DNA of 56,917 nucleotides from Gammaproteobacteria bacterium. GTDB lineage: Bacteria; Pseudomonadota; Gammaproteobacteria; Chromatiales; Chromatiaceae. Position numbers and translations under genes: made by a program. Of this stretch, positions 1 through 56,917 are shown piece by piece. The first letter of the stretch is position 1; each line of letters opens with the position of its first letter. Under the pieces are notes generated by a model. It made no database searches. It worked only from the letters and a program-made list of their open reading frames with translations, and had not been told where the DNA came from. The DNA lies in assembly GCA_009929855.1 (NCBI GenBank), contig RZZN01000024.1:1-56917 (forward strand). Reading direction: 5' to 3'.

Positions 1-2
1 TC

Positions 3-200
3 GCGCTCTTCGGCTTCAACTCGGGCGCGGCGCTCGCCACGGTCGTCGGGGTGCTGATCGAGGTGCCGGTGATGCTCCTGGTGGTGCGCATCCTCATGCA
101 CACCCAAGGCTGGTACGAGTCGCGCCCGGGGATTCCGACCTACGAGGAGTGCTGCCCGCCCGTCGCCGCCCATGCCGAGCGAACCGGGACTGGGGGTTGA
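3..200 (+). CDS. ACR3-type arsenite efflux permease, C-terminal end (partial)
   Basis: The reading frame is open from the window edge and ends at a TGA at 198-200, leaving the last 65 residues. What is seen is one hydrophobic segment ([19 protein letters not shown]) followed by a short tail with a GWYE motif and a CC pair. This matches the last membrane helix and tail of ACR3 (bile-acid/arsenite) permeases, which extrude As(III) across the inner membrane. The neighbours fit: a thioredoxin, a CcdA-like protein and a CSCT permease follow on the same strand, starting 9 bases downstream. The call rests on a short fragment and on context, so another 10-TM permease is possible. Confidence 0.6.
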
Positions 201-209
201 GCGAGGGTC

Positions 210-647
210 ATGGACACACTCACACGCTATTGGCCCGCGCTCGTCGTCCTCATCCTGGTGCTGGGCGGCGCCGGACTCTACCGCTGGCTCGGGAGTCAAG
301 TCGGCGCACCCCCGGCGCCCAGGGCGACCGAGATCACACCCGACGGTCGGCCCGTGCTGGTCGAGCTAGGCTCCAACTCGTGCGCAAGCTGCGTGGCGAT
401 GCACCGGGTGCTCGACGAGCTGCAGGCTGCCCACGGGGATCAATTGCAGCTCGTCTCCATCAACATCCTGGAGCAGCCGGAGCGGGTCCGCGATTGGAAG
501 GTGATTGCCATCCCGACCCAGGTCCTGCTCGACGGGGAGGGACGCGAGCTCGATCGGCATGTCGGATTTCTCTCGGCCGACGCGATCCGCGCACGCTTCG
601 CCGCCGCCGGTTTCCCGCTCACCGCCCGAACCGGGGATGACACCTGA
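210..647 (+). CDS. Membrane-anchored thioredoxin-family protein
   Basis: This 145-residue protein has an N-terminal membrane anchor (residues about 8-26, WPALVVLILVLGGAGLY), then a thioredoxin fold with the redox motif CASC preceded by VELGSNS. The cis-proline region reads AIPTQVLLDGEG, as in thioredoxins. It probably faces the periplasm and reduces or transfers disulfides. Its stop codon overlaps the start of the next gene by one base (TGATG), so it is translationally coupled to a CcdA-like membrane protein that could supply its electrons. The position directly after an ACR3 permease suggests a role in an arsenic or thiol-stress operon. The physiological substrate is not visible. Confidence 0.85.
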   Translation: MDTLTRYWPALVVLILVLGGAGLYRWLGSQVGAPPAPRATEITPDGRPVLVELGSNSCASCVAMHRVLDELQAAHGDQLQLVSINILEQPERVRDWKVIAIPTQVLLDGEGRELDRHVGFLSADAIRARFAAAGFPLTARTGDDT

Positions 648-1348
648 TGGAGTGGCTGCAACCCCTGTCCGACGCCCTGTCCGGCGCCGTCGCCCTGGCA
701 GCGCTGGCGGCGCTCGTCTGGGGTTTTGCGAGCATCTGGCTCAGCCCCTGTCATCTCGCCGGCATTCCGCTGGTGGTGGGCTATCTGGCCCGCACGCCCG
801 AGCTGACGCCGGCGCCGGCCCGACGCCGGGCCCTCGTCATCCTCGCCTTCGCCCTCGGCGTCCTGGTGAGTCTGGTACCGCTGGGGCTCGCCACACTCTG
901 GCTCGGTCGGATTGCCGGCGATATCGGGGTCTCGAGCAATGTTCTGGTCGCCGGTCTGTCACTCGTGGCCGGACTCTATCTGCTCGACTGGCTGCCGATC
1001 ACCTGGCGCTGGGGTCTGCCGCAGCCCCGGTCGCGGGGACCGATCGCTGCCTTGCTGCTCGGACTCGTCTTCGGCCTGGCCCTCGGCCCCTGCGCCTTCG
1101 CGTGGATCGCCCCCGTGCTTGGCGTGGCCTGGATGCAGTCCGCCGAGGGTCTGGTCGCCTTGCCCGTCCTCCTGCTCGGACTCTTCGCGGTCGGTCACTG
1201 CGGCGGCGTGCTGATCGCCGCCGGCTCACTGCACGGGGTCCAACGCTGGCTCGATCGGCTCGGGCAAGTCAGCGGCTTTGGCTACGGACGCGCGGCCTGC
1301 GGTCTGCTGTTGCTGATCATGGCGGGTTATTTGATCGCCACCGCATGA
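647..1348 (+). CDS. CcdA/DsbD-type membrane electron-transfer protein
   Basis: The 233-residue protein is almost entirely hydrophobic, with about six membrane segments. Two conserved Cys-containing helices are visible: SIWLSPCHLAGIPLVVGYL near residues 27-45 and LALGPCAFAWIAPVLG near 143-158. Paired P-C helices in two repeated halves are the hallmark of the CcdA/DsbD transmembrane domain, which carries reducing equivalents from cytoplasmic thioredoxin to the periplasm. The start overlaps the stop of the preceding thioredoxin gene, so the two likely form an electron relay. It is shorter than full DsbD and lacks its periplasmic domains; the thioredoxin next door would take that role. Confidence 0.82.
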   Translation: MEWLQPLSDALSGAVALAALAALVWGFASIWLSPCHLAGIPLVVGYLARTPELTPAPARRRALVILAFALGVLVSLVPLGLATLWLGRIAGDIGVSSNVLVAGLSLVAGLYLLDWLPITWRWGLPQPRSRGPIAALLLGLVFGLALGPCAFAWIAPVLGVAWMQSAEGLVALPVLLLGLFAVGHCGGVLIAAGSLHGVQRWLDRLGQVSGFGYGRAACGLLLLIMAGYLIATA

Positions 1349-1510
1349 GTCATGCGAAGGAAAGAGGAAAGTTTCGAAGCAGATCATCGATGAATCAATC
1401 TCGCCCTTTGAACAAACGGCGATGCGATTCGAGCATCGATGTCGATCCGATCGTGTCGGACCGCACAAACTGAACCCCGAACCCCGACCCCTCGCCCCAG
1501 GCTAAGCACG

Positions 1511-2896
1511 ATGACCACATCCAAACCCCCTCCGGTCGCCGCCGGGCAGAACCTGAATGACAATTGGTCGGCCCTGCGCGATGCCATGCGCGCGCACCCG
1601 GCCGAGCTCAAATGGCTCGGCGGCGCGCTGGCGCTCTTCCTGCTGATCTGGTTCCTGCCGGTCGGGACCGCACGCTTCGACGGCGCTGTGTTGGAGGGAC
1701 TCGAGCTGCTGCGCTGGTATGCCCGCGAGCATGTGCTGCTCTGTCTGGTCCCGGCCTTCTTCATCGCCGGGGCCATCGCGGTCTTCCTCAGCAAGGATGC
1801 GGTGATCAACTATCTTGGTCCCAAGGCGAATCGCATCGCGGCCTATGGGGTGGCCTCGGTCTCCGGCTCGGTGCTGGCGGTCTGCTCCTGCACCGTATTG
1901 CCGCTCTTTGGCAGCATCTATCGGCGCGGCGCGGGTCTGGGGCCGGCCATCGCCTTTCTCTATGCGGGTCCGGCGATCAACATCCTGGCCATCATCCTGA
2001 CCGCGCGTATCCTGGGTCTGGAGCTGGGCCTGGCGCGCGCCCTGGGGGCGGTGGTCTTCGCCCTGGTCATCGGGCTCATCATGCACTGGATCTATCGCGA
2101 TGAGGAGCGTGAGCGGGCCGCGCGCGCCCAGGGTCTCGTCCTGGGTGGCGGGACCGACCGGCCGGTGGGCGAGACCCTGACCTTCTTCGTCCTGCTGATC
2201 CTCATCCTGATCCTCGCCAACTGGGCCCCGGCGAGCGCCGATGACAGTGCCGTCTGGCACCTGGTCCATGCCCTGAAATGGCCATTGACAGCACTGGCGG
2301 CACTGGCCCTGGCCCTGCTCCTGACCTGGCGTTGGCGCTGGCCTTGGCCGCCGCTGGCCGGGGCCGCGGGTCTGATCCTGCTGCTCGCGCTCCTGGTGCC
2401 CGGACATCCCGAGCTGGCCTTCACGGTCGGCGTGGTCGGGGTGGCGACGGCCGCGGCGCTGCGTCCGGGTGAGGGCACCGATTGGCTCGCCGAGACCCTG
2501 AGCTTTGCCAAGCTCATCCTGCCGCTGCTGCTGGCCGGGATCCTGGTGGCCGGTTTTCTGCTCGGGCGGCCCGGTCATGAGGGCATGATCCCCTCGGGGT
2601 GGATCGCCGCGGCGGTCGGCGGCAACGACCTTTCGGCCAATCTACTGGCTGCGCTGGTCGGTGCCTTGATGTATTTTGCAACCCTGACCGAGATCCCCAT
2701 CGTACAAGGATTGCTGGGCGCCGGCATGGGGCAGGGTCCGGCACTCGCCTTGCTCTTGGCCGGACCGGCATTGTCGCTACCCAATCTGTTGGTGATCCGG
2801 GGACTGCTCGGCACGTCCAAGACACTCATCTATTGCGCGCTGGTGGTGGTGATGGCGACCATCTCCGGTCTGATCTTCGGAGCCTTCTACACTTGA
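1511..2896 (+). CDS. Permease of the DUF318/ArsP-like (SO_0444) family
   Basis: I chose the ATG at 1511 (461 residues). An ORF from 1439 exists, but its extra 24 residues are basic/proline-rich and not membrane-like. The protein has about ten membrane helices and the family signature CSCTVLPLFGSIYRRGAGLG followed by YAGPAINILA; a second related repeat near the C-terminus ends ALLLAGPALSLPNLLVIRG. Members of this family (ArsP, SO_0444) export organoarsenicals or metal ions, with the two Cys of the CSCT motif needed for substrate binding. A CxxC mini-thioredoxin follows 13 bases downstream, a pairing common for this family. The substrate is inferred only from the cluster. Confidence 0.85.
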   Translation: MTTSKPPPVAAGQNLNDNWSALRDAMRAHPAELKWLGGALALFLLIWFLPVGTARFDGAVLEGLELLRWYAREHVLLCLVPAFFIAGAIAVFLSKDAVINYLGPKANRIAAYGVASVSGSVLAVCSCTVLPLFGSIYRRGAGLGPAIAFLYAGPAINILAIILTARILGLELGLARALGAVVFALVIGLIMHWIYRDEERERAARAQGLVLGGGTDRPVGETLTFFVLLILILILANWAPASADDSAVWHLVHALKWPLTALAALALALLLTWRWRWPWPPLAGAAGLILLLALLVPGHPELAFTVGVVGVATAAALRPGEGTDWLAETLSFAKLILPLLLAGILVAGFLLGRPGHEGMIPSGWIAAAVGGNDLSANLLAALVGALMYFATLTEIPIVQGLLGAGMGQGPALALLLAGPALSLPNLLVIRGLLGTSKTLIYCALVVVMATISGLIFGAFYT

Positions 2897-2909
2897 GGAG
2901 TCATTTCAC

Positions 2910-3146
2910 ATGATCAAGCTGCAGATCCTCGGCGCGGGCTGCGCCAAGTGCGCCACCCTGGCATTGCATGCGGATGTCGCCGCCAAGTCGCTCGGGATCG
3001 AGTATGCACTCGAGAAGGTGACCGATCTGGAGGCCATCATCGATGCCGGTGTCATGAGCACCCCGGCCTTGGCGATCGACGGCGAGGTCAAGAGCAGCGG
3101 CCGGGTGCTTTCGGTCGAGGAGATCAAGCGGCTGTTGAACACCTGA
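2910..3146 (+). CDS. Small thioredoxin-like protein (redox-active disulfide protein 2 type)
   Basis: This is a 78-residue single-domain protein with the active site GAGCAKC near its N-terminus and the cis-proline turn MSTPALAIDGEVKSSGR. Length and motif match the mini-thioredoxins of the MTH895/Trx-GS2 type. It sits 13 bases behind the CSCT permease and is preceded by GAGGAG (about 2894-2899), a good ribosome-binding site. The likely role is redox control of, or metal/thiol delivery to, the permease. Confidence 0.88.
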   Translation: MIKLQILGAGCAKCATLALHADVAAKSLGIEYALEKVTDLEAIIDAGVMSTPALAIDGEVKSSGRVLSVEEIKRLLNT

Positions 3147-3283
3147 GACTCGGCCATCGACTCGTGCGCATTCAGCGAGATCGGGGATGAGCATGGCGGC
3201 GTCGGCGACGCCCATGTCGCGGCCAGCAGATGCGTCCCGCAATCGTGCGCTCGTTACCCGTGGAGACGCTCGGTGATCCAGAC

Positions 3284-4291
3284 ATGAGCCATCGGCATCC
3301 ACATCATGAGCATGAGCACTCACACCAGCACCATGGCGCGAGCGCGCCATTGCTGCTCGCGACCCTGCTCACCCTGGGTTTCGCCGCGGTCGAGGCCACG
3401 GTCGGGCTCTGGGCCGGATCCTTGGCCCTGGTGGCGGATGCCGGGCACATGCTCAATGATGCCGCAGCGCTCGCCTTGGCAGCCGGTGCGGCTTGGCTGG
3501 CACGGCGCGCGGTCTCGGCGCGACACAGCTTTGGATTCGGGCGCGCCGAATTTCTCGCGGCCTTGATCAACAGCGCCGCGCTCCTGGCCCTGGTGGCTTG
3601 GCTGGTGGTCTCGGCCATCGAGCGCTTGCAATCCCCACAACCCGTGCAGGGCCAGGCGGTCATGGTGACGGCCGCGCTGGGACTGGGGTTGAACCTCGTC
3701 GTCGCCTGGATGCTCTCGCGCGGTGAGAAGACACTCAATACCCGCGCGGCCCTGCTGCATGTGCTGGGCGACCTGCTCGGCTCGGTCGCCGCATTGGTCT
3801 CCGGCCTGGTCATTGCGGTCAGCGGCTGGACACCCATCGACCCGCTGTTGTCATTGGCGATCGGTGCGCTCATCCTGGTCTCCAGTCTCCGCCTGCTGCG
3901 CGAATCGCTGCATGGCTTGATGGAAGGTGTCCCCTTCGGGCTCGATCTGCCGGAGGTCGGATACGCACTCGCCCATGTTCCAGGGATCGCCTCGGTGCAC
4001 GATCTCCATATCTGGACGGTCAAGTCCAATCAGATCATCCTGAGCGCGCATGTCGTGGTGCACGATCTTGCTGAATGGGAGCGGATCCTGGAGCAGAGTC
4101 ATGCGCTGCTCGACGCGCGTTTTGGCATCGGTCACGTCACCTTGCAGCCCGAGCCGATCGCGCGGCGTGTTCATTGGCGCGAGCGGACCAGCCAGCATCA
4201 CTCCATTGGCATCGCGCAGCATGCGCCGAGCGTCCAAGCGGCGGATCAGGGGCAAGCAGTGAGCAAGCGAACAGGTATGAAGAGAGACTGA
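3284..4291 (+). CDS. Cation diffusion facilitator (CzcD/ZitB-like zinc exporter)
   Basis: The ATG at 3284 was chosen because the protein then opens with a histidine-rich leader (nine His in the first 18 residues), typical of zinc CDF transporters; an ORF starting at 3230 would add 18 residues with no family resemblance. The 335-residue protein has six predicted helices. The metal-site helix pair shows VADAGHMLNDAAALALA (HxxxD) and ALLHVLGDLLGSVAAL (HxxxD), the classic CDF zinc-site motifs. The cytoplasmic C-terminal domain contains GIASVHDLHIWTV. It exports Zn(II) or a similar divalent metal in exchange for protons and lies at the end of the metal/metalloid cluster. Confidence 0.92.
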   Translation: MSHRHPHHEHEHSHQHHGASAPLLLATLLTLGFAAVEATVGLWAGSLALVADAGHMLNDAAALALAAGAAWLARRAVSARHSFGFGRAEFLAALINSAALLALVAWLVVSAIERLQSPQPVQGQAVMVTAALGLGLNLVVAWMLSRGEKTLNTRAALLHVLGDLLGSVAALVSGLVIAVSGWTPIDPLLSLAIGALILVSSLRLLRESLHGLMEGVPFGLDLPEVGYALAHVPGIASVHDLHIWTVKSNQIILSAHVVVHDLAEWERILEQSHALLDARFGIGHVTLQPEPIARRVHWRERTSQHHSIGIAQHAPSVQAADQGQAVSKRTGMKRD

Positions 4292-4296
4292 GGGCA

Positions 4297-4914
4297 GTGA
4301 ATCCAACAGCGCAGACAACGCCGACAGAGGGCGACGCACTCCTGGTCGTCGACGTACAGAATGACTTCATGCCCGGTGGCGCACTCGGCGTCAAGGGTGG
4401 CGATCGGATCATCCCGGCGATGAATCGCTCGATCGAGTCGTTCCTCGTCCGTAACCTGCCGGTCATCTATTCACGCGACTGGCATCCGCCGGATCACTCG
4501 TCCTTCCTGGACAATGGTGGGATCTGGCCAGCTCACTGCGTCCAGCATACCGAGGGCGCAGGTTTCCACTCGGATCTTTTGATTGCGACGCCGACACGGC
4601 TGTTCTCGAAAGGCACGCGCGCGGCGGAGGAGCAATATTCGGCGTTTCATGCCGAGGATGAGACCGGGTCGCCACTGAGCAGCACATTGGCGCATCTGGG
4701 TATCGAGCGCGTCTATATCGGTGGACTCGCGACCGATTATTGCGTGCTCAACACTGTGCTCGACCTTCTGCAGGCGGGCTATCGGGTGATCGTCCTGAAC
4801 GACGCCTGTCGCGCCGTCGACGTTTCACCAAACGACGGCCACGCTGCGCTCGAAAGGATGATCGCGCGTGGTGCGGTCATGATGTCGAGCCTGGACTTCA
4901 GGAGTCGAGGATGA
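4297..4914 (+). CDS. pncA: Nicotinamidase
   Basis: I chose the GTG at 4297 (205 residues), five bases after the CDF gene; the ATGs upstream lie inside that gene, and GAGGG stands at 4290-4294. The cysteine-hydrolase fold carries the catalytic Asp in VVDVQNDFMPGG, the Lys in FSKGT and the nucleophilic Cys in GGLATDYCVLNTV. DWHPPDHSSF contains the metal-binding Asp/His set. The enzyme converts nicotinamide to nicotinate for NAD salvage. The next gene, nicotinate phosphoribosyltransferase, overlaps its stop (ATGA at 4911-4914), so the two consecutive steps are translationally coupled. Confidence 0.93.
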   Translation: MNPTAQTTPTEGDALLVVDVQNDFMPGGALGVKGGDRIIPAMNRSIESFLVRNLPVIYSRDWHPPDHSSFLDNGGIWPAHCVQHTEGAGFHSDLLIATPTRLFSKGTRAAEEQYSAFHAEDETGSPLSSTLAHLGIERVYIGGLATDYCVLNTVLDLLQAGYRVIVLNDACRAVDVSPNDGHAALERMIARGAVMMSSLDFRSRG

Positions 4915-6260
4915 ACCCACTCAGCAGTCCACTGCTGACTGACCTCTATCAGCTGACCATGATTCAGGCCTATGTCGAAAAAGGCTTGAACGCACGCGCC
5001 TCATTCGAATTCTTTGCGCGCTCACTGCCCGAGCAACGGTCCTTCCTCGTCGCCTGCGGTCTGGAGTCCTGCATCCAGTTTCTCGAGTGCATGCGCTTCA
5101 CCGACAGCGAGCTCGATTATCTGAGCCGCAGCGGACGCTTCTCGCCAGCGACCATTCGATACCTTGGAGACTTACGCTTCAGCGGCGATGTCTACGCGAT
5201 GCCCGAGGGCAGCATCTGCTTTGCCGACGAACCGCTGATCCGCATCGAGGCCCCGATCGGCGAGGCACAACTCGTCGAGACCCGGCTGATCAATCTCATC
5301 CAGTACCAGACGCTCGTGGCCAGCAAGGCCGCCCGCTGCGTGCTGGCGGCGGACGGACGCGCGACACTGATCGACTTCGGTCTGCGCCGCGCACACGGCG
5401 CGGAGGCCGGTTTGCTCGCGGCACGGGCATCCTATATCGCCGGATTCATCGGCACCTCGACGGTCCTGGCGGATGCCCTGTTCGGCATCCCCATCTTCGG
5501 CACCATGGCCCACTCCTTCATCCAGGCCCATGACAGCGAGCAGGACGCCTTCATCGATTTCTGTCTCGCCAACCCGAACAACACCACCTTGCTGATCGAC
5601 ACCTACGACACGCTCGCAGGTGCGCGAACGGTCGTCGAGGTCTCCCGGACGCTGGCCTCACAAGGGATCCGGGTCCAGCGTGTCCGGCTCGACAGCGGTG
5701 ACTTCCTCGCATTGTCCAGGGAGGTCCGCCAGATCCTGGACCGTGGCGGGTGCCAAGACATCCAGATCTTCGTCAGCGGCAACATGGATGAATTCAGCAT
5801 CAGGGATCTGCTCGATGCGGGGGCCCCGGTCGACGGTTTCGGTGTCGGAACCAAGTTGATCACATCCGCCGACGCGCCCTATCTCGAGTGCGCCTACAAG
5901 CTCACCGAATACGCGGGTCGGGCCAGGATGAAAACGTCGACAGGCAAGGTGAGCCTGCCAGGACGGAAACAGATCTTCCGCGCCCATCACGAGGGTCGCA
6001 TGGCCGGCGACACCATCACGCTGATGGACGACCCCCATGGCGCCCACCCCCTCCTCGTGCCGGTGATGATTGGCGGCAAGCGACTCGCCCCGCCCAGGAC
6101 ACTCGCCGACATTGCACGTGCCACCCAGGATCAGCTCGCCGCCCTTCCCGTCGAGCTGCGCCGACTCGAACCGCCATCCGCACCCTATCCAGTGCGCGTC
6201 TCCGCCGCGCTCGAGTCATTGCGTCAGGCAACAGCGCACGCGCTCGCTGGTGTATCCTGA
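4911..6260 (+). CDS. pncB: Nicotinate phosphoribosyltransferase
   Basis: The start overlaps the pncA stop codon. The 449-residue protein opens with LLTDLYQLTMIQAYVEKG, the hallmark N-terminus of the family. Further motifs are LRRAHGAEAGLLAARA (catalytic His region), GTMAHSFIQAH, IDTYDTLAGAR and RLDSGDFLALS, and the phosphate-binding DGFGVGTKL. It makes nicotinate mononucleotide from nicotinate and PRPP with ATP. With pncA it forms a compact NAD-salvage operon. The C-terminal tail after about residue 400 is Pro/Ala-rich. Length is near that of the PncB2-type enzymes. Confidence 0.93.
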   Translation: MNPLSSPLLTDLYQLTMIQAYVEKGLNARASFEFFARSLPEQRSFLVACGLESCIQFLECMRFTDSELDYLSRSGRFSPATIRYLGDLRFSGDVYAMPEGSICFADEPLIRIEAPIGEAQLVETRLINLIQYQTLVASKAARCVLAADGRATLIDFGLRRAHGAEAGLLAARASYIAGFIGTSTVLADALFGIPIFGTMAHSFIQAHDSEQDAFIDFCLANPNNTTLLIDTYDTLAGARTVVEVSRTLASQGIRVQRVRLDSGDFLALSREVRQILDRGGCQDIQIFVSGNMDEFSIRDLLDAGAPVDGFGVGTKLITSADAPYLECAYKLTEYAGRARMKTSTGKVSLPGRKQIFRAHHEGRMAGDTITLMDDPHGAHPLLVPVMIGGKRLAPPRTLADIARATQDQLAALPVELRRLEPPSAPYPVRVSAALESLRQATAHALAGVS

Positions 6261-6360
6261 TCAAGACACGTCCAGCACAGCGTTGTCAGGGTCCAGCGTG
6301 GCGAGCGCCAGGGCGCAACCCGCGCCATTTCGCAAACCAGACCGATATGCGAGGCAGCAC

Positions 6361-6843
6361 ATGAGGGTCGGCACTCGATTGGATCGAAGATCAGTCATCG
6401 TCGCCGCGCTATTGCTCGCGATGACACCCTGGAGCATTCAAGCCGCCGACACCGACCCGGCACTGATCGAATCGATCGGTGCGATCCTGGCCGAGCAGCC
6501 GGTCGAGACCCTGCGCATCCAACCCGCGGCACTGCAAGACGATCCGCGCGAGGATTTCTATTTCGTGATCGATGTGCGTCCTCGAGATGAATTCAAGACC
6601 GGCTTCATCCCTGGCGCGGTGAATCTGCCATATCACGAATTGACGAGCCTGCTCGAGCGCCTGCCCGAGGGCCGCGACGAGGCCATCCTGCTCTATTGCG
6701 ATACCGCGCTGCGCAGCATGCAGGCACTCCTGGCGCTGCGACTCATGGGCTATCGCGATGTCTGGTATCTCACTGGTGGGCTGAATCGCTGGCGTGAGGA
6801 GGGTCGTCCACTGCAGCAGTCCACTGAGGAGACGGCACACTGA
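6361..6843 (+). CDS. Periplasmic rhodanese-like sulfurtransferase
   Basis: The ATG at 6361 gives 160 residues with a signal peptide (basic RLDRR, hydrophobic core, then IQAAD as cleavage site near residue 27). The mature part is a single rhodanese domain with FVIDVRPRDEFKTGFIPGA and an active-site loop starting at the Cys of YCDTALRS. The loop has six residues, as in thiosulfate/sulfide sulfurtransferases. It probably handles sulfane sulfur in the periplasm, which suits a sulfur oxidizer. Gene order does not show a partner; it begins 100 bases after pncB. Confidence 0.86.
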   Translation: MRVGTRLDRRSVIVAALLLAMTPWSIQAADTDPALIESIGAILAEQPVETLRIQPAALQDDPREDFYFVIDVRPRDEFKTGFIPGAVNLPYHELTSLLERLPEGRDEAILLYCDTALRSMQALLALRLMGYRDVWYLTGGLNRWREEGRPLQQSTEETAH

Positions 6844-7187
6844 CCGAGCTCAGATTCGGGTGAGGCGCGCGACGCTCAGAGCCTGGCTGACACTGCGGCT
6901 CAAAGACCCTCTCGAAGATGAAGTGATCTCGACTCGACGCTGGTCCAGCCGGTGACATGGCAGAGATCCTGGCCTGCCAGATAGCCCGAGGCCTTGTCCA
7001 GAGACCAGGCGAAGGTCTCGTGATTGGTGCGAGAGTCGCCGCAGATCGGTGCACTCGGAGGCTTTCTCCGCGAGCTGCGCCACGAGGAAGTCGGTACGCG
7101 CACTCCACAAAGAGCGTGCAGTCTGGCGATGTAATGCGCAAGGCGGCGCGGACAACCATAGGACTCACCCATGGGAGCAGGTCTTCG
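6844..7187. other. Intergenic stretch, no gene supported
   Basis: This 344-base gap between the rhodanese and MBL-hydrolase genes holds only weak overlapping minus-strand ORFs (about 100-190 residues) without recognisable domains or good ribosome-binding sites. Some of their residue strings look protein-like, so a decayed gene is possible, but nothing can be named. A GGGAG at about 7173-7177 is the likely ribosome-binding site of the next gene. Confidence 0.4.
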
Positions 7188-7985
7188 ATGAGCGCCATAC
7201 CCCGCTTGACCATCCTTTTCGACAACATGCCCGGATCGCTCGAGCTGAGCACGCTTTGGGGCTTTGCTGCACTGATCGACATCGGCGAGCAACGCATCTT
7301 ATTCGACACCGGAAGCAATGGGCGCGTCCTACTGAAGAACATGGCTGCGCTCGGGCTGAGCCTCGACTCGATCGACCTGCTCTTCTTGTCGCATCCCCAT
7401 TGGGATCACATGGGCGGGCTGGATTCGGTGCTGGAGCTCAACGGCGAGATCAGCGTCGTGCTCCACGAGGGTTTCTCCAAACATCTGATCGCGGATCTGC
7501 ATGGACTCTGTCGCGAGCTCGTGGTGATCGGCACCGAACCGCGGCGACTTGCGCCTGGTGTGTATTCCAGCGGTCTATTCGATAGCCAGCCGCCCGAGCA
7601 AGCCCTGGTGATCGAATCCGGCGGGGTCACCGCGGTGATCAGCGGCTGCGCCCATCCCGGAATGGAGAGGATCGTCGAGCGTGCAAGCAGGCTGCTTGGA
7701 ACACCGATCCAGTGGGCGATCGGCGGTTTTCATCTAATGGATCAAGAGGATGCCGAGATCTTTCGCACGATCGATGCGTTGCAAACACTCGGCATCACCC
7801 ATGTGGTGCCGACCCATTGCACTGGCGAAAAGGCCAAGATGGGCTTCGAGCGTGCCTATGGCGCCCAGTGTCTGAGCGGCGGGGTGGGGCGGGTCATTTC
7901 ACTGCATCCAGACCAGCCAAGGCGCTCGATCGAGCAGGACGGCGCTGATCGGGCGTCAGCCATCATGCATCGGTCGTCCGAATGA
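7188..7985 (+). CDS. MBL-fold metallo-hydrolase
   Basis: The ATG at 7188 has GGGAG about ten bases upstream and gives 265 residues. The metallo-beta-lactamase signature HxHxDH is seen as LSHPHWDHMGG near residue 66, with further ligand motifs SGCAHPG and GGFHL, and a late VVPTHCTGEKA. This arrangement matches the subgroup often labelled 7,8-dihydropterin-6-methyl-4-(beta-D-ribofuranosyl)-aminobenzene-5'-phosphate synthase-like hydrolases. It should bind two divalent metals and hydrolyse a phosphoester or thioester; the true substrate is unknown. No signal peptide is visible, so it is cytoplasmic. Confidence 0.88.
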   Translation: MSAIPRLTILFDNMPGSLELSTLWGFAALIDIGEQRILFDTGSNGRVLLKNMAALGLSLDSIDLLFLSHPHWDHMGGLDSVLELNGEISVVLHEGFSKHLIADLHGLCRELVVIGTEPRRLAPGVYSSGLFDSQPPEQALVIESGGVTAVISGCAHPGMERIVERASRLLGTPIQWAIGGFHLMDQEDAEIFRTIDALQTLGITHVVPTHCTGEKAKMGFERAYGAQCLSGGVGRVISLHPDQPRRSIEQDGADRASAIMHRSSE

Positions 7986-8251
7986 GATGCTTGAGGATGC
8001 GGCACCCCAGCGGATTGATCCGCCCGAGCGGTTGACATGGATGCCTGCATTGGATTTTGCGCTGAGCGATGCATTGATGATCGGCGCTGGCGCACTGCGC
8101 GCATCGCAACTGGAGATTCAGCCGAGCCGAGAATCTCGGTCCCGGCTGGGGGATGCGATCAACCACCCCGCCCATTCATGGGCTTGGCTCGCGCGACCCG
8201 AGCCGCTCGCGGGCTTGGATCGAACCGAGCCGGGATCGAGAGGGGCGTGGA

Positions 8252-8527
8252 TCAGATCAGGAATTCATCTCGATTCTTTCCTTCCAGCCAATTCGGCACG
8301 CGACCCTTGCCGGACCAGGTCTTGCCGGTCTCGGGATCGCGGTATTTGGCGGGAAGCACACCAGTGCCGGCGCGCCCGCGGCCGAACAAATCATCGGGCT
8401 TCAGATCATGTTCGTTGATCATCCGCACAACCTCGGCAATCGCATTATGGCGCTCCTGCTTGCGGATCTCGGCAATTTGCAGTTCAAGTTCTTCTTTCTG
8501 AGCAAGTAGCTCGGCAAGCTCTGTCAT
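8252..8527 (-). CDS. H-NS family nucleoid-associated protein
   Basis: The product has an N-terminal coiled coil (LAELLAQKEELELQIAEIRK) for oligomerisation and a C-terminal DNA-binding motif YRDPETGKTWSGKGRVPNW, the classic H-NS AT-hook-like loop. I chose the ATG at 8527 (91 residues) because GGAAG stands about eleven bases upstream; an ATG at 8545 adds six residues but has no ribosome-binding site. It silences AT-rich or foreign DNA. It is monocistronic. The upstream stretch is AT-rich, and on the minus strand TTGACT (8610-8615) and TATTCA (8589-8594) could form a weak promoter with a short 15-base spacer. Confidence 0.9.
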   Translation of the reverse strand: MTELAELLAQKEELELQIAEIRKQERHNAIAEVVRMINEHDLKPDDLFGRGRAGTGVLPAKYRDPETGKTWSGKGRVPNWLEGKNRDEFLI

Positions 8528-8751
8528 TGGAATCGAATCTTCCATCAAGGGTTCATGAAAACGGCAAGGACGCGATGCCCAAGCCACTTGAATAGTTTAA
8601 AGGGGATTCAGTCAAAGATACAATGATCTTCAAAGAATCGACCAATTCCTATTGGCAGCCCACCGCCTGATGTCGGGTTCTTCCAAATGCTTGAAGCGCC
8701 CGCCCGCGACCTCGAGGCGGCACGCAAACCCCACACCCGGTACGACTCCAG

Positions 8752-9231
8752 TCAAGCGTCGCCTGAATCACCTGGAGCGAGGCGCCAGCGATTGGCAGCC
8801 TGATCGTCAGTGGCCCGCGCCTCGACCCAACGCTCGCCCTCCGGAGTGGACTCCTTCTTCCAAAAGGGTGCGCGGGTCTTGAGGTGATCGATCAGAAACT
8901 CGCAGGCGCGGAAGGCATCGCCACGATGCTGGCTACTCACTCCGACCATGACGATCGGATCGCCTGGAGTCAAACGCCCTACACGGTGCAGGATCCTGAC
9001 ATCGATCAGATCCCATCGCGTCATGGCCTCCGTCACGATGGCGCTCAGCGCCTTCTCGGTCATCCCTGGATAGTGCTCCAAGGTCATGGCGGTGACACTG
9101 GTGTCGGCGTTGAAATCTCGCATCAAACCGATGAAGGTCACCACCGCGCCGACGCGCGGGTCACCCCCCCACAGGTCCGCTTGCTCGGCCAATGGATCGA
9201 ATGGCTCGGACTGGATCAGGATATGCGGCAT
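8752..9231 (-). CDS. moaE: Molybdopterin synthase catalytic subunit
   Basis: This 159-residue protein has the MoaE hallmarks: GAVVTFIGLMRDFN, MTLEHYPGMTE, ILHRVGRLTPGDPIVMVGVSSQHR and the catalytic region LKTRAPFWKKE, with the conserved lysines. MoaE, together with the sulfur carrier MoaD, converts cyclic pyranopterin monophosphate into molybdopterin. No moaD is found next to it; the only ubiquitin-like carrier in the window is ThiS at 15.1 kb. The C-terminal ten residues look variable. Confidence 0.94.
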   Translation of the reverse strand: MPHILIQSEPFDPLAEQADLWGGDPRVGAVVTFIGLMRDFNADTSVTAMTLEHYPGMTEKALSAIVTEAMTRWDLIDVRILHRVGRLTPGDPIVMVGVSSQHRGDAFRACEFLIDHLKTRAPFWKKESTPEGERWVEARATDDQAANRWRLAPGDSGDA

Positions 9232-9616
9232 GGGTCTCGACTCCTCCCGGGCGGTGACGATCTCGCCGATGCGGCAGCGGTCTCGTCGGTCCAGGACAAC
9301 TCACCATTGGGCAAAGGTCTTCGGCTGCTCGACGCGCTATCGTGACGGACCATCAGGGGCCAAGGGTTGAGGGGTTGGTTGGAGCCTCGCATTGACCCGG
9401 CGCTCACGTCCATGGGGCCAATAGGGTCACCGCCCGACGAGGAGTCGATCCTCGATCCGGTGCGTACCGCCCTGATCGGCTCAGCGGTTGCCGACCGCGG
9501 ACACCGTCAGACGTCGAGGATCGAGTCGAGCACGGGACTGTGCCGAGGCGTGGCGACGACGACCATGCCGTTGCGCAACGGCCGTCGCCTCACCGCTCGG
9601 TTGGGCGCGGTGCCGC
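9232..9616. other. Intergenic stretch, no gene supported
   Basis: This 385-base region separates moaE from the ferritin gene, both on the minus strand. I looked for a MoaD (a small protein ending in GG) upstream of moaE and found none in any frame. The frame in phase with moaE is closed by a stop about 80 bases upstream of its ATG. Remaining ORFs are Arg/Pro-rich shadows of GC-rich sequence. Confidence 0.45.
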
Positions 9617-10144
9617 TCAGGCCGCCGCTGCGCTCGCGCTGGCTTGAGCCATCGCTTTGGCCGCCGCGCCAAGCTCGTTGTCGATCATCAGAAGTCCTTC
9701 GCCTTTGTCGCCGAACAGACGCAGTCGGCCCAGGATGTCGTTGACCGTCGCCTCTTCCTCGATCTGCTCGGTGACGAACCAATGGAGAAAGATCCCAGTG
9801 GCATGGTCCTTTTCAGACAGTGCGTGATCGACCAGGTCGTTGATCGAGGCGGTCACCGACTGCTCATGCTCGAGTGTGCGCTCGAACATGGCGAGGATCG
9901 AGCCAGCCTTGGCCGGCGGCCCATCGATCCCGGCGAGCTTGACCTCCGCGCCCTGATCGAGCTGATAGCGCACCATCTTCAAGGCGTGCGCCATCTCCTC
10001 GCCGTGCTTGGCCATGAACCAGGCGGCGGTTCCGCGTAGATTGATCTCCTCGGCCTCGGTGGATAGGGCCAGATAGAGATAGGCCGAGTAGATCTCGCGA
10101 TTGATCTGCTCGCTCAGCTTGGTGGCCATGGTGGTGGAAATCAT
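9617..10144 (-). CDS. ftnA: Ferritin (non-heme iron storage)
   Basis: The ATG at 10144 has GAGGA about ten bases upstream and gives 175 residues, the usual ferritin length; the ORF continues upstream but with unrelated Trp/Arg-rich sequence. The four-helix ferritin pattern is clear: EIYSAYLYLALSTEAEE, WFMAKHGEEMAHALKM (ExxH iron ligands), and HWFVTEQIEEEATVNDIL. These carry the ferroxidase Glu/His ligands. It oxidises Fe(II) and stores Fe(III). The last 15 residues are Ala/Ser-rich. Monocistronic on the minus strand. Confidence 0.94.
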   Translation of the reverse strand: MISTTMATKLSEQINREIYSAYLYLALSTEAEEINLRGTAAWFMAKHGEEMAHALKMVRYQLDQGAEVKLAGIDGPPAKAGSILAMFERTLEHEQSVTASINDLVDHALSEKDHATGIFLHWFVTEQIEEEATVNDILGRLRLFGDKGEGLLMIDNELGAAAKAMAQASASAAAA

Positions 10145-10325
10145 CTCGGCGTCCTCGCGGTGGATGAATTGGAAGCGGTGGAGAGAGCGGACCCACCACC
10201 ATGGTGAGCCAGCCCCCCGTCCGGTCAAAGTGTGATTGTCGAATCAGCGATTTCAAGCCCGGCCGAGCCCCTGTTGGGTGTGATGCGCCCGGGCGAATGC
10301 TGCCCAGTGGGGGAGCCGCACTCGC

Positions 10326-10898
10326 TCAGCCAATCGGCGAGATGCCGATCAAGACTCGATGGAGCCAGAACATGAAGAGCAGATAGAGTCCGATCCCGCC
10401 CACGATCGCGATGGCATCGTTGATCGGACTCGGTGGGGCACCATGCACCGGCGGGCCGACACGGCGCTTGAGCGAGATCCGATCCGCGACCGCCCAGGCC
10501 AAGAAGGCGCCGAACAGCACGAGGTCGGCGAGCATCCCGTTGGCCAGCAGATGCGCGGTGGCCCAGATCTTGACCGCAAGCAACATGGGGTGCTTGGTGG
10601 CGCCCTGGATGCGACCCGGCAGATAGGCCGCAAGCAGCAGAGGGAAGACCGGCAGCAGTAACAATAGACTGACATGACGCAGCCAGGTCGGTGGCTCGTA
10701 GAGGATGACCGGCGCGAGCTGGACCTGCCCATAGCCCACGACGATCAGATAGAAACCGAGCAAGGCGATGACACCATAGCCGGCCTTCCAAGCGATCTCG
10801 CCGAAACGGGTGATGAATTGGGTCCGCCACTGGTCGTTGATGATCGAGATTGAATGGATCCCGAGAAACAGGATCAGACCCAAGAGTAACAATGCCAT
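10326..10898 (-). CDS. NnrU family membrane protein
   Basis: I chose the ATG at 10898 because GGAGA lies ten bases upstream; a TTG three codons earlier is too close to that site. The 190-residue protein has five to six membrane helices with the NnrU signature LGIHSISIINDQWR, PTWLRHVSLLLLLPVF and the conserved HPMLLAVKIWATAHLLANG (His-rich helix). NnrU proteins are linked to nitric-oxide and nitrite metabolism and resemble isoprenoid/phospholipid-modifying integral enzymes. Here it follows a DUF188 gene by 37 bases and shares its operon with glgB, so no nitrogen-oxide context is visible. Confidence 0.88.
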   Translation of the reverse strand: MALLLLGLILFLGIHSISIINDQWRTQFITRFGEIAWKAGYGVIALLGFYLIVVGYGQVQLAPVILYEPPTWLRHVSLLLLLPVFPLLLAAYLPGRIQGATKHPMLLAVKIWATAHLLANGMLADLVLFGAFLAWAVADRISLKRRVGPPVHGAPPSPINDAIAIVGGIGLYLLFMFWLHRVLIGISPIG

Positions 10899-10935
10899 GC
10901 CAATCAAGTCTCCATATCAAGATGATGATGTCGCT

Positions 10936-11388
10936 TCACCGCGAACCCCGCCGCGCAAGGATTCCATCCAAGGCATTGGCGAAGGCCTGCCGGTCGCGCG
11001 GCCCGAAGGCCGGTGGTCCGCCGGTCTGGATCCCGCTGCCGCGCAGGGTGTCCATGAAATCGCGCATGGTGAGGCGCTCGCGGATATTGTCCTTGGTATA
11101 GCGCTCACCGCGCGGATTCAATGCCAAACCACCCCGGTCGATGACCTCGGCGGCGAGCGGGATGTCGGCAGTGATGACCAGATCGCCAGGACTGAGTCGC
11201 TCGAGGATCGCCTGATCGGCGACGTCATAGCCAGCACCGACCTGGAGCGTGCGCACCAGCGGCGAGGGTGGCCGGCTCAGTGGTGCGTTCGCGACCAGCG
11301 TGACCCGCACGCCGACCCGCTCAGCCGCGCGGTAGAGGATCTCGCGCACGGCGCTCGGACAGGCATCGGCATCGACCCAGATCTGCAT
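10936..11388 (-). CDS. UPF0178/YaiI-YqxD family protein (DUF188)
   Basis: The 150-residue protein begins [24 protein letters not shown], the unmistakable start of the UPF0178 family, with further motifs [23 protein letters not shown] and [10 protein letters not shown]. The Asp-rich set suggests a PIN/NYN-like metal-dependent nuclease fold, but the family function is not established. It lies 13 bases after glgB and 37 bases before nnrU on the same strand, so it is probably co-transcribed with both. Confidence 0.92.
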
Positions 11389-11401
11389 CTGTCGTGATCG
11401 G

Positions 11402-13657
11402 TTAGTCGGCGTCTGCGGGATCGTCCGCCGGCGTCACGGACGGCTGTGTGGTCGGCTCGGGCTCACGCGACTCCCGCACCAGGATCAAGCCACCCAATGG
11501 GGGCAAGGCGATCGGGATCGAGTAGGGCCGTCCCATCCAGGATACCGGCTCGGCCGTCACGCCACCGGCGTTTCCGACATTGCCGCCACCATAGACCTCG
11601 GCATCCGAGTTGATCGCCTCGCGATAGAATCCATCCATTGGCACGCCGATGCGATAGCTCATGCGCGGCACCGGGGTGAAATTGAAGACCGCAGCGACGA
11701 TCCGCTCGCCTTGGCGGTCCTTGCGCAGATAGCTGAGCACCGATTGCGAGCTATCGTGACAGTCGATCCACTCGAAGCCAGCCGACTCGAAATCCACCTC
11801 GTGCAGCGCGGGCTCGGCGCGATAGAGCCGATTCAGATCCGTCACGATCCGCTTGACACCGGCATGTTGTGGACGCTCCAGCAGGTCCCAGTCCATCGCG
11901 GCGTCGAAATTCCATTCGGTTCCATGGGCGAATTCACATCCCTGAAAGAGCAGCTTCTTGCCGGGATAGCTGAACATGAAGGTATAGAGCAGACGCAGAC
12001 TCGCGAACTTCTGCCAGGCATCGCCGCACATCTTGTCGAGCATCGACCGTTTGCCATGGACGACCTCATCATGCGAGAAGGGCAGGACGAAATTCTCGCT
12101 GAAGGCATAGAGCAGCCCGAAGGTCAGCAGGTCGTGATGGAAATGACGATAGATTGGATCCTTCTCCATGTAGGCGAGTGTGTCGTGCATCCAACCCATG
12201 TTCCATTTCATGCTGAAGCCCAGACCACCGCGATAGGTCGGATGCGACACCGCCGGCCAGGCCGTGGATTCCTCGGCGATCATGAGAGTGCCGGGATAGC
12301 GCTCATGGGCGACGCTGTTGAGCTGGCGGATGAAGTCCACGGCCTCCAGGTTCTCGTTGCCACCATATTTGTTGGGAACCCACTCGCCGGGATTGCGCGA
12401 GTAGTCGAGATAGAGCATGGAGGCGACCGCATCGACACGCAGTCCGTCGAGATGAAATTCCTCCAGCCAATAGAGCGCGCTGGAGAGCAGAAAATTCTTC
12501 ACCTCATGACGTCCGTAGTTGAAGATGAGCGTTCCCCAATCGCGATGCTCGCCCAGCCGCGGATCGGCGTGCTCGTAGAGCGCCGAGCCATCGAAACGCG
12601 CCAGGGCGAAGCGATCCTTCGGGAAGTGCGCCGGCACCCAATCCAGGATCACCCCGATGCCACGGCCATGCAGATGATCGACGAAGAAACGAAAATCATC
12701 CGGTGAGCCAAAACGGGCGGTTGGCGCGAAATAGCCGGTGCACTGATAACCCCAGGAGGCATCGAGTGGATGCTCGGTGATCGGCAGCAGCTCCACATGC
12801 GTGAAGCCCAGATCGATGACATGGTCGGCGAGCTGCTCGGCCAGCTCCCGATAGCTCAGAAAGCCGCCATCCTCGCGCCGCCGCCAGGAGCCGAGATGGA
12901 CCTCGTAGACCGCGAGCGGCCGCGCCTGCCATGGTGTCGCGGCACGCCGTGCCATCCAATCATCGTCCGACCACTGGAAGCGGCTCGCCACCGGGAGCAG
13001 CACCGCGGTCGCGGGACGCTCTTGAAAGGCTTGGCCATAGGGGTCGATCTTGACGTGAATGTTGGTGTCGCGGTCGCGGATCTCGTACTTGTAGAAGCCC
13101 TTCGGCCCGAGACCTGGGATGAACAGCTCCCAGACACCGCTGCCGCCACGCACCCGCATGGGATGGACGCGCCCATCCCAGTGATTGAAGTCGCCGACCA
13201 CGCTCACCCGCTCGGCGCCCGGTGCCCAGACCGCGAATTGGATACCAGCCACGCCATCGACCTCGCGCGGATGCGCGCCGAGAAAGCGGTAGGCATGCCA
13301 ATGACGTCCCTCGCCGAAGAGGTGCAGATCGAATTCGCCGAGCTGGACAGGGAAGCAGTAGGGATCATGGTGGACATGGCGCAGACCCGCCTTGTCCACC
13401 CAATCGATTCGATAGCGCTCAGGAACCTTTGAGGCCGTACCCTCCCAAACGAAGAAATCAGTCCCCTCGACGCGGGTCATCGCGGCATCGGCCTCGACCA
13501 GGAGCACGCTCTCGGCTTCGGGCAGAAAGACGTGCACCCGCGTCTGGTCACCGCGTGGATGACGCCCGAGGACCTCGCACGGATCATGATGGCGTGCCTC
13601 GATGATCCGCTGCCAGGACTCGGGAAGCTTGGAGGATTCTGATGTCGCGTGCGCCAT
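11402..13657 (-). CDS. glgB: 1,4-alpha-glucan branching enzyme
   Basis: The product is a full-length branching enzyme of 751 residues from the ATG at 13657 (AAGGA eleven bases upstream); a GTG at 13702 would add 15 residues and cannot be excluded. An N-terminal CBM48 module ([32 protein letters not shown]) is followed by a GH13 catalytic barrel. Catalytic features are [18 protein letters not shown] (Asp nucleophile), [10 protein letters not shown] (Glu acid/base) and [14 protein letters not shown] (third Asp). It makes alpha-1,6 branches in glycogen. It is divergent from glgC, sharing the roughly 200-base intergenic control region. Confidence 0.96.
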
Positions 13658-13844
13658 GATGGTGGACTGTTCCTTCGCGGTCGGATCGTGAGACGCCGTC
13701 ACGCGGATCTCTTGCGTCTGCTGACTCAGCGGGTATGTGCCCGGAGGAGGTTGGCGCGCCTGATGGGGCTGACCCCGCCGTTGCGTGCCAGCTTGATGGT
13801 ACCATAGGCCGGTGGCTTGACATGCCGGCGCTCATCCAACCCAT

Positions 13845-13851
13845 AAGGAGG
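13845..13851 (+). promoter_or_regulatory. Strong ribosome-binding site of glgC
   Basis: AAGGAGG lies four bases ahead of the glgC ATG. It is the longest Shine-Dalgarno match I noticed in the window and fixes the glgC start. Confidence 0.8.
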
Positions 13852-13855
13852 TTTT

Positions 13856-15127
13856 ATGCCCCAAACCAACCCACGCTTCGTCAGTCGCCTGACCCGCAAC
13901 ACCCTGGCGCTGATCCTGGCAGGGGGACGGGGATCGCGCCTGATGCATCTCACGGCCTGGCGCTCCAAGCCAGCCGTGCCCTTTGGTGGCAAATTCCGCA
14001 TCATCGATTTCCCGCTCTCCAACTGCATCAACTCCGGGATCCGCAGGATCGGGGTCTTGACCCAATACAAGGCACACTCGTTGATCCTGCACATCCAGAA
14101 AGGCTGGGGCTTCCTGCGTGGCGAGTTCGGCGAGTTCGTCGAGCTATGGCCCGCTCAGCAGCGGGTCGCCGAGACCTCCTGGTACGCCGGAACGGCTGAC
14201 GCGGTGTTTCAGAATCTCGACATCATCCGCGACCACAATCCGGACTATGTCCTGATCCTCGCGGGTGATCACATCTACAAGATGGACTATGGCGCCATGA
14301 TCGCCTATCACGTCGAATCTGGCGCCGACATGACGGTTGGCTGCCTCGAGGTGGAGAGCGAGCGCGCGCGCGAGTTCGGGGTGATGGAGGTCGATGAAGC
14401 AGGACGGGTGAGACAGTTCGCTGAAAAGCCCAAGGAGCCCTTCACGATCCCAGGGAGTCCCGGCAAGAGCTTGATCTCGATGGGCATCTACGTCTTCAAT
14501 CGGAGCTTTCTCTACGAGCAGCTGATCAAGGACGCCGACACGCCGCGCTCGTCGCGCGACTTCGGCAAGGACATCATCCCATCCGTGATCAAGAGCTACC
14601 GGGTGATGGCGCACAGCTTTCGGGATCCGCGCACCAACGAGCAAGCCTATTGGCGCGACGTCGGCACCGTGGATGCGTTCTGGGAGGCCAACTTGGAGCT
14701 GATCGGCGTGACGCCGCCCCTGAGCCTCTACGACAAGGGCTGGCCGATCTGGACCTATCAGGAGCAGCTGCCGCCAGCGAAGTTCGTCTTCGACGATGAG
14801 GACCGGCGTGGCATGGCGGTCGACTCCATGGTGTCCGGCGGCTGTATCATCTCGGGGGCCACGGTGCGGCACTCGTTGTTATTCTCCAATGTCCGGGTCA
14901 ACTCATATAGCTATGTGCAGGACTCGGTCTTGCTCCCGGACGTGGTGATCGGGCGCAATTGCACCATCCGCAATGCGGTGATCGACAGTCTCTGCCAGAT
15001 CGAGGAAGGGATGTCGATCGGGGTCGATCCGGAGGCCGATCGGCAGGCCGGCTTCCATGTGAGCGAGGGTGGCGTGACACTCGTCACGGCCGAGATGCTC
15101 GGCCAGGATCCGAACCATGTGCGTTGA
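13856..15127 (+). CDS. glgC: Glucose-1-phosphate adenylyltransferase
   Basis: The 423-residue protein has the nucleotidyltransferase motif [13 protein letters not shown], the substrate-binding [20 protein letters not shown], the catalytic region [16 protein letters not shown] and a C-terminal left-handed beta-helix of hexapeptide-like repeats ([21 protein letters not shown]). It makes ADP-glucose, the committed step of bacterial glycogen synthesis. The start is fixed by a strong AAGGAGG. Divergent from glgB, so the two share a control region. Its 3' end abuts thiS. Confidence 0.96.
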
Positions 15128-15137
15128 GCAGCGGCCA

Positions 15138-15341
15138 ATGATGCGCATCGAGCTCAATGGCGCCACATTCGAGGTCGCCGAGCACACCACCATGGCCGAG
15201 CTGATCGAGCTGCGGCGGCTCACTGGTCGGCGTCTGGCGGTCGAGGTCAATGCCGAGCTGCTCCCGCGCGGTCGCTTCGCCGACTACCGGTTGGCGCCAG
15301 GCGATCGCGTCGAGATCATCCATGCCGTGGGCGGCGGCTGA
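15138..15341 (+). CDS. thiS: Sulfur carrier protein ThiS
   Basis: A 67-residue ubiquitin-like protein beginning MRIELNGATFEVAEH and ending in the required HAVGGG, whose terminal glycine is thiocarboxylated to donate sulfur to the thiazole ring of thiamine. Two adjacent ATGs (15138 and 15141) are equally possible starts; an ORF from 15117 overlaps the end of glgC. thiG follows 83 bases downstream. It could in principle also serve other sulfur-transfer pathways. Confidence 0.92.
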   Translation: MMRIELNGATFEVAEHTTMAELIELRRLTGRRLAVEVNAELLPRGRFADYRLAPGDRVEIIHAVGGG

Positions 15342-15366
15342 GCCGTCGCCACACCAACTGTTCGCC

Positions 15367-15390
15367 GCGCGAGGGCCATCGCCCTCGCGC
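15367..15390 (+). terminator. Hairpin between thiS and thiG
   Basis: A perfect 10-bp stem (GCGCGAGGGC / GCCCTCGCGC) closed by a four-base CATC loop. No U-run follows, so it is more likely a transcript-processing or partial attenuation element than a complete intrinsic terminator. Confidence 0.5.
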
Positions 15391-15424
15391 CGCCCCACCT
15401 GACACTTCATGACGAGCAAGACTG

Positions 15425-16222
15425 ATGAGCAACGCGACCGTCGCCACCGATCATTTCACACTCGCCGGCCGGGACTACCATTCCCGTTTGCTGGTCGGCA
15501 CAGGAAAATACAAGGACTTGGACGAAACCGCCCGAGCCATCGAGGCGAGTGGCGCCGAGATCGTCACGGTCGCGGTGCGGCGCACCAATCTCGGCCAGAA
15601 CCCGGACGAGCCCAATATCCTGGATGTCCTCTCGCCCACGCGCTACACGATCCTGCCGAACACGGCTGGGTGTTATGACGTCGCGACCGCGGTGCGAACC
15701 TGCCGTCTGGCACGCGAGCTGCTCGACGGTCACTCATTGGTCAAGCTGGAGGTCCTGGGCGATGAAAAGACGCTCTTCCCGGACGTGATCGCCACGCTCA
15801 AGGCCGCCGAGGAGTTGGTCAAGGACGATTTCCAGGTGATGGTCTACACCAATGACGACCCGATCGTTGCCCGCCAGCTCGAGGAGATCGGCTGTATCGC
15901 GGTGATGCCATTGGCCGCGCCGATCGGCTCGGGCCTCGGGATCCGCAATCCACTCAACATCCGGACCATCGTCGAGAACGCGCATGTCCCCATCCTGGTC
16001 GATGCCGGCGTGGGCACCGCCTCCGATGCCGCGGTCGCCATGGAGCTCGGGTGCGACGGCGTGCTCATGAATACCGCGATCGCCGCCGCGCGCGATCCGC
16101 TGTTGATGGCCAGCGCCATGCGCAAGGCGGTCGAGGCCGGACGCGAGGCCTATCTCGCCGGCCGGATGGCCCCGAAACGCTTCGCCTCCGCCTCCTCGCC
16201 GCTCGAGGGTCTCTTCTTCTAA
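15425..16222 (+). CDS. thiG: Thiazole synthase
   Basis: This 265-residue TIM-barrel protein has the ThiG signatures [40 protein letters not shown], the Schiff-base lysine in [16 protein letters not shown], and the phosphate-binding [11 protein letters not shown] and [18 protein letters not shown]. It condenses 1-deoxyxylulose 5-phosphate, dehydroglycine/iminoglycine and ThiS-thiocarboxylate into the thiamine thiazole. thiS lies directly upstream. A thiO/thiH gene that would provide dehydroglycine is not in the window. Confidence 0.96.
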
Positions 16223-16265
16223 GCACTGGGGGACCCGGATCCGGCCCGAGGGCGTGGGTGCTGTC

Positions 16266-17000
16266 ATGACCACTGACGACGCGAGCGAGTCGAGCCATGC
16301 CGAGGAGTGGCCACGGCGCCGGGTGCGCAGCTATGTGCTGCGCGAGGGGCGCTTGACCGCGGCCCAGGAGCGCGCCTTTCGCGACCTTTGGCCGCGCTAC
16401 GGTGTCAACTGGGTCGCGGGCGAGCCGCTCGCCTTGCCCGCGCTCTTCGGCGATGCCCGACCGGTCATCCTGGAAATCGGCTTCGGCAATGGTGAGTCGC
16501 TGGCCAGCATGGCGCAGCAACGAGCCGATCACAATTGGCTCGGCATCGAGGTGCATCGCCCCGGGGTCGGCCATCTGCTGATCGAGATCGAGCGGCGCGG
16601 GTTGGACAATCTGCGCGTGCTCCGTCATGACGCGGTCGAGGTACTTGCACACGGCATCACGCCCGGTGCGCTCGCTGGCGTTCAGCTGTTCTTCCCTGAT
16701 CCCTGGCCGAAGCGCCGCCATCACAAACGCCGGATCCTGACCCCCGAGATGGTCGATCTGTTGGCCCGGGCGATCCGGCCAGGCGGCGTCTTCCATGCCG
16801 CCACCGATTGGCAGCCCTATGCCCAGCAGATGCTCGCGACCCTGGAGGGCGCCCAGACCACCTTCGTGAACCTGGCCGGACCTGGTCATTACGCCCCGCG
16901 TCCAGCGACCCGCCCGCTCACCCGCTTCGAGCAACGCGGCGAGCGTCTCGGGCATGCGGTCTTCGATCTGATGTTTCGCCGACGCGAATGGCCGGACTGA
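16266..17000 (+). CDS. trmB: tRNA (guanine-N7-)-methyltransferase
   Basis: I chose the ATG at 16266 (244 residues); a GTG four codons upstream is also open. The SAM-binding motif VILEIGFGNGESLASMAQ, the LGIEVHRPGVG segment and the family hallmark LFFPDPWPKRRHHKRR, which binds tRNA and SAM, are all present. The enzyme makes m7G46 in the tRNA variable loop. Its stop overlaps the start of the ABC ATPase gene (16988), suggesting translational coupling. Confidence 0.94.
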   Translation: MTTDDASESSHAEEWPRRRVRSYVLREGRLTAAQERAFRDLWPRYGVNWVAGEPLALPALFGDARPVILEIGFGNGESLASMAQQRADHNWLGIEVHRPGVGHLLIEIERRGLDNLRVLRHDAVEVLAHGITPGALAGVQLFFPDPWPKRRHHKRRILTPEMVDLLARAIRPGGVFHAATDWQPYAQQMLATLEGAQTTFVNLAGPGHYAPRPATRPLTRFEQRGERLGHAVFDLMFRRREWPD

Positions 17001-17656
17001 GGATCGAGGGGCTGCGCACACGCGTGCTTGGGCCACTCGACCTGACCCTGACCGCAGGCGAGTTGGTGCTCGTGTCGGGGCCGTCCGGGTCGGGCAAGAG
17101 TCTACTGCTGCGCGCGATCGCCGACCTGGATCCACATGAGGGCGAGGTCTGGCTGAACGATGAGGCGCGCTCGGGGATGGCCCCTTGGCGCTGGCGACAA
17201 CGGGTTGGACTGCTTCCGGCCGAATCATCCTGGTGGGCCGAAACCGTCGGCGAGCATCTGCCCGGGGTCCAGACGGCGGGAGCGCGACGCTTCACGCGCA
17301 CCCCGCGGGCAACGCCCGCGCCCAGCGCGGCACCGCCATCCATGCTGCACGACTGGCTCGCACGGCTCGGTTTCGCGCCCGACGTGCTCGACTGGTCGAT
17401 CGAGCGGCTCTCCACTGGCGAGCGTCAGCGGCTCGCGCTCGTGCGCCTGCTGGTCCGTCTTCCAGAGGTCTTGCTGCTCGACGAGGCCAGCGCCAACCTG
17501 GACCCGGCCAATACCGCCCAGGTCGAGTCGATCCTCGCGCACTACCGTCAGACCCGGCGAGCACCCGTGCTCTGGATCAGCCATGACCCCGCACAGCACG
17601 AGCGTCTCGGCGGTCGCGCGCTGGTCATCCGACAGCGCGCACTGGAGCCGGCATGA
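16988..17656 (+). CDS. ABC transporter ATP-binding protein (FetA/YbbL-like)
   Basis: The ATG at 16988 lies inside the end of trmB. The 222-residue ATPase has Walker A GPSGSGKSLL, Q-loop region, signature LSTGERQRLALVRLL, Walker B VLLLDEASANLDP and H-loop ISHD. It overlaps the UPF0014 permease that follows by four bases. This pairing is that of E. coli FetAB, an iron exporter that helps against peroxide stress. An insertion of about 25 mostly small and basic residues (around residues 97-120, TAGARRFTRTPRATPAP) between the Q-loop and the signature is unusual for the family. Confidence 0.88.
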   Translation: MAGLRIEGLRTRVLGPLDLTLTAGELVLVSGPSGSGKSLLLRAIADLDPHEGEVWLNDEARSGMAPWRWRQRVGLLPAESSWWAETVGEHLPGVQTAGARRFTRTPRATPAPSAAPPSMLHDWLARLGFAPDVLDWSIERLSTGERQRLALVRLLVRLPEVLLLDEASANLDPANTAQVESILAHYRQTRRAPVLWISHDPAQHERLGGRALVIRQRALEPA

Positions 17657-18459
17657 CCCTCATCACGTTGCAGCCACTCGACCTGGCTCTGGCCTCGCTG
17701 CTGGTACTGCTGCTTGCGGGCATCTCCTGGTGGCTGCGCCTCGGGATCGCGGGTCGGGTGCTGGTCGCCGCACTGCGCAGCACGGTGCAACTCATGCTGG
17801 TTGGGCTGGTGCTCAAGGCGCTCTTCGACCTGACCAGTCTTGCGCTGATCGCACTCATGGCGCTGGTGATGCTCGCGGTCGCCGGTCTCGAAGTGATGCA
17901 GCGCCAGAAGCGCCGCTATCTGGGACCCTGGGGCTACGGGATCGGCATCACCTCCATGTTTCTCTCCTCCTTCAGCGTCACCCTGCTCGCCGTGACGCTG
18001 ATCATCGGGGTCGACCCCTGGTACCAGCCCCAATATCTGATCCCACTGCTCGGCATGCTGCTCGGCAACACCATGACCGGGATCGCGGTGGCGCTCGATA
18101 GTCTGACCCGCCAGGCCTGGGACGCCCGCGGGCGCATCGAGGCGCGACTCCTGAGCGGGGCGACCTGGGACGAGGCGATCGAGCTGGTGCGCCGCGACGC
18201 ACTGCGCTCCGGCCTCATCCCCATGATCAATGCCATGGCGACCGCGGGATTGGTGAGCCTGCCCGGCATGATGACCGGTCAGATCCTCTCCGGCAGCCCG
18301 CCCATGGAGGCTGCCAAGTATCAGCTGCTCATCATGTTCCTGATCTCGGCGGGCACTGGACTGGGCGCCATGGCCGCGGTCTGGATCGGCTCGCGCCGGC
18401 TCTTCGACGAGCGTCAACGACTGCGCCTCGATCGGCTTTCCGGGGCGGCTGGACATTAA
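17653..18459 (+). CDS. UPF0014 family permease (FetB/YbbM-like)
   Basis: The 268-residue protein has about seven membrane helices and the UPF0014 core: RSTVQLMLVGLVLKALF, LIPLLGMLLGNTMTGIAVALD, a long cytoplasmic helix with EARLLSGATWDEAI, and LVSLPGMMTGQILSGSPP. It overlaps the ATP-binding gene by four bases (ATGA) and should form with it an FetAB-type exporter. In E. coli this system exports iron; the substrate here is inferred from the family only. Confidence 0.9.
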   Translation: MTLITLQPLDLALASLLVLLLAGISWWLRLGIAGRVLVAALRSTVQLMLVGLVLKALFDLTSLALIALMALVMLAVAGLEVMQRQKRRYLGPWGYGIGITSMFLSSFSVTLLAVTLIIGVDPWYQPQYLIPLLGMLLGNTMTGIAVALDSLTRQAWDARGRIEARLLSGATWDEAIELVRRDALRSGLIPMINAMATAGLVSLPGMMTGQILSGSPPMEAAKYQLLIMFLISAGTGLGAMAAVWIGSRRLFDERQRLRLDRLSGAAGH

Positions 18460-18604
18460 CCGCCGCTGGCCGCGACCCTGTGAGTATCCAAGATCGCGCG
18501 CCTCCCGAGTTTCATGCTTTCGGCGCACGGGTCTCCCGATACAATAGACTGCATCATCGACGACGCGCGAGGTGTCGTCACTTTCGATCCAGCGAAGTCA
18601 ACTC

Positions 18605-21600
18605 ATGCCCAAAGACACCTCCATCCACAAGGTTCTCATCATCGGCTCCGGTCCCATCGTGATCGGCCAGGCCTGCGAATTCGACTATTCGGGCACTCAG
18701 GCCTGCAAGGCGCTGCGGCGTCTTGGCTATGAGATCGTCCTGGTCAACAGCAACCCGGCCACCATCATGACCGATCCAGGCATGGCCGACGCAACCTATA
18801 TCGAGCCACTGGATGCCCCGACCCTGGAGCGCATCATTGCCCAAGAGCGACCGGATGCACTGCTGCCCAACCTCGGCGGGCAGACCGCGCTCAATCTGGC
18901 CTCTGAGCTCGCCAAGCAAGGGATCCTCGAAAAATACGGGGTCCGGATCATCGGGGTCCAAGCCGATGCCATCGAGCGCGGCGAGGACCGTCAGATCTTC
19001 AAGGACACCATGACCGCGTTGGGCGTCGGGATGCCACGCAGCGAGATCGCCTACAGCCTGGAGGAGGCCGAGCGCCTGGTCCAGGAGATCGGCATCCCCT
19101 GCGTGGTGCGTCCCGCCTATACCATGGGCGGCACTGGCGGGGGCCTGGTCTACAATCTGGAAGAATTCCGCACCGTCGCGATCCGCGGGCTGGCCGCCAG
19201 CCCAACGCGCCAGATCCTCATCGAGGAGTCGGTCGAGGGCTGGGAGGAGCTGGAGCTGGAGGTGGTGCGCGACGCCAAGGGTCAGAAGGTGACCGTCTGC
19301 TACATCGAGAACATCGACGCCATGGGCGTGCACACGGGCGATTCATTCTGCTCGGCGCCCATGCTCGACGTGCCGCTCGAGGTCCAGGAGCGTCTCCAGA
19401 GACACGCCTACGACATCGTCGACGCCATCGGTGTCATCGGCGGCACCAACGTGCAGTTCGCCTACAACCGCCAGGACGGGCGCATCACCGTCATCGAGAT
19501 CAACCCGCGCACCTCGCGCAGCTCGGCCTTGGCCTCCAAGGCGACCGGTTTCCCCATCGCCTATGTCTCGGCCCTGCTCGCCGGTGGTCTGACGCTCGAC
19601 GAGATCCCGTACTGGCGCGACGGCACGCTCGAGCGCTACACCCCGAGCGGTGACTATGTCGTCATCAAGTTCGCGCGCTGGGCCTTCGAGAAGTTCAAGG
19701 GCGCGGAGGATCGGCTGGGCACCCAGATGCGTGCCGTCGGCGAGGTGATGAGCATCGGCAAGACCTACAAGGAGGCCTTGCAGAAAGCGATCCGCTCGCT
19801 GGAGATCGGCCGTCATGGTCTTGGCTTCGCGGCCGACTATCACGACAAGTCGCTGGAGGAGCTCACCGCCCTGCTCGCCTATCCCACCAGCGAGCGTCAG
19901 TTCATCCTCTACGAGGCGCTGCGCAAGGGCGCGAGCATCGATGAGCTGCACCGACGCACCCATATCAAGCCCTTCTTCCTGCGGCAGATGCAGGAGCTGG
20001 TCGAGCTGGAAGAGCAGCTGCTCGCCCATCGGGGTGGCGATCTGCCCGAGGATCTGCTCCGGCGCGCCAAGCAGGATGGCTTCGCCGACCGCTATCTGGC
20101 CCAGATCCTGGACCTCCCCGAGTCTACCATCCGTGCCCGGCGGGCGCGCCTGGGCCTGGTCCAGGCCTGGGAGGCGGTGCCGGTCTCGGGGGTCGAGGAC
20201 GCGGCCTATTACTATTCCACCTACAACGCCCCCAACCAGGTCTCCAGCAGCGGACGCGACAAGGTCCTGGTGCTCGGCGGCGGTCCCAACCGCATCGGCC
20301 AGGGGATCGAGTTCGACTATTGCTGTGTCCATGCCGCCTTCACACTGCGCGAGCTCGGCTACGAGACCATCATGGTCAACTGCAACCCCGAGACCGTCTC
20401 GACCGATTACGACACCTCCGACAAGCTCTATTTCGAGCCGCTCACGCTCGAGGATGTCCTGGCCATCTATGAAAAGGAGCAGCCGATCGGCGCCATCGTC
20501 CAGTTCGGCGGTCAGACCCCGCTCAACCTCAGCAAGGAGCTGGAGGCGGCCGGGGTCAGGATCCTCGGCACCTCGCCCGAGGCCATCGATCTGGCCGAGG
20601 ATCGCGACCGCTTCCGCGAGATCATGACCCGCCTCGCGATCCCGCAGCCCGACGCCGGCATGGCGAGTCATCTGGAGGAGGCGATCGCGATCGCCGAGCG
20701 GATCGGCTATCCGTTGATGGTGCGACCCTCCTACGTGCTGGGCGGGCGCGGCATGGAGATCGTCCATGACGAGGAGATGCTGCGTCACTATGTGGCGCGC
20801 GCGGTCGACATCTCGCCCGATCGGCCGATCCTCATCGATCGCTTCCTGAGCCATGCACTGGAGGTCGAGGCCGATGCCATCTCGGACGGGGTCGACGCCT
20901 TCGTGCCCGCCATCATGGAGCACATCGAGGAGGCCGGCGTCCATTCGGGCGACTCGGCCTGCGTGCTGCCCCCGGTCTCCATCTCCCCGGCGCACCAAGC
21001 CGTGATCGAGGACTACACCAGACGCATCGCCATCGCACTCGGGGTCAAGGGATTGATCAATGTCCAATATGCCATCGCCGACGACACCGTCTACATCCTC
21101 GAGGCCAACCCGCGTGCCTCGCGCACCGTCCCGCTGGTCTCCAAGGTGTGCGGGCTGAACATGGTCCGGCATGCCACCGAGATCATGATGGATCGATCGC
21201 TCGTCTCGCTTGGGCTGGAGCGGCGTGACATCCCGCATTTTGGCGTGAAGGAGGCGGTCTTCCCCTTCTCCATGTATCACGAGGTCGACCCGGTGCTCGG
21301 CCCCGAGATGCGCTCCACCGGCGAGGTTCTGGGTCTTGCCGACAGCTTCCCGCTCGCCTTCCACAAATCACAGGAGGCGGCCAAGCAATACCTGCCACAG
21401 AGCGGCACCGTGCTGCTCTCCGTGACCGCCGCCGATCGCGCCGAGGCGCTCGAGATCGCCCGCGATTTCCTGCGTCTCGGCTTCAAGATCAAGGCGACCG
21501 AGGGCACCCATCGCTACCTGACCGAGCATGGCGTGGATTCCGAGCCGGTCCTGAAGCTGCACGAGGGTCGCCCCAACATCGCCGATCTCATCGCCGACGG

Positions 21601-21805
21601 TGAGCTGCAGCTCGTGATCAATACCCCCTTTGGGCGACGCGGCACCATCGACGACTCCTATATCCGCAAGGCCGCGGTCAAGAGCAAGCGCCCCTATGTC
21701 ACCACCATGGCGGCCGCGCGCGCGGCGGTGCGCGCGATCGCGGCCGCGCAGCCGCTGGTGTCGGTGGTCCGATCGCTGCAGTCGTACCACGCCGATATCC
21801 GGTGA
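18605..21805 (+). CDS. carB: Carbamoyl-phosphate synthase large subunit (standalone copy)
   Basis: From the ATG at 18605 the protein has 1066 residues, full length for CarB. Both ATP-grasp halves are present: VLIIGSGPIVIGQACEFDYSG in the first and VLVLGGGPNRIGQGIEFDY in the second, with NPRTSRSSALASKATG and EANPRASRTVPLVSK, and a C-terminal MGS-like allosteric domain ending YVTTMAAARAAV. The motif IKFARWAFEKFKGAEDRLGTQ and the linker helices look more like Firmicutes/delta-type CarB than enterobacterial CarB. No carA (glutaminase) is adjacent. A weak -10 (TACAAT, 18540-18545) lies upstream. It makes carbamoyl phosphate for pyrimidines and arginine if it has a glutaminase partner. Confidence 0.93.
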   Translation: MPKDTSIHKVLIIGSGPIVIGQACEFDYSGTQACKALRRLGYEIVLVNSNPATIMTDPGMADATYIEPLDAPTLERIIAQERPDALLPNLGGQTALNLASELAKQGILEKYGVRIIGVQADAIERGEDRQIFKDTMTALGVGMPRSEIAYSLEEAERLVQEIGIPCVVRPAYTMGGTGGGLVYNLEEFRTVAIRGLAASPTRQILIEESVEGWEELELEVVRDAKGQKVTVCYIENIDAMGVHTGDSFCSAPMLDVPLEVQERLQRHAYDIVDAIGVIGGTNVQFAYNRQDGRITVIEINPRTSRSSALASKATGFPIAYVSALLAGGLTLDEIPYWRDGTLERYTPSGDYVVIKFARWAFEKFKGAEDRLGTQMRAVGEVMSIGKTYKEALQKAIRSLEIGRHGLGFAADYHDKSLEELTALLAYPTSERQFILYEALRKGASIDELHRRTHIKPFFLRQMQELVELEEQLLAHRGGDLPEDLLRRAKQDGFADRYLAQILDLPESTIRARRARLGLVQAWEAVPVSGVEDAAYYYSTYNAPNQVSSSGRDKVLVLGGGPNRIGQGIEFDYCCVHAAFTLRELGYETIMVNCNPETVSTDYDTSDKLYFEPLTLEDVLAIYEKEQPIGAIVQFGGQTPLNLSKELEAAGVRILGTSPEAIDLAEDRDRFREIMTRLAIPQPDAGMASHLEEAIAIAERIGYPLMVRPSYVLGGRGMEIVHDEEMLRHYVARAVDISPDRPILIDRFLSHALEVEADAISDGVDAFVPAIMEHIEEAGVHSGDSACVLPPVSISPAHQAVIEDYTRRIAIALGVKGLINVQYAIADDTVYILEANPRASRTVPLVSKVCGLNMVRHATEIMMDRSLVSLGLERRDIPHFGVKEAVFPFSMYHEVDPVLGPEMRSTGEVLGLADSFPLAFHKSQEAAKQYLPQSGTVLLSVTAADRAEALEIARDFLRLGFKIKATEGTHRYLTEHGVDSEPVLKLHEGRPNIADLIADGELQLVINTPFGRRGTIDDSYIRKAAVKSKRPYVTTMAAARAAVRAIAAAQPLVSVVRSLQSYHADIR

Positions 21806-21987
21806 TCTGGTCGGCGGGCGGTGAGCGTCCAACCATGCGGTTGGCGATCACCGCATTGGACTTGGTCGTCATGGCCGTCAGCGCGCGCATGCCGACAGGC
21901 AAGCGTCGCCCCGGATGGACCAGACGATCGATCTCGGAGCGCGCGGCCTCGGCTTGACAGCCGATCGCACTGGCCAGGAGGTTTGCT

Positions 21988-24153
21988 ATGGTGTCGCTTG
22001 CTCGGCGCTCGGCCATCCTCCAGAGGACCGACTCGCTCCTGATCGCGCGCCGACTCGCCCTGACCCTTCTTGCTTGCGTGCCGCTCCTGATCGCGGCATT
22101 CACCACGCCTGCCGTCTCATCGCCCATCGATCTGGGACACCCCACGCACGTGCCGACACTGGCCGCGCGGGCCGAGGTTCTGGAAGACCCCACACGCGCG
22201 CTCGACCTGGCCGCGGTGCGCGCCTTGCCGGACGGCCATTGGCAGAGCAACCGCGAGGAGATCCTGCGCTTCGGTCTTTCACACTCGGCATGGTGGGTCC
22301 GACTCTCACTGCGCAACGCCACCAGCGAGCCGCTCGAGTTGATCCTGGATGTGGCCATGCCGCGGCTGGACCTGCTCGATCTCTATCTGCTGGAGGGCGA
22401 GCAGGTCATCGCCGAGATCCGCACCGGCGATCAGCGCCCCTTTCACGACCGGGCACTGCGGCACCGTCATCTCGGCCTGCCTTTCAGTATCCCACCGGGC
22501 GGCTCACGCGAGATCCTACTGCGGATGGACACCCTTGATGGGCTGTTCCCACCCATCCCATTGCGACTCTGGGATGTGGAGACGTTTCAGAGCGCGAATC
22601 AGCATGACAATCTGCTCTGGGGAGCCTATTACGGAGCATCCCTGGCACTGTTGATCTACCATCTGCTGCTGTTCGTCTCCAGCCGCAACCTCGGCTTCCT
22701 GCTCTATGCCATCTATCTGGCCGGCTTCACAGTCTGGACCCTCGGGTTCATCAGCGGCTTCGGCCAAGCGCTCCTGTGGCCGAGCCACCTGAGCTGGAAC
22801 AATGAATTCGACATCCTGGTCCCCGCGCTGGTGCACATCGCCGCCACCGCACTCGTCGTCTACTTTCTAGAGACTCGCCAGCGCACACCAATCCTGCATG
22901 CACTCTTGCTGATCTTGACCGCGGCCATCCAGCTCCTCGCATTGGCCATCCTCACACTGGTCGAGCAGTTGGATTCGAGCCTGATGTTGGGATGGGCGAC
23001 CATGGTCTTCCTCGCCATACACATCCTGCTCACACTGCTCTATCTGGGTACCAGCCTCCGGGTCTGGCTGCAGGGATTGGCGTCGGCTCGCTATTTCGCA
23101 CTGGCCTGGTCATTCCCGATCCTGGGCCTCTTGGTCAGCCATCTGACGCGGGTCCCTGGACTCATCCCGCACAATCCAGTGGTCGAGCACAGCATCCTGA
23201 TCGGCTCGACCCTCGAGCTCCTGCTGCTGGCCCTGGCATTGGGCGACCAGTTCAACCGGCTGCGCGATGCGCATCTGGCCAGCGAGCGACATGCCCGTGA
23301 GCGGCAGCAGGCCATTGCCATCGAGCTTGAGGGTCAGGTCGCCGAGCGCACCCGTGCATTGCACGCGGCGATGGGCAAGGCACAAGCCGCCCTGGAGGCC
23401 GAGCGTCTGGCGCGCGAGGAGCAGCGTGAGCTCCTGGCCACCATCTCACATGATCTACGCACACCGGTTGCTGTGATCGACAGTATCGTGCAAAACCTCG
23501 CGATGGAAGACCAAGGCGCTGACGTCCGCACCCGCGCCCGCCATGCGCGGATGCTGCAGGCCACCGAGCGTCTGTCGCGACTGCTCGACGACTATCTCAG
23601 CGAGAACCGACTCTCGTTGCTGCGCCTGGGACCACAATGGTCCCCCTGCGATGCCGGCGCGCTGCTGGCCGATGCGGCAAGCGCGGCACGCCTGCTGAGC
23701 GATCAGCATCACATCGCGATCGAGATGGGGGAGCTCTCCGCCGAGATTCGCTGTGACCCGCGGCTCACCGGCTTGGCGCTGCGTGCGCTCGTCGAGAACG
23801 CGGTGAAATACACCCCGCCTGGCAGTCACATCACACTGAGCGCCTGGTCGGGCGGGCGTGACGCGGCGGGTGGGATCTTCATGGAGGTCGCGGATGACGG
23901 ACCCGGGATCGGCCCGGAGGTGCTGGTCCGATTGTTCGAGCCTTATATGCGCGGCGCCAACACGCGCGACCAGCCAGGGCAAGGGCTCGGTCTGGCGCTG
24001 GCGCGCCGGATGATCCAGACCCAGGGCGGCTCGTTGAGCGTGGTCAGCGCGCTGAGCCACGGCTGTCGCTTCCAGATCTGGCTGCCGGAATCGGACCCGC
24101 CTGGAGCACACCCGCTTCGGTCTAGATCTGCTGAATGGTCGCCCCGAAGCTGA
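21988..24153 (+). CDS. 7TMR-DISM sensor histidine kinase
   Basis: The start is fixed by CAGGAGG six bases before ATG 21988; the protein has 721 residues. Domains in order: signal/anchor segment (about 20-40), a 7TMR-DISM extracellular ligand-binding domain (about 45-190, with GHWQSNREEILRFG and SHSAWWVRLSLRN), seven membrane helices (about 205-400), a coiled coil, a HisKA domain with the phospho-accepting His at about 488 (ISHDLRTP), and a HATPase_c domain with ALVENAVKYTPPG, DDGPGIG and GQGLGLALA. It phosphorylates a response regulator; the convergent gene at 24122 is the likely partner. The sensed ligand is unknown, carbohydrate-like by family analogy. Confidence 0.92.
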   Translation: MVSLARRSAILQRTDSLLIARRLALTLLACVPLLIAAFTTPAVSSPIDLGHPTHVPTLAARAEVLEDPTRALDLAAVRALPDGHWQSNREEILRFGLSHSAWWVRLSLRNATSEPLELILDVAMPRLDLLDLYLLEGEQVIAEIRTGDQRPFHDRALRHRHLGLPFSIPPGGSREILLRMDTLDGLFPPIPLRLWDVETFQSANQHDNLLWGAYYGASLALLIYHLLLFVSSRNLGFLLYAIYLAGFTVWTLGFISGFGQALLWPSHLSWNNEFDILVPALVHIAATALVVYFLETRQRTPILHALLLILTAAIQLLALAILTLVEQLDSSLMLGWATMVFLAIHILLTLLYLGTSLRVWLQGLASARYFALAWSFPILGLLVSHLTRVPGLIPHNPVVEHSILIGSTLELLLLALALGDQFNRLRDAHLASERHARERQQAIAIELEGQVAERTRALHAAMGKAQAALEAERLAREEQRELLATISHDLRTPVAVIDSIVQNLAMEDQGADVRTRARHARMLQATERLSRLLDDYLSENRLSLLRLGPQWSPCDAGALLADAASAARLLSDQHHIAIEMGELSAEIRCDPRLTGLALRALVENAVKYTPPGSHITLSAWSGGRDAAGGIFMEVADDGPGIGPEVLVRLFEPYMRGANTRDQPGQGLGLALARRMIQTQGGSLSVVSALSHGCRFQIWLPESDPPGAHPLRSRSAEWSPRS

Positions 24154-24781
24154 AACCCTCGGCGTACTCGGTCTTGAGTGGCAACTCAAGACCACAGCCC
24201 TCGCGCCAGCGTCGGCGTAGCCGACTGACCAGGGTGTAGATGCGCCGCTCGTCGAAGTGCAGCCAATCCTCACCGCAGGCCTCGACCAATGCGCGCTGCG
24301 TGACGATCGCGCCTGGCCGCGTGGACAGCAGCTCGAACAGTGCCGCCTCACGAATATTGAGTGAGATGCTGAAGCCGTTCGGAGCGATCAGACGGCGCTG
24401 GCGCACAGCGAATCGCCAGCCCGCGCCCACCCGCCGCAGGAGTGCATCGACGATGGCCGCCAGCTCGCGGAAGCGACACGGCTTGACCAGATAGTGATCG
24501 GCACCGCCATAGAGCCCGCGCAGCTGATCCTCGCTGCTGGAGCGTGCGGTGAGCATGATGATCCCGACCCATGGCGATTCTTGATGAAGCCGGGCGGCGG
24601 CATCCATGCCACTGCCGTCGGGGAGCAAGATGTCGAGGATGGCCAGCTCCATGCGCGGCAGCAGTGGCCAGAAATCGGCGAGGCTCCCGGCCTGCAAGAC
24701 GCTGTGACCACAACCCTCGAGAAAGTACGCGACCTCCTCGCGCAAGGCGATCTCATCTTCGAGCACTGCAATGCAAGCCAT
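24122..24781 (-). CDS. OmpR-family two-component response regulator
   Basis: The 219-residue protein has a receiver domain with acidic pair ED at 8-10, phospho-acceptor Asp50 in LAILDILLPDGSGMDAAARL, Thr in IIMLTARSS and Lys99 in HYLVKPCRF, then a winged-helix output domain with REAALFELLSTRPGAIVTQRAL and TLVSRLRRRW. It lies 3'-to-3' with the sensor kinase and overlaps it by 32 bases, and is divergent from speA. It probably regulates genes in response to that kinase. The targets are unknown. Confidence 0.9.
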   Translation of the reverse strand: MACIAVLEDEIALREEVAYFLEGCGHSVLQAGSLADFWPLLPRMELAILDILLPDGSGMDAAARLHQESPWVGIIMLTARSSSEDQLRGLYGGADHYLVKPCRFRELAAIVDALLRRVGAGWRFAVRQRRLIAPNGFSISLNIREAALFELLSTRPGAIVTQRALVEACGEDWLHFDERRIYTLVSRLRRRWREGCGLELPLKTEYAEGFSFGATIQQI

Positions 24782-24985
24782 GGCAATCCGCCTGTTCGTT
24801 CCCTTGGATCACGCGCATTGGCGCCGCGCGCCCTTTCAACGATTGGAAATGATAACGCAGTCCGAGACGTTGTCCATGGATTCGCGGGGCCGCGCTGGGG
24901 TGGCGAGGCGAGTGCGCGCGGGGTAACCTGCACCGATTCGACCCAACGACCCACATGATACCCGCACGGCGGAGAGCTCGATCCC

Positions 24986-26866
24986 ATGGACCCAGGCGCG
25001 CAGCGCTGTACCCAAATCTACGCCATCGACCGCTGGGGCGAGGGCTATTTCGGCATCAACGCGGACGGCCATCTCGATGCCCGACCCGACCCAAGCGGGA
25101 GCACGCGCATCGATCTGCTCGACCTGACAGGCAAGATCCAGGCCGCGGGACTCTCGCTGCCGGTCCTGGTGCGCTTCACCGACATCCTGCGGCATCGCGT
25201 GGAAGCGCTCCATCAGGCCTTCGTCGACGCGAGCGCGGCGCTGGGTTACATGGGGCACTACCAGCCGGTCTACCCCATCAAGGTCAATCAGCAGGCCGGC
25301 GTCGTGCGCGAGATCCTGCGCGCCCCGCGCACCGGGCTGGAGGCCGGCAGCAAGCCCGAGCTCATGGCGGTGCTGGCCCTCTCCCCGCCCGGCGGACTGG
25401 TCGTCTGCAATGGCTACAAGGATCGCGAGTACATCCGTTTGGCCTTGATCGGACGACGGCTCGGCCTGCGGGTGCAGATCGTCATCGAGAAGCCCTCCGA
25501 GCTCGCCCTGATCCTGGAAGAGGCCGAGCGACTTGGCGTCGCCCCCTTGCTCGGGGTGCGGGCACGGCTTGCCGCGGCGGCGGCGGGCAATTGGCAGAGC
25601 AGCGGCGGCGAGGCGGCGAAGTTCGGACTCTCGGCGCATCAGATCCTGGACCTGGTCCGGACCTTGGAGGCGCACGGGCGGCTGCATTGGCTGAACCTAC
25701 TGCACGCCCATCTCGGCTCGCAGATCCCCAATCTGGCCGACATCCGCGCTGGCACCGCCGAGTTGGTGCGCTTCTACGCCGAGCTCAGGCGCCTGGGCGC
25801 GCCGATCGAGATCCTAGACGTCGGTGGCGGACTGGGTGTCGACTACGAGGGGACCGGCACACGTCACTATTGCTCGGTGAACTATGGGCTCGGGGATTAC
25901 GCGACGGCGATCGTCGGCACCGTGGCTGCCGAATGCCGCGCGCGCGATCTGCCCGAACCCGATCTACTCAGCGAGTCAGGCCGCGCCATCACCGCGCACC
26001 ATGCCGTCCTCATCACCCGCGTGATCGATCGCGAGGAGGCGGGCGGACAGACCGTCGAGCCCCTGGCGCGGGAGGACGACTCGCTCCTCGATGCCCTGGC
26101 CGAACAGCTGCGCGACGCTGGACGGAGCGCGCCACAGGAGGTCTATGCCGCAGCCCGCGAGCACCTGGAGGAGGCGCAACGACGCTTCGCCGAGCACCGG
26201 CTCGACCTGGCTGGACGAGCGCGCGCCGAGGAGCTTTTCTTTGCCATCTGTCGACGTCTCTCCACCCGACTCGATCCGGCGATCCGCCGTCACCGGGATC
26301 TGGCCGACACCATCAACGCCTTGCTCGCCGACAAGCTGTTCTGCAATTTTTCACTCTTCCAGTCGATGCCAGACGCCTGGGCGCTGGGTCAGATCTTTCC
26401 GATCGTGCCGATCCAAGGACTCGACCAGATCCCGACCGCGCGCGCGATCCTGCATGACCTGACCTGCGATTCGGATGGATGCATCCACCATTACGTGGAT
26501 GAGGGTGGCGTGGAGGCGAGTCTACCGGTCCACGCTGGGGCCGGGCGAGACGCGCCCTATCTGATCGGCTTCTTCATGCTCGGCGCCTATCAGGAGATCC
26601 TCGGCGACATCCATAACCTGTTCGGTGACACCGACGCGGTGAATGTCGAGCTCGCGGCCGATGCGCCCAACGGCTATCGTCTACTCGAACCCGAGCGCGG
26701 TGACTCGACCGACGAGCTCCTGAGCTATGTGCATTTCGAGCCGCGGTCACTGCTCACGCACTACCGACGCAAGCTCGATGCGACCGATCTGGACCGCGCG
26801 ACCCGCGAGCAGCTCTATGTCGAGCTCAAGGCGGGTCTCTACGGCTACACCTATCTCGACGACTGA
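24986..26866 (+). CDS. speA: Biosynthetic arginine decarboxylase
   Basis: The 626-residue protein has the group IV decarboxylase architecture: an alanine-racemase-like barrel with the PLP lysine in VYPIKVNQQ, the sugar-phosphate/PLP-binding LLHAHLGSQIPNLADI, EILDVGGGLGVDYEG and SESGRAITAHH, and the late catalytic DSDGCIHHYVD region. It decarboxylates arginine to agmatine for polyamine synthesis. It ends only three bases before hypA, so both may be on one transcript. No speB is in the window. Confidence 0.95.
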   Translation: MDPGAQRCTQIYAIDRWGEGYFGINADGHLDARPDPSGSTRIDLLDLTGKIQAAGLSLPVLVRFTDILRHRVEALHQAFVDASAALGYMGHYQPVYPIKVNQQAGVVREILRAPRTGLEAGSKPELMAVLALSPPGGLVVCNGYKDREYIRLALIGRRLGLRVQIVIEKPSELALILEEAERLGVAPLLGVRARLAAAAAGNWQSSGGEAAKFGLSAHQILDLVRTLEAHGRLHWLNLLHAHLGSQIPNLADIRAGTAELVRFYAELRRLGAPIEILDVGGGLGVDYEGTGTRHYCSVNYGLGDYATAIVGTVAAECRARDLPEPDLLSESGRAITAHHAVLITRVIDREEAGGQTVEPLAREDDSLLDALAEQLRDAGRSAPQEVYAAAREHLEEAQRRFAEHRLDLAGRARAEELFFAICRRLSTRLDPAIRRHRDLADTINALLADKLFCNFSLFQSMPDAWALGQIFPIVPIQGLDQIPTARAILHDLTCDSDGCIHHYVDEGGVEASLPVHAGAGRDAPYLIGFFMLGAYQEILGDIHNLFGDTDAVNVELAADAPNGYRLLEPERGDSTDELLSYVHFEPRSLLTHYRRKLDATDLDRATREQLYVELKAGLYGYTYLDD

Positions 26867-26869
26867 GCC

Positions 26870-27247
26870 ATGCATGAGCTTTCGATCTGTCAATCACTGC
26901 TCGACCAAGTCGAGCGCATCGCCGCCGAGCATGGCGCGCACCGAGTCGAGCGGATCCTGCTCCGCGTCGGCCCGCTCTCCGGGGTGGAGGCGCCGCTGTT
27001 GCGTCACGCCTATCCGCTGGCCGCGGTGGGGACCATCGCCGAGCATGCCGAGCTCATCATCGAGCCCGCGGAGGTGCGGGTCGCCTGCTCAGCATGCGGC
27101 GCGACGACGCCAGCGGCGCCGAATCGGCTCCTCTGCGCGGTCTGCGGCAGCTTCAAGACCCGCTTGATCAGCGGGGACGAGATGCTCTTGGCCAGCCTGG
27201 AGCTGGCCTTGCCGGACACGCCGCATGAGGCGTCCGCCTCATCATGA
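26870..27247 (+). CDS. hypA: Hydrogenase maturation nickel metallochaperone HypA
   Basis: The 125-residue protein starts MHELSICQSLLDQVER, where Met1-His2-Glu3 forms the nickel site, and has two zinc CxxC motifs (CSACGA and CAVCGS). HypA delivers nickel to [NiFe]-hydrogenase large subunits together with HypB. It lies three bases after speA, and its stop overlaps the start of a glycosyltransferase gene (ATGA, 27244-27247). hypB is about 6.4 kb downstream beyond a glycosyltransferase block. The tail after the second CxxC is longer than usual, ending HEASASS. Confidence 0.95.
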   Translation: MHELSICQSLLDQVERIAAEHGAHRVERILLRVGPLSGVEAPLLRHAYPLAAVGTIAEHAELIIEPAEVRVACSACGATTPAAPNRLLCAVCGSFKTRLISGDEMLLASLELALPDTPHEASASS

Positions 27248-29688
27248 ACATCCTCTATCTCGCGATGCATCCACCCCTGGCGCCGGAGCGACCCGCGACC
27301 GGCATGCAGGTCAGGGTGGCCGGCGTGAAGGCCGCGCTCGAGCAGTCTGGGCATCGAGTACATTGTCTATCCCCATTGCCGCCCGAGCATCAGGGCGAGC
27401 GCACCGGATTCTACGACTCACCGCAAGCACTCGCCCGCGTCCTCGGCGAGCACGCGGTGGACGCCGTCCTGGTGAGCTACTGGGAGCTGCTCGGTCACCT
27501 GCCGTCCGACACGCCACCCGTGATCGTCGATGTCATCGCCCCGCGTCTGCTCGAGGCCATGTATCAGGCGGAGGGAAGCGTCCAGTTCGAGGGGCGCCAG
27601 ATGTTGGCGCTGCTGCCCAGGGGCGATCATTTTCTGGTGGGCAACCAACGCCAGCATGATGCCTTGCTGACTCTCTTGTTGTTGAGTGGATTCGACTGTC
27701 GGGAGCAGTCACACATCTCCATCGTGCCGATCTCGGCCAGCGCCCCGCCCCCTGCCGAGGAGCGACCGGCGCATGAGATCTGTCTGATCAGCGCGGGGGT
27801 CGACTGGCCCTGGCGGCAATCGCACGAGTATCTGGAGGTGATCGCCGCATTCGCCGCCACCCACCCCGGGATCAGTCTGCGTCAGCTCACTGGCGGCTAT
27901 CCGGGTGCCGGGACACCCGCACAGACGCAGGCCGAGGGGCTCGTCGGCTACAGCGCGATGCGGCGGATCCTCGCCTCCTGCCAGATCGGTCTGGAGCTGG
28001 GTCGACGCAACACCGAGCGCGAGCTCAGCGACTCATTCCGTCTGATCGAGTATCTGCAGAGCGGCTTGCCCGTGATGGTCAACTCTTGGCTGCCGAGCGC
28101 CGAGCGCATCCAGCGTGCCAACGCCGGCTGGCTGGTCGACAGCCCGGAGCAGCTGCGCGAACTGCTCGCCGAGCTGCACGCCGATCCGCGGGTCTTGGTC
28201 GAGAAGGCGCGTGGGGCGCGTGCGCTGGTGACCGGTGAGCTCACCTATCGGCATACGCTCCAGCCCCTGCTGGACTATCTGGCCGCGCCACGGCGTCCCG
28301 CGCGTGCCTGGTCCGGCTTCTTCCAGGCGCCCGCCACGCTCACTGATCAAACCTGGCCGGCGGGGGGCGCGCGGCGCTGGAAGCCATTCGTCAAGGATCT
28401 CTACCAACTGCTCCTGTGTCGACATCGCCCCAAATACACCCCGCATCTGCTGATGGTCACGCGTCCGGACCTCTTCCCGGCCGATCACGGCGCGGCGGTG
28501 AAGATCATCCGCACCGCCGAGGCGCTCTCCAGAACCGGACGCGACGTCTGGCTGATCACCGACTCGCGACGCGAGTACTTGCGCTTCCAGGCCGGCGCCA
28601 TGACAACCCATGCCTTCCCGCGGTGGCTGCGCTGGTTGGCCCTACCACGGCCGATCGGTCTGCTGCGTCTCATGCTCAGGGGTTTTCCGGTCAGCAATTC
28701 ATTCCTCTACTTCCCGCTGACCGACGCGAGCTATCTCTTGCGCACGCTCTACCTGGCCACGCGCCAGCCGATCGGGGCCTACATCGCCGAGTTCCCGGCC
28801 TATGTCAGGCCCTGCCGGGTGGCGCGCGCGCTGCTCGGCGGGCGGGTGCTCCTGGTCGAGCACAACGTGGAATACGAGCGGATCAAGGCCCAGGTCCCGG
28901 ACCTCGGCGCGCACGGCTACCAACAGCTCAAGCAGGTCGAGATCGCCATGTGCCAACTGGCGGACGCGGTGGTCACCGTCTCCGAGCAAGACCGCGAGAC
29001 CCTCAGCCGCGACGGCGCGGATCCACGCAAGCTCCACTGCATCCCGCATGGTGTCGATCTGGCGGCATTCGCGTCTGCCACGCGCCGGGATCCGCGCCAC
29101 GACTATGGTCTACCGGCAAGCCATCATCTGCTGGTCTATCACGGACCCTACAGCTATCCGCCCAATCTGGAGGCGATGCTGGTCATGGCCGAGCAGATCC
29201 TGCCACGCCTGCGCCAGCGCGGGATCGCGGTGTCCGTGCTGGCCATCGGCGCCAACCCACCCACCGAGTCACCCCATCCGGATCTGCACTTCACCGGCAG
29301 TCTGGAGCATCTCGAGGAGGTGCTGCCAGCAGCCGATCTGGCCCTGGTGCCACTGCTGCGCGGTGGGGGAACACGCATGAAGATCCTGGACTACTTCGCC
29401 GCCGGCGTCCCAGTCATCAGCACCCACAAGGGCATCGAGGGCATCCCGGTCCAGCATGGCGAGCAGGCGCTCATCCACGATGACTATGACGCACTCTGTG
29501 ATGCCGTCGCGGCGGTGCTCGGCGACCCAGCGCTGCGCCAACGTCTGGTGACCAACGCGCGCGCGCTCGTCGCCAGTCTGAGCTGGGATGCGGTCGTCGC
29601 GCGCTATCTTCCGCTATTGTTCGGCACCGCCCCCGGACTGCAGGACCTGTCGCCATCGGCTCCCACGACGGATGCCAAATCCGCCTGA
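27244..29688 (+). CDS. Two-domain glycosyltransferase
   Basis: This 814-residue protein appears to hold two glycosyltransferase halves. Residues 1-350 resemble a GT-B fold (ERPATGMQVRVAGVKAALEQSGH; IEYLQSGLPVMVNSWLPSAE). The second half from about residue 400 is a GT4-type transferase with RPDLFPADHGAAVKIIRTAEAL, LVEHNVEYERIK, HCIPHGVDLAAF, HGPYSYPPNLEAMLVMAEQI and GGGTRMKILDYFAAGVPVIST. It probably adds two sugars to a surface polysaccharide or glycoprotein. It is translationally coupled to hypA, and its 3' end overlaps the convergent glycosyltransferase by 85 bases. Sugar specificity is not predictable. Confidence 0.8.
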   Translation: MNILYLAMHPPLAPERPATGMQVRVAGVKAALEQSGHRVHCLSPLPPEHQGERTGFYDSPQALARVLGEHAVDAVLVSYWELLGHLPSDTPPVIVDVIAPRLLEAMYQAEGSVQFEGRQMLALLPRGDHFLVGNQRQHDALLTLLLLSGFDCREQSHISIVPISASAPPPAEERPAHEICLISAGVDWPWRQSHEYLEVIAAFAATHPGISLRQLTGGYPGAGTPAQTQAEGLVGYSAMRRILASCQIGLELGRRNTERELSDSFRLIEYLQSGLPVMVNSWLPSAERIQRANAGWLVDSPEQLRELLAELHADPRVLVEKARGARALVTGELTYRHTLQPLLDYLAAPRRPARAWSGFFQAPATLTDQTWPAGGARRWKPFVKDLYQLLLCRHRPKYTPHLLMVTRPDLFPADHGAAVKIIRTAEALSRTGRDVWLITDSRREYLRFQAGAMTTHAFPRWLRWLALPRPIGLLRLMLRGFPVSNSFLYFPLTDASYLLRTLYLATRQPIGAYIAEFPAYVRPCRVARALLGGRVLLVEHNVEYERIKAQVPDLGAHGYQQLKQVEIAMCQLADAVVTVSEQDRETLSRDGADPRKLHCIPHGVDLAAFASATRRDPRHDYGLPASHHLLVYHGPYSYPPNLEAMLVMAEQILPRLRQRGIAVSVLAIGANPPTESPHPDLHFTGSLEHLEEVLPAADLALVPLLRGGGTRMKILDYFAAGVPVISTHKGIEGIPVQHGEQALIHDDYDALCDAVAAVLGDPALRQRLVTNARALVASLSWDAVVARYLPLLFGTAPGLQDLSPSAPTTDAKSA

Positions 29689-31034
29689 GATGAGCACGTC
29701 GATAGCAGACCCAGCTGCTCCAGGCGGCGTCGATAGCGCGCGCCCACAGCCGCGAAGCTGTTGTGGCGCTGGATGTCACGCCGCGCCCTCGCCCCGATCT
29801 CGCTGGCCAGCAGTGGATCGGCGGCCAAGCGGCGCATGAAGTCGGCGGCCATCTCGACATCCGCCTCGGCCCAGACCTGCCCCTCGCCGTAGGGATACTC
29901 GCCAGCCCCGACCGGAACCAAGACAGCGTCGACCAGACAGGCATTGGATGGATTCATGAAATCCAGGTTTCCGGAATAGCCGGTGGCGATGACCGGCTTG
30001 CCGAGAGCCATGGCCTCGGCCAAGCCGCGCCCAAACCCCTCGCAACGATGCAATGAGACGAAACAGTCACAGGCGTTGATCAGACTCTTGAGCTCCTGAT
30101 CGCTGATCAGCCGATCGATGAGTCTGATGCGTGGATCCTCCATGAGGGGGGACACCTTGAAGTCGGCATGGGCTTGGGGGCACTCAGCCATCCCGGTGGT
30201 CTTGATGACCAACGCAACCGACTGATCGGCACACGCGAAGGCGCGCGCAAAGGCTTGGATCGCGGCCATTGGATTCTTGCGACCGAGGAAGGCACGAAAA
30301 TCGAACAGTACCAGGAACAGAAAGGCTGATTCGGGCAACCCGAGTGCCGCGCGACCGACACACAGCGTCAGTCGCGCCTCGACCGCCAGCGGCATCCAGA
30401 TGACAGGGCGGCGCGTCTTCTCGGCGATGGCCTGCTGGATGAACCGCGACGGTGCCCAGATCTCGTCGAGCCCGGCCAAGGCCGGCAGCCAGGCATCCGG
30501 GAAATGACTGAGCTCCCAGGCCCAGTAGCCGATGTTGTAGCGACCCGCGAAGCGTGCCTCGCCCAGCTCCCGCGCGGCCATCGCCATCTCATCGGCGTTG
30601 AGGACGAAGAGATTGACTCGATAGTCGGTCGTGGGGTCGAGTCGATCCATGAAGGGAAAGTCACGCTGTAGCCCGGCCCATTCGCGACCATGATCACCAT
30701 ACAGATTCAGCATCCCGAAGGGCACGGCGGCGGCATCCAGCGCACAGGCCGCAGTGCGGATGTCCTCGGCACGCCCGAGCACGATGAATGGATGGCCCAC
30801 GAGCAGCACGCCTGGCGCCAAGGTGGCGCGGGGCGCATCCTTGCTCGGGCCGAGCGCTCGGCTGGGCGCGCGCGCGCCGCGCACGAGCCCCACGAGGCGC
30901 TGGCGCAGCCCCACCAGACCCTCACCCCGCGCGAGCGCGATCAGCCGTCCGACCAAACCCCAGAGCCCGCCATGACGCGCCCAGGCCGCACGGGCACGCC
31001 GCCAGCGCGCGGGGCTCAGTCTCAGTGGTCGCAT
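29604..31034 (-). CDS. GT4-type glycosyltransferase
   Basis: I chose the ATG at 31034 (476 residues), which overlaps the end of the upstream glycosyltransferase gene by 13 bases; the ORF extends to 31154 with Arg-rich, unlikely sequence. An N-terminal basic stretch is followed by a GT-B fold: IGYWAWELSHFPDAW, DEIWAPSRFIQQAIAEK, FLVLFDFRAFLGRKNP, DCFVSLHRCEGFGRGLAEAM and GKPVIATGYSGNLDFM. The phrase pattern (glycosyltransferase with WELSHFP) is common in transferases acting on surface glycans. The extreme C-terminus is poorly conserved and lies antisense to the neighbouring gene's end. Confidence 0.82.
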   Translation of the reverse strand: MRPLRLSPARWRRARAAWARHGGLWGLVGRLIALARGEGLVGLRQRLVGLVRGARAPSRALGPSKDAPRATLAPGVLLVGHPFIVLGRAEDIRTAACALDAAAVPFGMLNLYGDHGREWAGLQRDFPFMDRLDPTTDYRVNLFVLNADEMAMAARELGEARFAGRYNIGYWAWELSHFPDAWLPALAGLDEIWAPSRFIQQAIAEKTRRPVIWMPLAVEARLTLCVGRAALGLPESAFLFLVLFDFRAFLGRKNPMAAIQAFARAFACADQSVALVIKTTGMAECPQAHADFKVSPLMEDPRIRLIDRLISDQELKSLINACDCFVSLHRCEGFGRGLAEAMALGKPVIATGYSGNLDFMNPSNACLVDAVLVPVGAGEYPYGEGQVWAEADVEMAADFMRRLAADPLLASEIGARARRDIQRHNSFAAVGARYRRRLEQLGLLSTCSSQADLASVVGADGDRSCSPGAVPNNSGR

Positions 31035-33163
31035 GTGGCCTCCACGACGGGCGCCGCGCCGGATGGGGCAAGCGTTCCGAGCGCGCGGCGGGTCGCCTCC
31101 AGATAGGCTCGGCCCCAACGCTGGTCGGGCTCGAGATAGTTGCCCTCGGCCCATTCGTTCCAGGCATTGATGAAGACCAAGCGCTCGCCCGGCGCGCCGA
31201 GCAGACGGGTCTGCTCGACCATCCGCGCCAACCAGTGCTCGTAGGCCGTGGGTGTAGCATCGACATAGATATGGGCGTGCTCACGACGCCGCGCCGTGTT
31301 ATCCCAGGAGGGCATGACGGTGCGAAACACTGGATAGTCCGGCCGCTCAGCGCAGATGAAGCGCTCCGCCATGGCCGGGTAATCGAAGAGCCTCCCCTTG
31401 AAGCCTGGCCGCATCCAGCGCGCCGCGGCTGGCACGGCGTGCTGATGCGGCGGGAACTCCACCGCGACATCGAATCCGCATGCGGTCGGATCGGTCATGA
31501 CGCCGAAGCTCTGCACGCTGGCGAGAACGATCTCGCCGATCCCCATGCGGCGGCACTCCTCGCGCCAGAGTGCCGCCGTGCGAGCGGCATCCGGCAGTGA
31601 CTCGATGCGGTAGACCAGGATCAATGGGCGATGCTGGATGCGAATATAGCGGTGATCGCTCAGGAGCGGACGCAGACCGCGAATGAAGGCGAGATCGTCA
31701 CTGTCCGAATACGCCTGCTCCATGAGGATCTCGGCGTCACGCCCGTCCCAGCGCCGCGTCCAGTTCTCGTTCGCCCAGCAGATACAGAACGGAAAATCGG
31801 GCGCGCCGGATGCGAGGACCTCCTCGAGAGGACGGTGCAACAGACGCCGACCATTGAACCAGTAGTAGTAATAACAGAATCCATGGATACCGTATTCACG
31901 CGCCAAGTCCGCCTGCGCTATGCGCGTCTCGGCCAGCCTGAGATCATAGAAGCCCAGATCGGCCGGCAAGCGGGGTTGATGATGACCGCTGAAGAAGGGC
32001 CGCGCCCGGGTGACATTGGTCCACTCGGTGAAGCCCTTGCCCCACCAGCGGTCGTTTTCGGCGATCGGATGGAACTGCGGGAGATAGAAGGCGATCAAGC
32101 GCACACTGTCGAGCTCGGCGAGGGTCGATCGCCAACGCTCCAGATAGATGGTGCGATTGGCGGCGATGCGCGCCAGCTTCGCCTCGGGCTGGGCATTGAT
32201 GGAGACGCTCAGATGATGAATCACCACCGAACGGGGCTCATAGACGACCCGCAGATCGGACGCCAACACCCGCAATGAAAGATCGCAATCCTCGTAATAG
32301 GCCGGTGCATAGGCCTCGTCGAGCCCCCCGAGTCGATCGAACAATGCCTTTTCGATCAGTACGCTGGCCGCCGAGCAATGATCGACGCAGCGTCGGCGCT
32401 GGTAGCGCGCCAGCCCTGGATGCGCGTTCAGTCCAATCAGCTCGACCTGGCCGTCGCGCTTGAGCGCGGCCCCCGCCTCCTGCAGATGACCGCTCGGATA
32501 GATGAGCTTCGAGCCGGCAAGTCCGGCCGCGGGCGTCTCGCGCAGCGCCGCGAGCAGCGCGTCGAGCCAACCGGCCTGAACCTGAGTGTCATTGTTGAGC
32601 AGATGCAGATAGCGTCCACGCGCCAGGTTGGCACCCAGGTTGACGCTGCGCAGGAAACCGAGATTGGCTGGGTTGCGTATGACGCGCAGTCCAGTGACAG
32701 CGGGCAACAGGGTTGCGGTCTCATCGCTCGAGGCATCATCGACGAGGATGATCTCGATCGGCACCGCGGGCCAATGTCGGGCGATCGACTCCAGACAGCA
32801 GAGTGTGAAGCGGATCTGATCATGAACCGCGATGAGGATCGTGACCTCGGGCTCATCGGCGCAGGGCAGCACCAGCCGACTGGCGACCTCGGCGAGCGCG
32901 GTCGTGCGCAGTGGGATCATCGGGGGCGGGACGATCGGGACGGCCAGATTGCCACACTCGCAACGCAGGCCATCGCGCTCCTCGCGCCAATGCCGATAGG
33001 TGCGCGTGTGCTCGATCAAGGGCCGCGCCACCCGGTAGACGGCGGACTTGAGCCGCCGCTTGTGAACCGCGGTGAGCGGAAGACGATGGTAGAGCGCACG
33101 CAGCAGGCGACCGGCGAGGGCCTTGGGATGGAGCCTGGATGAGGTGGGCACGGGGCGGGGCAT
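31022..33163 (-). CDS. GT2-WbsX fusion glycosyltransferase
   Basis: The ATG at 33163 gives 713 residues. A basic leader (about 1-100) precedes a GT2 domain (about 106-340: EVTILIAVHDQIRFTLCCLES, IEIILVDDASSD, LHLLNNDTQV) and a WbsX-type domain (about 355-700: RLIAFYLPQFHPIAENDRWW, GKGFTEWTNV, GFCYYYYWFNGRRLL, FCICWANENWTRRWDG, FINAWNEWAEGNYLEP). WbsX proteins occur in O-antigen clusters. Fusion suggests successive sugar transfers on one enzyme. It is co-oriented and overlapping with the GT4 gene downstream. Confidence 0.86.
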   Translation of the reverse strand: MPRPVPTSSRLHPKALAGRLLRALYHRLPLTAVHKRRLKSAVYRVARPLIEHTRTYRHWREERDGLRCECGNLAVPIVPPPMIPLRTTALAEVASRLVLPCADEPEVTILIAVHDQIRFTLCCLESIARHWPAVPIEIILVDDASSDETATLLPAVTGLRVIRNPANLGFLRSVNLGANLARGRYLHLLNNDTQVQAGWLDALLAALRETPAAGLAGSKLIYPSGHLQEAGAALKRDGQVELIGLNAHPGLARYQRRRCVDHCSAASVLIEKALFDRLGGLDEAYAPAYYEDCDLSLRVLASDLRVVYEPRSVVIHHLSVSINAQPEAKLARIAANRTIYLERWRSTLAELDSVRLIAFYLPQFHPIAENDRWWGKGFTEWTNVTRARPFFSGHHQPRLPADLGFYDLRLAETRIAQADLAREYGIHGFCYYYYWFNGRRLLHRPLEEVLASGAPDFPFCICWANENWTRRWDGRDAEILMEQAYSDSDDLAFIRGLRPLLSDHRYIRIQHRPLILVYRIESLPDAARTAALWREECRRMGIGEIVLASVQSFGVMTDPTACGFDVAVEFPPHQHAVPAAARWMRPGFKGRLFDYPAMAERFICAERPDYPVFRTVMPSWDNTARRREHAHIYVDATPTAYEHWLARMVEQTRLLGAPGERLVFINAWNEWAEGNYLEPDQRWGRAYLEATRRALGTLAPSGAAPVVEATCDH

Positions 33164-33622
33164 GGCGGTTCGCTTCGGCCCGGGAGGACCGCTTCGGGTG
33201 ATCGGTGGACAGGGATGGGGTGAGCGTGGATCACACCGGATGATCGCAGAACAGGGAACATGACCCAAGGGGCCACGCGTGGCCGCCTGGACAGCCTCCG
33301 CGCCGATCCTCAGACAGGCCTGGCGATCCGGCCGATGGCGAGTGATCCGGGTTGGCATGCGTCACGACGCTGATCGCTCGGTCGCTTCCAACTGGCGACA
33401 CGCGCAATCCGATGCACGACCAGGAGATCCCGATGATAGCACTCGGGTCCCAGCGGCGGCGAGCAACCGGGGCATGCCAATCGCGGCCGCGGGGACTGCC
33501 CCGCCGGGTCGCCCTGGCCTACACTATGCTTCATGCGCGCGGCGGGTCGGTCTGGCCCACGCGTCCTCATGAATCGAGCGCCGCGGCCCCCGTCGGGCCT
33601 GAAACCAAGGGAGCAACCCGAG
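33164..33622. other. Divergent control region, no gene supported
   Basis: This 459-base region separates the minus-strand glycosyltransferase operon from hypB. ORFs extending into it are 5' extensions of the flanking genes without family resemblance. It must contain promoters for both directions, but I see no convincing -35/-10 pair or sigma-54 (GG-N10-GC) element. AAGGGAG at about 33607-33613 is the likely hypB ribosome-binding site. Confidence 0.4.
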
Positions 33623-34546
33623 ATGTGCGACACCTGTGGCTGCAATATCACACCCGGCAACGAGCATTTGGTACGGGGCGACGGCAAGCATGCCCATACC
33701 GCCGATGGCCGCGCCTCGGTGGAGGTCTTGGCGGGTCTGCTCGCCGAGAACGACCATCAGGCCGCGCACAACCGCGAATTTCTCGATCATCACGGCGTCC
33801 TCGCGCTGAACCTCATGTCATCCCCTGGGGCCGGCAAGACCAGCCTGCTGGAGCGCACCATCGATGCGCTATCCGCGCGTGTGGGCATCGCGGTGATCGA
33901 GGGTGATCTGGAAACCGAGAACGACGCCCGGCGCATCCGCGCCAAGGGCGTACAAGCGGTCCAGATCGCCACTGGCAGCGCCTGTCATCTCGATGCCCAC
34001 ATGGTGGGGGATGCACTGCATCGACTCGACCTGCATGGCATCGATCTGCTCTTCATCGAGAACGTCGGCAATCTGGTCTGCCCGGCCAGCTTCGATCTGG
34101 GTCAACACCGCAATGTCACGCTCTTGTCCGTCCCCGAGGGCGATGACAAGCCAGCCAAGTATCCGGTCATGTTTCGCGCTGCCGATCTGGTGCTCTGCAC
34201 CAAATCCGATCTACTCGAGGTCTTGCCCGAGTTCGACCCAGAGCGTGCCGAGCGGCAGCTGCGCGAGCTCGCCAGCCGGGTCCCGTTCGCCACCGTCTCG
34301 GTTCGCGGGGCGGGTCACATCGAGCCCTGGTTGAGTTGGCTCGAGGAGGAGCTGGCGGCGCAGCGCGCCCGGCTCGCCCACGGGCGGACCATGCGTCCAG
34401 GTGACCATCCCGGCGGCACCGCGCGGCATGCCCATGCCGCCATGCCAGGCCACCATCACCATGGGCATGCGCATCATGAGCTCGACCATGCGCCAGCGGT
34501 CGATCATGGCCATCCGCACACGCACTCCGGGCACGGGCGGGAATAG
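33623..34546 (+). CDS. hypB: Hydrogenase maturation GTPase HypB
   Basis: The ATG at 33623 follows AAGGGAG and starts MCDTCGC, the high-affinity nickel CxxCGC site. The 307-residue protein then shows the SIMIBI GTPase motifs: NLMSSPGAGKTSLLE (Walker A), IEGDLETENDARRI, ATGSACHLDAHM (metal site), FIENVGNLVCPA and CTKSDLLE. HypB hydrolyses GTP to load nickel into hydrogenase. The C-terminus (about the last 55 residues) contains some 17 histidines. Most His-rich HypBs carry the His stretch near the N-terminus, so its location here is uncommon. hypA is 6.4 kb upstream. Confidence 0.95.
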   Translation: MCDTCGCNITPGNEHLVRGDGKHAHTADGRASVEVLAGLLAENDHQAAHNREFLDHHGVLALNLMSSPGAGKTSLLERTIDALSARVGIAVIEGDLETENDARRIRAKGVQAVQIATGSACHLDAHMVGDALHRLDLHGIDLLFIENVGNLVCPASFDLGQHRNVTLLSVPEGDDKPAKYPVMFRAADLVLCTKSDLLEVLPEFDPERAERQLRELASRVPFATVSVRGAGHIEPWLSWLEEELAAQRARLAHGRTMRPGDHPGGTARHAHAAMPGHHHHGHAHHELDHAPAVDHGHPHTHSGHGRE

Positions 34547-34653
34547 GGCGCCGCGCGATCACCCTGACGCGGATCCATGGGTGGACAGCCGACAGCGCAC
34601 CTGGGCATGCCGCCAGCTATTGCGGTCCTCGGAGGTTCGGTGTAATTAGATCT

Positions 34654-34676
34654 GGCGCGGTCCGCGCGACCGCGCC
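34654..34676 (+). terminator. Hairpin downstream of hypB
   Basis: A perfect 9-bp stem (GGCGCGGTC / GACCGCGCC) with a five-base loop, about 108 bases after hypB, flanked by complementary ATCT and AGAT. There is no proper U-run. It could terminate the hypB transcript or lie in the leader of the next gene. Confidence 0.4.
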
Positions 34677-34734
34677 TCATCAGATTTCCGGATGCTCAAC
34701 ACGAGAGAAATCGCACCAAGCTGGAGGAATGCCC

Positions 34735-35220
34735 ATGTCACCGAAATCGCTCAGCATCCTTGCCGTCGCCGCACTCGCCGTGACCCTGGCCCATGTCCCA
34801 GTGACCCATGCCTTCAATTTCGGCAACATGATGAATCCAAGCCGTTGGATGGGCGGAGATCGCGACCGCGACGACGATTATCCACCCGGCGGGGCCTACG
34901 GCCCGCCGGGCTACGGCTATCCCTATGGCGGCTATGGCGCACCTTATGGGGTCCCGGGCTATGGTGCCCCGTTTCCGGGTTATGCCCCACCGCCGGCCTA
35001 CCCCGCTCCGGCCGCGGCCGCGCCAGCCGCCCCGCCCAGCGCAGGCACCGCGGACAGCGCCGAGGTCCAGGCGCTGAAACGGCGTGTCGAGGAGCTCGAG
35101 GCCCAGCAGCGCGGCGCCAGCGCGCCACCGCCCGCCGGCGACTGGCCGAGCCAACCCGCGCCACCGCCGAGCAGTGACTGGCCATCCGCGCCAGCCTTCC
35201 GACCCATGAATCAGTATTGA
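34735..35220 (+). CDS. Secreted Gly/Tyr/Pro-rich protein, candidate sulfur-globule-type protein
   Basis: GGAGG at 34723-34727 fits the ATG at 34735 (seven-base spacing) better than the ATG at 34729. The 161-residue product has a signal peptide (cleavage after THA, about residue 26), then FNFGNMMNPSRWMGG, an acidic patch DRDRDDD, a low-complexity Gly-Tyr-Pro segment (about 49-90), an Ala/Pro linker, a short coiled coil (VQALKRRVEELEAQQRG) and a Pro/Ser/Trp tail. Small exported Gly/Tyr-rich proteins coat sulfur globules of purple sulfur bacteria (Sgp proteins). The match is by composition and export only, so this remains a candidate. A strong terminator follows. Confidence 0.5.
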   Translation: MSPKSLSILAVAALAVTLAHVPVTHAFNFGNMMNPSRWMGGDRDRDDDYPPGGAYGPPGYGYPYGGYGAPYGVPGYGAPFPGYAPPPAYPAPAAAAPAAPPSAGTADSAEVQALKRRVEELEAQQRGASAPPPAGDWPSQPAPPPSSDWPSAPAFRPMNQY

Positions 35221-35247
35221 CGACTCATCGCTGGGAGCATCCCGGGT

Positions 35248-35269
35248 CGCCCCGCCCCCTGGCGGGGCG
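35248..35269 (+). terminator. Intrinsic terminator after the Gly/Tyr/Pro-rich gene
   Basis: A perfect 9-bp GC stem (CGCCCCGCC / GGCGGGGCG) with a CCCT loop is followed directly by TTT, 28 bases after the stop codon. It should end transcription of the preceding gene and separates it from the DUF302 gene. Confidence 0.75.
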
Positions 35270-35294
35270 TTTAGCGTACAGAGGATTAGGCAGC

Positions 35295-35771
35295 ATGTTG
35301 AGACTCAAAGAAATCCTGCTCGTGTCGGCCATCGCCGCCGGGCTCTTGTGGCAGACCTCCAGGGCGGCGGACGGCTACGCCGTCTATACCAGCGAGTCCG
35401 GATTCGCCGATGTGATGGAAGGGGCCAAGATGGCCATCGAAGAGCGCGGCATGTATATCAACAACCTGATGAACATGGGCGAGATGCTGGAGCGGACCGG
35501 CAAGGATCTCGGCATGGATGCGCCGCTCTTCACCCAGGCTGAATCGATCGAGTTCTGCAGCGCAGTGCTCTCGCGCGAGATGATCACGGAAAACCCCGCC
35601 GCGGTGGTGAACTGTCCATTCATCCTCTCCATCTACACTCGTCCGGGCGAGGACGGCATCACCTATGTCGCCCATCGCGCGATCCCGAGCGATCAGATCG
35701 CATCCAGTCCAGTGATGGCCAAGGTCGCCGAGATGCTCCAGTCGATCGCGGAGTCCGCGGTCTCCTGGTGA
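35295..35771 (+). CDS. Periplasmic DUF302 family protein
   Basis: The ATG at 35295 gives 158 residues with a signal peptide (VSAIAAGLLWQTSRAAD). The mature domain matches DUF302: ESGFADVMEGAKMAIEERGMYI, an AESIEFCSAVLSREMI segment and CPFILSIYTRPGEDGITYVAHR. DUF302 proteins are common in sulfur oxidizers and often lie near redox genes; their biochemical role is unknown. The upstream ORF extension to 35217 overlaps the terminator and is unlikely. The next gene begins a few bases behind it. Confidence 0.85.
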   Translation: MLRLKEILLVSAIAAGLLWQTSRAADGYAVYTSESGFADVMEGAKMAIEERGMYINNLMNMGEMLERTGKDLGMDAPLFTQAESIEFCSAVLSREMITENPAAVVNCPFILSIYTRPGEDGITYVAHRAIPSDQIASSPVMAKVAEMLQSIAESAVSW

Positions 35772-35815
35772 TCGGCGGGTCAGCGGCCGGCGGATCGACC
35801 TCCGAGGCCGACGCC

Positions 35816-37855
35816 ATGGACAGGGTGCTGCGTCCTCTCAACCGCGCCCTCCTGGTCTTGCGCACGGAGGGTCTGCCGATCCTGCTGCGCAAGCTCAAGC
35901 GTCGTCTCCTTGCCACGCCGGCGCGGCGCGTCCGGCCGCCACGTCTCCTGCGTCTGGCCGCGCCATTGCATCCGCTCGATCTCACCCCCAGCGGTCCGCC
36001 GCGGTGCTCGGTGATCATCCCGACACGGGAGCCCTTCGCCCTCACGCATCACTGTCTGGCCGCGCTCGCGCAGTCTAGTGCCGCCACCCCCTTCGAGACC
36101 ATCCTGGTCGACGATGGCATGGACGAGGGCGCCGCGCGGCGCCTCGCCACCTACCCAGGTCTGCGCCTGCTGCGCCAACCGCGCCCCATGGGCGTTGCCG
36201 CGGCCTGTCTGCGCGCGGCCGCGATCGCCCGCGGAGACTATCTGGTGCTCCTGAGTCCGGCGACCCAGGTCCAGTCCGGCTGGCTCGATGCCTTGATCGA
36301 GACCTTCGCGGATGCGCCCGCGGCGGGTCTGGTCGGGAGCCGCCTGCTCGATGCACGGGGACGCCAGCTCGCGGCGGGGGCCATCCGCGATCCGCGCGGA
36401 TCTCTGCGCGGTCAAGGCGCGCTGGACGATCCCGGCAGGCCGCAATACAGCTACCGCCGTCCGGTCGAGGCCTGTCTGGGCGTGGCACTGGTGATCGAGA
36501 CCGCGCTCTTCAGACAGATCGGCGGCTGCGCACCCAATCTCCAATCAGCCGATGACTGTGCCGCCGACCTTGCGAGCCGGGTGCACGCGGCAGGCCGCTT
36601 GGTGTACTATCAGCCCTTGTCGAGCGTGGTCTGGCTGGGCGGGATCGAGACCGCCCGGACGCCTCCATTGTGGCGCGCGCGCGGTCGGCACAGCGCGCCG
36701 ACACCGGTTCCACCCTCCAGTGATCAGGGACGGCTCGACACAGACGCCACCCCGCGCCGTGCACTGGTCATCGACAACTATATGGTCATGCCGGATCGTG
36801 AGTCTGGCTCGGTGCGGATGCACAATCTGTTGCGCATCCTGCAAATGCTCGGCTTTCGAGTGACCTTCGCCGCCGCCAATCTCGAGGCCCCCCAACCCTA
36901 TGTCGCTCAGCTCCAGCGAATCGGTATCGAGGTGCTCTACCGGCCCTATGTCCGCCGTATCCGCGACCATCTCGCGACTCGGGGACGCGACTATGATCTG
37001 GTGATCCTGAGCCGCGCCGATGCCGCCGCGCGGACCATCGAGGCGGCCCGTACCTTCTGCCCCCAAGCAAGGATCGTCTTCGACACCGTGGACCTGCACT
37101 TTCTGCGCGAGATGCGACTGGCCGAGCTGCATGCGAGTGCCGCCCTGCTGCGGGTCGCCATGCGCCGGCGCGCTCAAGAGTTGGCGCTGATGCGCCGCGC
37201 CGATCTCACGTTCGTGGTGAGCGAGCCGGAGCGCGCGCTGCTGGCCAGAGAGGCGCCCGACGTCCGGGTCCATGTCGTTTCCAACATCCACGCGATTAAT
37301 GACTCGGTCACGCCATTCGACCAGCGCCATGGTCTAGTCTTCATCGGCGCCTTCGCTCACCCACCCAATACGGATGCCGTGTGCTTTCTCTGTGACCAGA
37401 TCATGCCCTTGCTGCGCCGGCTGGTCCCCAGCGTGCATCTGAGCATCATCGGCGCCGAGCCGCCGCGCGCGATCCGCGCGCGGGCCGCGGCGGACATCGA
37501 GATCTTGGGCCATGTCCCGGACGTGAGCCGCTATTTCGCGAGCTGTCGGGTCGCGGTCGCGCCGCTGCGCTATGGCGCGGGCGTCAAGGGCAAGATCAAT
37601 CAGAGCCTCGCTCATGGTCTGCCGGTGGTGGCGACCGGCATCGCCGTCGAGGGCATGCACCTCGTGGATGGCCAATCGGTCCTGGTCGCCGATGAGCCAT
37701 CGGCCTTTGCCGCGGCGGTGGCGCGTCTCCATCAGGATGAGGCACTCTGGCAACGACTATCGACCGCTGGTCTGCGGGTGGCGGAAGCGCATTTCGGCTT
37801 TGCGGCGGGCGAGCGGGCACTGCGCGCGGCACTCGATCTGGAGGCACCGGCGTGA
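35816..37855 (+). CDS. GT2-GT4 fusion glycosyltransferase
   Basis: I chose ATG 35816 (679 residues); a GTG at 35768 overlaps the DUF302 stop. Residues 1-55 are basic, then a GT2 domain (about 60-290: CSVIIPTREPFALTHHCLAAL, ETILVDDGMDEG, YLVLLSPATQVQ) and a GT4 domain (about 315-679: ALVIDNYMVMPDRESGSVRM, IVFDTVDLHFLREMR, FIGAFAHPPNTDAV, VAPLRYGAGVKGKINQSLAHG). The GT2 part lacks a clear DxD, having LSPAT at that place, and may be altered in function. Overlaps the following GT2 gene by four bases. Confidence 0.84.
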   Translation: MDRVLRPLNRALLVLRTEGLPILLRKLKRRLLATPARRVRPPRLLRLAAPLHPLDLTPSGPPRCSVIIPTREPFALTHHCLAALAQSSAATPFETILVDDGMDEGAARRLATYPGLRLLRQPRPMGVAAACLRAAAIARGDYLVLLSPATQVQSGWLDALIETFADAPAAGLVGSRLLDARGRQLAAGAIRDPRGSLRGQGALDDPGRPQYSYRRPVEACLGVALVIETALFRQIGGCAPNLQSADDCAADLASRVHAAGRLVYYQPLSSVVWLGGIETARTPPLWRARGRHSAPTPVPPSSDQGRLDTDATPRRALVIDNYMVMPDRESGSVRMHNLLRILQMLGFRVTFAAANLEAPQPYVAQLQRIGIEVLYRPYVRRIRDHLATRGRDYDLVILSRADAAARTIEAARTFCPQARIVFDTVDLHFLREMRLAELHASAALLRVAMRRRAQELALMRRADLTFVVSEPERALLAREAPDVRVHVVSNIHAINDSVTPFDQRHGLVFIGAFAHPPNTDAVCFLCDQIMPLLRRLVPSVHLSIIGAEPPRAIRARAAADIEILGHVPDVSRYFASCRVAVAPLRYGAGVKGKINQSLAHGLPVVATGIAVEGMHLVDGQSVLVADEPSAFAAAVARLHQDEALWQRLSTAGLRVAEAHFGFAAGERALRAALDLEAPA

Positions 37856-38793
37856 GCAAGGAGCACATCCAGAGCGCGGCGCGGGGGGGCGTGGCCAGCG
37901 CGCCAGAGCCAGCCGTCAGCGTCATCATCGTCAACTATAACGCTGGTGACCTGCTCACCGACGCCGTCGGCTCGACCCTCGACTCGGATGTCGCCGTCGA
38001 GGTGATCGTCAGCGACAACGGCTCGAGCGACACCAGCTTGGAGCGGCTGCGCATGCGTCATGGCGCTGACCCGCGTCTCACCATCCTCGAGAATGGCGTC
38101 AACCTGGGGTTCGCCAAGGCCAACAATCGCGCCTTGCCGCTGACCCACGCCGCACGCCTGCTCTTCCTCAACCCGGACTGTATCCTCAGCCCGGATACAT
38201 TGAGCCGATTGCTCGCCTTCATGGACGCCCGACCGGATGTCGGCATGGCCGGTTGTGTCGTCCGCAACCCGGATGGCACCGAGCAGGTCGCGAGTCGCCG
38301 CTCGATCCCAGATCCCTGGATCGCGCTCAAGCGCATCCTACGGATCGACCGGCTGCCCCCGGGACGCGCCGGGCGACGACTGGACCATCATGACGACCCA
38401 CTGCCGAGCGCGCCAGTGGCGGTCGAGGCGATCTCTGGTTCATTCATGCTGGTGGATCGGCGCGCGCTCGAGATGGTCGGTCCGCTCGACGAGGGCTATT
38501 TCCTGCATTGCGAGGACTTCGACTGGTTCGTGCGCTTCCGCGCGGCCGGCTGGACGATCGCACTCGTCCCCGACGTGAGCGTGATCCATTACAAGGGGGC
38601 CTGTAGCTGGCGTCACCCCATCGAGGTGGAGCGTCACAAGCATCGCGGCATGGAGCGTTTCTATCGCAAATTCCAGGCGCAACACTACCCGGTGATCTTC
38701 AACGCGCTCGTGATCCTGGGTATTCGGATACATTTCTTGGTGCGCTGGTTGCTCAATCGGCTCGGCCGACTGGCTCAGCGTCCTGGACACTGA
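37852..38793 (+). CDS. GT2 glycosyltransferase (rhamnosyltransferase-like)
   Basis: The GTG start at 37852 overlaps the stop of the previous gene (GTGA). The 313-residue protein is a typical bacterial GT2: VSVIIVNYNAGDLLTDAV, VEVIVSDNGSSDTSLERL, NLGFAKANNRALPL, LFLNPDCILSP, EAISGSFMLVDRRALEMVG and FLHCEDFDWFVRFRAAGW. This pattern is usual for rhamnosyl- or related transferases in polysaccharide synthesis. A C-terminal hydrophobic stretch (YPVIFNALVILGIRIHFLV) may tie it to the membrane. An epimerase gene starts two bases later. Confidence 0.88.
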   Translation: MSKEHIQSAARGGVASAPEPAVSVIIVNYNAGDLLTDAVGSTLDSDVAVEVIVSDNGSSDTSLERLRMRHGADPRLTILENGVNLGFAKANNRALPLTHAARLLFLNPDCILSPDTLSRLLAFMDARPDVGMAGCVVRNPDGTEQVASRRSIPDPWIALKRILRIDRLPPGRAGRRLDHHDDPLPSAPVAVEAISGSFMLVDRRALEMVGPLDEGYFLHCEDFDWFVRFRAAGWTIALVPDVSVIHYKGACSWRHPIEVERHKHRGMERFYRKFQAQHYPVIFNALVILGIRIHFLVRWLLNRLGRLAQRPGH

Positions 38794-38794
38794 G

Positions 38795-39814
38795 ATGGCG
38801 CTCGACGCGACCTGTCGACTCGGCCAAGTCCTGGTCACGGGCGCGACTGGCAAGGTCGGACGACGACTGGTCGCCGCGCTGCTCGAGGGCGGTCATCCAG
38901 TCACCCTGCTCACTCGCGCGCCCGAGGTGGCGCGCACCCTCTGGCCGGCCCATGCGCCCGCGATCCGCGCCGCTGACCTGACGCGTCCAGAGCGCCTGAG
39001 CGGAGCCTGCGAGGGGATCGACACAGTCTTTCATCTCGCCAGCCATGCGCCGGGCGCGGACGAACCAGACCTCTACGCGGCGCCCGGTCACTGGTCAGTG
39101 ACCGCCGAGGGGACCGCCAACCTGATGGTGGAGGCTGCCCTGTCCGGGGTCAGCCGGGTCATCTATCTAAGCAGCATCAAGGCCATGGGTGAGCAGGTCG
39201 GGACACTGGGTCGACCCGCCGACGAATCGCTCACGCCGCGGCCCGAGACACTCTACGGCCGCGCCAAGCTGGCCGCTGAAGCGCGTGTCTTGGCGTTTGG
39301 GCGCAGCGGCACTTGCCATGCCGCGGTCCTGCGTCTACCCATGGTCTATGGTCTCACGCGTGGCGGCAATCTCGCGCGTCTGGTCGCGGCGGTCGCGGCG
39401 GGGCGCTTTCCGCCCTGGCCGCGGATCGAGAATCGCCGCTCCGCGGTCCATGTCGAGGACGCCATCGCCGCGGCCATGCTGGTGGCCTGTCATCCCGAGT
39501 GCAGCGGCGAGGTCTATCTGGTCACCGACGGTCGCCACTATTCGACACGCTGGATCTATGAGCAGACCCGGCTTGCGCTCGGCCGCCCCATCCCCAGCTG
39601 GACGGTCCCGCTCGCGCTCCTCAGGCTCGCGGCCGAGCTCGGCACCGGTGCCGAGCGTCTCACCGGCCGCCGCATGCCGCTCACCCGCGAAGGGCTCGGC
39701 AAATTGAACGGTGATGCCTGGTTCAGCTCGGCGAAGCTGGAACAGCAACTCGGTTTCCGCGCTCGCCATCGGATGGAGTCCGAGATCCGGCGGCTGGTGC
39801 AAACGCCCGGCTGA
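38795..39814 (+). CDS. NAD-dependent epimerase/dehydratase (extended SDR)
   Basis: The 339-residue protein has the Rossmann motif VLVTGATGKVGRRLVAALL, FHLASHAPG, VIYLSSIKAMGEQ and the catalytic YGRAK. These identify an extended short-chain dehydrogenase acting on a nucleotide-sugar or lipid-linked sugar. The motif order resembles UDP-glucose 4-epimerase-like proteins. It ends the plus-strand glycosyltransferase operon and probably supplies or modifies a sugar donor for it. The exact substrate is unknown. Confidence 0.88.
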   Translation: MALDATCRLGQVLVTGATGKVGRRLVAALLEGGHPVTLLTRAPEVARTLWPAHAPAIRAADLTRPERLSGACEGIDTVFHLASHAPGADEPDLYAAPGHWSVTAEGTANLMVEAALSGVSRVIYLSSIKAMGEQVGTLGRPADESLTPRPETLYGRAKLAAEARVLAFGRSGTCHAAVLRLPMVYGLTRGGNLARLVAAVAAGRFPPWPRIENRRSAVHVEDAIAAAMLVACHPECSGEVYLVTDGRHYSTRWIYEQTRLALGRPIPSWTVPLALLRLAAELGTGAERLTGRRMPLTREGLGKLNGDAWFSSAKLEQQLGFRARHRMESEIRRLVQTPG

Positions 39815-40061
39815 GGCAACGCCCCTCCCCCGCCCACGACAACCGCGAGGGGGACGACGCATCCGCCCACGAGGGTGCAAGCCGTCCAACCATGCTGCCC
39901 CACTGCAGGCGCCCGTCTGGCGCCCTGATCACGGCCCGGCGCACGTCAAGAACACTTTGTTTTGTCACATCTTTCAGCTATTCTCAAGAGTGTGAGCAGA
40001 CTGGAGCAGGGCAAGGCGGGGTGATTCAAAAACACGAAACGAGGAGTACATCATCAATCAA

Positions 40062-40991
40062 ATGAAGAACCTACCACCGATCCATAGCCGACAAAGCGTG
40101 AACGACGCATTCGTCGCCATCCTGCGGCACAACTTTGCCGATGTCGGGACTTGGCAAGATGTAGCCCGAACCTGGGACGATATCGAGGGCGTTCACCAGG
40201 TGCGTGTGGCCTTTCGCCGCATGCGCTCGGCACTGAGCGTCTTCCGTGAGGCGATACCGCGCGAGTTGACGACCGAGATGGCCGACGAGATGCGTTGGAT
40301 CGCTGGTGAGCTCGGGCCGGCCAGGGATCTGGATGTCTTCATCGCTGAAGGGCTCGGCGCGGTGGCCTCGATGCTGCCCCTGGAGGGCGAGACCACGCTG
40401 CGCGGGCTGGCCGAGACACGGCGCGCCCAGGTCTACGCGCAACAGGTTCGTGTCATGCTCGACAGCGAGCGCTACCAGAAATTCTGCGGGTCGTTCCCGA
40501 GGTGGCTCGATGAGCGTCCGTGGGAACAGTCGCTCATGTCCAAGAAGCGCGCCAAGCGACTCTACTCGAACATCATCCCCTTCGCTCGCAAGCAGCTCGA
40601 CAAGCAGAACGGGCGCGTACTCGCCGCCGGCGCCCATATCAACCGCGAGGATGTCGTGGCGATGCACCAGCTGCGCATCGAATGCAAGAAGCTCCGCTAC
40701 GCGGCTGAGTTCTTTCGGCCACTGTTCGAGGGCATGGGCGATTTCATCACCCATCTCAAGGGCATCCAAGATCTGCTCGGGACCATGAACGACGTCTCCG
40801 TCACCCAACGTCTACTCGATGATCTGCTCGCCGATTCGAGCGACCATCAGGTTCTGATCTATGCCGGCGGACTCATCGGCTGGCGCACCTGCGAGTATTG
40901 CCATCTGTTGAATCGCTTCGATGAGTATTGGGATGAGCTCGCCGGAGCCAGGCATGAATGGTGGAAAAAGAACGCGGTCATCAAGGTCTAG
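40062..40991 (+). CDS. CHAD domain protein
   Basis: The 309-residue protein is a stand-alone CHAD domain: VHQVRVAFRRMRSALSVF, ELGPARDLDVF, a central helix bundle and a second half with MHQLRIECKKLRYAAEFF and LLGTMNDVSVT. CHAD domains are helical bundles with conserved His and basic residues; they bind polyphosphate and are found on polyphosphate granules. No CYTH domain is fused. It is monocistronic and heads the phosphate gene block. It may localise to or organise polyphosphate granules. Confidence 0.9.
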   Translation: MKNLPPIHSRQSVNDAFVAILRHNFADVGTWQDVARTWDDIEGVHQVRVAFRRMRSALSVFREAIPRELTTEMADEMRWIAGELGPARDLDVFIAEGLGAVASMLPLEGETTLRGLAETRRAQVYAQQVRVMLDSERYQKFCGSFPRWLDERPWEQSLMSKKRAKRLYSNIIPFARKQLDKQNGRVLAAGAHINREDVVAMHQLRIECKKLRYAAEFFRPLFEGMGDFITHLKGIQDLLGTMNDVSVTQRLLDDLLADSSDHQVLIYAGGLIGWRTCEYCHLLNRFDEYWDELAGARHEWWKKNAVIKV

Positions 40992-41006
40992 ACCCTCGCG
41001 CGGATG

Positions 41007-41032
41007 GTGCCAGGGGCGCCGCGCCCTGGCAC
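41007..41032. terminator. Bidirectional hairpin between CHAD gene and Na/Pi cotransporter
   Basis: A 9-bp stem (GTGCCAGGG / CCCTGGCAC) with an eight-base loop lies between the two convergent stop codons. It lacks a U-run on either side, so its efficiency is uncertain. Confidence 0.5.
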
Positions 41033-41033
41033 A

Positions 41034-42827
41034 TCAGCGGGGCTCGGCCTCCGACTCGATGACCACGGTCTTGGCCATGCGCTTGGCAAAGTAATAGATC
41101 CGCTTGAGCTTCTCGATGATGTCGACCTCGATGGTGTAGGCCGGGATGCGATTGGGCTCCTCGGCGACCAGCCGTTGTGCTTGATGGGCGGCCGCCGAGT
41201 CCGCGATGCGCGAGATCTCCTGTTTCATGGCAATGACGGCACGCGCCGGCATCTCATTGTTCTGCGCCACGGCCTGAACCGCCGACTGCACCGAGCGGTT
41301 GACCGCCAGGTGAAAGTTGGTCAGAACCTCACGGGTCGGTTGACTGATCGAGACGCCCTCGGCGATGCGCTCGTTGCCGAGGACGATCAGATTGGTCTCG
41401 ATGATGTCCCCGATATTCTCCAGATCGTTGGCAGCCTCCATGAGATGGATCAGATCCGCGGTCTGCTTCTCGGTCAGACTGAGCCGACTGATCTTGCTCA
41501 GGTAGGTGATGATCTGGGCATGCAACAGGTCGACATCGTCGTCCATGCGCTTGATCTCGGCGAGTGTCTCGCGATTGCCGCTGAGGATCGCGGGCATGAT
41601 CTTGCCCATCATGTCCTGCACCCGCTCACCCATGTGCAGGATCTCCAGACGCACCCGGTCGAGCGCGAGCGAAGGAGCGGCCAGCAGCTCGTCATCGAGA
41701 TACTTGGCTCGGATCACGAGACCCTCCTCGGCCAATGGCCGGTCGGGCACCAGCCATTCGGCGAGCCGCGCGAACTGGGTGGTGAAGCCGATGAAGAGGA
41801 TGGTATTGGCCACGTTGAAGAGCGTATGCGCATTGGCGATCTGGCGCGGTGTCTCGGCCGCCAGACGTGCCGTCCCCGCGAGATCGGGATACTGGGGCGA
41901 GAGCCAGGCCGTGAAGGCCGCCAGCTGCGGGATGAAGGCAAACCAGATGATGACCCCGAACACATTGAACAATACGTGCACGACCGCCGCACGCACCGCC
42001 TCCCGCGGCTTGCCGATCGCGGCGAGAAGCGCGGTCACACAGGTGCCGATATTGGCGCCGAAGGCCAAGGCGATCCCCACAGGCAGGGTGATGAATCCTT
42101 GGGTCGCCATGACGATCGCGATGCCCATGGTCGCGGCGGACGACTGGATGAGTCCGGTGAAGACCGCGGCGATCAGGATACTGAGCAGCGGATTCTCGAG
42201 CGTGCGCATGAACGCAAGGAAGGGCTCGTAGGTACGCAACGGCTGCATGGCGTCGCTCATGACGCTCATCCCGAAGAATACCAGGCCCAGCCCCATCAGC
42301 ATGGCGCCATAGTGACGGATGCGCTCGCGCTTGGAGACGAAGAGCATCAGGAAGCCGATACCGATCATCAGCAGCGCGGCCTTGGTCACCTGGAAGGCAA
42401 TCAGCTGGGCGGTCACCGTGGAGCCGATATTGGCACCCATGATGACCCCGACCGACTGCGACAGCGACATCAGCCCAGCCGTGATGAATCCAACCACCAG
42501 AACCGTGGTGACCGACGAGGAATTGATCACCCCGGTCACGAATGCGCCGGTCAGCGCGCCCGTGAACCGATTGGTGGTGAGCTTGGCCAGGATGTCTTTC
42601 ATCCGCTCGCCAGTGACCGCCTTGAGCGAAGCGGCCATCTGATCCATGCCGAACAGGAAGAGCGCGAGACCGCCGAAGAGGCCCATGGCCATGGTCCAGA
42701 AGTCGAGCGTCAGCTCGACACCCTCGCCGGCCCACGCCGCCGCCGAGCCCCAGAGTAGGCCGAACAGCAAGATCAGGCTCAGGACACGCCGCGGACCGAG
42801 ACCGAGCAACCATCGTGACTGCGACAT
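41034..42827 (-). CDS. Na/Pi cotransporter family protein with PhoU-like domain
   Basis: The 597-residue protein has a membrane part with two inverted repeats of the Na/Pi cotransporter signature (GLALFLFGMDQMAASLKAV; GALTGAFVTGVINSSSVTTVLVVGF; FTGLIQSSAATMGIAIVM; GANIGTCVTALLAAIGKPREA). A cytoplasmic C-terminal region of about 220 residues is helical and PhoU-like (LHAQIITYLSKISRLSLTEKQ; LMEAANDLENIGDII). This is the NptA/YjbB class, which moves phosphate with sodium. It lies 13 bases behind a universal stress protein gene, downstream of a Pho-box-like site. Confidence 0.93.
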   Translation of the reverse strand: MSQSRWLLGLGPRRVLSLILLFGLLWGSAAAWAGEGVELTLDFWTMAMGLFGGLALFLFGMDQMAASLKAVTGERMKDILAKLTTNRFTGALTGAFVTGVINSSSVTTVLVVGFITAGLMSLSQSVGVIMGANIGSTVTAQLIAFQVTKAALLMIGIGFLMLFVSKRERIRHYGAMLMGLGLVFFGMSVMSDAMQPLRTYEPFLAFMRTLENPLLSILIAAVFTGLIQSSAATMGIAIVMATQGFITLPVGIALAFGANIGTCVTALLAAIGKPREAVRAAVVHVLFNVFGVIIWFAFIPQLAAFTAWLSPQYPDLAGTARLAAETPRQIANAHTLFNVANTILFIGFTTQFARLAEWLVPDRPLAEEGLVIRAKYLDDELLAAPSLALDRVRLEILHMGERVQDMMGKIMPAILSGNRETLAEIKRMDDDVDLLHAQIITYLSKISRLSLTEKQTADLIHLMEAANDLENIGDIIETNLIVLGNERIAEGVSISQPTREVLTNFHLAVNRSVQSAVQAVAQNNEMPARAVIAMKQEISRIADSAAAHQAQRLVAEEPNRIPAYTIEVDIIEKLKRIYYFAKRMAKTVVIESEAEPR

Positions 42828-42840
42828 CCGAGCCCTCCTC

Positions 42841-43317
42841 TCAACCGCATTCAGCGGACTTGACGACCATGACAGGGATACGCGCGAGATGGACGACCCG
42901 CTCCGCCACCGAGCCGATCAGCAGGTGTTTCAACCCGGTCAGCCCTCGACTGCCGATCACGATCATCGATGCCTGAGTCTGCGTGGCCACCTCGATGATG
43001 CGCGAGCTCGGCAGACCCTTCACCAGCATGGAATGAAAACCGCTCAGATCCTTGATCTGCGGGTGCTGACGGATGATCGATTCCATCAAGTCGTCGAGCA
43101 TGGCCGAGGCCCCATCCTCGATGCGATGGAGCTGTTTCTTCTTCAGCGCGCGGCTGTAATAGCCAGGCATCGAGCCAGGGTCGTGGACGACGTGCAGGAC
43201 CAACAGCTCGCGTTGCAGACACATCGCTAGCTCGGCGGCCTGCAACAAGGCCGCTTCGGAAGTGGGCGAAAAATCCACCGGGACGAGCACAGGGCCAGTA
43301 AGCCGTTTGACTGACAA
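42841..43317 (-). CDS. Universal stress protein
   Basis: I chose the TTG at 43317 (158 residues), preceded by GGAG at eight-base spacing; the ORF runs to a GTG at 43428, but those 37 residues do not belong to the family and abut the Pho-box repeats. The UspA fold starts VLVPVDFSPTSEAALLQAAELA and ends with the ATP-binding IVIGSRGLTGLKHLLIGSVAERV (G-2x-G-9x-G-S pattern). It probably binds ATP. It is co-transcribed with the Na/Pi cotransporter gene 13 bases downstream, so it may link phosphate uptake to stress. Confidence 0.88.
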   Translation of the reverse strand: MSVKRLTGPVLVPVDFSPTSEAALLQAAELAMCLQRELLVLHVVHDPGSMPGYYSRALKKKQLHRIEDGASAMLDDLMESIIRQHPQIKDLSGFHSMLVKGLPSSRIIEVATQTQASMIVIGSRGLTGLKHLLIGSVAERVVHLARIPVMVVKSAECG

Positions 43318-43436
43318 GCTAAGGTCTCCGTGTGACCGCGAGGGCAGGGAAGGCTGAAGCCAAGACGAGGCAGACAGCGCGGGCGTGGCTCCGATGACCA
43401 CGAGCGCGACCGCGGAGACTGCCGACACGCGAAATT

Positions 43437-43475
43437 ATGACACTTTTTTGACTTTTGGGTGACAGATTCACGACA
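43437..43475 (-). promoter_or_regulatory. Pho-box-like array of four 11-bp repeats
   Basis: Read on the minus strand, four hexamers recur at exact 11-base steps: TGTCGT, TGTCAC, AGTCAA and TGTCAT, separated by five-base AT-leaning spacers. This is the geometry of PhoB binding sites (CTGTCAT-like half-sites 11 bp apart). A CATAAT at 43434-43439 next to the last repeat could be the -10 element. It lies upstream of the universal stress protein and Na/Pi cotransporter genes, which fits phosphate-starvation control. Confidence 0.7.
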
Positions 43476-43548
43476 CCCGGTGGGCTTCGAACAAACCCAT
43501 CAATAGCCGTCCGTTGAGCGGCTTCGCCTCATGGCACGGTGAATTCAC

Positions 43549-45036
43549 TCAGAGAGAAGGTCGCGCCACCCATTTGCCGGTCTGCACCAACCGATTGTAG
43601 ACCGGCAGCCAAGGCTCGACCGGATAGCGCAGCGGGACGAACTGCTCACCGATGCGTGTGATCACGCCGATCGTCTCGGGATCGGCGCCAAACAGCACGT
43701 GGTGATGCTCGATCCCTCCAGCGTCCCACCAGCAGGTCTCATCCGGCGTCAAGGGCGTATGCCCGACGATGAAGGGTGTATCAGGCCGCAGACCGAGACG
43801 TTTGCGCAGACCCGTGACATCACCGCGCGTATAGCCGCTCGCGCGATTGGGCGTGCGCATCCGTCGATTGATGAGCTGGTGGGCCAATCGTGGCTCATCG
43901 CGAATGTTGATCAGGTCGTCGCGCGTGCACTTGATGCTGGGCGCGCCCGCATGAGCGACCAAAAACCGCGATGACATGGCCACATACGGCAAGAGACGAT
44001 AGAGCTCATCCATGGCATTGCGATATTTGAGTCCACGCGCATCATGCAGTGCCTTCTCCCAGACCAGTCCCTGCGGGACCCCACCCTTGCTGAGATCCTC
44101 CGAGAAGCTGTCGTGGTTGCCGCGCAGATAGAAGACATGCGTTGGAAACCGGACCTTGAGACGCAGGATCAGATCCATCATCAGCATCGACATCTCCATG
44201 TCATCCTCTTGTCCGGGCTCGTCCGGATGCACCGCATCGCCGATGATGATCAGCATGGCCGTGCCATTCTCCAAGGATTCGAGAAAGGCATTCTGGGTCA
44301 GGACCACCAGCAGGTTGTCGATGCGCGCATGCAGATCGCCGACGAAGATGGGGGTGGGTCCATCCGGCAGCTCCAACAACCCACCCGGACGACCATCGTA
44401 TGTCGGGGTGCGATACGGCTCGCGCTCCATGATATGGATCACTTGCCTCAGGAGGTCCAAGGCCTCGCTCGCCGCGAGCGGCGCGATGGGTTCAGCGAGG
44501 ATCCGCGCCAGACGTTCCAGCTTGCCGCGGCGCCAGCGGATCTGGCGTTTCACCAGCGCCGAATCGGCCAGGGGTGCGACACAAGCCTCGTGTGCGCTCG
44601 TCTTTCTCTTGAGCATCAATCCCTTGGGACCCAGCTTGATACCGAGATGACGGCGTCCAACCAGTTCCGAATAGCCCAGCAGGAGCGCCTGCAATGGGTC
44701 ATCGTGTCCCAGGATCCAGGAGTCGCCGGGAGACAGACGCATGAAACCGCTGATCGAAGAGAAATAGACCGCGGGATCGAAGAGCAGATAGTTGCCACTT
44801 CGCCTGAATTGGCCGGCGTCGTCGAGACGCACCTCGGGGTCGAGATTGAGCCGATGCCCTAACTCGCCACCCAACGACAACTGTAATGGCAACACCGGCG
44901 CCGGCATCCTGATCTTGGTCTTTCCGAGACTCAGCGCCCCTTGCAGATCAACATCATCACAGGACTCGAGGTCCTGCAAGCGCTCCCGAAAAAAATCCAG
45001 GAAGCTCCGACGGGATTCAGGGGTCGCGTAAGGCAT
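43549..45036 (-). CDS. PPP-type metallophosphoesterase (Ser/Thr phosphatase-like)
   Basis: This 495-residue protein has an uncharacterised N-terminal half (about 1-225) and a C-terminal calcineurin-like phosphoesterase domain: FVGDLHARIDNL (GDxHx, about 233-238), IIGDAVHPDEPG (GDxxxx, about 266), YLRGNHDSF (GNHD, about 305-309), VAHAG (about 361-364) and VGHTP (about 425). These are metal and phosphate ligands. The motif order is that of PPP-type Ser/Thr phosphatases. Its neighbours are a 2-phosphoglycerate-kinase-like protein and a P-loop protein on the same strand, suggesting a phosphate-linked signalling set. The substrate is unknown. Confidence 0.86.
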   Translation of the reverse strand: MPYATPESRRSFLDFFRERLQDLESCDDVDLQGALSLGKTKIRMPAPVLPLQLSLGGELGHRLNLDPEVRLDDAGQFRRSGNYLLFDPAVYFSSISGFMRLSPGDSWILGHDDPLQALLLGYSELVGRRHLGIKLGPKGLMLKRKTSAHEACVAPLADSALVKRQIRWRRGKLERLARILAEPIAPLAASEALDLLRQVIHIMEREPYRTPTYDGRPGGLLELPDGPTPIFVGDLHARIDNLLVVLTQNAFLESLENGTAMLIIIGDAVHPDEPGQEDDMEMSMLMMDLILRLKVRFPTHVFYLRGNHDSFSEDLSKGGVPQGLVWEKALHDARGLKYRNAMDELYRLLPYVAMSSRFLVAHAGAPSIKCTRDDLINIRDEPRLAHQLINRRMRTPNRASGYTRGDVTGLRKRLGLRPDTPFIVGHTPLTPDETCWWDAGGIEHHHVLFGADPETIGVITRIGEQFVPLRYPVEPWLPVYNRLVQTGKWVARPSL

Positions 45037-45139
45037 CGCTGGTGATGAGTACTCTCACGAATCGGCCGGTCTGTCCGCGCGCCGGCATTCACGCTTTCTT
45101 AACAATATCGTCATCGATCCGCAAGCGGCAAGCATGCAT

Positions 45140-46333
45140 TCAGTCCACTGATGGACTTTTGCTCGAGCCGTCGAGCAGATCGATCATCGTCCTGAGCGCC
45201 AGCGTCGTCACCCTGTCCTTGTCGTCATTGATCAAGATGGGCGTGCCGACACGATCGGCCTCGGCCAGCAGATAGGCCTGGAGCTGCCAGATCCGCTTGA
45301 AGTTGGTCGGATCGGTCCGGGTCTTGCGGCCCGGAGCCTGACAACCCCGTCCTCTGAGACGGGTTCGCAGATCATCAGGCCGCAAGACACCCAGCATGAT
45401 GGGCACGACCAAGGCGTCACCGATCTCACCGAGACGCTCGGGCAAGGCCGGATGCACATGCACCCCCTCGACGATCAGCCAGACACGCTCGCGTATGGCA
45501 CGGGCGATGACGGCCTCGCAGGGCACGGCGAGCAGCTCCAATTGACGCTGATAGCCCTCGCGGACCCGCTCGGCGTCGTCGCTCGACTCATCCGGTTTCA
45601 GTGGCAGCGCGCTTGCGGCATCGAACGAGGAGCGATGCAGCACGGGCAACAGACGCTCGGGGATGAGCATTCGCATGACCTCGCGCAGCATGTCGGTCGA
45701 TTGGGTGCGGACGATGCCGAGTCGGTGCGCCAGCTCGGTGGCGAGCGTACTCTTGCCGCTTCCGGTCCCACCGCCGATGAGCAGGATCAGGGGCCGTCCG
45801 CTTTGGGTGAAATCCATCCAGACACGATAGCGCTTGGCGGCACGCGGACCATAGTGCTCGACCAGCAGGTCGCAGACACGCGCGCTCAGCTCAGCGGTCG
45901 AGATCTGTCGAGGTTGGCGCTCACCGAGCTGCTGCATGAGCAGAAGGCTCGCGCTACCGGCCTGCTCCTCGGTGAGGCCGCAAGCGGCGAGACTGCGCAT
46001 GAGCTCATTGCGCGCGAAAGGGCGCAGATCACCGTCGGTATTGCGCACCAGCAACCCATTGAGCGGTGCGCGCGCGGCCTCGTAGGATTCGGCGACGGCC
46101 AACGGATACTGCGCGCGCAGCTGCTGGATCACCAGAGCGCGCAGCTGATCGCGGGTGACGACATGGGTCTCGCCGAACTGCTGACGGATCTCCGAGGCCA
46201 GCTGGTAGGCATCCTCGAACGTCAGTCCCGCCTCGGTCAGTGACCGGGTGAGAATCCCTCTGAGGAAGGGAACCGGATTCTCACCGTCGGCATCCGTGAT
46301 ATGAACCTTTGCCATGTCGGCATCTGCCCCCAT
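45140..46333 (-). CDS. 2-phosphoglycerate kinase-like protein with ATP-cone regions
   Basis: The ATG at 46333 has AAGAG upstream and gives 397 residues; an ATG at 46315 is possible. The N-terminus resembles an ATP-cone (VHITDADGENPVPFLRGILT; ASEIRQQFGETHVVTRDQL), followed by a second related stretch (LRPFARNELMRSLAACGLTEEQ), then a P-loop kinase domain with LLIGGGTGSGKSTLATELA near residue 187, STDMLREVMRML and VEGVHVHP. This layout is that of archaeal 2-phosphoglycerate kinases (cyclic 2,3-diphosphoglycerate pathway). In a bacterium the true substrate may differ. The next genes on the strand are the phosphoesterase and, upstream, a P-loop protein. Confidence 0.78.
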   Translation of the reverse strand: MGADADMAKVHITDADGENPVPFLRGILTRSLTEAGLTFEDAYQLASEIRQQFGETHVVTRDQLRALVIQQLRAQYPLAVAESYEAARAPLNGLLVRNTDGDLRPFARNELMRSLAACGLTEEQAGSASLLLMQQLGERQPRQISTAELSARVCDLLVEHYGPRAAKRYRVWMDFTQSGRPLILLIGGGTGSGKSTLATELAHRLGIVRTQSTDMLREVMRMLIPERLLPVLHRSSFDAASALPLKPDESSDDAERVREGYQRQLELLAVPCEAVIARAIRERVWLIVEGVHVHPALPERLGEIGDALVVPIMLGVLRPDDLRTRLRGRGCQAPGRKTRTDPTNFKRIWQLQAYLLAEADRVGTPILINDDKDRVTTLALRTMIDLLDGSSKSPSVD

Positions 46334-46495
46334 TGTTGATGCTCTTGGCCGAGTCGTCGTCCGTCGGATGGCGTCCCTGCCCGCTCGATGAGGATCGCGC
46401 GAGCCAGCATCCACCACCTCGCTCCAGGGTATCCGATCATGACACGCCCGGAGACGTGAGCGCAGTGGCGAGCCAACCCGCGATGAGGCCGTGCC

Positions 46496-47122
46496 TCAGG
46501 GTTCGGCAAAGCGGCAGAAACGCCAGCCGACCTCACGATTGACATAGACCCGCATCCCATGATCGTGGAAGTAGCGAGCCGTCCAGGCGAAGGCATCGAC
46601 CTGGCGCACGATCTCGTCGAGATTCAGCCGCTCGTCGGGCGGATGGGTCGCATTGCGGGCACGCTCGCTGCGCCAGGCAAGGATGCGCTCCGGATCGGGT
46701 AGCAAGAAGACGAACGCGAAACGCGCACGCCAATCCACCGACCAGAAATGCGCCTTGCGCGGGGGGAATTGGATGCGATCGAAGTCGATCTGTAGATGCT
46801 CGCTGTCATCGAGATAGGCCGGCTCGAACAGGGCCAAGGACTCCGACCGCCCCCGAAAAGGGATCCCAAGGTGGATCTCGCGCGGACGCAGGGTGAGCGA
46901 TTGGGCCTTCCACCAGCCCTTCATCGCGAGATCGACATAGCCTTCCTCGGGCCAGCCCTTCAATCGACGGATCAAGGTCGACTTTCCGGAGCCGGGCGGG
47001 CCAGTGACCAACAAGCCGCGCAACGGCAGATCGATGGGGAGATCGACACCTCGCACCGATCGACAATCGCTGATCGGCTCCAACTGTAGACAGGATTCAT
47101 TGAACGGCTGATGCATCGGCAT
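46496..47122 (-). CDS. P-loop ATPase/kinase-like protein of unknown function
   Basis: From the ATG at 47122 the protein has 208 residues (a GTG/ATG further upstream to 47230 is open). A Walker A motif GLLVTGPPGSGKSTLIRRL lies near residue 41, followed by YVDLAMKGWWKAQ, REIHLGIPFRG and FVFLLPDPERILAWRSERARNATHP, with a C-terminal basic/aromatic segment. The Walker A and lid-like Arg residues suggest a small kinase or NTPase. I do not recognise a named family. It sits between the PiT transporter and the 2-phosphoglycerate-kinase-like gene, all on the minus strand. Confidence 0.7.
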   Translation of the reverse strand: MPMHQPFNESCLQLEPISDCRSVRGVDLPIDLPLRGLLVTGPPGSGKSTLIRRLKGWPEEGYVDLAMKGWWKAQSLTLRPREIHLGIPFRGRSESLALFEPAYLDDSEHLQIDFDRIQFPPRKAHFWSVDWRARFAFVFLLPDPERILAWRSERARNATHPPDERLNLDEIVRQVDAFAWTARYFHDHGMRVYVNREVGWRFCRFAEP

Positions 47123-47214
47123 CCGATCATCAATGCGGAGACTGTCGAAACGCTCGTCCCTTGGATCTCGGATCGCAAGGTCACCGACGAGACCGCGCGC
47201 GGAAGGTCGCGAAT

Positions 47215-47250
47215 CAGGGACGCTCGGCATCGCGGATGCCCGCGTCCCTG
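47215..47250 (-). terminator. Long imperfect hairpin downstream of the PiT gene
   Basis: A 9-bp outer stem (CAGGGACGC / GCGTCCCTG) and a 6-bp inner stem (GGCATC / GATGCC) around a GCG loop, separated by a small internal bulge. It lies between the PiT stop and the next gene and lacks a U-run; transcript processing or partial termination is likely. Confidence 0.45.
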
Positions 47251-47308
47251 GTCGAGCAGGCCGAAACGGCGCGGTGACCCATGGTACGGATCACCGCGCA
47301 ATCATGGC

Positions 47309-48580
47309 CTAGATGCTGATGAAGATACCTCTGAACAAGAAGAAGAACAAGGCGGCCAGAATCATGCCGACCGGCAGGGTGATCAGCCAGGACAACATGA
47401 TTCCACCGATCACGCGCAGATCCAGCGCGCCAATACCGCGCGCGATACCCACGCCCATGACCGCGCCAACCGCGACCTGGGTGGTGGAGATCGGCAGGCC
47501 CAGCTTGGAGGCCACGACCACGGTGGTCGCCGCCGCCAGGGTCGCGCAATAGCCGCGGGTCGGGGTCAGCTCGGTGATCTTGGTGCCGATGGTCTGCATC
47601 ACCTTGTAGCCCATGGTGGCCAGACCGATCACGATACCCAGACCGCCGAGGCCCAGGATCCAGAAAGGCAGCGGCGCCTTGGCGGCGATCTCGCCACCCG
47701 TGTGGACGATACTGTAGACGGCGGCCAGCGGACCGATCGCGTTGGCAACGTCGTTGGCGCCGTGCCCGAAGGCCATGGCGGCGGCCGTGAAGATCATCAT
47801 GGGGATGAAGATCTTCTCGACACTGGCATAGCTGCTCCGTCGGTCGGTCTTGTCGCTCGTCTTGACACGCCGGATCATCAGCCAACCGATGAAACCGGTG
47901 ATCACACCGATGATGGTCGAGATGATGAAGACCTCCAAATCGGTGAAGTCGAGCTTCAGATGTGACAAGCCCTTGAAGAGCGTGACCAAGGAGACGATCC
48001 AGCCCACCAGGAAGACATAGAATGGCCCCCAGAACCGCGCCTCCTTGACCGGGTCGTCCTTGTTCAAGATGAGATACTGGATACTGAGCATCAACACCAA
48101 CGCGATGGAGCCACCCACCAGTGGCGAGACGAACCAGGACGCGACGATGGTGCCGATCATCTCCCATTTGACCGCATGGATCCCGACCCCGACCGCGGCG
48201 AAGCCGACGATGGCCCCGACGATGGTATGGGTGGTCGAGACCGGCCAGCCACGGCTGGAGGCGATCATGAGCCAGACCGCCGCCGCCAGCAGCGCCGCGA
48301 GCATGCCGTAGGCCAACAGCTCGGGGTGTCCGGCGAACTGATCGATGTCGACGATGCCCCCACGGATGGTATTGGTGACCTGACCGCCGGCAATGACGGC
48401 GCCGGCAAACTCGAAGATGGCCGCAATGATGATCGCCTGCTTGACGGTGACGGCACCCGAGCCCACCGAGGTGCCCATCGCATTGGCCACGTCATTGGCA
48501 CCGATACCCCAAGCCATATAGACGCCGAAGATCACCGCCATGATCAAGAAGACATTGCCATACTGAGCAATAATTTCCAC
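47309..48580 (-). CDS. PiT family inorganic phosphate transporter
   Basis: The 423-residue membrane protein has the two PiT signatures GANDVANAMGTSVGSGAV and GHGANDVANAIGPLAAV, plus the SRGWPVSTTHTIVGAIVG and LGLPISTTQVAVGAVMGVG repeats and about ten to twelve helices. It imports phosphate (probably as a metal-phosphate complex) coupled to protons or sodium. It lies 125 bases after a DUF47 gene; this DUF47-PiT pairing is widespread, the DUF47 protein being a presumed regulator. Confidence 0.95.
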   Translation of the reverse strand: MEIIAQYGNVFLIMAVIFGVYMAWGIGANDVANAMGTSVGSGAVTVKQAIIIAAIFEFAGAVIAGGQVTNTIRGGIVDIDQFAGHPELLAYGMLAALLAAAVWLMIASSRGWPVSTTHTIVGAIVGFAAVGVGIHAVKWEMIGTIVASWFVSPLVGGSIALVLMLSIQYLILNKDDPVKEARFWGPFYVFLVGWIVSLVTLFKGLSHLKLDFTDLEVFIISTIIGVITGFIGWLMIRRVKTSDKTDRRSSYASVEKIFIPMMIFTAAAMAFGHGANDVANAIGPLAAVYSIVHTGGEIAAKAPLPFWILGLGGLGIVIGLATMGYKVMQTIGTKITELTPTRGYCATLAAATTVVVASKLGLPISTTQVAVGAVMGVGIARGIGALDLRVIGGIMLSWLITLPVGMILAALFFFLFRGIFISI

Positions 48581-48705
48581 GGCTTTACCCTATTGATGTT
48601 CGATTCATGGAATTGACGATGGAATGAGGCCCCGCGTCCCAGCACTGAGCCAGCCGACCCCTCGGTCCCCTTTCCTTCCCCCATATCGATCCACGCCGGG
48701 ATCCT

Positions 48706-49386
48706 CTAGCGCGCCAACAAGAGCCTGAGTCGGTTCCCCGACTTTTCCGCGTAATCGGCCAAATCGCCGGTCCAGATGATGAGCTGATACCAAAACATGA
48801 CCGACACCGCGCTCATGGTGTCCTCATGCTTGAACAACTGACGCGACAAGGACATGCCAAGTCGATCGGTTTCACTCTCGAGGCGACTGAGCTCATCGAC
48901 CATGGTCTCGACCTCGATGGCTTCGCGACCCCGAAAGCCCGAGGCCAGAAGATCGTCGATCTCGCCGATGATCTCTGCCGCCTTGGTCACGGTATCCACA
49001 CAGCGGCGCACGAACTTGCTCAAATCATCGGCCATGCCTGGTGGAACCGTCATATCGCGCTCGACCAACAGACCGGCGATATCCTGCGCGGTATCGGCGA
49101 TCGAGTCCTGCATGTCGAGCAGCTCGAGCAGATCGCGCCGATCCACCGGCATGAAGAGACTGTTGGGCAGGTGCATGCGCAGCTCGTTCTTGATCTCGTC
49201 GGCTGCCTCCTCCTTGGCGAAGATGGCGTCCTTCGCCTTTTCCAGCGCGGCCTTGTCATCCGCGATCAGGGCATCGAACAACCCCGGGACCTCCTGGGCA
49301 CAGGCGTTGACGGTCTCCATGTGCTTTTGGAGCGGCTTGAAGGGCGAACGCGCGAACATCGACGTCAGCGTTGTACCGGTCTTCAT
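48706..49386 (-). CDS. DUF47/PhoU-like phosphate transport regulator
   Basis: The 226-residue helical protein matches the TIGR00153/DUF47 family: FARSPFKPLQKHMETVNACAQ, AKDAIFAKEEAADEIKNELRMHLPNSLFMPVDRRDLLELLDMQDSIADTAQDI and VDELSRLESETDRLGMSLSRQLFK form a PhoU-like helical bundle. It is the partner of the PiT gene that follows on the same strand. A Pho-box-like repeat lies about 160 bases upstream. Confidence 0.93.
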   Translation of the reverse strand: MKTGTTLTSMFARSPFKPLQKHMETVNACAQEVPGLFDALIADDKAALEKAKDAIFAKEEAADEIKNELRMHLPNSLFMPVDRRDLLELLDMQDSIADTAQDIAGLLVERDMTVPPGMADDLSKFVRRCVDTVTKAAEIIGEIDDLLASGFRGREAIEVETMVDELSRLESETDRLGMSLSRQLFKHEDTMSAVSVMFWYQLIIWTGDLADYAEKSGNRLRLLLAR

Positions 49387-49812
49387 CGATCATTCTCCAT
49401 GGTTGCCACATTGCTTGATGGCCGAGATCACGGTCGCAGCTGGGGGCGCTCGAAGACCCTCGATGCCCACGTATCGCGCTCAACGGCTCAGGAGATCAGA
49501 TCCTCCTCGAGCGGATCCAGCGACAGGATGGTCGGCCGACATACTTGTAACAGAAACGACGCAATATCGTCACATCAAGTTGAGACGCACATCCTTTCCG
49601 GCCCCTCCTCGCTCGCTCCCGACGACCGCAACCGCGCTCGCGCTCGCGACCGCGACATCCATCGGAATCGGACGCTCGGGGGTGACCGCGACGTATCGAC
49701 AGACTGCGAGCAGCGAGCGTCGTCTCTCAAGGCAGGATCCGCTCGTCTGCGACATGAAGCCAAGGGATCGCCGCCAACGCGCTCCAGATGCGCCATGGCG
49801 GTGAGGCCAGGT
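49387..49812. other. Control region upstream of DUF47-PiT
   Basis: This 426-base gap separates the histidine phosphatase gene (3' end) from the DUF47 gene (5' end), both minus strand. It contains no supported gene; ORFs through it are Ser/Arg-rich shadows. It holds the Pho-box-like repeat at 49547-49574. Confidence 0.5.
49547..49574 (-). promoter_or_regulatory. Pho-box-like triple repeat upstream of DUF47-PiT
   Basis: On the minus strand TGTGAC, TGCGTC and TGTTAC follow one another at exact 11-base steps with AT-rich spacers (GATAT, GTTTC). The geometry is that of PhoB half-sites. It lies about 160 bases from the DUF47 start. Weaker than the array at 43437-43475 because the middle repeat matches less well. 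Confidence 0.45.
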
Positions 49813-50568
49813 CTAGAGCACGGGACGATGCCGACCTGGGCGATCCCGACCCTGGGCGCCGCCTGCAACAGAAACGCTCGCTTCGTGGAGGAGACGTGGA
49901 TAGGGCATCGCGCCGGTCCCGGCAGTCCGGTGGCTCGGGTCGAAGGGGATGCGGATCGCGCCATCGAGGATGAATCCAGAGGGTTGGCCCAGCTCGTCAT
50001 AGCGCAGACAGCGTTGGCCAGCGATCAGAAAATCGCCGATATAGCGATGGGAGATCTTGCGTTTCAGATGAGGGGGGTAGGACAGATCCAAGAGCCGGGT
50101 GATCAAACCGCGGATGACACCCGCATGGGCGACGACGAGCAGCGTTTGGCCATCATGCTCGGCCTCGAGTGACAGGACGAAATCCGCGCTTCGCCTGCGC
50201 ATCTCGGCAAAACTCTCACCGCCCGGGAACACATAGTCAGGATCGGTCTTGTACTGTGGACAGCGTGCGATCGCCCACTGCTTGGAGGTCAGCGACAGCT
50301 CGCCATAGTGCACCTCGTTGAGCTCAGGCACACTGCGAACCGCCGCCACGTCGGTCTGGCTTGCGAACCAGTGCGCCGTGGCGCTTGCCCGCTCCAAACG
50401 ACTGGAGTAGATCTGATCGAAGTGAAGTCCGCACTCCTGGAAGATCCGCGCCACTTGGATGAGATCCTCTTGCCAATCCAGTGCTGGCGGCGAATCATGC
50501 CAACCGATGATGCGCTGGTCGACATTGTTGACGGTCTTGAAATGACGGACAAGAATCAGGCGCATCAT
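49813..50568 (-). CDS. Histidine phosphatase superfamily protein
   Basis: From the ATG at 50568 (GGAGG about 13 bases upstream) the protein has 251 residues. The catalytic motif reads LILVRHFKTVNN (RHF instead of the common RHG), with the second Arg in SSRLERASATA, the Glu in NEVHYGEL and the second His in LLVVAHAGVIRGL. It belongs to the phosphoglycerate-mutase-like/SixA-CobC branch and should hydrolyse a phosphoester. The last 50 residues (from about 200) are Arg/Gly/Pro-rich and unlike the family. It adjoins the phosphate gene set on the same strand. Confidence 0.87.
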   Translation of the reverse strand: MMRLILVRHFKTVNNVDQRIIGWHDSPPALDWQEDLIQVARIFQECGLHFDQIYSSRLERASATAHWFASQTDVAAVRSVPELNEVHYGELSLTSKQWAIARCPQYKTDPDYVFPGGESFAEMRRRSADFVLSLEAEHDGQTLLVVAHAGVIRGLITRLLDLSYPPHLKRKISHRYIGDFLIAGQRCLRYDELGQPSGFILDGAIRIPFDPSHRTAGTGAMPYPRLLHEASVSVAGGAQGRDRPGRHRPVL

Positions 50569-51099
50569 ATCTACATCAGGTCCTCCAAGCATCTCCTCTG
50601 GCCCCGGAGTCACATGGCTACGGGTTACTCGACTCAGTCATCACTGAGCATAGCGGGCTTGCTATGGCAAGTGCAAATTTTCACGCCTTACCCGCTCGTC
50701 ACAGGAACCCAGGCCCAAGGGAGTCGGGGCGTCTTCGCCCCGAGTAAGGACACTCGCCACGCCGATCCTGAAGCAGAGCCTTATCCTGAAGCCGGAACGT
50801 CTTGGGCGTGTCATCTGGTCCGAGTGCGCGCGAAGCGCCTGACTCGGGGCCTGGAGACCCCGACTCCTTTGGGGCCAGAGACCGCCCAGGGGAGTCGGGG
50901 CGTCTTCGCCCCGAGTAAGGACACTCGCCACGCCGATCCTGAAGCAGAGCCTTATCCTGAAGCCGCAACGTCTTGGGCGTGTCATCTGGTCCGAGTGCGC
51001 GCGAAGCGCCTGACTCGGGGCCTGGAGACCCCGATTCCTTTGGGGCCGGAGGCTGAGACTCCTTTGGCGGCGACCATTCGCGGCTGCATTGCTCGATCA
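50569..51099. other. Intergenic region with duplicated hairpin-rich repeat
   Basis: This 531-base stretch between the histidine phosphatase and the methyltransferase gene contains two long direct repeats (50720-50876 and 50891-51047) and no supported gene. ORFs on both strands read through only because the repeat period, 171 bases, is a multiple of three. Confidence 0.6.
50720..51047. repeat. Two near-identical 157-bp direct repeats, 171-bp period
   Basis: Copies at 50720-50876 and 50891-51047 differ at only two positions by eye (g/c and c/t). Each copy begins with a perfect 8-bp hairpin (TCGGGGCG / CGCCCCGA with TCTT loop) and ends with another (TCGGGG / CCCCGA, eight-base loop). A short fragment (ACTCCTTTGG) recurs at about 51058. 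This looks like a palindromic repetitive element (REP/MITE-like), recently duplicated. Confidence 0.8.
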
Positions 51100-51849
51100 T
51101 CATGGGGTCTTCACACTGCTGAACACCACATAATCATCCCCGCTCGCGCTGTAGCGCCCCTCATGGAGCTCGCAACCCATTCCCTTTAGGACATGCCGCC
51201 ATGTATCCAGACTGAAGATCCCCAAGGTCCAGTGGTCGGTCTCGATCTGGAGGCGCCCATGGTCACGAATGAGATAGAAGATCGTCGCCTCATATTGCTC
51301 ATCCGTGGGGTCCGGGTCATAGCGATTCTCGATGAAGACGACCTCCACGCCCGGCGGCGACGTCCGCGCCGCGGCCAAGGTGACGCTCGTACTGTTTTGC
51401 TGGAACGACTCGGTCGTCACATCCGGCGTCGCGATCAGCACGCCCCCTGGACGCAGGTGGGCATGGGCGGTGCGCAATGCCGCCACGAAGTCAGCGCGCG
51501 AATTCATGTGCGAGATCGCATCGTCCATCAATACGGCATCGAAGGTCTCGTCGAGCCTGAATGTCCGCATGTCACCTTGGACGAAGCGGCACTCTGGGTT
51601 CAGCGTCCGTGCCTGTGCGAGCATCTCAGGGCTCAGGTCAAGGCCGGTGACCTCGAAATCATCCTTCAGATTCAAAACGTTCTTTCCGCCCCCGCAGCCA
51701 ATGTCCAGAAGGGTCGAGACCGGGCGCTGGGCGTGCCGTCGTATCCGATCGACGACAGACTGACAATAGTGCGCATATTCGGTTTGGGCATCGCCCCACA
51801 GCGGCCAGAGCCAAGCCAGTTCGTGGTAAAGCTTGAAGCGATCATCCAT
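51100..51849 (-). CDS. SAM-dependent methyltransferase
   Basis: The ATG at 51849 gives 249 residues; the ORF extends to 51957 with unrelated sequence that overlaps the metallopeptidase gene. A class I Rossmann fold shows motif I LLDIGCGGGKNVLNL, acidic loop TGLDLSPEMLAQAR, motif FDAVLMDDAISHM and RPGGVLIATPDVTTES. The N-terminal LYHELAWLWPLWGDA is typical of small-molecule methyltransferases. The substrate is unknown. It follows the metallopeptidase gene by 65 bases on the same strand. Confidence 0.87.
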   Translation of the reverse strand: MDDRFKLYHELAWLWPLWGDAQTEYAHYCQSVVDRIRRHAQRPVSTLLDIGCGGGKNVLNLKDDFEVTGLDLSPEMLAQARTLNPECRFVQGDMRTFRLDETFDAVLMDDAISHMNSRADFVAALRTAHAHLRPGGVLIATPDVTTESFQQNSTSVTLAAARTSPPGVEVVFIENRYDPDPTDEQYEATIFYLIRDHGRLQIETDHWTLGIFSLDTWRHVLKGMGCELHEGRYSASGDDYVVFSSVKTP

Positions 51850-51914
51850 AGCGGCGTCCACGGCTGAATGTCGAAGGGTTGATGGATCTAGCCGAAACGC
51901 TCCTCGTCCATCGG

Positions 51915-52625
51915 TTACAGCTCTTGTTCGAGCAGACTCCCATGTGTCTTCAACCACGCCTTGGCCTTGTCCAGACCGACGATCCGGGTCCGGACGATGG
52001 ACCAGAAGCGCGGACCATGATTGGGCTCGATGAGGTGTGCCAGCTCATGCGCGATCACATAGTCGATCACGAACAGCGGGGCCTTGATCAAGCGCCAGTT
52101 GAAATTCAGGTCGCCGTTTGGCGTGCAGGAACCCCAGCGATAGCGGCTCTCGGTGATCTGCACCTCGCCGCAGGCCACCCCCAATGCGTCGGCCTCTTGC
52201 CTGACCCGCGGGAGGATCGTCTCGCGCGCCCGCGCCTGAAGCCATTCGCGAAACACGCTGTCGCCGGAGGCGGCCCGCGCGCGGGGGATGATGAAGCGGT
52301 CTTCGAAGCGGATGGCATATCCTGGCTCATCGACGATCTCGATCGGATAGTCGTGCCCGAGATAGAGCAAGGATTCGCCCGATACCAGCTCGGTGCCAGG
52401 CGGGTGCGGCGGCTCCCGCTGCTTCTCGGCATGTCGTGTCTTTTCGTACAGCCACAACCCCTTGGCGCTCACCGCGGCATGGATGCGCTCGGGATCAATC
52501 CCCTCGGGGGCATGAACCACCAGGGTCGCGTCGCGCTCGACCTGAATGCCAAGGGTCTTGCGCCGTTTCGAGTAGACGACGCGGTAATGGATGACGGGCT
52601 CAGTCGGCATGGAGGATGCTGTCAT
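51915..52625 (-). CDS. YgjP-like M48-type zinc metallopeptidase (DUF45)
   Basis: I chose the ATG at 52625 (AGAGG just upstream), 236 residues; it overlaps the end of hsdR by 26 bases. An ATG at 52610 is also possible. The family signature is YRWGSCTPNGDLNFNWRLI and the zinc motif VIAHELAHLIEPNHGPRFW (HExxH plus downstream His). YgjP/WLM-like peptidases of this type are often encoded next to type I restriction genes. Its role there is not known. The overlap with hsdR indicates translational coupling. Confidence 0.9.
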   Translation of the reverse strand: MTASSMPTEPVIHYRVVYSKRRKTLGIQVERDATLVVHAPEGIDPERIHAAVSAKGLWLYEKTRHAEKQREPPHPPGTELVSGESLLYLGHDYPIEIVDEPGYAIRFEDRFIIPRARAASGDSVFREWLQARARETILPRVRQEADALGVACGEVQITESRYRWGSCTPNGDLNFNWRLIKAPLFVIDYVIAHELAHLIEPNHGPRFWSIVRTRIVGLDKAKAWLKTHGSLLEQEL

Positions 52626-55600
52626 GGCGCCTCTCGGCGATCTCCAGGATCCGGGTGATGAGCGCATTGCGTTTGGCAATGATCCCTGGCATGCCCTTGA
52701 ATCGAGGCGTGAGCAGGAGTCGCTGAAGCTCGGCGCCGAGTTTGTTGCGGGCGGGGATGCTCTCCCAGAATCCGGTCAGTTGCAGCTCGCGCTCGACAGC
52801 ATTGAAGACCTGCTGGGTGAGATCGACCAACAAACCGATCTGATCCTCGTCCAGCGCGGTGCTGGAGACATAGTCGCCCGGGGCATCCTCGATCCAGGAC
52901 AGGCGTCCACCATCAGACGGGCTGCCAAAAAGCTCGGCGCGCAACATCCGGAAGAAAGGCATCTGCTTGCGCTTGTGCAAACCATAGGTCGGCTCCTGCT
53001 CTGCATCGCGGATGTGTTGGCGCAGCTTCTCCAGGGCTGCGTAGATCCGCTCCCAGTTGTTCTGGAATTCGCTCAGGATCGTCCGCAACGCCTCGGCGAA
53101 GGAGGCTTGCAAGTCCGGATCATCCTGAAGATCTACCGTGATGTGATGCCGGATGGCGTGCTCCACTGCGGCGGCTTTGGTTCGGGCGCGTCGGTGCCGA
53201 CCGACTTCAGCCTCGAATCCCTCGTCCAGGATCGAGATCGGCGCGACCTTTTGATCGATACCCAGCGCTTTGAGATGGGCGTCGGCAATCGGTCGCAGCT
53301 TGTCCGGGATACCGCGCATGCTCAGCCGCTCGTCGCGCAAATGCTTGGCCGCCAGCACATTGATGGCGGTCAGTGCCTGGTAATCGGCCTGATAATCGAG
53401 GGCCTGCCGTGCCGGAAACACCAGATTCAAGCAGCGCGTCAGCCGCCGGAAGCGCAGCAGATACTCGAAGCGCACTGATTCATCGTAGAAGAGGTCCAGC
53501 GCGGCATCGACATCGGTCAGATCGGTGAGACCGGATGACGCCAGCAGATCCATCACTGATCGATGCGCCGCCGCCAGATCCCGCAGCTCCTGGTCGGGGA
53601 AGCTCAGATTGGCGAGGACCTGCTGTTGCTCCTGAGCGTCGTAGTGATCGATGGCGGCCTTCAGATGGTGACCGATACCGACATAATCGACCACGAAGCC
53701 CTTGACCTTGTCAGCATCCGCGACCCGGTTCACACGAGCGATGGCCTGGAGCAGCGTGTGGGCGCGGATCACCTGGTCCAGATAGAGCACCTGCTCGAGC
53801 GGCGCGTCGAATCCGGTCAGAAGCATGTTGTTGACCACCAGGATGCCGACCGCGCCTCCCAGATCATCGGACTGGCGATCGCTCTGGGCATCGAACGGTC
53901 GCTTGAAACTGGCGATCAAGCGCTTGTGCTCAGCGGGCTTGGCATGGAGCTCCAGGTGCGGCTTCTTGTCGTTACCCTGTCCGCCCGAGATCACGACACC
54001 GACTCGCAAGCGCCTGAGCCGATCGAGATCCAGCCGCATCGGATTGGATGCCTCCAGCCGCTCGATGGCCTCCGCCAGTGCTAGGCAGAGCGCGGTCCGA
54101 TACCGCACCGCCGCTTCGCGCGAAGCCGCCACCACCTGCGCCTTGTAGCCGTTGGGGAAGATGTGCGTCAGATAGTGCGCCACCATGTCGGCGGCCTTCG
54201 CCGCGATGATGGGCTCGGCGTCCAGATAGGCATCCCGCGATCCGTAGCCCAGGATCTGGAGCCGCTCGGCGAGATTGTAATCGCTGAAGACATCCTCGAA
54301 CGCGCGGTCCATCGCCGACTGGTTGGCGATCTCAGCATTGCTGGAGCGTCCTTCGTAGACGATCTCCAGGGTCACGCCATCGTCGATGGCGGCACGCATG
54401 CTGTATTGATCGATGTCATCTCCAAACACCTGGCGGGTCTTCTCGATCGGTGTCCCGGTGTAGCCGATCCGCGCCGCGTTGGGCAGCGCGCGGTCCAGAT
54501 TGGCGCCGAGTCGACTGTACTGCGAGCGATGCGCTTCATCCGTCATCACCAGGATCCAGGGACTTGGATTCAGCTCGGGGAAGATCTCGGCCAGTTCCTC
54601 GTCACGGAATTTGTGGATCATGGCCATCACCAGATCCGACGAGTCGGTGCGCAGCAGATCCTTCAGGGCGCGGATGCTGTCGGCGACCTTGACCGTGAAG
54701 CCGATGCTCTGGCTGGTGTCGCTCAGTTGCTCCTCCAACTGGGTGCGGTCGGTGACGAAGACGATCTTCCAGTGCTGCAAGACCGGATGCCGGTGCATCT
54801 CGCGCACCATGAACATCATGGTCAAGGACTTGCCCGAACCCTGGGTGTGCCAGATCACTCCACTGCGTTGGCGCGGGGTCAGTCCCTGCAACAGCCGCCC
54901 TACGGCCCGCTTCACGGCACGGAACTGCTGGTAGCGACCGACGATCTTGATGGTCTTGCCGTCGGCCCTGGTCGTGAACAGGGTGAAGGTTCGCAGCAGA
55001 TCGAGCAGGTTGCGCGGGTCGAGCATCCCGGCCACCAGCCGCTGCTGATCGTTCGGCGAGCTGGCCCCATGGTCGAGATCGTTCAGAGTACGGGGATAGG
55101 GATCGGCCCAGCGGTAGAAATGCTTCTCCTGGTGGGTGGTGAGCGTGCCGAACTTGGCTTGATCGCGGCAGGTCACGACGATGAAGTGATTGAACCAGAA
55201 CAGCAGCGGACTACCCTCGGCGCGGATCCCGCGCTGTTCGCTGTAGCGCAGCAGTTGCTCGATGGCCTCGGCGATCGGTTCCCGAACCTTGGGCGATTTG
55301 CACTCGATCACCACCAGCGGCAGCCCGTTCACGAAGAGCACGATGTCTGCAATGATGTGCTGGTCGGTGCCCAGGATGCGGACCTTGAACTGACAGACCG
55401 CGCTGAACCGGTTGTTGGCCTTGGGGTTGGGATGCCCGAAATCGATCAAGCGAACGGTCGGACTCTTCTCGCCCGTGCGGCGGTTCTCGCTGACCGTGGT
55501 GTTGTTCAGCAGACGCTCATGGATCTGGCGGTTGTTCTCCAGCAAGTCCTTGCCGGCGAAGCTCGTCAGCGAGTGGATCACCTCCTCGATCTGGTCCGGC

Positions 55601-55812
55601 TCCAGCCAGTCGTTGAGCTGGAGCAGTTGCTCGCGCAGGACCGATTCCAGGATCACCTCATCGAAGGATGTCCGCAGACTCTGGGCTGGGGTTTGCGCCT
55701 GGGTCAGGTCGATGATCTCCCAGCCAAGCCCTGCGAGCTGATCCAGCAAGGGCTTTTCGACGTGGGTGCGTTCGTCGAGTTTGATGTGAGGGGGAGTGGT
55801 GTCCTTGATCAT
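52600..55812 (-). CDS. hsdR: Type I restriction endonuclease subunit R
   Basis: The 1070-residue protein has an N-terminal PD-(D/E)xK nuclease motif (ADIVLF D156, VVIECK E170/K172), Walker A TQGSGKS (about 323-329), Walker B-like TDEAHRS (about 425), motif III IGYTGTPI and motif VI QAIARVNR, in the usual HsdR order. A helical C-terminal domain follows. The protein translocates DNA using ATP and cuts it away from unmodified sites, but needs HsdM and HsdS, which are not in the window and may lie further right. Start codon ATG 55812. Upstream is a 21-bp repeat array and a broken rhuM. Confidence 0.96.
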   Translation of the reverse strand: MIKDTTPPHIKLDERTHVEKPLLDQLAGLGWEIIDLTQAQTPAQSLRTSFDEVILESVLREQLLQLNDWLEPDQIEEVIHSLTSFAGKDLLENNRQIHERLLNNTTVSENRRTGEKSPTVRLIDFGHPNPKANNRFSAVCQFKVRILGTDQHIIADIVLFVNGLPLVVIECKSPKVREPIAEAIEQLLRYSEQRGIRAEGSPLLFWFNHFIVVTCRDQAKFGTLTTHQEKHFYRWADPYPRTLNDLDHGASSPNDQQRLVAGMLDPRNLLDLLRTFTLFTTRADGKTIKIVGRYQQFRAVKRAVGRLLQGLTPRQRSGVIWHTQGSGKSLTMMFMVREMHRHPVLQHWKIVFVTDRTQLEEQLSDTSQSIGFTVKVADSIRALKDLLRTDSSDLVMAMIHKFRDEELAEIFPELNPSPWILVMTDEAHRSQYSRLGANLDRALPNAARIGYTGTPIEKTRQVFGDDIDQYSMRAAIDDGVTLEIVYEGRSSNAEIANQSAMDRAFEDVFSDYNLAERLQILGYGSRDAYLDAEPIIAAKAADMVAHYLTHIFPNGYKAQVVAASREAAVRYRTALCLALAEAIERLEASNPMRLDLDRLRRLRVGVVISGGQGNDKKPHLELHAKPAEHKRLIASFKRPFDAQSDRQSDDLGGAVGILVVNNMLLTGFDAPLEQVLYLDQVIRAHTLLQAIARVNRVADADKVKGFVVDYVGIGHHLKAAIDHYDAQEQQQVLANLSFPDQELRDLAAAHRSVMDLLASSGLTDLTDVDAALDLFYDESVRFEYLLRFRRLTRCLNLVFPARQALDYQADYQALTAINVLAAKHLRDERLSMRGIPDKLRPIADAHLKALGIDQKVAPISILDEGFEAEVGRHRRARTKAAAVEHAIRHHITVDLQDDPDLQASFAEALRTILSEFQNNWERIYAALEKLRQHIRDAEQEPTYGLHKRKQMPFFRMLRAELFGSPSDGGRLSWIEDAPGDYVSSTALDEDQIGLLVDLTQQVFNAVERELQLTGFWESIPARNKLGAELQRLLLTPRFKGMPGIIAKRNALITRILEIAERRHDSILHAD

Positions 55813-55839
55813 GCCGCGCCTCGAGCTGTCAGTCGTACT

Positions 55840-55965
55840 TTATGCACGGAGTCGAACGCCTTATGTATGGAGTCATGCTTCTTATGTAGAGAGCTTTCGG
55901 TACGCCATGTAGGGAGTGAGTGCTTTTATGTAGGAACTCTGATACTCCATGCAAGGATGGCCCTT
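55840..55965. repeat. Six degenerate 21-bp tandem repeats upstream of hsdR
   Basis: On the plus strand copies start at 55840, 55861, 55882, 55905, 55926 and 55947. The core reads TTATGTAGGGAGT (variants TTATGCACGGAGT, TTATGTATGGAGT, CCATGTAGGGAGT), followed by an eight-base variable part. The period is 21 bases except for one 23-base step. The array occupies most of the gap between the rhuM stop and hsdR start. Confidence 0.75.
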
Positions 55966-55978
55966 AGCGCCACCGCCG

Positions 55979-56819
55979 TCATGAGTCGACATCTTCGTGG
56001 TTTTTTGTCGACATTATGTGTTGGATACGAGCTATTTCGCGATCAAAATCGCTCTCGAAGTTACGGTCTTGGATAATGCGAAACTTCTCGAACTCGCTTT
56101 CCGCAAAAGCTTTGGCTAGGGCTGTGGTCACTTGGCCAGCGTCTTGCAGGATCTCTCGCTCGTCGAACTCCAGGAATAGATCCAGCCGCTTGGACCAGTC
56201 CTCCATGGTCATGGGGATCTTACGGCGAGCGCGGTCTTCGGCCAGATCGAGGTAGGCGTTGACGATACGACCGAGTGATTCCAACTCGTCCTTGATCAAG
56301 TAGTTCTTGGCGATCGACACGTCGCTCTTCAGGATCTTGCCATCGGGAGCCTTGCCCCAGGTCTGTAAGCCCATGTTTGGCTTGGTACTGTCGGCGCGCG
56401 CCTTGATGAGCTCCGGCGCAGTGTGGCCATGCACGGCATAGTGCAGTTTGTTCTGAACCTTGGCAAAGAAGATCCGTGTGGTGGGTGCGTCCTTGTTGTA
56501 GTCGATCGCAGTGGCGTAGATATCCGTGACCTTTTGGTAGAAACGGCGCTCGCTGAGCCTGATCTCGCGAATCTCTTCGAGCAGTCGCTCAAAATAGTCC
56601 TCGCCGAGGAAGGCTCCGTTCTCCATGCGCGCGCGATCCAGCACATACCCACGCAGGGCAAACTGTCGCAGGACTCCGGTCGCCCACTGCCGGAACTGGG
56701 TGGCACGTACCGAGTTGACGCGGTAGCCGACTGAGATGATAGCGTCTAGGTTGTAGAAGCGGGTGTTGTAGCGCTTGCCATCAGCGGCAGTTGTTAAGCA
56801 ATGCTTAATAACTGCCTCT
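55979..56819 (-). pseudogene. RhuM family protein gene, 5'-truncated by an insertion sequence
   Basis: The frame encodes 279 residues from the break to the stop at 55979. It includes the virulence-RhuM family core: LTTAADGKRYNTRFYNLDAI, ISVGYRVNSVRATQFRQWAT, DYFERLLEEIREIRLSERRF, YQKVTDIYATAIDYNKDAPT and DGKILKSDVSIAKNYL. The N-terminal DNA-binding-like part (roughly 55-60 residues) is missing. Upstream the frame is closed by a stop inside the apparent IS end at 56820. RhuM proteins are found with type I restriction operons; their function is unsettled. A GTG at 56644 could restart translation of a 221-residue fragment. Confidence 0.78.
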
Positions 56820-56917
56820 GGCTCTTCCGGATCTCATGGGGTTCAGTTATGATAAAAAACAATAACTTGAGGGCGGTGACTCGCTGAAACATCATTCGAG
56901 CGTTTTTTACTATGACA
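56820..56917. mobile_element. Probable ISL3-type insertion sequence end (partial)
   Basis: The sequence from 56820 begins GGCTCTTCCGGATCTCAT. GGCTCTT is the conserved tip of ISL3-family terminal inverted repeats. It falls exactly where the RhuM coding sequence loses its homology, and the DNA to its right is more AT-rich (AAAAAACAATAACTT). The element extends beyond the window, so its other end, transposase and 8-bp target duplication cannot be seen. Confidence 0.5.

Follow-up and report, generated by a model that had tools for sequence, protein, structure and literature searches.

A P-loop kinase-like protein and an FHA-like/PPP-like phosphatase as a candidate switch in Pit phosphate transporter gene rows

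Judged from their sequences, a kinase-like P-loop protein and a phosphoesterase with an FHA-like and a PPP-like domain (called MPE here) form a pair, and this pair with its own Pit gene row makes up a sequence-defined class of Pit row. The example that we analysed lies in a window of 56,917 nucleotides (the whole stretch of DNA under study) from a gammaproteobacterium of the family Chromatiaceae. On balance, we lean towards the view that the two proteins are an opposing kinase/phosphatase switch for the Pit/DUF47 phosphate system. The P-loop protein would phosphorylate a target, MPE would take the phosphate off the same target, and the switch would serve the row's own Pit/DUF47 system. In this way, phosphate uptake at low affinity, or the reverse flux, would be kept in step with the cell's energy and phosphate status. 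The sequence-derived basis for this proposal comprises the pairing of the two genes, their fusion, their order relative to Pit, the linked loss seen within one genus, and the predicted PPP and FHA-like folds. We infer kinase activity for the P-loop protein, activity of both enzymes on one shared substrate, and Pit, DUF47 or a small signal molecule as the target.

The gene row and its recurrence

The initial annotation had placed nine phosphate-related genes side by side, and all nine are open reading frames at those positions whose family assignments are confirmed by Pfam and NCBIfam (Table 1). Seven of them, from DUF47 through Na/Pi, are on the same strand. Pit matches PHO4 over its full length (398 bits, profile positions 1-350 of 350, Pfam). 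Several start sites are open to adjustment: 50568 is likelier than 50613 for the histidine phosphatase, comparison with homologs favours 46315 over 46417 for the 2-phosphoglycerate-kinase-like (2-PGK-like) protein, and the uncertain start of the P-loop protein agrees with homologs if placed at 47122 or later. No Rfam element was found in the window. A defence role was rejected, given that PADLOC returned no match for MPE and weak P-loop-type matches only for the other two central proteins. A phage role was likewise rejected; the PHROGs match is a NinI-like phosphatase (9e-6).

Table 1. Genes of the phosphate-related row in the window
Feature	Coordinates	Strand	Supporting match or remark
CHAD-domain protein (polyphosphate-binding family)	40062..40991	+	Pfam PF05235 E 1.6e-56; convergent neighbour
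Na/Pi cotransporter, C-terminal PhoU domains (two stretches)	41034..42827	-	Pfam PF02690 3.3e-59, PF01895 4.3e-15; TIGR00704 above cut-off
Universal stress protein (Usp)	42841..43428	-	Pfam PF00582 E 4e-28
MPE (FHA-like domain + PPP-like phosphatase domain)	43549..45036	-	Calcineurin-like phosphoesterase (Metallophos) E 2.5e-8
ATP-cone + 2-phosphoglycerate-kinase-like protein	45140..46417	-	E 2.7e-12; PRK12337 E 1.3e-69
P-loop kinase-like protein, MPE partner	46496..47230	-	Weak Walker A matches only (Pfam/NCBIfam)
Pit/PHO4 inorganic phosphate transporter	47309..48580	-	Pfam PF01384 E 3.6e-119
DUF47/PhoU_div (PhoU-like) Pit partner	48706..49386	-	Pfam PF01865 E 2.5e-51; TIGR00153 above cut-off
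Histidine phosphatase, phosphoglycerate-mutase/CobC-like	49813..50613	-	Pfam PF00300 E 2.4e-29; best NCBIfam matches all below cut-off

Among 369 genomes of the class, the P-loop gene and MPE were found in the identical nine genomes, which represent six families, and no genome was found with one alone (Fisher p 3e-18, uncorrected for shared ancestry). These searches scored at most four candidates per genome (alignment, protein), or seven for CHAD, such that a partner could be missed. The P-loop count accepts only matches with E < 1e-75 whose start lies within the first 16 profile positions (10 matches in the nine genomes). An unfiltered alignment search matched 79 class genomes, and we set this tally aside because two alignment rows carry a GAF domain, so that most of the matches are to the GAF region or to bare Walker motifs.

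Gene order was examined at the best 80 of 173 MPE relatives, a selection from which the absence of a taxon such as Propionivibrio does not follow. The P-loop gene directly precedes MPE, in the same orientation, at 60 of these best 80 loci, with 26-339 bases between the matched stretches of the 60 adjacent pairs. The order Pit–P-loop–MPE is present at 53 of the 80, which argues that the grouping exceeds chance, and the full order DUF47–Pit–P-loop–MPE at 46. At 48 of the best 80 loci, the divergence of MPE correlates with that of the P-loop protein at r 0.90, whereas either correlates with Pit at 0.47. At the 20 of the best 80 loci where the P-loop gene is not directly upstream, four (L087, L119, L121 and L162) have less than 1.9 kb of upstream sequence and the others have more. 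The window shares Pit and DUF47 in order with known systems of Pit and a DUF47 (PhoU_div) partner, and differs in adding P-loop and MPE downstream. We found no description of such an extended row in the open-licence literature.

Two of the 60 adjacent pairs are fused into one open frame, of 752 amino acids in Ca. Accumulibacter regalis (L128, a metagenome assembly) and 690 amino acids in Dechloromonas sp. SSD3 (L136). Known two-in-one kinase/phosphatases include 6-phosphofructo-2-kinase/fructose-2,6-bisphosphatase, the isocitrate dehydrogenase kinase/phosphatase AceK and bacterial Pnkp. P-loop/MPE likewise puts putative opposing activities in one gene row or chain, although the fold pairing differs from that of the first two. 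Bacterial Pnkp combines a P-loop kinase with a calcineurin-like phosphatase, and animal PNKP combines FHA, phosphatase and kinase domains. This apparent likeness in domain types raises the question of whether the pair could be a nucleic-acid end-healing enzyme. We regard this as highly improbable, since Pnkp has a ligase whereas no ligase domain is identified by Pfam in either fusion protein, Pnkp is absent among the 50 matches listed for either model (P-loop or MPE), and the genomic context is phosphate transport, as the 46 loci with a Pit and DUF47 row attest. Of the neighbours outside the window's own families a part was identified, and repair genes may lie among the others.

The two genes also appear to be lost together. 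MPE is present in 20 of 56 relatives, intact in 11 genomes and degenerate in nine genomes of the window's genus. A P-loop gene accompanies the intact MPE in nine of the 11 (it was not found in G028 and G015), and neither a P-loop gene nor a Pit of at least 59% identity was found in the nine genomes with degenerate MPE.

Predicted domains of the two partners

MPE is predicted to consist of an FHA-like region (about residues 40-155) and a PPP-like domain (about 215-475). The window's protein scores 35.0 bits against Pfam Metallophos (gathering score 21.5), and because this match covers residues 230-383 only, the N-terminal half is left unassigned by Pfam. At a permissive E limit of 10, Metallophos is matched by 13 of 18 aligned members. 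All six putative metal/catalytic residues, whose roles we assume from PPP motifs, are present in the window's MPE (D234, H236, D267, N307, H362 and H426). They are intact in 81 of the 90 distinct rows retained from 105 gathered for the alignment, and four to five of the six are changed in the other nine rows, all from the window's genus. With the AlphaFold model (pTM 0.89), Foldseek gave PPZ1 as the best match (E 1.4e-12, TM 0.67 on target), followed by PP1 and PP5, with 14-18% identity among the matches listed. Canonical PPP enzymes carry GDxVDRG as their second motif and GNHE as their third. MPE shares the fold of these Ser/Thr phosphatases and the motif order GD-H, GD, GNH, H, GH, but has GNHD as its third motif and an additional FHA-like domain in front. 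Its second motif also differs, in that VDRG occurs in none of the 90 rows and GDAVHP, GDAVQP, GDAVHS or similar sequences are there instead.

The N-terminal half had been called novel, a description that holds as far as Pfam assignment is concerned. However, profile comparison predicts a divergent FHA-like domain: hhalign aligned it with FHA (24 rows) at probability 90.4 and E 1.4e-6. Among the controls, the best of 40 column shuffles gave 0.06, the reversed profile 0.035 and the C-terminal half of MPE against FHA 0.73, while the N-terminal part gave 0.26 with PGK2, 0.069 with HISP, 0.48 with CHAD and 0.24 with the P-loop core. None of 18 MPE members had a direct Pfam FHA match; three of the 18 matched PF16697 (YscD cytoplasmic domain, which we take to be FHA-like), at best 0.11. 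FHA domains contact phosphothreonine through an Arg and a Ser. At these positions, Arg is found in 37 and Ser in 12 of the 90 rows, and the window has His and Gly. The idea that MPE reads phosphothreonine via the canonical FHA site was rejected because the contact residues are not kept.

The P-loop protein is a putative kinase. It is named so for its Walker A motif GPPGxGK, which is unchanged across 11 of 11 rows, for conserved arginines and for the weak Foldseek matches of its model to adenylate-kinase-like folds (best E 2.1e-3, TM 0.3-0.4). In two members of this family (L083, 2e-9; L084, 1.5e-9) a GAF domain lies at the C-terminus, which would suit signalling.

The 2-phosphoglycerate-kinase-like gene

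The initial annotation had combined MPE, the P-loop gene and the 2-PGK-like gene into one module. Only part of this proposal survives, since co-occurrence is full for MPE and the P-loop gene and partial for the 2-PGK-like gene, which points to two things rather than one. The 2-PGK-like gene is present in seven of the nine MPE genomes (not found in G132 and G273) versus eight of 360 other class genomes. It lies close to the P-loop/MPE pair in the window, L122, L140, L144, L240 and L242; in L071 and L250 it has only the P-loop gene nearby. These associations speak for a single three-gene module; such a module is nevertheless improbable, and we rejected it. The P-loop/MPE pair is tied to Pit, and the 2-PGK-like gene is usually elsewhere. 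It is found in only three of the best 80 MPE loci, and in L244, L245 and L248 it has Pit as a neighbour but not the pair. Among the loci read, only the window has it between P-loop and MPE, where it is inserted as a looser member.

The 2-PGK-like gene is a separate entity that tends towards pst/ppk/pit neighbourhoods with ApgM or a histidine phosphatase. Phosphate or polyphosphate genes are present in 18 of 32 of its stretches versus two of 20 controls (p 0.001), a count that excludes the window, L122, L140 and L144 (found via MPE) and includes L081 and L238 on the strength of Pit-family or PPK2-like matches (about 30-35%). The controls were 20 kb stretches of our own choosing from genomes G280, G118, G251, G168 and G017, several of them on contigs with a 2-PGK-like or MPE gene at another position. 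Length bias works against this finding, because the 36 stretches with the gene average 13.9 kb. An ApgM mutase is near in 10 of the 36 stretches and in none of the 20 controls, and a histidine phosphatase adjoins the gene in L080, L122 and L140. Given these frequent neighbours, ApgM or a phosphoglycerate-mutase-like phosphatase, the protein probably acts on phosphoglycerate.

The window's protein shares the ATP-cone and kinase region with methanogen 2-phosphoglycerate kinase (PRK12337, PRK04220), with scores below the NCBIfam equivalog cut-offs of both models: it aligns with PRK12337 over 38-414 (235 bits, cut-off 603) and gives 229.6 bits with the second (cut-off 343). The product of the methanogen pathway is considered a thermoprotectant (PMC2686161), which is no obvious fit to bacteria with the window's gene. 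In rice, a variant of the weakly 2-PGK-like LPA1 is reported to accompany low seed phytate (PMC6417671).

The presence of a second kinase of this type in the window, with ApgM so often nearby, is one reason to consider that the P-loop/MPE pair acts not on a phosphoprotein but on a small phosphorylated metabolite, a signal or a store, which it would both form and degrade as 6-phosphofructo-2-kinase/fructose-2,6-bisphosphatase does, with Pit merely the beneficiary. The existence of the kinase-phosphatase fusions and the weak resemblance of the P-loop fold to small-molecule kinases point the same way. However, no substrate pocket was matched and the closest folds to the PPP domain are those of protein Ser/Thr phosphatases, and we judge this alternative possible but on the unlikely side.

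Phosphate context and polyphosphate-storing hosts

A phosphate gene is present at 67 of the best 80 MPE loci, with L146 counted among those without, yet carrying a DUF47 gene. Na/Pi of at least 50% identity occurs at 23 of these best 80, and Usp and Na/Pi together at 16. No phosphate gene was found in the stretches examined at five Magnetococcales MPE loci; neighbours scanned at four (L153, L159, L163 and L164) include LpxK, Kdo transferase, RF-1 and CNNM, among others.

Hosts of the pair include polyphosphate-storing bacteria, among others. Accumulibacter accounts for 11 of the best 80 MPE loci; the P-loop gene is upstream of MPE in all 11, and a Pit of at least 55% identity is beside the pair in nine of the 11 and in the one Dechloromonas locus. 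CHAD is present in all nine MPE genomes, and in L051, L069 and L256 it is less than 3 kb away from MPE. From such hosts and neighbours it might be supposed that the pair turns over polyphosphate directly, with MPE as a polyphosphatase and the P-loop protein as a kinase that uses polyphosphate. We find this improbable, as CHAD is also present in 117 of 360 other class genomes and in only four of the best 80 MPE loci, and none of these 80 has relatives of ppk1, ppk2 or ppx (40% identity).

Returning to the proposed switch for Pit/DUF47, a bolder extension, which we consider rather unlikely, is that the switch with its own Pit, sometimes fused, is part of what sets polyphosphate-accumulating bacteria apart from other Pit carriers by gating Pit flux, with a signal or store based on phosphoglycerate (2-PGK-like protein, ApgM and histidine phosphatase) running in parallel and feeding the same control. 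The bacteria meant are Accumulibacter, Dechloromonas/Azonexus, purple sulfur bacteria and invertebrate sulfur symbionts.

The initial annotation had linked phosphate supply to storage; the supply side is well supported and storage is plausible. The P-loop/MPE pair, also found in wastewater phosphorus-removal bacteria, is a good candidate for the control of phosphate uptake and storage. Should Pit be gated by the pair, how phosphate is taken up and released during phosphorus removal would become a defined enzyme question, for which culturable purple sulfur bacteria might serve as models.

The gene pair adjoining Pit

A conserved pair of genes, encoding a kinase-like P-loop protein and a PPP-type phosphoesterase (MPE), adjoins the transporter gene Pit; we consider this pair real, and its mechanism is one that we infer. 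When 369 Gammaproteobacteria genomes were searched with one MPE alignment and one P-loop alignment, MPE was found in nine genomes from six families, and the true P-loop protein (matches starting at profile position <=16, E <1e-75) occurred in the identical nine. Co-occurrence holds fully for MPE and the P-loop gene and only partly for the 2-phosphoglycerate-kinase-like (2-PGK-like) gene, which is present in seven of the nine pair genomes and in 15 of the 369 overall (E <1e-50). No description of the pair was found in the literature reachable by our searches.

Gene order was surveyed in the best 80 of 173 MPE loci from a species-level genome collection. The P-loop gene lies directly upstream of MPE in 60 of these, Pit precedes the two genes in 53, and DUF47 precedes Pit as well in 46, while Pit, DUF47, Na/Pi or CHAD is present in 67 (68 counting locus L146). 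Four of the 20 loci in which the P-loop gene is not upstream have <1.9 kb of upstream sequence. Hosts include Chromatiaceae, Sedimenticola, Thiodiazotropha, tubeworm symbionts, Accumulibacter, Dechloromonas, Sterolibacterium and Magnetococcales, and the named loci with MPE most similar to the window's belong to Chromatiaceae such as Thiohalocapsa. At two loci a single frame joins the P-loop and MPE genes (L128, 752 aa; L136, 690 aa). In the 48 loci where MPE, P-loop and Pit are all long enough to compare, the correlation of distances is 0.90 between MPE and P-loop, versus 0.47 for Pit with either. Two MPE genes lie close together in L149, L150 and L152 (Thiodiazotropha and a related symbiont).

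In the window, frames and family profile matches bore out the nine genes of the initial annotation, with their positions and families; the seven from DUF47 through Na/Pi, a universal stress protein gene at 42841-43428 among them, share the minus strand, and some starts differ from those of the longest frames. Copies related to the neighbouring repeat are scattered through the genome, and several of them are tandem or close to a contig end; the search gave 144 matches at E <=0.001, some being arms on the opposite strand.

Features in and beside the phosphate gene block
Feature	Positions	Strand	Remark
Glycosyltransferase-like and NAD-epimerase-like frames	37852-39814	+	close plus-strand run ahead of CHAD gene; families assigned by eye only
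CHAD	40062-40991	+	
Na/Pi	41034-42827	-	
MPE	43549-45036	-	
2-PGK-like	45140-46417	-	protein start more likely at 46315
P-loop	46496-47230	-	annotated start 47122 sensible
Pit	47309-48580	-	
DUF47	48706-49386	-	
Histidine phosphatase	49813-50613	-	annotated start 50568 sensible
Repeat	50713-51051		168-base unit in tandem, copies 98% identical, 171-base spacing, 36-base inverted arms
Frame inside repeat	50662-50985		example of such frames, probably spurious

The two proteins and the loss of the partner

The AlphaFold model of MPE (pTM 0.89) matches PPP Ser/Thr phosphatases. Its N-terminal half, previously called novel, aligns instead with a set of 24 FHA sequences taken from relatives (hhalign probability 90.4, E 1.4e-6), a score well clear of other controls and of 40 column shuffles, the best of which gave 0.06; its phosphothreonine-binding residues, however, are mostly lost. 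The P-loop alignment, used as a control, scored 2.9e-13 against this region because it contained two fusion proteins; once these were trimmed to their P-loop part the score dropped to 0.24. It was through this anomalous score that the P-loop–MPE fusion was first noticed.

The P-loop protein is modelled confidently (mean pLDDT 82) and has no good relative among known structures, the nearest being adenylate-kinase-like. In two P-loop proteins of the family a GAF domain lies at the C-terminus (L083:518-1798, E 2e-9; L084:9096-10358, E 1.5e-9), and no MPE match occurs in either stretch; these are possibly sensory paralogs. Both also have a hydrophobic tail resembling a membrane helix.

Ten other searched genomes belong to the window's genus. 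MPE is present in nine, and neither the P-loop gene nor Pit at >=59% identity was found in any of the ten. Since H236, D267, N307 and H426 are replaced in all nine of these MPE sequences (D234 also, in one), MPE apparently persists as a pseudophosphatase where its kinase-like partner and transporter are missing. All six putative catalytic residues (also including H362) are kept in the remaining 81 of 90 distinct MPE rows, and the window's own copy is intact at these residues. Five of the nine degenerate sequences are identical to those at Thiocapsa loci L106, L109, L110, L112 and L129, and seven of the nine still adjoin Na/Pi. These genomes form one lineage, so the loss would represent a single event or few.

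Polyphosphate storage and the 2-PGK-like gene

For the proposed link to polyphosphate storage, CHAD, characterised in PMC6537752 as a polyphosphate-binding module, is present in 9/9 pair genomes versus 117/360 others of the class (p 5e-5, uncorrected for shared ancestry). Accumulibacter titles account for 11 of the best 80 of 173 MPE loci, all 11 with the P-loop gene upstream; for this organism, fatty-acid uptake is reported to be driven by phosphate efflux via pit (PMC12604563), and the determinant of its phenotype is reported as unknown (PMC12455942). Against the link, the survey covers the best 80 of 173 MPE relatives, no phosphate neighbour was found at Magnetococcales MPE loci, relatives of ppk1, ppk2 and ppx occur in 0/80 MPE loci, and we found no measurement tying the pair to polyphosphate.

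Of the three-gene module originally suggested, the P-loop/MPE pair stands, and the 2-PGK-like gene separates from it as a phosphate-linked enzyme found in only three of the best 80 of 173 MPE loci. With query proteins named by NCBIfam, 22/36 stretches holding this gene contain at least one phosphate or polyphosphate gene (Pit, DUF47, Na/Pi, CHAD, PPK1, PPK2, PPX, PhoU, PstS or PstC) versus 2/20 controls, and 18/32 do so when the window and three loci found via MPE are removed. The phosphoglycerate mutase ApgM (10/36) and histidine phosphatase (8/36) are each found in 0/20 controls, the former agreeing with phosphoglycerate as the predicted substrate. Because its neighbourhoods are enriched for these genes, the 2-PGK-like gene is phosphate-linked in its own right and is no obligate part of the pair. 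At L241, L243, L244, L247, L249 and L250 its neighbours at a distance of up to ~13 kb include pst genes, phoU, ppk1, ppk2 or ppx, and these phosphate islands merit a census of their own.
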